From Deltaproteobacteria bacterium RBG_13_61_14 (GTDB lineage: Bacteria > RBG-13-61-14), in NCBI GenBank assembly GCA_001797815.1, contig MGQK01000017.1, positions 15,561 through 34,354 on the forward strand: a stretch of DNA of 18,794 nt, written 5' to 3'. Under the pieces are notes generated by a model. The model did not search any database. It had not been told where the DNA came from and saw only the letters and a program-made list of their open reading frames with translations. The position numbers and the translations under genes were made by a program. Shown piece after piece: positions 1 through 18,794 of the stretch; position 1 is the stretch's first letter, and each line of letters starts with the position of its first letter.

Positions 1-831
1 GAGCAGATGGAGCGCACCCTCTACAACGCGATCCTCTCCGGCATCTCCCTGGACCAGCGCCGCTATTTTTACGGCAACCCGCTCGCCTCCCACGGCGAGC
101 ACGAGCGCCGGGAATGGTTCCTGGTGGCCTGCTGCCCGCCCAACCTCGCCCGGGTCCTGGCTTCACTCGAGCGCTACCTCTACGGGCAGAGCGAGGACGG
201 CGTCTGGGTGCATCAGTATGTCGGCGGCAGGGTCCGCTTCCCGCGGCCCGAGGGCGAGGCGGCGCTCCGGGTCGAGAGCGGATTCCCCTGGCAGGGCCAG
301 GCGCGGCTGCAAATGGAGGTGGAGCGGCCGATGCGCTTCGCCCTGCGCCTGCGGGTGCCGGCCTGGGCGAAGCAGGCGCAGGTCCGCGTGAACGGGAAGG
401 CGGTGGAGGAAAAAGCGGCGCCGGGAACCTACGCGGTCCTTGACCGGGACTGGCAAAGCGGCGATGTGGTGGAGCTGGAATTCCGGATGGAAACGGAAGC
501 GGTCTTTGCCCCGCCGCCGGTGAAAGAGAACCGGGGCCGGGCGGCGATCATGCGCGGCCCGCTGGTGTATTGTCTGGAGGACAAGGACAACGCCGCGCTG
601 GACGTGCATCGGCTGGGCCTCAGCCGGGATCCGAAATTCAGGACCGAGGCTGAACGCGGACTCTTAGAAGGGGTAACCCTGGTGAAAGGACTCACCGCCA
701 CCGGCCAAGAGTTTGTCGCCATCCCCTATTACGCCTGGGGCAACCGCGGCCGGGCGAACCTGGCCGTCTGGTTAATTTGGGGTCAGACCCCAAATGTTAG
801 ATTAAGCGGCGAAGAGGAGGAGGGATCATGA
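1..831 (+). CDS. GH127 beta-L-arabinofuranosidase (DUF1680), C-terminal part, 5' truncated by window
   Basis: The reading frame is open from base 1, so this is the last 276 codons of a longer gene. The family removes L-arabinofuranose from plant-type glycans. The fragment starts in the conserved ERTLYNAILSGISLD segment and then shows YGNPLAS and ACCPPNLARVLASL. In characterised GH127 enzymes that Cys-Cys pair binds zinc and includes the catalytic cysteine; here the codons are at 130-135. The other zinc ligands lie upstream, outside the window. The beta-sandwich tail follows (LRLRVPAWA, RGPLVYCLE, IPYYAWGNRG). The natural end is probably near LAVWL. The last residues, IWGQTPNVRLSGEEEEGS, are encoded by a palindromic repeat (772-805) and the next gene's ribosome site. 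The stop overlaps the following start as ATGA. Family assignment is secure; exact substrate is inferred. Confidence 0.88.
   Translation, partial: EQMERTLYNAILSGISLDQRRYFYGNPLASHGEHERREWFLVACCPPNLARVLASLERYLYGQSEDGVWVHQYVGGRVRFPRPEGEAALRVESGFPWQGQARLQMEVERPMRFALRLRVPAWAKQAQVRVNGKAVEEKAAPGTYAVLDRDWQSGDVVELEFRMETEAVFAPPPVKENRGRAAIMRGPLVYCLEDKDNAALDVHRLGLSRDPKFRTEAERGLLEGVTLVKGLTATGQEFVAIPYYAWGNRGRANLAVWLIWGQTPNVRLSGEEEEGS
772..805. repeat. Palindromic repeat, 7-base-deleted copy of the 3162-3202 element
   Basis: The core ATTTGGGGTC-A-GACCCCAAAT (775-795) is a perfect inverted repeat around base 785. It is followed by GTTAGATTAA, identical to the right arm of the element at 3162-3202. The left arm reads TTAAT then TTGGGGTC, so it lacks the seven bases CTAACAT present in the other copy. 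The repeat lies inside the 3' end of the GH127 frame. None of its remaining stops (773, 798, 803) is in that frame, so translation reads through. Confidence 0.85.
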
Positions 832-2336
832 AGATCAACATTGGCAGCTTTTTGACCAAGCGGGCCCTGCTCAGCCCGGACCAGGAGGGCCTGGTCTGCG
901 AGCAGGTGCGGCGGACCTTCAAAGAGCTCAACGCCCGGGCCAACCAGTTGGCCCATGCCCTGAGCGCGCTGGGCGTGGGCCACGGCGACCGGGTGGGCTT
1001 GCTCGCGCTGAACGAGCCGGAATATTTCGACTTGTTCTTCGGCCTGGGCAAGATCGGCGCGGTGCTGGTGCCGGTCAACTACCGGCTGGCCGCGCCGGAG
1101 ATGAGCTACATCCTCAACGATTGCGGAGCCAAGGTCTTCGTCTTGGGCAAGGAATACGCGGAGACGGTGAACTCGTTCCGCCGGGAGATCCCGGCCGAGC
1201 ACCTAATCGCGATCGGAGGCGCCACGCCGGAGTGGGCCAAGTCCTACGAGGCCCTGATCGCGAAGGAACCCGCGGCTGAGCCCGAGATCGTGGGCGGCGA
1301 CGACGACACCCTAACCATCCTCTACACCTCCGGCACCACCGGCCGGCCCAAGGGCGCTATGCTCACGCACCGGAATTATTTCTGGACCTCGGTCACCATG
1401 CAGGTTACCCTGGGCGACTGCGGGGACACCTTTTTGGTGGCGCTGCCCCTGTTCCACATCGGCGCCCTGGCCGGGGTGCCCATGTTCGTGCACTACGGCC
1501 AACGCGCGGTCTTGCTGCGCAGCTTTGACGCCAAGCGCTTTTTAGAGCTGATCCAGGAGGAAAAGGTCACCGGCTTCGGCTCGGTGCCGCAACTGCTGAT
1601 GTTCCTTAAGCTGGTGCCGGGGTTTGACAAGCGCATGTTCAAGACGGTGAAGATCATCCTGGTTTACGCGGCGCCGGTGCCGGTGGCGCTGATCCAGGAG
1701 TACGCAGAAGTAGGGATTGAGATCCGCCAGCTCTACGGGCTGACCGAGTGCACCGGCCCGGCCACGGTGATAGACTCGAAGCACGCCATCCCCAAGGCCG
1801 GCTCCTGCGGGCTGCCTTTCTTCCATAGCGACGTGCGCGTGGTCCGGGACGACGGCAGCGAGGTGGGACCCGAGGAGTTGGGCGAGGTGATCATGCGCGC
1901 GGACAATGTGATGAAGGGTTACTTGAACAAGCCCGAAGCTACGGCGGAGACCATCGTGGACGGCTGGCTCCACACCGGCGACATGGCCAAGCGAGACGCG
2001 GACGGCTTCCTCTACATCCTGGACCGCAAGAAGGACATGATTATTTCCGGCGGAGAGAACATTTACCCGGCGGAGATCGAGGACGCGATCCTGCACCATC
2101 CCCAGGTGGCGGACGTGGGCGTGATCGGGTATCCCGACCCCAAGTGGGGCGAGGCGATTAAGGCCATCGTGGTGAAGAAGCCGGGAGCGGCGCTGACCGA
2201 GGCCGAGCTGATCGAGTGGTGCCGGGACAAGATCGGCAAGTTCAAAATTCCCAAGCAGGTGGTCTTTGCCGACTCGATCCCGCGAACCCCGACGGGCAAG
2301 ATCCTCAAGCGGGAGCTCCGGCAGAAATACAATTGA
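828..2336 (+). CDS. AMP-forming acyl-CoA synthetase (FadD-like, ANL superfamily)
   Basis: This 502-residue protein activates a carboxylic acid with ATP and transfers it to CoA through an acyl-adenylate. It has the adenylation P-loop YTSGTTGRPKG (residues 166-176), the substrate-pocket segment QLYGLTECTG, the hinge block GWLHTGDMAKRDADGFLYILDRKKD running into ISGGENIYPAEIE, and the C-terminal PRTPTGKILK with the catalytic lysine at residue 491. All core motifs are intact and the length is normal for fatty or aromatic acyl-CoA ligases. The start follows GAGGAGG at good spacing and overlaps the upstream stop (ATGA), so translation is probably coupled to the GH127 gene. Substrate cannot be read from sequence; the best general guess is a medium/long-chain or aryl acid. 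A second, divergent ligase is at 14280. Confidence 0.93.
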   Translation: MKINIGSFLTKRALLSPDQEGLVCEQVRRTFKELNARANQLAHALSALGVGHGDRVGLLALNEPEYFDLFFGLGKIGAVLVPVNYRLAAPEMSYILNDCGAKVFVLGKEYAETVNSFRREIPAEHLIAIGGATPEWAKSYEALIAKEPAAEPEIVGGDDDTLTILYTSGTTGRPKGAMLTHRNYFWTSVTMQVTLGDCGDTFLVALPLFHIGALAGVPMFVHYGQRAVLLRSFDAKRFLELIQEEKVTGFGSVPQLLMFLKLVPGFDKRMFKTVKIILVYAAPVPVALIQEYAEVGIEIRQLYGLTECTGPATVIDSKHAIPKAGSCGLPFFHSDVRVVRDDGSEVGPEELGEVIMRADNVMKGYLNKPEATAETIVDGWLHTGDMAKRDADGFLYILDRKKDMIISGGENIYPAEIEDAILHHPQVADVGVIGYPDPKWGEAIKAIVVKKPGAALTEAELIEWCRDKIGKFKIPKQVVFADSIPRTPTGKILKRELRQKYN

Positions 2337-2399
2337 TCAAGGGCAAAAAGCTAAGCGGGCGCGCTTGCCGGCCGCGCCGGGCTGGGTTACCTTCATCTG

Positions 2400-3170
2400 A
2401 TGCGGACGCGAAGGACTAAATCGGACCGGACCCTGATCGGGATCACGCCGGACTTTGATCCGGCCGAGAAGATCCCGGTGCGGGCCCCGGGCGAGGGCAC
2501 CCTCTACCTCAAGGACCGCTACGTCCGCGCTTTCACCGATCTCGGCGCGGTGCCGGTGATCCTGCCCCTCCTGGCCAAGCCCGGGCTGATCGAGGGAATG
2601 CTGGAGCGGCTCGACGGTGTGGTCATCTCCGGCGGCGGCTTTGACATCCACCCCCGCCATTACGGCGAAGAGCCGATTGCACCTTTACATAGCATCAAGG
2701 AAAACCGCACCGACTTCGAGTTCGAGCTGTTGCGCCGGGCGCTCCGCCGCGACTTGCCGGTGCTCGGCATCTGCGGCGGCATGCAGGCGATTAACGTGGC
2801 CTTTGCCGGCAGCCTCTACCAGGACCTCGCCCGCCAGCGGCCGGAAAGCCTGCCCCACCAGCAAGAGGCCCCCAAGACCCAGCCTTCCCACTCGGTAACC
2901 GTGACGGCCGGCACCCTGCTGGCCCGAGTCCTGGGCCGAAAGAGCCGCGAGCGCGTGCTCCAGGTCAACAGCACCCATCACCAGGCGGTCAAAGAACTGG
3001 GCCGCGGGCTTCTGGTCAACGCCCGCTCGGAAGACGGCCTGGTCGAGGCCATGGCCAGTGTCAAGCACGGCTTCGTGCTCGGCGTGCAGTGGCACCCCGA
3101 GGTGATGGTGCCCGAATACCCGGAGCAAGTCCGCCTCTTCCGCGCCTTCGTGGCCGCCGCCTTAATCTAA
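2400..3170 (+). CDS. Peptidase C26 / gamma-glutamyl hydrolase-like class I glutamine amidotransferase
   Basis: This 256-residue protein belongs to the PuuD-like group, which hydrolyses gamma-glutamyl amides such as gamma-glutamyl-GABA. It shows the N-terminal GITPDF, the oxyanion-loop region VVISGGGFDIHPRHYGE, the nucleophile elbow LGICGGMQAINVAFAG (Cys125), the NSTHHQAVKELG segment, and VQWHPE with His232 and Glu234 completing the triad. The preceding gene ends 63 bases upstream. No strong ribosome site is visible before the ATG at 2400, so the start is somewhat uncertain; the conserved fold begins near residue 11. The stop codon (3168-3170) lies inside the palindrome at 3162-3202, which supplies the final residues. 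Other members act on folate polyglutamates or on gamma-glutamyl polyamines, so the substrate is open. Confidence 0.87.
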   Translation: MRTRRTKSDRTLIGITPDFDPAEKIPVRAPGEGTLYLKDRYVRAFTDLGAVPVILPLLAKPGLIEGMLERLDGVVISGGGFDIHPRHYGEEPIAPLHSIKENRTDFEFELLRRALRRDLPVLGICGGMQAINVAFAGSLYQDLARQRPESLPHQQEAPKTQPSHSVTVTAGTLLARVLGRKSRERVLQVNSTHHQAVKELGRGLLVNARSEDGLVEAMASVKHGFVLGVQWHPEVMVPEYPEQVRLFRAFVAAALI

Positions 3171-3202
3171 CATTTGGGGTCTGACCCCAAATGTTAGATT
3201 AA
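3162..3202. repeat. Perfect 41-base palindrome with stop codons in all six frames, between convergent genes
   Basis: Arm TTAATCTAACATTTGGGGTC (3162-3181), centre base T3182, then the exact reverse complement (3183-3202). Plus-strand stops begin at 3163, 3168, 3182, 3195 and 3200, covering all three frames. By symmetry the minus strand is covered by stops starting at 3201, 3196, 3169 and 3164. The C26 gene ends on the plus-strand TAA at 3168-3170, and the convergent TPR gene ends on the minus-strand TAA at 3201-3199. It may also act as a bidirectional transcription terminator, but no U-tract follows the stem. It resembles REP/RAYT-type palindromes; that family link is inferred. Confidence 0.93.
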
Positions 3203-5172
3203 CGGACGCGGTGTCTGGGGCGGGTCGGCCCAGGGGCGGGTCCTATTTTGATCCGGAGTTGATACATCTCCACCGCTTCCGGGCTGTCCGGGGCGATTCG
3301 CAGCACCGCTTCGATCTGGGCACGCGCCCGGCGCTGGTCTCCCATCTGGTAAAAGATCTTGGCCAGGTTGGCGTGCACTTGCACGTTGCCGGGTTCCCGG
3401 CGCAAGACCGCTTCCAGAGCGGCTACGGTCTCGGGGATCTGCTGGCGCAGGAAATAGACGCGGGCAATGTTCTTGAGGTAAAGGGTCTGGTCCGGGTTCA
3501 GGCGCGCGGCCTGGCGGTAATGGGCCAGGGCGTGGTCCAGGTCCTGCCTTTGCTCGGCCAGGTAACCGAGGTTGTTGATCACCGAGGCGTTGCGCGGTTC
3601 CAGGCGGCGGGCTTGGCCGAGCAGCGCCTCCGCCTCGGAGAATTGCTGACGGCGCAGGTCCACCGTGGCCAGGTAATTGAGGGCGAGCGCGGAATCGGGC
3701 CGGTCGCGGATCGCGGCCTGGCAATAACCCGCGGCATCGGTCAGCTCCGCCTGGCGGCTGGTCAGGGCGCAGAGATAAAAAAGCACTTCCCATCGGTCCG
3801 GCGCGTCCTTCTGAAGCGAGTCCAAGAAGGACTTGGCCGCGTCCAGTTGTCCTTGCGCAAGCGCCGTTTCCACCAGGGCCAGGCGGACCTGAAAATCATC
3901 GGGGAAGCGGGCCGCGGTCCGCACCAGGAGGGCCCGGCCGGCCTGTCCCTGGTTCTCGGCGATCAGGGCCAGGCCCAGGTCTTGCCAGGCGAGCGGCGAT
4001 TCCGGGAAATTGGAGACCTGCCCTCGCGCCCGGTCCAACTCTTTTTGATAGGTCCAGGCGCGTTCGGCGCTCAACCCCAGGAAACAGAGGGCGGCGATGC
4101 CGCACACCAGGGCCGCCACCCGGGTGGTGGTCTCGGGAAAAAACGATTCCATCCGCAGGCGGCGGATGATGCCATAGCTGAAAAACGAGAGCAGCAAAGG
4201 ACCGGCGAGATAAATACCGGGAAGCTGCCAGAGAGGGATGGCCGCGCCCAGCAGGCCGAGTAAATAGACGACATGCCAGAACCAGTGAGGCGGTTGAGAA
4301 GGGCGTGCAGAAAGGCGGGGGCCGAACCCCCAGGCGAACAGCAGGACGGCAAAAGCCAACGCTAAAGCCAAGAGCCAAGACCAGTTCCAGTGCGGGTTGG
4401 GGAAGAAAGCGGCGACCAGGGTCAGGACCCGGACCTCGCCGGCGACGGGATGGAGCAGAGCGGAGCGGAAAAAGTTTCCCCACGACTCGCCCAAGCCCAG
4501 GCCCAGAGCCAGGTCCACCAGGGAGACGAGAAAGAGCAGGACCAGGACTTCCCAGTTGCGCGGGACCGGCCGGGCCTGGAAGAGGATGGGCCAGGTGAGA
4601 GCGGCAAGCACGACCATGGCCGCGGGATGACAGCCCAGGGCGAGGAGGTAAAAGAGCACCCCGAAGAGGAGCGAGGCGGGCTGCTCGTGTTCGTCGGCCA
4701 AGGCGCGGCGGAGGAGGAGGAAGGCGATGGTGGCCCAGAAAGCGGCGAGGAGGATGGGACGGGTGAAGGCATTGGCGATGAGGTCGTTAAGGAAGGGGTG
4801 AAAGGCAAAGAGTGCGACCGGGGGCAGGATTTCCCAGAGCGCGTCCTTGCGGCGGAGCAGGTCCTGGAGGTCTTCTCCGGCCAGGACGAGGGCGAGGAAG
4901 AGGACCAGGGAGGAGACCAGGAAGAAATTGACCAGTCGGAAGCTGAGCGGGTTCGGGCTGAGGCGGTGCTGCTCGGCCAGGGACCACCAGCCCAGGAACT
5001 CTCCGGGCGCCCTCTGGAACAGGGACCAGTGATCCAGGGAGCGCAAGCTGGCGAAGGGGGCGGCGAGGATCTCGCGGTCGAGGCCGTGCCAGGGTGAATA
5101 AGCGGCCGGGAACAGGACCAGGCAGGAGACGATCCAGACCGCGGCCAGGAAAATCCAGAATTGCAGACGCAT
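3199..5172 (-). CDS. Polytopic membrane protein with C-terminal TPR repeats (possibly TMTC/GT-C-like)
   Basis: The predicted protein has 657 residues. It begins MRLQFWIFLAAVWIVSCLVLF, the first membrane segment, and continues with about ten hydrophobic segments to roughly residue 370. From about residue 385 to the end it is a run of tetratricopeptide repeats, for example SVINNLGYLAEQRQDLDHALAHYRQAARLNP, followed by further copies. Many membrane segments followed by a TPR domain is the architecture of TMTC-type protein O-glycosyltransferases and of related bacterial proteins, but I see no decisive catalytic motif. The frame stays open upstream to 5583, but that stretch overlaps the CPBP gene, so the ATG at 5172, with GGAG just before it, is preferred. 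The stop codon lies in the 3162-3202 palindrome. Membrane/TPR call is firm; enzymatic role is unproven. Confidence 0.85.
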   Translation of the reverse strand: MRLQFWIFLAAVWIVSCLVLFPAAYSPWHGLDREILAAPFASLRSLDHWSLFQRAPGEFLGWWSLAEQHRLSPNPLSFRLVNFFLVSSLVLFLALVLAGEDLQDLLRRKDALWEILPPVALFAFHPFLNDLIANAFTRPILLAAFWATIAFLLLRRALADEHEQPASLLFGVLFYLLALGCHPAAMVVLAALTWPILFQARPVPRNWEVLVLLFLVSLVDLALGLGLGESWGNFFRSALLHPVAGEVRVLTLVAAFFPNPHWNWSWLLALALAFAVLLFAWGFGPRLSARPSQPPHWFWHVVYLLGLLGAAIPLWQLPGIYLAGPLLLSFFSYGIIRRLRMESFFPETTTRVAALVCGIAALCFLGLSAERAWTYQKELDRARGQVSNFPESPLAWQDLGLALIAENQGQAGRALLVRTAARFPDDFQVRLALVETALAQGQLDAAKSFLDSLQKDAPDRWEVLFYLCALTSRQAELTDAAGYCQAAIRDRPDSALALNYLATVDLRRQQFSEAEALLGQARRLEPRNASVINNLGYLAEQRQDLDHALAHYRQAARLNPDQTLYLKNIARVYFLRQQIPETVAALEAVLRREPGNVQVHANLAKIFYQMGDQRRARAQIEAVLRIAPDSPEAVEMYQLRIKIGPAPGPTRPRHRVR

Positions 5173-5231
5173 GCTCCGGGATATTCTATACGATTTTGCT
5201 GGCCAAGGGAAACTGCAACGTTCAGCCCGAG

Positions 5232-5912
5232 TCAGGGACCGAAATGAAAGCTGGCCTGGGCGGCGATGAAGGTGAGGTTGGAAAGGGCGTGGAAGAGGAC
5301 GGGCGCGAGCAGGGAGCCGGTTCGTTCCCGCATCCAGCCGAAGAGCAGGGCGGGGAAAAAGATGGCGACTCGCACCCAGTTGACGGCCAGGAGCAAGTGG
5401 CAAAGCATGAAGAGGAGCGCGGTCAAGAAAAGCCCGGGGCCGAGTTCTGCTCCCCACAGCCGCCAGGGCCGGCCGAAGACGTGGTTCAGCCGGTCCTGGA
5501 GATAGCCGCGGAAGAAGACCTCTTCCGGGAGCGCGATGGCCAAGAACTGGACCAGGATCACATTGCCGAACGCGGGGGGCCACTCCAGATGGAAGGTCCG
5601 GCCCAGGTAGCGAAGCTGCACCAACCCCCAGACCAGATAAAAAGGCGGATAGGAGACCAGGACCCAGAACAACACGAGCATCAGGCTCTGGCCGAGAGGT
5701 GGCCGGCCAAGCCCGAGGGAGGACAGCGGGATCCGTTCTTGCCAGGCGATCAGGAGCGGGAGGTAGAGCCAGACCGCGGCGATGAGGAGTCCCCGGTTAT
5801 GCCGGACCCAGCTTGGTTGCCCATGCAGGATCAGGGTGGTGGCCGCCGCGGCGACGAGGGTGAAGGCGAGGGCCTCGATCAAGATCCGGCGGCGGGTGGC
5901 CGACGCGCTCAC
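5232..5912 (-). CDS. CPBP-family intramembrane glutamic protease (CAAX protease/Abi domain)
   Basis: This 226-residue membrane protein has the family's first motif EEVFFRGYLQ, whose Glu-Glu pair and Arg are characteristic of the glutamic protease site. The later motifs are LFMLCHLLLAVNW and a final transmembrane motif, PVLFHALSNLTF, with its conserved His. About seven hydrophobic segments are visible. Bacterial members process or degrade membrane proteins, and some give bacteriocin self-immunity. I chose the GTG at 5912. It overlaps the upstream stop as GTGA, while the longer ORF to 6023 would run through the zinc-ribbon gene. Translation is therefore probably coupled to that gene. The TPR membrane gene follows after 59 bases. 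No substrate can be named. Confidence 0.87.
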   Translation of the reverse strand: MSASATRRRILIEALAFTLVAAAATTLILHGQPSWVRHNRGLLIAAVWLYLPLLIAWQERIPLSSLGLGRPPLGQSLMLVLFWVLVSYPPFYLVWGLVQLRYLGRTFHLEWPPAFGNVILVQFLAIALPEEVFFRGYLQDRLNHVFGRPWRLWGAELGPGLFLTALLFMLCHLLLAVNWVRVAIFFPALLFGWMRERTGSLLAPVLFHALSNLTFIAAQASFHFGP

Positions 5913-6247
5913 TTGAGAATTTTGCGGAGCGATTCGCCGATGCTGGAGACCACGCTTTGATGGGCGTGGAGCAGGAGCTCCATTTCCCCGGCATCGAGCC
6001 AAATCCCCTGGCAGGATGGGCACTGATCAATCATCACGTGCTCGAACTGCTTCTCCTGGAGCTCGCCTCCGCACTTGGGGCACTTCATCCAGTGGGCTTC
6101 TTTTTCCTGCCGCTGGCGCGATTCCTCGCGCTCCTGGTTCAGCTTCTCCCGGAGCGAAGCCCGCTTCGTCAGTTCTTGCTCGGCAAAGTATTCTTCTTCC
6201 CTGGTCAACTTCTTCTTGCGCGGGTCCTGGGGCATCTTTTCGGCCAT
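5909..6247 (-). CDS. TFIIB-type zinc-ribbon protein (zf-TFIIB domain)
   Basis: This 112-residue protein has a highly charged, probably helical N-terminal half (LTREEEYFAEQELTKRASLR and on) followed by a zinc ribbon: CPKCGG (Cys56, Cys59) and CPSCQGIWLDAGEMELLL (Cys76, Cys79). The C-P-x-C-x-G-x-W-L-D-x-G-E signature is diagnostic of the bacterial zf-TFIIB family, whose molecular role is largely unknown despite the name. The start has GAGG upstream and a candidate promoter at 6284-6312. The stop overlaps the GTG of the CPBP protease gene (GTGA), so the two are probably co-translated. That pairing suggests a membrane-protein quality or processing role, which is inference only. Confidence 0.87.
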   Translation of the reverse strand: MAEKMPQDPRKKKLTREEEYFAEQELTKRASLREKLNQEREESRQRQEKEAHWMKCPKCGGELQEKQFEHVMIDQCPSCQGIWLDAGEMELLLHAHQSVVSSIGESLRKILK

Positions 6248-6283
6248 GGTCCAACCTCGAAAATGGAATTAATAATCGCCGGA

Positions 6284-6312
6284 ACTATAGCACGGTCAAG
6301 GCAGGGGTTCAA
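6284..6312 (-). promoter_or_regulatory. Candidate sigma70-type promoter for zinc-ribbon/CPBP/TPR genes
   Basis: On the minus strand TTGAAC (6312-6307) is followed by a 17-base spacer and TATAGT (6289-6284). It overlaps the end of the helicase gene and lies 37 bases before the zinc-ribbon start. It was found by eye only. Confidence 0.35.
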
Positions 6313-8521
6313 GTCGGGCGTCCTTCACGCTCAATTTCTTGGTGCCAGCGGCAAACTTCACCGTCACCTTGAGCCGGTCGCCTTCGCCCTCCAGGCGCTG
6401 GATCACGCCCACCCCGAACCTGGAGTGGCACACCCGCACGCCCTTCTTGAGAGTGAACTCGCCCACCGGGTCCCACACTTCCGGCTCGAAAGCCGTCTCG
6501 GCGTCATACTCCAGGTGGCTGTCTCCGAAATCCACCCGGCGCAAAAGCCCGTCCCTCGCGGCTCTCGCGCCCGTCCGGCGCCGGGTGGCCGCGAGGCTCT
6601 TGCCTTCCAGAAGATGGCCGGGGATCTCGTCGAGGAACCGGGAGGGATCATTGGCCACCGGGCTTCCCCGCAGACTCCGGCGCCGGGCCAGGCTCAAGTT
6701 CAGGCTTTCCTTGGCCCGGGTCATGCCCACGTAACAGAGCCGGCGCTCTTCCTCGAGCGCGGCCAGGTCGCCTTCTGCCAGCGCGCGCGGGTGGGGGAAG
6801 ATGTTCTCTTCCATGCCCACCATGAACACCACCGGGAACTCGAGGCCCTTGGCCGAGTGCAGCGTCATCAGCACGACCCGGCCCTCCGCGGGGTTGTAAT
6901 TGTCCAGGTCCGAAGCCAGCGCCACCTTTTCCAGGAAGCCGGCCAGGGTCGGGTTCTCGGCCTCCTGCTCGTAATCGCGCACCGCGCTTAAAAGCTCGTC
7001 CAGGTTTTCCAGGCGGGCCTCGGCTTCGATCGTGCCTTCTTCGGCCAGCATCTTTTCGTAGCCGGTCTCCCGGATCGTGGCCTCGGCCAGGTGGAACAGG
7101 CTTTCTTTTTCCGCGAGCGTTTTCAGTTTGTCCATCAAGTTCAGGAAATCGCGGATCGCCTGGCGGCTGCGGGGACTGAACCGCTCGCTCTCGCCGGCCT
7201 GGTCCAGGGCCTCGAACAGGTTGAGACTGTGTTCGGCGGCGAACTGGGAGAGCCGGTCCAGGGTGGCCGATCCCAGTCCCCGCGCGGGGGTGTTGACGAT
7301 CCGGCGCAGGCCGGCCTCGTCCGCCGGATTAGCCAGCACCCGCAGGTAGGCGAGGATGTCCTTCACTTCCTTGCGGTCGTAAAAACGGACGCCGCCGTAA
7401 ACCGCGTGGGGCACATCCAGCGCCCGCAACTCCTCTTCCAGGAGCCGCGACTGGGCGTGGGTGCGGTAGAACACGGCAAAGTCGCTGAGCGAGCGGCCCG
7501 AGGCCCGCCGGCGCAGGATCTGCTCCACCACCCAGCCCGCCTCGTTCCGGTCGTCCGGCGCCGAGAAGAGCCGGAGACTCTCGCCCTGCGGGTGCTCGGT
7601 CCACAAGGTCTTCTGCAGGCGCTGGGTGTTGCGGCTGATCACCGCGCCCGCCGCCTCGATGATGGTCTTGGTGCTCCGGTAGTTCTGCTCCAGCTTCACC
7701 ACCTTGGCCCCGGGGAAGTCCTTGACGAAGTTGAGGAGGTTGGTGATGTCGGCCCCCCGCCAGCCGTAGATGCTCTGGTCCTCGTCGCCCACCACCATCA
7801 GGTTGCGGTCACGCTCGGCCAGGGTCTTGACCATCAGGTATTGCACGGTGTTGGTGTCCTGATATTCGTCCACCAGGACGTGGCGGAAGCGGTCGCGGAA
7901 ATGCTCGAGCAGGTCCGGGTGCTCGCGCAGGAGCCGGAGGGTGAGGAGGAGCAGGTCCTCGAAGTCCAGGGCGTTGGCCAGCATCAGCCGCTCCTGGTAT
8001 TTGCGATAGACCTCGACGAAAGTCGCCCACCAGCGGTCGCGCCGGCCCTCGGGCTCTTTCACTTCCCAAAGCTCGCGCTTGGCCGCCTCGATCTTCCAGC
8101 GCAGCCCCTTGGGGTTCCAGGCTTTCTCGTCCAGGTTCAAGTCCTTGAGCACGGCCTTGACTAACGAGAGCGAGTCGTCCTCATCGTAGATCACGTAGCT
8201 CTTGGAGTAGCCGAGCCGATCGGCGTGGCTGCGCAGGATCTGGGCGCCGGTGGAGTGGAAGGTGGCCACCCAGAGGTTCCGCGCCGCCGGCCCCAGCATC
8301 CGGCCGAGCCGGGCCTTCATCTCGTCCGCGGCCTTGTTGGTGAAGGTAACGGCCAGGAGGTGGCGCGGGTCCACGCCCCGCTCCTCGACCAGGTAGGCGA
8401 TGCGAAAGGTGAGCACCCGGGTCTTGCCCGAGCCGGCGCCGGCCACCACCAGGAGCGGCCCGGAGGGGTGCATCACCGCCTCCAGTTGCGGCGGATTCAG
8501 TTCCTTTTGCCAGTGGATCAT
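6296..8521 (-). CDS. pcrA: ATP-dependent DNA helicase UvrD/PcrA (superfamily 1A)
   Basis: This 741-residue 3'-5' DNA helicase is expected to act in repair and in clearing replication obstacles. The order of motifs is complete: Q-motif LNPPQLEAV, Walker A AGAGSGKT (residues 27-34), AVTFTNKAADEMK (motif Ia), LVDEYQDTN (motif II), VGDEDQSIYGWRGAD (motif III), LEQNYRST (motif IV), LMTLHSAKGLEFPVVF (motif V) and YVGMTRAKESL (motif VI). The C-terminal GVRVCHSRFGVGVIQRLEG segment is the PcrA/UvrD Tudor-like domain. Length is typical. The start has GAAGG only three bases upstream, so initiation may be weak. The gene sits between the thiolase pair and the zinc-ribbon gene, with a 26-base palindrome upstream. 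PcrA and UvrD cannot be separated with certainty by motifs. Confidence 0.95.
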   Translation of the reverse strand: MIHWQKELNPPQLEAVMHPSGPLLVVAGAGSGKTRVLTFRIAYLVEERGVDPRHLLAVTFTNKAADEMKARLGRMLGPAARNLWVATFHSTGAQILRSHADRLGYSKSYVIYDEDDSLSLVKAVLKDLNLDEKAWNPKGLRWKIEAAKRELWEVKEPEGRRDRWWATFVEVYRKYQERLMLANALDFEDLLLLTLRLLREHPDLLEHFRDRFRHVLVDEYQDTNTVQYLMVKTLAERDRNLMVVGDEDQSIYGWRGADITNLLNFVKDFPGAKVVKLEQNYRSTKTIIEAAGAVISRNTQRLQKTLWTEHPQGESLRLFSAPDDRNEAGWVVEQILRRRASGRSLSDFAVFYRTHAQSRLLEEELRALDVPHAVYGGVRFYDRKEVKDILAYLRVLANPADEAGLRRIVNTPARGLGSATLDRLSQFAAEHSLNLFEALDQAGESERFSPRSRQAIRDFLNLMDKLKTLAEKESLFHLAEATIRETGYEKMLAEEGTIEAEARLENLDELLSAVRDYEQEAENPTLAGFLEKVALASDLDNYNPAEGRVVLMTLHSAKGLEFPVVFMVGMEENIFPHPRALAEGDLAALEEERRLCYVGMTRAKESLNLSLARRRSLRGSPVANDPSRFLDEIPGHLLEGKSLAATRRRTGARAARDGLLRRVDFGDSHLEYDAETAFEPEVWDPVGEFTLKKGVRVCHSRFGVGVIQRLEGEGDRLKVTVKFAAGTKKLSVKDARLEPLP

Positions 8522-8559
8522 CGCCTTCTAGAACCGCATCCGGTTAGCAACCATAACGG

Positions 8560-8585
8560 TAGGGGCACGGCCGGCCGTGCCCCTA
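8560..8585. repeat. Perfect 26-base palindrome of the TAGGGGCACGG type
   Basis: TAGGGGCACGGCC (8560-8572) is followed directly by its reverse complement GGCCGTGCCCCTA (8573-8585). It lies in the 92-base gap between the thiolase-fold gene and the helicase gene. The outer bases TAGGGGC...GCCCCTA match those of the hairpin at 11052-11104, so the two probably belong to one repeat family. Confidence 0.85.
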
Positions 8586-8613
8586 ATTCAATCCTAACGG
8601 ATTTACTCCGGAA

Positions 8614-9834
8614 CTACAACTCCCGGACGAGCAAATGCATCACGGTCCACATGGTCCCGCCGAAGCCGGAGGCCATCGCGGTCTTTACCTCTTTGGGCAC
8701 CTGGTGCTCGCCGGCGTCGCCCCGCACCTGGAGCGCGGCTTCGGCCACCCGGATCAGAGCGGTGGCGCCGATGGGGTTGGTGCTGACCACCCCGCCCGAG
8801 GGATTGAGGGGAAAGGAACCCTCGATCTCGAAATCGCCTTTCTCGATCATCTTGAGCACGGTTTCGCGCTCCAGGCCCAGGAACAGGCAGGCCCAGTCAA
8901 TTTCCCACCAGCTCGAAGGGTCGTACATCTCGAACACGTCAATCTGCCGGAGGGGATCGGTGATGCCGTTGCGCTGGAAAAGCTGGCGGGCGGCCACTTC
9001 CATGGTCGAGGGCTGCGCGCGCAGTCCCTCCACCGAGCTATCGCCGTGGACCCCATCCTTCACCTGGGCCTCGACCCGGGCCGAGGGCCCGCGGTGGAAG
9101 GTATCCTCCCGGTGCACGGTGACGTGGTCCTTCACCCACACCGGCTGGCGCGGGTAGCGCTTGGCCTGCTCTTCGCTCGCGTAGATCAGCGCGCAGACGC
9201 CGTTCGATTCCGGGCACATGTGCAGGAGCCGCAAGGGATAGGCGAGCAGCCGGGAGTTCATCACGTCCTGCTCCGTGATCTGGAGGCGCAGGTGCGCCTT
9301 GGGGTTGCGGCAGGCGTTCTTGGCCGCCTTGACCCTGGTCTTGGCCGCGGCCCATTCCGCCCGCTCGCCGAACTCGTTCACCCAGATCAGGCCGGTGGTG
9401 CCGGTGATGGCGCCGGTCTGGATCTCCCGGCCCCAGAGCGGGTCGGCCATGGCCGTGATCCCGGTGGTGGTCTGGCCTTCCTCCTGCTTCTCGAACCCGA
9501 TGGCCAGCACCGTGTCATACAGGCCCGAGGCCGCCAGGTGGTCCGCGGCCGACGCCACCGTGATGCCGGTGGTGCCGCCGGTGGTCACCCGGATCCCGGA
9601 CTTGCAAAAAGCGCCGGAGCCGAGCACGTGCCACATGTCCGGCTGGTGGATGCCCTCGAACAGCTCCATGTTGCCGTGGACCACGCAGTCAATGTCCTTG
9701 AGGTCAATCCGCGCGTCGGCCAGCGCGTCGGTCACCGCCTCCCAAACCAGCTCGGCCTGGTTGACGTCCGGCCGGTGGCCCCGGTGATTGGTCTGGCCGA
9801 TGCCACTGATGGCGACGTTACGGTTCCTCTTCAT
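8614..9834 (-). CDS. SCP2/thiolase-superfamily acyl-CoA protein, paralogue A; catalytic residues apparently replaced
   Basis: This 406-residue protein has the SCP2-thiolase fold: N-terminal NVAISGIGQTN, the SGLYDTVLAIGFEKQEEG strand-helix, DVFEMYDPSSWWEIDW, and the C-terminal NPSGGVVSTNPIGATALIRV block. In active thiolases a cysteine sits in a CxxG turn before the SG helix; here that turn reads GTTG (Gly87). The usual GHP histidine motif is TNP. It may be a non-thiolytic member such as the Ltp2-type aldolases, or one half of a heteromer with the adjacent paralogue. No DUF35 (OB-fold) partner is in the window. I chose the ATG at 9834, preceded by AAAGGAGACGAA, over an in-frame ATG eight codons upstream. 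Fold is confident; reaction is not. Confidence 0.83.
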   Translation of the reverse strand: MKRNRNVAISGIGQTNHRGHRPDVNQAELVWEAVTDALADARIDLKDIDCVVHGNMELFEGIHQPDMWHVLGSGAFCKSGIRVTTGGTTGITVASAADHLAASGLYDTVLAIGFEKQEEGQTTTGITAMADPLWGREIQTGAITGTTGLIWVNEFGERAEWAAAKTRVKAAKNACRNPKAHLRLQITEQDVMNSRLLAYPLRLLHMCPESNGVCALIYASEEQAKRYPRQPVWVKDHVTVHREDTFHRGPSARVEAQVKDGVHGDSSVEGLRAQPSTMEVAARQLFQRNGITDPLRQIDVFEMYDPSSWWEIDWACLFLGLERETVLKMIEKGDFEIEGSFPLNPSGGVVSTNPIGATALIRVAEAALQVRGDAGEHQVPKEVKTAMASGFGGTMWTVMHLLVREL

Positions 9835-9851
9835 TTCGTCTCCTTTGGAGG

Positions 9852-9866
9852 AGTGCACAGTGCACT
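9852..9866. repeat. GTGCAC inverted repeat between the two thiolase-fold genes
   Basis: AGTGCAC (9852-9858), A, GTGCACT (9860-9866) is a perfect 15-base palindrome filling the short gap between the paralogues. Its last base is also the last base of the upstream gene's TAA. Related copies lie at 16530-16542 and 16580-16589. Confidence 0.7.
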
Positions 9867-11023
9867 TACTCCACTGAAAACACCATCACCCCATGATGCT
9901 GCCCGGCCGGGCCGGTGGTGCCGTGGGCCAGGGCCCGCTTGACGCCTTTGACCTGGCGCTTGCCGGCTTCGCCGCGCAGTTGCAGGAAGCACTCGGCCGC
10001 CCGGGCCATGCCCGAGACCAGGAGCGGGTTCCCGGCCAGGGTTCCGCCCGAGGTATTGACCGGGAACTCGCCGTGGAGCTCGGTGCCGCCCTCGGCGATC
10101 CATTTCCCGGCATGGCCGTTCTCGGCCAGACCCAGGCATTCGAGCCAGAGCAGCTCCTGGTAAGAATAGTGGGCCGAGAGCTCGGCCAGGTTCAGTTCCT
10201 TTTTCGGATTCTTGATCCCGGCCATCCCGTAGGCCCGGGCCGCGGCCAGGCGCAGCGCGTGACTGTCCGCCAGGTTGCGGTCGCCGAGGAAATACGAATC
10301 GTAGCAATTGCCGGCCCCGAGGATCCAGACCGGCTGGTCGGTCAGCTCCTTGGCCCGGTCTTCCCGCGCTAAAATCATGGCCACGGCGCCGTCCGAGACC
10401 GGGTAGATGTCGAGCTTGCGCAGCGGGTCGCAGACCGGCCTGGAGTTGAGCACTTCTTTCACCGTCACCGGCTCTTGTTCCTGCGCCTGGGGGTTGAGCG
10501 ACGCGTTCCCGCGGTCGCGCACCACCGCGGCCGCGGTCTCTTCCGGCCCGATGCCGAACTTGGTGAGGTAGGCCCGGGCCTGGAGCGCGGCGGCGGAGAG
10601 GTAGTCCAGACCCACGCCCCGGCTGAAGAGCGGGTCAAAGGCGGCATGGGTGATCAGGTTGCGGCTCCTGACCTGGCTCTCCTTGCCATGGGCCACCACC
10701 AGGGTGACGTCGTAGTGGCCGGAGAGAATGCCGACCATCCCGTAGAACACGGCTTGCAGCGCGTCCTGCGAGACTTTTTCTTCCGGGCCCAGGTGCGCGC
10801 CCACCAGGTCCCCCATGGGCGCGTCCGAGATGGTGCGGGCGTCGAAAAAGTCATCCGAGCAGGTGACCGCGTTATCTATGTGGCCGGGCTTGTGAAAATC
10901 GAGCCCGGTCTGCTCCCGCACCTGCTGGACCACCTCCCAGACCATCTCCTGGAAGCGTTGGCCGCTTTTCTTGCGCTCGAACTTGGTCTGGGCCATGGCC
11001 ACGATCGCGACTCGATCACTCAT
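9866..11023 (-). CDS. SCP2/thiolase-superfamily acyl-CoA protein, paralogue B; catalytic residues apparently replaced
   Basis: This 385-residue protein has a thiolase fold: VAIVAMAQTKFERK at the N-terminus, LSGHYDVTLVVAHGKES in the nucleophile region, DIYPVSDGAVAMILA, LNLAELSAHYSYQEL, and the C-terminal NTSGGTLAGNPLLVSGMARA. At the nucleophile position I read Ser85 (SQDA instead of CxxG), and the catalytic GHP is GNP. It is clearly diverged from paralogue A, and the two genes are 31 bases apart in the same direction, which suggests a two-protein complex. The start has AGGAGG at good spacing. A strong hairpin at 11052-11104 precedes it, so it may be transcribed separately from the kinase gene upstream. 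Annotation as acetyl-CoA acetyltransferase would over-state what is seen. Confidence 0.83.
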   Translation of the reverse strand: MSDRVAIVAMAQTKFERKKSGQRFQEMVWEVVQQVREQTGLDFHKPGHIDNAVTCSDDFFDARTISDAPMGDLVGAHLGPEEKVSQDALQAVFYGMVGILSGHYDVTLVVAHGKESQVRSRNLITHAAFDPLFSRGVGLDYLSAAALQARAYLTKFGIGPEETAAAVVRDRGNASLNPQAQEQEPVTVKEVLNSRPVCDPLRKLDIYPVSDGAVAMILAREDRAKELTDQPVWILGAGNCYDSYFLGDRNLADSHALRLAAARAYGMAGIKNPKKELNLAELSAHYSYQELLWLECLGLAENGHAGKWIAEGGTELHGEFPVNTSGGTLAGNPLLVSGMARAAECFLQLRGEAGKRQVKGVKRALAHGTTGPAGQHHGVMVFSVE

Positions 11024-11051
11024 CCCACTTCCTCCTCACATCCGAAGCCCC

Positions 11052-11104
11052 GTAGGGGCGCGGCTTGCCGCGCCCTTTTTGGGCAGGGCAAGCCCAGCCC
11101 CTAC
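11052..11104. repeat. Large imperfect hairpin (TAGGGGC family) with T5 loop
   Basis: The arms 11052-11075 and 11081-11104 are 24 bases each, pair at 20 of 24 positions, and flank the loop TTTTT. The outer end is GTAGGGGC...GCCCCTAC, shared (less the outermost pair) with the palindrome at 8560-8585. It lies in the 124-base gap between the ribulokinase stop and the start of thiolase paralogue B. It could attenuate read-through, but no U-tract follows the stem on the transcribed side. Confidence 0.8.
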
Positions 11105-11147
11105 CCGAACCGGAGCCTAGCAAATGCACACTCCCAATGCAACCGCC

Positions 11148-12830
11148 TTAGTGGACCGACTCCTTGATCCGGAGCAGCTCTTTCATCACCTTTCCCAGCC
11201 GGGCGCTCTCGGCCACTCCTCCGAAGGCGTCATGCAACTCCCGGTAGAGGGTGAAAAGCTCCTGGTAAACTTTTTGGTTTTTAGCGAGGGGCCGGAAGAC
11301 CCGCGGCTTCAACCCGGTCATGGCCAGTTCCGCTTTCTCGACCGTGGTGTATCCGCCGAGCCGGGCCCCGGCCGCGACCGCGCCGAAGATGGCCGCGCCC
11401 AGCGCGCAGGCCTGGGTCGAGCGGGCGAGCTTCATCGGCCGGCCGATCACGTCGGCGTAGATTTGCAGGAGCAGGTCATTCTTTTCCGAGATCCCGCCGC
11501 AGTTCACGACCTCCTTGACCTGCATCCCATATTCCTCGAACCGCTCGATGATCATCCGCGCCCCGAACGCCGTGGCCTCGATCAGGGCGCGGTAGATTTC
11601 TTCCGGTGTGGTGTGCAGGGTCTGGCCGAGCAGAAGCCCGGTCAGCCGGGGGTCGGTCAAAACGTTGCGGTTGCCGTTGTTCCAGTCCAGGGCCAGGAGG
11701 CCCGACTCGCCGGGTTTTAGCCTTTTCGCCCGGGCGGTGAGCTCGGCGTGCCCCAGGCCCCTGGGCGCGAGGGAGGACACGAACCAGTTGAAGATGTCGC
11801 CCACCGCGCTCTGGCCGGCCTCGAAGCCGTGGGCCCCGGGCAGGATCGAGCCTTCGGCGATGCCCGCGATCCCGGGGATATCGGGGACGGCGCGGCTCAG
11901 GGGTTCCACCATCATGTCGCAGGTGGAGGTGCCGATGATCTTGACCAGGGTGCCGGGCTTGATGCCCGAGCCGACCGCGCCGGCGTGGGCGTCAATCAGC
12001 CCGACGGCCACCGGGATGCCGGCCGGGAGCCCGAGCCGTTTCGCCACCGCGAGGGCGAGCGGGCCCGCCGGCATGTCGGCGGTGTAGGCGAGGTCGTAGA
12101 GCCGCTGGCGTAGCCGGCCCATTTCCGGGTCGAGCCGGGCCAGGAATTCCTGATCCGGGAGCCCCTTCCAGCTCGAGTGATACATGGCCTTGTGCCCGGC
12201 GGCGCAGGCGTTGCGCTTCATCCGGAGCGGGTCGGTGCGGCCGGTGAGCACCGCGGGGATGTAGTCCGAGCATTCGGCCCAGCTAAAGGCCGCGGCGAAC
12301 ACCTTGGGCGCCACCCGCCGGCAGTGAAGGATCTTGGAGAAAAACCACTCCGAAGAATAGGCGCCGCCGCACTTCTTCAGGTAGGCGGGCCGGATCTCCC
12401 GGGCCAGCGCGGTTATCTCCGCAGCTTCCTGAAAGCTGGTGTGGTCCTTCCACAGCCAAGCAAAAGCGTGCAGGTTCCGGCGGAATTCGGGCAGGAGTGA
12501 GAGCGGCGTGCCGACGCGGTCGAGCGGCAGCGGCGTCGAGCCCGTGGTATCCACCCCGATCCCGATTACGTCCTCGGCACTAAAGCCGCGGATCTTTTTC
12601 TTGGCCAACCTGAGCGCGGCCCGCGTGCTGTGCTCGAGCCCGTCCAGCCAGTCCTGCGGGTCCTGGCGGGCGAGTTGGTCGTCTCTCGGGTCCAGCAGGA
12701 TGCCGGCCTCGCCCCGGGAAAAGTTCCAGACCGCCTCTGCCTTCTCGCGGCCGTCATCCACGTCCACCAACAGCGCCCGCACCGAGTTGGTGCCAAAATC
12801 AAGCCCCAGCGAATACTTGTTTTTGGCCAT
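11148..12830 (-). CDS. araB: Ribulokinase (FGGY carbohydrate kinase family)
   Basis: This 560-residue cytoplasmic kinase phosphorylates ribulose (classically L-ribulose in arabinose catabolism). The evidence is the ATP-fold start SLGLDFGTNSVRALLVDV, the sugar-side GVDTTGSTPLPLD and WLWKDHT, SSEWFFSKILH, and VGLIDAHAGAVGSGIKPGT followed by IIGTSTCDMM. It also has DWNNGNRNVLTDPRLTGLLL, EEIYRALIEATAFGARMII, and NCGGISEKNDLLLQIYADV. The DWNNGNR block and the length match AraB better than glycerol or xylulose kinases. The ATG at 12830 has AGGAGT seven to eight bases upstream and begins directly at the kinase fold; the longer frame to 12974 would overlap the upstream START gene. The genes are 38 bases apart. 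The GH127 and isomerase-family genes of this window fit the same pathway, but no ribulose-phosphate epimerase is present. Confidence 0.88.
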   Translation of the reverse strand: MAKNKYSLGLDFGTNSVRALLVDVDDGREKAEAVWNFSRGEAGILLDPRDDQLARQDPQDWLDGLEHSTRAALRLAKKKIRGFSAEDVIGIGVDTTGSTPLPLDRVGTPLSLLPEFRRNLHAFAWLWKDHTSFQEAAEITALAREIRPAYLKKCGGAYSSEWFFSKILHCRRVAPKVFAAAFSWAECSDYIPAVLTGRTDPLRMKRNACAAGHKAMYHSSWKGLPDQEFLARLDPEMGRLRQRLYDLAYTADMPAGPLALAVAKRLGLPAGIPVAVGLIDAHAGAVGSGIKPGTLVKIIGTSTCDMMVEPLSRAVPDIPGIAGIAEGSILPGAHGFEAGQSAVGDIFNWFVSSLAPRGLGHAELTARAKRLKPGESGLLALDWNNGNRNVLTDPRLTGLLLGQTLHTTPEEIYRALIEATAFGARMIIERFEEYGMQVKEVVNCGGISEKNDLLLQIYADVIGRPMKLARSTQACALGAAIFGAVAAGARLGGYTTVEKAELAMTGLKPRVFRPLAKNQKVYQELFTLYRELHDAFGGVAESARLGKVMKELLRIKESVH

Positions 12831-12868
12831 CCGCCACTCCTTGCTCAGGCCCGAAGCGCCTCGCCGCT

Positions 12869-13498
12869 TCAACTTCCCGGCGGCTTTTTCCAGGTGCCGC
12901 CCGATTCCACCCGCGACCTCACGTTCTTCACCACCTGGACCAGGTTCGGCTTGGAAATTTTTCGGCCGAGCCAATCCGGGATAGGCAGACCCGGGTCAAT
13001 GAAAATCGAGTAGGTCAGCACGGTCCCTTGTCCGTCTGGCGCATCATCGAATACCCAGAAACCCCGCGTGTCGTCCACGTCGTTCGGCTGGTTCGGGTCC
13101 AGGGAAAAGACGATCCGGCGAAATTTTTCCACCCCCACCAATTGGAGGTGATAAACCACCATCATCCCCAGCACTTCGGTATGATACCGGACCCAGTAGC
13201 TCTCGCCCTCCTGCTTGAAGGTCCGGCACTCCCGGACCCGGGGAAAGAACTCGGCAAAGCGGTTGTAGTCGCGCATCACGGCCCAGACCTCCTCCCGCGG
13301 GGCCTTGATCCAGGCCTTGACCACCACGTCGGTAGTCTTGGATCCGTCGGGCTTGGTGGAGAAAACCTCGGTGGCCACCACTTCGCCGGTCTTCATCACT
13401 TCCCATTCCTGGACGGTATATTCGGCCCGGGCCGGCCGGGCGAGGCAGGTGCCGAGCCAAATTCCCAGAGTCGCCAACCCGATTAGCCTGGCCTTCAT
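12869..13498 (-). CDS. Secreted START/SRPBCC-domain protein, tandem paralogue 2
   Basis: This 209-residue protein has a signal peptide (MKARLIGLATLGIWLGTCLA, likely cut after ARPARA). The 184-residue mature part has the START/polyketide-cyclase helix-grip pattern: APREEVWAVMRDYNRFAEFF, WVRYHTEVLG, RRIVFSLDP, GFWVFDDAPDGQGTVLTYS and a C-terminal amphipathic helix NLVQVVKNVRSRVE. Such domains bind a hydrophobic ligand in a cavity. It lies 24 bases downstream of its paralogue and 38 bases upstream of araB. By hand alignment the mature parts match at about 116 of 184 positions without gaps, so this is an old tandem duplication. Export to the periplasm is predicted. The ribosome site is weak (GAAGAAG), which fits coupling to the upstream gene. 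Ligand unknown. Confidence 0.83.
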   Translation of the reverse strand: MKARLIGLATLGIWLGTCLARPARAEYTVQEWEVMKTGEVVATEVFSTKPDGSKTTDVVVKAWIKAPREEVWAVMRDYNRFAEFFPRVRECRTFKQEGESYWVRYHTEVLGMMVVYHLQLVGVEKFRRIVFSLDPNQPNDVDDTRGFWVFDDAPDGQGTVLTYSIFIDPGLPIPDWLGRKISKPNLVQVVKNVRSRVESGGTWKKPPGS

Positions 13499-13522
13499 CT
13501 TCTTCGGTTTTTGAAAACCGGC

Positions 13523-14143
13523 TCAACTCCCGGCCGGCTTCTTCCAGGCGCCGCCTGACTCCACCCGCTGCCGCACATTCTTGAGCACCTGGATCAGGTT
13601 GGGCTTGGAAATCCTGCGGGCGATGACCTGGGGCACCGGAATGCCGGTCGCCACCAGGGCCGAATACGAAAGCACGGTCCCCTGGCCGTCGGGGGCATCG
13701 TCCAGCACGTAGTAGCCCCGCGCCTCCCGGATGTCGTTGGGCTTCAAGCGGTCCAGGTCGAACTCGATCCGGCGGTATTTCTCTTTGCCCATCGTGATCA
13801 GGTTGTAAATCACCTGGATCCCCAGCACTTCCATGTCATAAACGATCCAATAAGCCTCGCCGTCCTGTTTCGTAATCCGGCAACTCCGCACCCGGGGCAT
13901 AAACTCCCCGAAGTGGTCGTAGTCCCGGATCACCTTCCAGACGTCTTCGGGGGGACCCTTGATCCAGATTTTCACCAGCACATCCGTAGCCTGGGTCCCG
14001 TCCGGCTTGGGCGTGAAGACCTCGGTCGCCAACACCTCGCCGGTCTTCAGGACTTCCCATTCTTGAGGCGTAAATTCCGCCCAGGCCGGCGGCCGCGGGC
14101 AGGTTACCAGCAGGAATCCAAGGATTAGGGTCCATCGCTTCAT
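13523..14143 (-). CDS. Secreted START/SRPBCC-domain protein, tandem paralogue 1
   Basis: This 206-residue protein starts MKRWTLILGFLLVTCPRPPA, a signal peptide with likely cleavage after AWA. The mature 184-residue domain (EFTPQEWEVLKTGEVLATEVF, GPPEDVWKVIRDYDHFGEFM, YDMEVLGIQVIYNL, YYVLDDAPDGQGTVLSYS) is a helix-grip START fold and aligns end to end with the next gene. I chose the ATG at 14143 because GGAG precedes it and it begins exactly at the signal peptide; in-frame ATGs at 14176 and 14212 lack a ribosome site. It is the first gene of the minus-strand run and is divergent from the acyl-CoA synthetase at 14280, with a shared 136-base promoter region. A ligand such as a lipid or hopanoid-like molecule is speculation. 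Confidence 0.83.
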   Translation of the reverse strand: MKRWTLILGFLLVTCPRPPAWAEFTPQEWEVLKTGEVLATEVFTPKPDGTQATDVLVKIWIKGPPEDVWKVIRDYDHFGEFMPRVRSCRITKQDGEAYWIVYDMEVLGIQVIYNLITMGKEKYRRIEFDLDRLKPNDIREARGYYVLDDAPDGQGTVLSYSALVATGIPVPQVIARRISKPNLIQVLKNVRQRVESGGAWKKPAGS

Positions 14144-14176
14144 GGTCTTGCTCCGCAGGTTCAAATCTTTCCGCAT

Positions 14177-14203
14177 CTTATAATTTTTTTCGAGTAATGT
14201 AAA
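14177..14203 (-). promoter_or_regulatory. Candidate promoter for the START-protein genes
   Basis: On the minus strand TTTACA (14203-14198), a 15-base spacer and TATAAG (14182-14177) lie just upstream of the first START gene. The spacer is short, so this is a weak call. Confidence 0.25.
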
Positions 14204-14222
14204 CCGACTCAAGTAAGAAAAT

Positions 14223-14249
14223 TTGCCTTACTCCAGATTATGCTAGAAT
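14223..14249 (+). promoter_or_regulatory. Candidate extended -10 promoter for the acyl-CoA synthetase at 14280
   Basis: TGC-TAGAAT (14241-14249) is an extended -10 element. The weak -35 TTGCCT (14223-14228) is 15 bases before the hexamer. The gene's ribosome site AGGGGAG follows at about 14264-14270. Confidence 0.4.
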
Positions 14250-14279
14250 GAAGCAAAACCGAAAGGGGAGACCTGAGAC

Positions 14280-15857
14280 ATGGCGGATTTCAATTACCAC
14301 GAAGCCCTGGAGCAGGCGGCCAGAAAGCAGGGCGACAAGCTCTGGCTCCTGTTTGAGGAAGACCGGATTGGCTTTGCCACCATGGACCAGAACGCCAACC
14401 GGGTGGCCCACGCCCTCCTTGACCTCGGCCTCGGACCGGGCCAGGGCCTGGCCATCATGATGCCCAACGGCCCCGAGTTCCTCTACGGCTTTTTCGCCAG
14501 CCAGAAGATCGGCGCCTACGCCGTGCCGGTCAACACCGAGCTCAAAGGCGAGCACCTCTCTTACCTCCTCCACCACTGCCAAGCTCGCGCCCTCCTCATC
14601 CACCACCGCCTCTACCCGGAATGGGAAAAGATCAAACAGGACACCCCCAACCTCCAGCACATCCTGGTGGGCACGGCCGAAGCTTCGGCCGGCTGGACCG
14701 TCCCGGCCGGCGCCAGGGCCTTTGAACCGCTCCTCCAAGCCGGCCAGCCCGAGCCGCCCGCCGCCCGGCCTAAAGAAGGCGATATCTGTCTTCTCATGTA
14801 CACCTCCGGCACCACCGGCCAGGCCAAGGGGGTGGTCTATCGCTTCGGCAGGACCGGGCTGAATGGCATCGGGATCATCGCCAAGGGTTTCTACAAGCCC
14901 GATGATACCATCTACACCTGCCTGCCCCTCTTCCACGCCAACGCCCTTTACGTTTCCATGCCCGCTTCCCTGTTCGCCGAAATCCGCCTGGCCCTGGGCC
15001 GGCGCTTCAGCGCCAGCCGCTTCTGGGACGACGTCCGCCGCTACGGCGCCACCACCTTCAACGCGCTCGGCGCCATGATCCCCATCCTGATGAAACAGCC
15101 GGAGCGGCCCAACGACGGCGACAACCCGGTCCGCTTCGTGCTCTCCGCGGCCTGTCCGGTTACGGTCTGGCAGAGCTTCGAGAAACGCTTCAACCTCAAG
15201 ATCCTGGAGTTTTACGGGGCGGTGGACGGCGGCGGGTTCGCGGTCTTCAACCTGGGCAACGCGCCGGTCGGCTCGATCGGGCCGCTGCCCCCGGGCGCCG
15301 GCCGGGTGGTGGATGAAGACCTGAACGATTGCCCTCCGGGCGAGCCGGGCGAGCTGATTTTCAAAGTGGACGACACCAAGGAGAAGCGGGTCGAGTATTT
15401 CAAGGATGACCGGGCCAGCAACGAAAAGGTCCACGACGGCTGGCTCTTCACCGGCGACCTGGTCTATCGCGACGAGAAGAACTTCCTCTACTTCGTGGAC
15501 CGCAAGAAGGACGCCATGCGCCGGCGGGGTGAGAACGTGTCCAGTTACGAGGTGGAAAAGGTGGTGAACCGGTTTCCTCCAGTGCTCGAGTCCGCCTCCC
15601 TCGGGGTCAAGAGCGAGCTGGGCGAAGACGACATTCTGGTCTGCGTGGTGCCCCGGCCGGGCGAGTCGGTGGACCCGGAGGCGCTCTACGACTTTTGCGC
15701 TCAAGAGATGCCGCGCTACATGATCCCCCGTTTCATCCGGGTGATGGCCGAGTTGCCCAAGACCGAGACCCACCGGGTGAAGAAGAACCTGCTCAAGAGC
15801 CAGGGCGTGGCCGAAGGCACCTGGGACGAGGAGAAATCGCGGGGGAGAAGGAAGTAG
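14280..15857 (+). CDS. AMP-forming acyl-CoA synthetase, CaiC-like (second ligase, atypical C-terminal motif)
   Basis: This 525-residue ANL-superfamily ligase has the P-loop YTSGTTGQAKG (residues 174-184), with Gln-Ala replacing the usual x-Pro. It also has the pocket segment EFYGAVDGGGFAVF, the hinge block DGWLFTGDLVYRDEKNFLYF, and the run DRKKDAMRRRGENVSSYEVE. At the C-terminus PKTETHRVKK aligns with the PxTxTGKxxK motif, so the usual catalytic lysine appears to be Arg499, with Lys501 and Lys502 nearby. Arg-Val-x-Lys variants are, as I recall, seen in crotonobetaine/carnitine-CoA ligase-like proteins, so activity need not be lost. It is clearly different from the ligase at 828. It has its own candidate promoter and ribosome site, and a repeat hairpin separates it from the DJ-1/PfpI gene downstream. 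Substrate unknown. Confidence 0.9.
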   Translation: MADFNYHEALEQAARKQGDKLWLLFEEDRIGFATMDQNANRVAHALLDLGLGPGQGLAIMMPNGPEFLYGFFASQKIGAYAVPVNTELKGEHLSYLLHHCQARALLIHHRLYPEWEKIKQDTPNLQHILVGTAEASAGWTVPAGARAFEPLLQAGQPEPPAARPKEGDICLLMYTSGTTGQAKGVVYRFGRTGLNGIGIIAKGFYKPDDTIYTCLPLFHANALYVSMPASLFAEIRLALGRRFSASRFWDDVRRYGATTFNALGAMIPILMKQPERPNDGDNPVRFVLSAACPVTVWQSFEKRFNLKILEFYGAVDGGGFAVFNLGNAPVGSIGPLPPGAGRVVDEDLNDCPPGEPGELIFKVDDTKEKRVEYFKDDRASNEKVHDGWLFTGDLVYRDEKNFLYFVDRKKDAMRRRGENVSSYEVEKVVNRFPPVLESASLGVKSELGEDDILVCVVPRPGESVDPEALYDFCAQEMPRYMIPRFIRVMAELPKTETHRVKKNLLKSQGVAEGTWDEEKSRGRRK

Positions 15858-15860
15858 GAG

Positions 15861-15972
15861 AGGCATTAGTCATTAGGCTTTAGGCATTAGGCTTCTATTT
15901 CATTATGACGATCTGAATAGACGCTCTTCTCTTTTCCGAAGCCTAAAGTCTAAAGCCTAATGCCTAAAGCCT
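15861..15972. repeat. Long hairpin built from TTAGGC-type heptad repeats
   Basis: The arms 15861-15895 and 15938-15972 are 35 bases each and pair at 31 of 35 positions across a 42-base loop. Each arm is made of near-identical seven-base units such as ATTAGGC and TTTAGGC. The element starts four bases after the ligase stop and ends just before the ribosome site AAAGGAG (15981-15987) of the DJ-1/PfpI gene. It may partly terminate transcription or stabilise the upstream message. No ORF is present in it. Confidence 0.82.
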
Positions 15973-15993
15973 GTTTTCAGAAAGGAGTTACAG

Positions 15994-16512
15994 ATGAGCA
16001 TTAAGGGAAAGCGCGTAGCGATTTTGGTCGAGCAGCTCTACCAGGAGCTGGAGGTTTGGTATCCCTATTATCGGCTGAAAGAGGAAGGCGCGAGCGTGAC
16101 CGTGGTGGGGAGCGGCACGGCCAAGGAGTATCCGGGCAAGTATGGCTACCCGATCGCGGTGGACAAAAACGTGGACCAGGTCAAGCCGGGAGATTTCGAC
16201 GCGGTGGTGATCCCCGGCGGCTATGCGCCGGACCATCTGCGCCGCTTTCCCAGGATGGTGGAGCTGGTGAAAAAGGTTTATGAGCAGGGCGGAGTGATCG
16301 CGGCCATCTGCCACGCCGGCTGGATGCTGGCTTCCGCCGACATCATCCGGGGGGTCAAGTGCACAAGCTTCTTCGCGATCAAAGACGACATGAAGAACGC
16401 CGGCGGAAAGTGGGAGGACAGTGAGGTGGTAGTGGATCAGCGCATCATCACCAGCCGCAAGCCGGATGACCTGCCGGCGTTTTGCCGGGAGCTCATCAAG
16501 GCCCTCGGCTAA
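15994..16512 (+). CDS. DJ-1/PfpI-family protein (glutamine-amidotransferase-like fold)
   Basis: This 172-residue cytoplasmic protein matches the PfpI branch. It has VAILVEQLYQELEVWYPYYR with the conserved acidic residues, DFDAVVIPGGYAPDHLRR, the nucleophile elbow AAICHAGWML (Cys106, His107), and RIITSRKPDDLPAFCRELIK at the end. Family members have been described as proteases, glyoxalases or protein/nucleotide deglycases that handle reactive carbonyls; which applies cannot be decided here. The start is clear, with AAAGGAG seven bases upstream. It follows the second acyl-CoA synthetase after a 136-base gap that holds a hairpin repeat. Compared with the usual N-terminal motif (F-E-D-x-E), this protein reads YQELE, a modest variation. 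Confidence 0.9.
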   Translation: MSIKGKRVAILVEQLYQELEVWYPYYRLKEEGASVTVVGSGTAKEYPGKYGYPIAVDKNVDQVKPGDFDAVVIPGGYAPDHLRRFPRMVELVKKVYEQGGVIAAICHAGWMLASADIIRGVKCTSFFAIKDDMKNAGGKWEDSEVVVDQRIITSRKPDDLPAFCRELIKALG

Positions 16513-16529
16513 AGCCTCAGGCCTTGATA

Positions 16530-16589
16530 GTGCACGGTGCACAGCCCTCGGCCGTGAGCTCGGGCCGAAGCGGTGGACAGTGCACAGTG
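16530..16589. repeat. GTGCAC repeat cluster with small hairpin
   Basis: GTGCAC-G-GTGCAC (16530-16542) and the shorter GTGCACAGTG (16580-16589) flank a six-base stem TCGGCC/GGCCGA (16548-16553 and 16563-16568). The same motif is found at 9852-9866. A further six-base hairpin, GACCGA/TCGGTC, lies at 16631-16645. The rest of 16513-16728 shows no gene on either strand; it appears to be a patch of decayed repeats. Confidence 0.55.
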
Positions 16590-16716
16590 ATTGATGAGGG
16601 CGTGAACGTGTCCGAACATAGAGTAGCCGCGACCGATCTTCGGTCACGGAACAAAGGGCAAGTCCTGGCCGGCCGGCTTTGGTAGCTCGCAATCCTTAAT
16701 TGACTAATTGACGACC

Positions 16717-16801
16717 TGACCCCGATTTCTAAAGCAGGAGAATTTGAAGGAGGCTCGCTTTGAGCCTGGCTCTAAGTGTAAAGTTAAGCGTTGACCCCAA
16801 T
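16717..16801. repeat. Probable repeat-element remnant that truncates hicA
   Basis: TGACCCCGAT (16717-16726) and TGACCCCAAT (16792-16801) are near-identical direct repeats 75 bases apart. They share the GACCCC core with the palindromes at 772-805 and 3162-3202. Between them is a small hairpin, AGGCTC/GAGCCT (16751-16756 and 16762-16767). The hicA coding similarity ends at the right-hand copy. I infer insertion or recombination of a related element; outer boundaries are uncertain. Confidence 0.45.
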
Positions 16802-16830
16802 CCCAGCTCCTTGCCGGACCGGGGTTTCAT
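16729..16830 (-). pseudogene. hicA: Truncated HicA toxin remnant (first nine codons only)
   Basis: On the minus strand an ATG at 16830 overlaps the hicB stop (ATGA), the usual coupling of hicBA pairs. The first residues, MKPRSGKEL, look like a HicA N-terminus. From codon 10 the frame reads into repeat-like sequence (GLGSTLNFTLRARLKASLLQ) and stops at codon 34. The double-stranded-RNA-binding-like fold and the catalytic histidine region of HicA are absent, so no active toxin can be made. Homology rests on nine residues plus position, so the call is moderate. Confidence 0.5.
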
Positions 16831-17030
16831 ATCGCGATTTCCAGCACCCGGTCCTTATCGGTTTTTTGGGGGGTATCAATCTCCACGGAAAGGCACCCCT
16901 CAATGGCCTCGTAAAGATTTTGCAGCAATTCCTCGAAAGTCTCGCCTTGGGTAGCGCAACCCGGGATCGCCGGCACTTCGGCCCAATAGCCGCCTTCTTC
17001 CGCTTGATGGACCACAATTTTGATCTTCAT
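16827..17030 (-). CDS. hicB: HicB-family antitoxin (solitary, partner toxin truncated)
   Basis: This 67-residue protein matches the short HicB/UPF0150 family: MKIKIVVHQAEEGGYWAEVP, the AIPGCATQGETFEELLQNLY turn and helix, EAIEGCLSVE, and a final strand. These proteins fold like a partial RNase H and neutralise the HicA mRNA interferase; no DNA-binding tail is visible. The ATG has AAAGGA ten bases upstream and a candidate promoter at 17055-17083. The TGA overlaps the start of the hicA remnant. With the toxin gone, it may be a relic or may serve as an antitoxin against HicA encoded elsewhere. Confidence 0.85.
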   Translation of the reverse strand: MKIKIVVHQAEEGGYWAEVPAIPGCATQGETFEELLQNLYEAIEGCLSVEIDTPQKTDKDRVLEIAI

Positions 17031-17054
17031 GGCTGTATTTTCCTTTCTGCTAAC

Positions 17055-17083
17055 AGAGTATCAAACTCATTTTCATCTGTAAA
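17055..17083 (-). promoter_or_regulatory. Candidate promoter for hicB
   Basis: On the minus strand TTTACA (17083-17078), a 17-base spacer, and TACTCT (17060-17055) preceded by TG-A, an extended -10. It is 25 bases from the hicB start. The -10 hexamer itself is weak. Confidence 0.38.
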
Positions 17084-17154
17084 GAGCCATACCCATGGCC
17101 CGACGTGCGGTCAAGGCAACAATCTTTTCAAGGCCTAGGTTTCATGCCTCTTTT

Positions 17155-18558
17155 TCAGGCCGATAGCTCCAGCGGCACCACCGGCGTGATGCCCAGGAAC
17201 TTGCACGCCTCCAGGAGCGCCTGTCCGAAATGGCCCATCACGATCCCGGTGTGGTGGGGGAAGTCGGAGAGGAGCGCGCGGTAGAGGCAATCCAGATCTG
17301 AAACCTCGACCCAGCCGTGCGCGCCGAAGGTCTCGCCCTCGGCCTTGACCACTTTCCCTTCGGCGATCAGCAGCTTGAACTCCCCCTCCGGCGTCTCGGT
17401 CAGCCGCGCCAGAGTCACCGGCCCGGGCTTGACCTCGAACTCCAACGTGCCCATGGCCCGGTCCTCCCCGGTCACTTGCCCGATGATCTTCTGGGTCTTC
17501 ATCTTCGGCTTGGCCTTGGCCATGCCCGGCGGAAAGACCCCGCAGTGCCAGGCGCTGAACACGTTCCTACGTTTGTAGTGGCGGTTGTTCCAGTCGGCCA
17601 GACCCGCGGGGTTGCCCGAGGCCAGGCCCAAGAGGTGCATGGACATCGCCCCGTGGATGTCCACCTCGCAGGCCGCGGGGATGCCCCGCTGGCTGAACCG
17701 CGCCATCACCGTGCAGGGCGAGACCTCGAACTGCTCCTGGATCAAGGTCCAGCATTGCACGGCCAGCCCTTGCAGGTGGTATTTGCGCACGTGCAGATCC
17801 AGCGCCAGCTCCAGCCGCGCCAGCCGCTCCACGCTCTTTTTGGGCACCAGGGAAGTGTCGGCCATGGCGCAGATCTCGGCCATGACCTTCTTGATCCGGG
17901 CCGTATCCTTGATCGCGAGCGCCTCGGCGAAAATCTCGGCCAGGGGGAAGGGCAGCACCTTGACCTGGAACTGCTTGAGCAGCGAGACCTCGTTGAACAC
18001 GCAGGTCTCGAACTCCAGGGGCCGCGGGCCGATCTGGCCGTAGCTCGATCCCCGGAGGCCGGCGATCACCTTGCAGGCGCGGGCGAAGCGCTCGAGGTCG
18101 CGCAAGAACCCTTTTTCATCCGGGAAGCAGATGGGCGCTTGGGGGAAGGCGTAGCAAATGCCGCGGTGGCGGAGGGCCGTGCCGATGGAGAGCGTGCCGC
18201 AAAAGGCGTCGCGCCGGTTGGCGGCCGGGGTGAGCCGGCCCTCTTCCTTGCACCCGAACACGAACACCGGCACCCCGATGTCCGCCGCTTCCGCGGCCGG
18301 GATTTCGTTCCCGAAGTTCATGGCGCCGATCACCACCCCGGCCACCTTTTCCCGGCGGAACAGCTCCGCGGCCTTTTTTCCTTCTTCCAGGCTCTCCACC
18401 AGGCCGTGCCGGCAAAGCCGCTCGTCCGGCGCCACCGCCTGGATCCCCGCTTGCGAGAAAGCCCGGAGCGTGGCCTGCCGCATCTTCCGGGCCAATTCCG
18501 GACTGAATACCGCCCGGTGGGCCGGGACCAAGCCGATCTTTATTCCCAAGGATTTCAT
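17155..18558 (-). CDS. L-fucose/L-arabinose isomerase-family protein
   Basis: This 467-residue protein has the FucI/AraA-like layout. An N-terminal Rossmann-type region (KIGLVPAHRAVFSPELARKM, VAGVVIGAMNFGNEIPAAEA, VPVFVFGCKEEGRLTP) leads to ERFARACKVIAGLRGSSYGQ. The C-terminal half contains ACEVDIHGAMSMHLLGLASG and SAWHCGVFPP, where acidic residues and a histidine bind the metal in known isomerases. These enzymes interconvert aldose and ketose sugars. The ATG has GGAGG nine to ten bases upstream. The gene is divergent from the ORF at 18636, with a perfect palindrome between them. Together with araB and GH127 it could supply a ketose to the kinase. It is shorter than classical FucI (about 590 residues), so the substrate is uncertain. 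Confidence 0.82.
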   Translation of the reverse strand: MKSLGIKIGLVPAHRAVFSPELARKMRQATLRAFSQAGIQAVAPDERLCRHGLVESLEEGKKAAELFRREKVAGVVIGAMNFGNEIPAAEAADIGVPVFVFGCKEEGRLTPAANRRDAFCGTLSIGTALRHRGICYAFPQAPICFPDEKGFLRDLERFARACKVIAGLRGSSYGQIGPRPLEFETCVFNEVSLLKQFQVKVLPFPLAEIFAEALAIKDTARIKKVMAEICAMADTSLVPKKSVERLARLELALDLHVRKYHLQGLAVQCWTLIQEQFEVSPCTVMARFSQRGIPAACEVDIHGAMSMHLLGLASGNPAGLADWNNRHYKRRNVFSAWHCGVFPPGMAKAKPKMKTQKIIGQVTGEDRAMGTLEFEVKPGPVTLARLTETPEGEFKLLIAEGKVVKAEGETFGAHGWVEVSDLDCLYRALLSDFPHHTGIVMGHFGQALLEACKFLGITPVVPLELSA

Positions 18559-18597
18559 CCCGTTCCTCCTTCAAATTTTCCTTCTGCAAACCTCTAT

Positions 18598-18617
18598 CGG
18601 CTATGCTATCATAGCCG
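18598..18617. promoter_or_regulatory. Perfect 20-base palindrome between divergent genes, candidate operator
   Basis: CGGCTATG-CTAT-CATAGCCG has perfect eight-base arms and a four-base centre. It overlaps a possible -10 on each strand: TATCAT (18607-18612) preceded by TGC on plus, and TATGAT (18613-18608) on minus. That position suits a repressor of the isomerase gene and/or the plus-strand gene. No regulator gene is in the window. Confidence 0.5.
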
Positions 18618-18635
18618 TTTGGGAGATTCCAAGCG

Positions 18636-18794
18636 ATGAGTCTTCGCCTGTTGCCCAGACCCCGCTCGCTCGCGCTGAGTCGAGCCGCGGTCTCCTTTCC
18701 GCCTCCGCTGGCGCTGCAATTTACCCTCAAGGCCCGGCCGCAGGAAAGAGTCCTGCGGGAACTTTTTCAGCATCACGGCCTCCTCGCCGAGGCC
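18636..18794 (+). CDS. Start of a plus-strand gene running off the window; unidentified (perhaps GH20-like N-terminus)
   Basis: An ATG at 18636 opens a frame of 53 codons with no stop to the window end, beginning MSLRLLPRPRSLALSRAAVS and continuing through FTLKARPQERVLRELFQHHG. It follows the divergent candidate operator by 18 bases, and there is no strong ribosome site. The LLPRPRSLAL start faintly recalls the N-terminal domain of beta-N-acetylhexosaminidases (IPxPxxL pattern), which would suit a sugar-use region, but the evidence is thin. Codon use matches the neighbouring genes. Confidence 0.4.
   Translation, partial: MSLRLLPRPRSLALSRAAVSFPPPLALQFTLKARPQERVLRELFQHHGLLAEA

Follow-up and report, generated by a model that had tools for sequence, protein, structure and literature searches.

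A palindrome that ends two convergent genes is probably a mobile REP/MITE-like repeat of the Y1 transposase kind

The window analyzed here, a stretch of 18,794 nt from Deltaproteobacteria bacterium RBG_13_61_14, contains a 41-bp palindrome (positions 3162-3202) in which two convergent genes find their stop codons. We consider this palindrome, with a probability of roughly 85%, to be a non-autonomous REP/MITE-like mobile repeat, namely the solo terminal inverted repeat (TIR) of an element encoding a RAYT/TIRYT-kind Y1 (HUH) transposase. Its core, GGGGTCWGACCCC, together with the arms would fold into a single long hairpin, which the transposase probably recognizes as single-stranded DNA, presumably with a strand preference, pasting copies around the genome. 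Copies arriving within a gene's final codons or immediately after its end would survive selection, and those elsewhere in genes would be removed. A gene running into a long-arm copy would end inside it because no frame is free of stops in the AT-rich arms (TTAATCTAA / TTAGATTAA); at 3162-3202, one such copy would have landed between convergent genes and given both of them their stop codons. The odd double-stop palindrome is thus most likely ordinary selfish DNA, and a clear example of small repeats that shorten the ends of genes.

The palindrome is perfect, as stated in the preliminary description; its 20-nt arms (3162-3181 and 3183-3202) are 100% complementary around a 1-nt centre (TTAATCTAACATTTGGGGTC-T-GACCCCAAATGTTAGATTAA). 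It belongs to a long-arm subfamily, and the conserved segment at its middle, GGGGTCTGACCCC (3176-3188), is common to copies in many phyla and to the ends of Y1-transposase elements. All three frames are closed on either strand, as had also been claimed: the + strand carries TAA at element positions 2 and 7, TGA at 21, TAG at 34 and TAA at 39, and the - strand carries TAA at 2 and 7, TAG at 34 and TAA at 39. The gene of a Peptidase C26/gamma-glutamyl hydrolase-like protein (2400-3170, + strand; Pfam Peptidase_C26, PF07722, E 1e-61) stops at the left-arm TAA at 3168-3170, element position 7. The gene of a membrane protein with Pfam TPR repeats (3199-5172, - strand; start codon provisional) stops at the right-arm TAA at 3201-3199, element position 2 on the - strand. 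The last two C26 codons (TTA ATC, encoding LI) and the stop are element sequence, and in the TPR gene the stop in the element adds no residues to the protein.

It had been suggested that both genes lost their own ends when the element inserted. The C26 protein is close to full length, and 16 of its 17 homologues continue for 2-9 residues beyond the aligned end (query residues 251-255) before reaching their own stops, the alignment of the seventeenth (L254) reaching residue 236 only. The homologues therefore stop further on and not at the identical residue. Since they are 2-9 residues longer and the window protein has LI in this place, the element has probably taken the place of a short, variable C26 tail of at most a few C-terminal residues, as judged from these alignments. 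The suggestion thus fits the C26 gene on the + strand; the insertion as such stays conditional, because the core is wholly absent from both same-order genomes, which hence provide no empty site for comparison. For the TPR protein, no orthologue was close enough for a C-terminal comparison. A thiolase (L229) and a biotin-carrier protein (L232) likewise had near-full-length ends.

The near-full-length C26 protein is also what would be expected if native gene ends had formed the palindrome by chance or if it were an assembly artifact. However, about 44 copies are dispersed through the genome and share a constant core, against 0 in the control, and the identical core occurs in many phyla, which makes this explanation extremely improbable. 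The copies were surveyed in the source genome (4.74 Mb, 132 contigs) by pattern searches, retrieved stretches and a purpose-built gene caller that was trained on the genome's own codon usage. The core GGGGTCWGACCCC had 23 exact occurrences; for the 19-nt core TTTGGGGTCWGACCCCAAA there were 5 exact matches, and 43 when up to 3 mismatches were allowed. Reversed-pattern controls gave 0 every time. Within the window, the 19-nt core occurred twice against 0.01 expected. The palindrome is hence not single-copy apart from a second window copy at 772-805, and the table of about 44 dispersed copies, which includes one probable chance match, bears out the earlier label of a REP-like element: it is a short extragenic palindrome, nearly all copies being intergenic or at gene ends. 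The probable chance match, C65:80119, consists of CGGGGTTGACCCC inside a gene and was judged not to be a copy. Copies carried either long arms of the window type (TTAATCTAAYATTT) or short TTAAC(A/T)T arms, and one-armed and degenerate copies were also present. Longer composites of 206-305 bp with the long-arm ends of the palindrome were found at C121:19059-19264 (L209), C113:50113-50348 (L223) and C70:15978-16282 (L206). Nested within the first of these composites is another inverted repeat (TGTTGCCCAAA/TTTGGGCAACA), and this composite is MITE-like.

A search for an encoded RAYT transposase, as had been proposed, returned 19 Y1_Tnp (PF01797) matches in the genome. Two of the proteins (L022 and L024) scored above the cut-off of the NCBIfam model REP_Tyr_transpos (NF047646), and the other own proteins tested matched below it. 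At least 11 of the genome's Y1 genes lie between inverted ends of the form GGGGTC(AG)...(CT)GACCCC, about 1.02-1.05 kb apart, and GGGGTCAG, present both in the core and in these element ends, conforms to the GGGGWSAS motif. L022 lies between palindromes GGGGTCAGGCCCC with TTAAC arms, the type of the genome's short-arm solo copies. In most of the own Y1 elements, the inner sequence after GGGGTCAG differs from that of the solo palindromes, and the assembly yielded no transposase gene whose ends are exactly of the long-arm type (TTAATCTAAC). Most own Y1 copies examined have an HUH motif (HYHL, HFHL or HVHL) near residue 62. For a C-terminal HTH, there were weak, sub-threshold matches only (L032, Bac_DnaA_C, E 0.009; L026, HTH_1, E 0.002, and HTH_23, E 0.13). 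A further Y1 transposase gene of the same genome, L031 (C41:44225-44545), is associated with a different, 33-nt inverted repeat (AGCTTGGTGTCAGACACTGACTTATGACTTAAG), the core of which (GTGTCAGACAC) is an analogue of the GGGGTCAGACCCC palindrome.

Copies of the repeat are strongly biased toward gene 3′ ends. According to the codon-usage gene caller, on which these own-genome counts rest, 20 of the 41 3′ ends that face a copy lay inside it or within 12 nt of its core, compared with none of 45 such 5′ ends (Fisher p = 1.5e-8). A control that needs no annotation gave the same picture: of 45 own copies, 22 contained the end of an ORF of at least 150 aa, the rate at shifted positions being 5.4%, and for copies from other genomes the corresponding figures were 38 of 139 and 5.9%. 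Because the enrichment is also present in the other-genome copies, the bias is family-wide and independent of six-frame stops. Under the mobile-repeat reading, selection against copies elsewhere in genes may be its cause. REPs affect mRNA 3′ ends, and together with this bias and a very stable, symmetric hairpin (RNA fold of -26 kcal/mol, z about -9), this would also suit a bidirectional transcription terminator or mRNA 3′-end stabilizer that is kept for its RNA hairpin, its stops being incidental. We regard such a role as unlikely. The palindrome was not listed in a terminator scan and has no T-run after its stem, copies are found in divergent gaps as well, and not only the pairing but the very sequence of the core is invariant, which points to recognition by a protein. 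Rfam gave no match in the window.

The preliminary description had alternatively viewed the element as a compact stop module kept at convergent gene junctions. All nine own copies with both long arms have stops in all six frames, as would be expected of a dedicated module selected for translation stops, but these nine lie near one consensus, so that the retained stops may reflect common descent. Six-frame stops characterize the AT-rich long-arm subfamily of this genome; none of the 141 copies sampled in other genomes had them. Both neighbouring genes are ended by one copy in 2 of 44 cases only, the window copy and C123:47734 (L230); both are convergent junctions and speak for a module, but only about 5 of the 44 copies are convergent at all, the remainder including 6 divergent and 30 unidirectional ones. 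The claim of a stop module was consequently not supported, and we consider selection for this function very unlikely. In the long-arm copies, the stops used by genes coincide exactly with element stops, with all three frames represented: position 2 (L219, L228, L213 and the window - strand), position 7 (L203, the - strand of L230 and the window + strand), and the centre TGA or the far arm (L208 and L226). This is the pattern expected for random insertion of an all-frame stop into gene ends.

The second window copy (772-805) likewise argues against a stop module. It is 34 nt long and lacks 7 nt of the left arm, and one + frame is open and is used by a GH127-family gene, the 3′ part of which occupies 1-831 (+ strand); the six-frame property is therefore not kept there. 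The GH127 protein reads LIWGQTPNVRL through the copy and extends about 18 residues beyond the region matched by its family models. The gene, which continues through this degenerate copy, has a terminal ATGA (828-831) that overlaps the start of an acyl-CoA ligase gene.

Outside this genome, at least 116 stretches, drawn from many phyla, contained the core, and its arms were specific to each genome. Ten Y1 ORFs were located near the palindrome in such stretches, and nine of them were flanked by it on both sides, often with the arm type of that genome, the tenth (L095) being cut by a contig end; these loci were chosen for holding the palindrome, which biases proximity but affects the two-sided bracketing much less. 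These findings allow the tentative proposal, to which we give slightly less than even odds, that the GGGGTCWGACCCC palindromes form one pan-bacterial REP-like superfamily mobilized by group-1-type RAYT/TIRYT transposases, with a fixed core and genome-specific arms, that has repeatedly rewritten host C-termini and stop codons.

TIR-flanked Y1 transposases and REP-supplied stop codons are already known. Di Nocera et al. (2013; PMC3733652) described Y1 transposases flanked by GGGGWSAS terminal inverted repeats (TIRYT/TIRtrons) and solo TIR families, some of them self-complementary; they also reported that flanking ORFs often take their stop codon from the termini of GTAG REPs and that convergent REPs lie within 20 bp of both 3′ ends. 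Most TIRYT were later equated with TnpA_REP subclass 2.1, i.e., RAYT group 1 (PMC6006769, 2018), and related enzymes act on single-stranded hairpins (PMC8266576). The elements studied here resemble TIRtrons in their Y1 genes of about 1 kb, their inverted repeats with GGGGWSAS (here GGGGTCAG), their long proteins and their solo TIR families, and possibly in a C-terminal HTH, for which the signal here is weak. They differ in that the solo copies are full-arm perfect palindromes built on GGGGTCWGACCCC and spread across many phyla, and in that all six frames are closed in the long-arm subfamily. They also have a REP-like repeat, whereas no REP-like sequences were reported beside subclass 2.1 genes (PMC6006769). 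With the GTAG REPs of RAYT groups 2/3 (REPtrons, REPINs) they share short extragenic palindromes, pairing with an HUH transposase, the bias toward gene 3′ ends and termini that give stop codons. In contrast to GTAG REPs, none of the own copies has a GTAG/GTRG tetranucleotide 5′ of the palindrome, where TTAATC- or TTAAC-type arms occur instead, and the repeat is a near-perfect palindrome with a 3-nt loop, genome-specific arms and a fixed core. Like MITEs of IS elements, they are non-autonomous, have ends matching those of a full-length element and form 206-305-bp composites with these ends, but most copies consist of a single palindrome and not of two separated ends. The literal core sequence had no match in the literature searched. 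The present case adds a perfectly palindromic form, its broad distribution and, in this genome, arms with stops in every frame. It also ties a very widespread palindrome with a fixed core to transposases for which the partner repeat had been described only loosely, and the pairing of core and transposase becomes testable in vitro.

Two other repeats were observed in the window. An imperfect inverted repeat with TTAGGC/TAAAGCC-type units, 35-nt arms and a 42-nt spacer (15861-15972) starts 4 nt after the stop of an AMP-ligase gene (gene end 15857). In addition, the adjacent genes at 12869-13498 and 13523-14212, which encode small, similar, probably secreted proteins, form a tandem duplication; close to their 3′ ends, a stretch of 106 nt is 80% identical between the two (repeat family D1).
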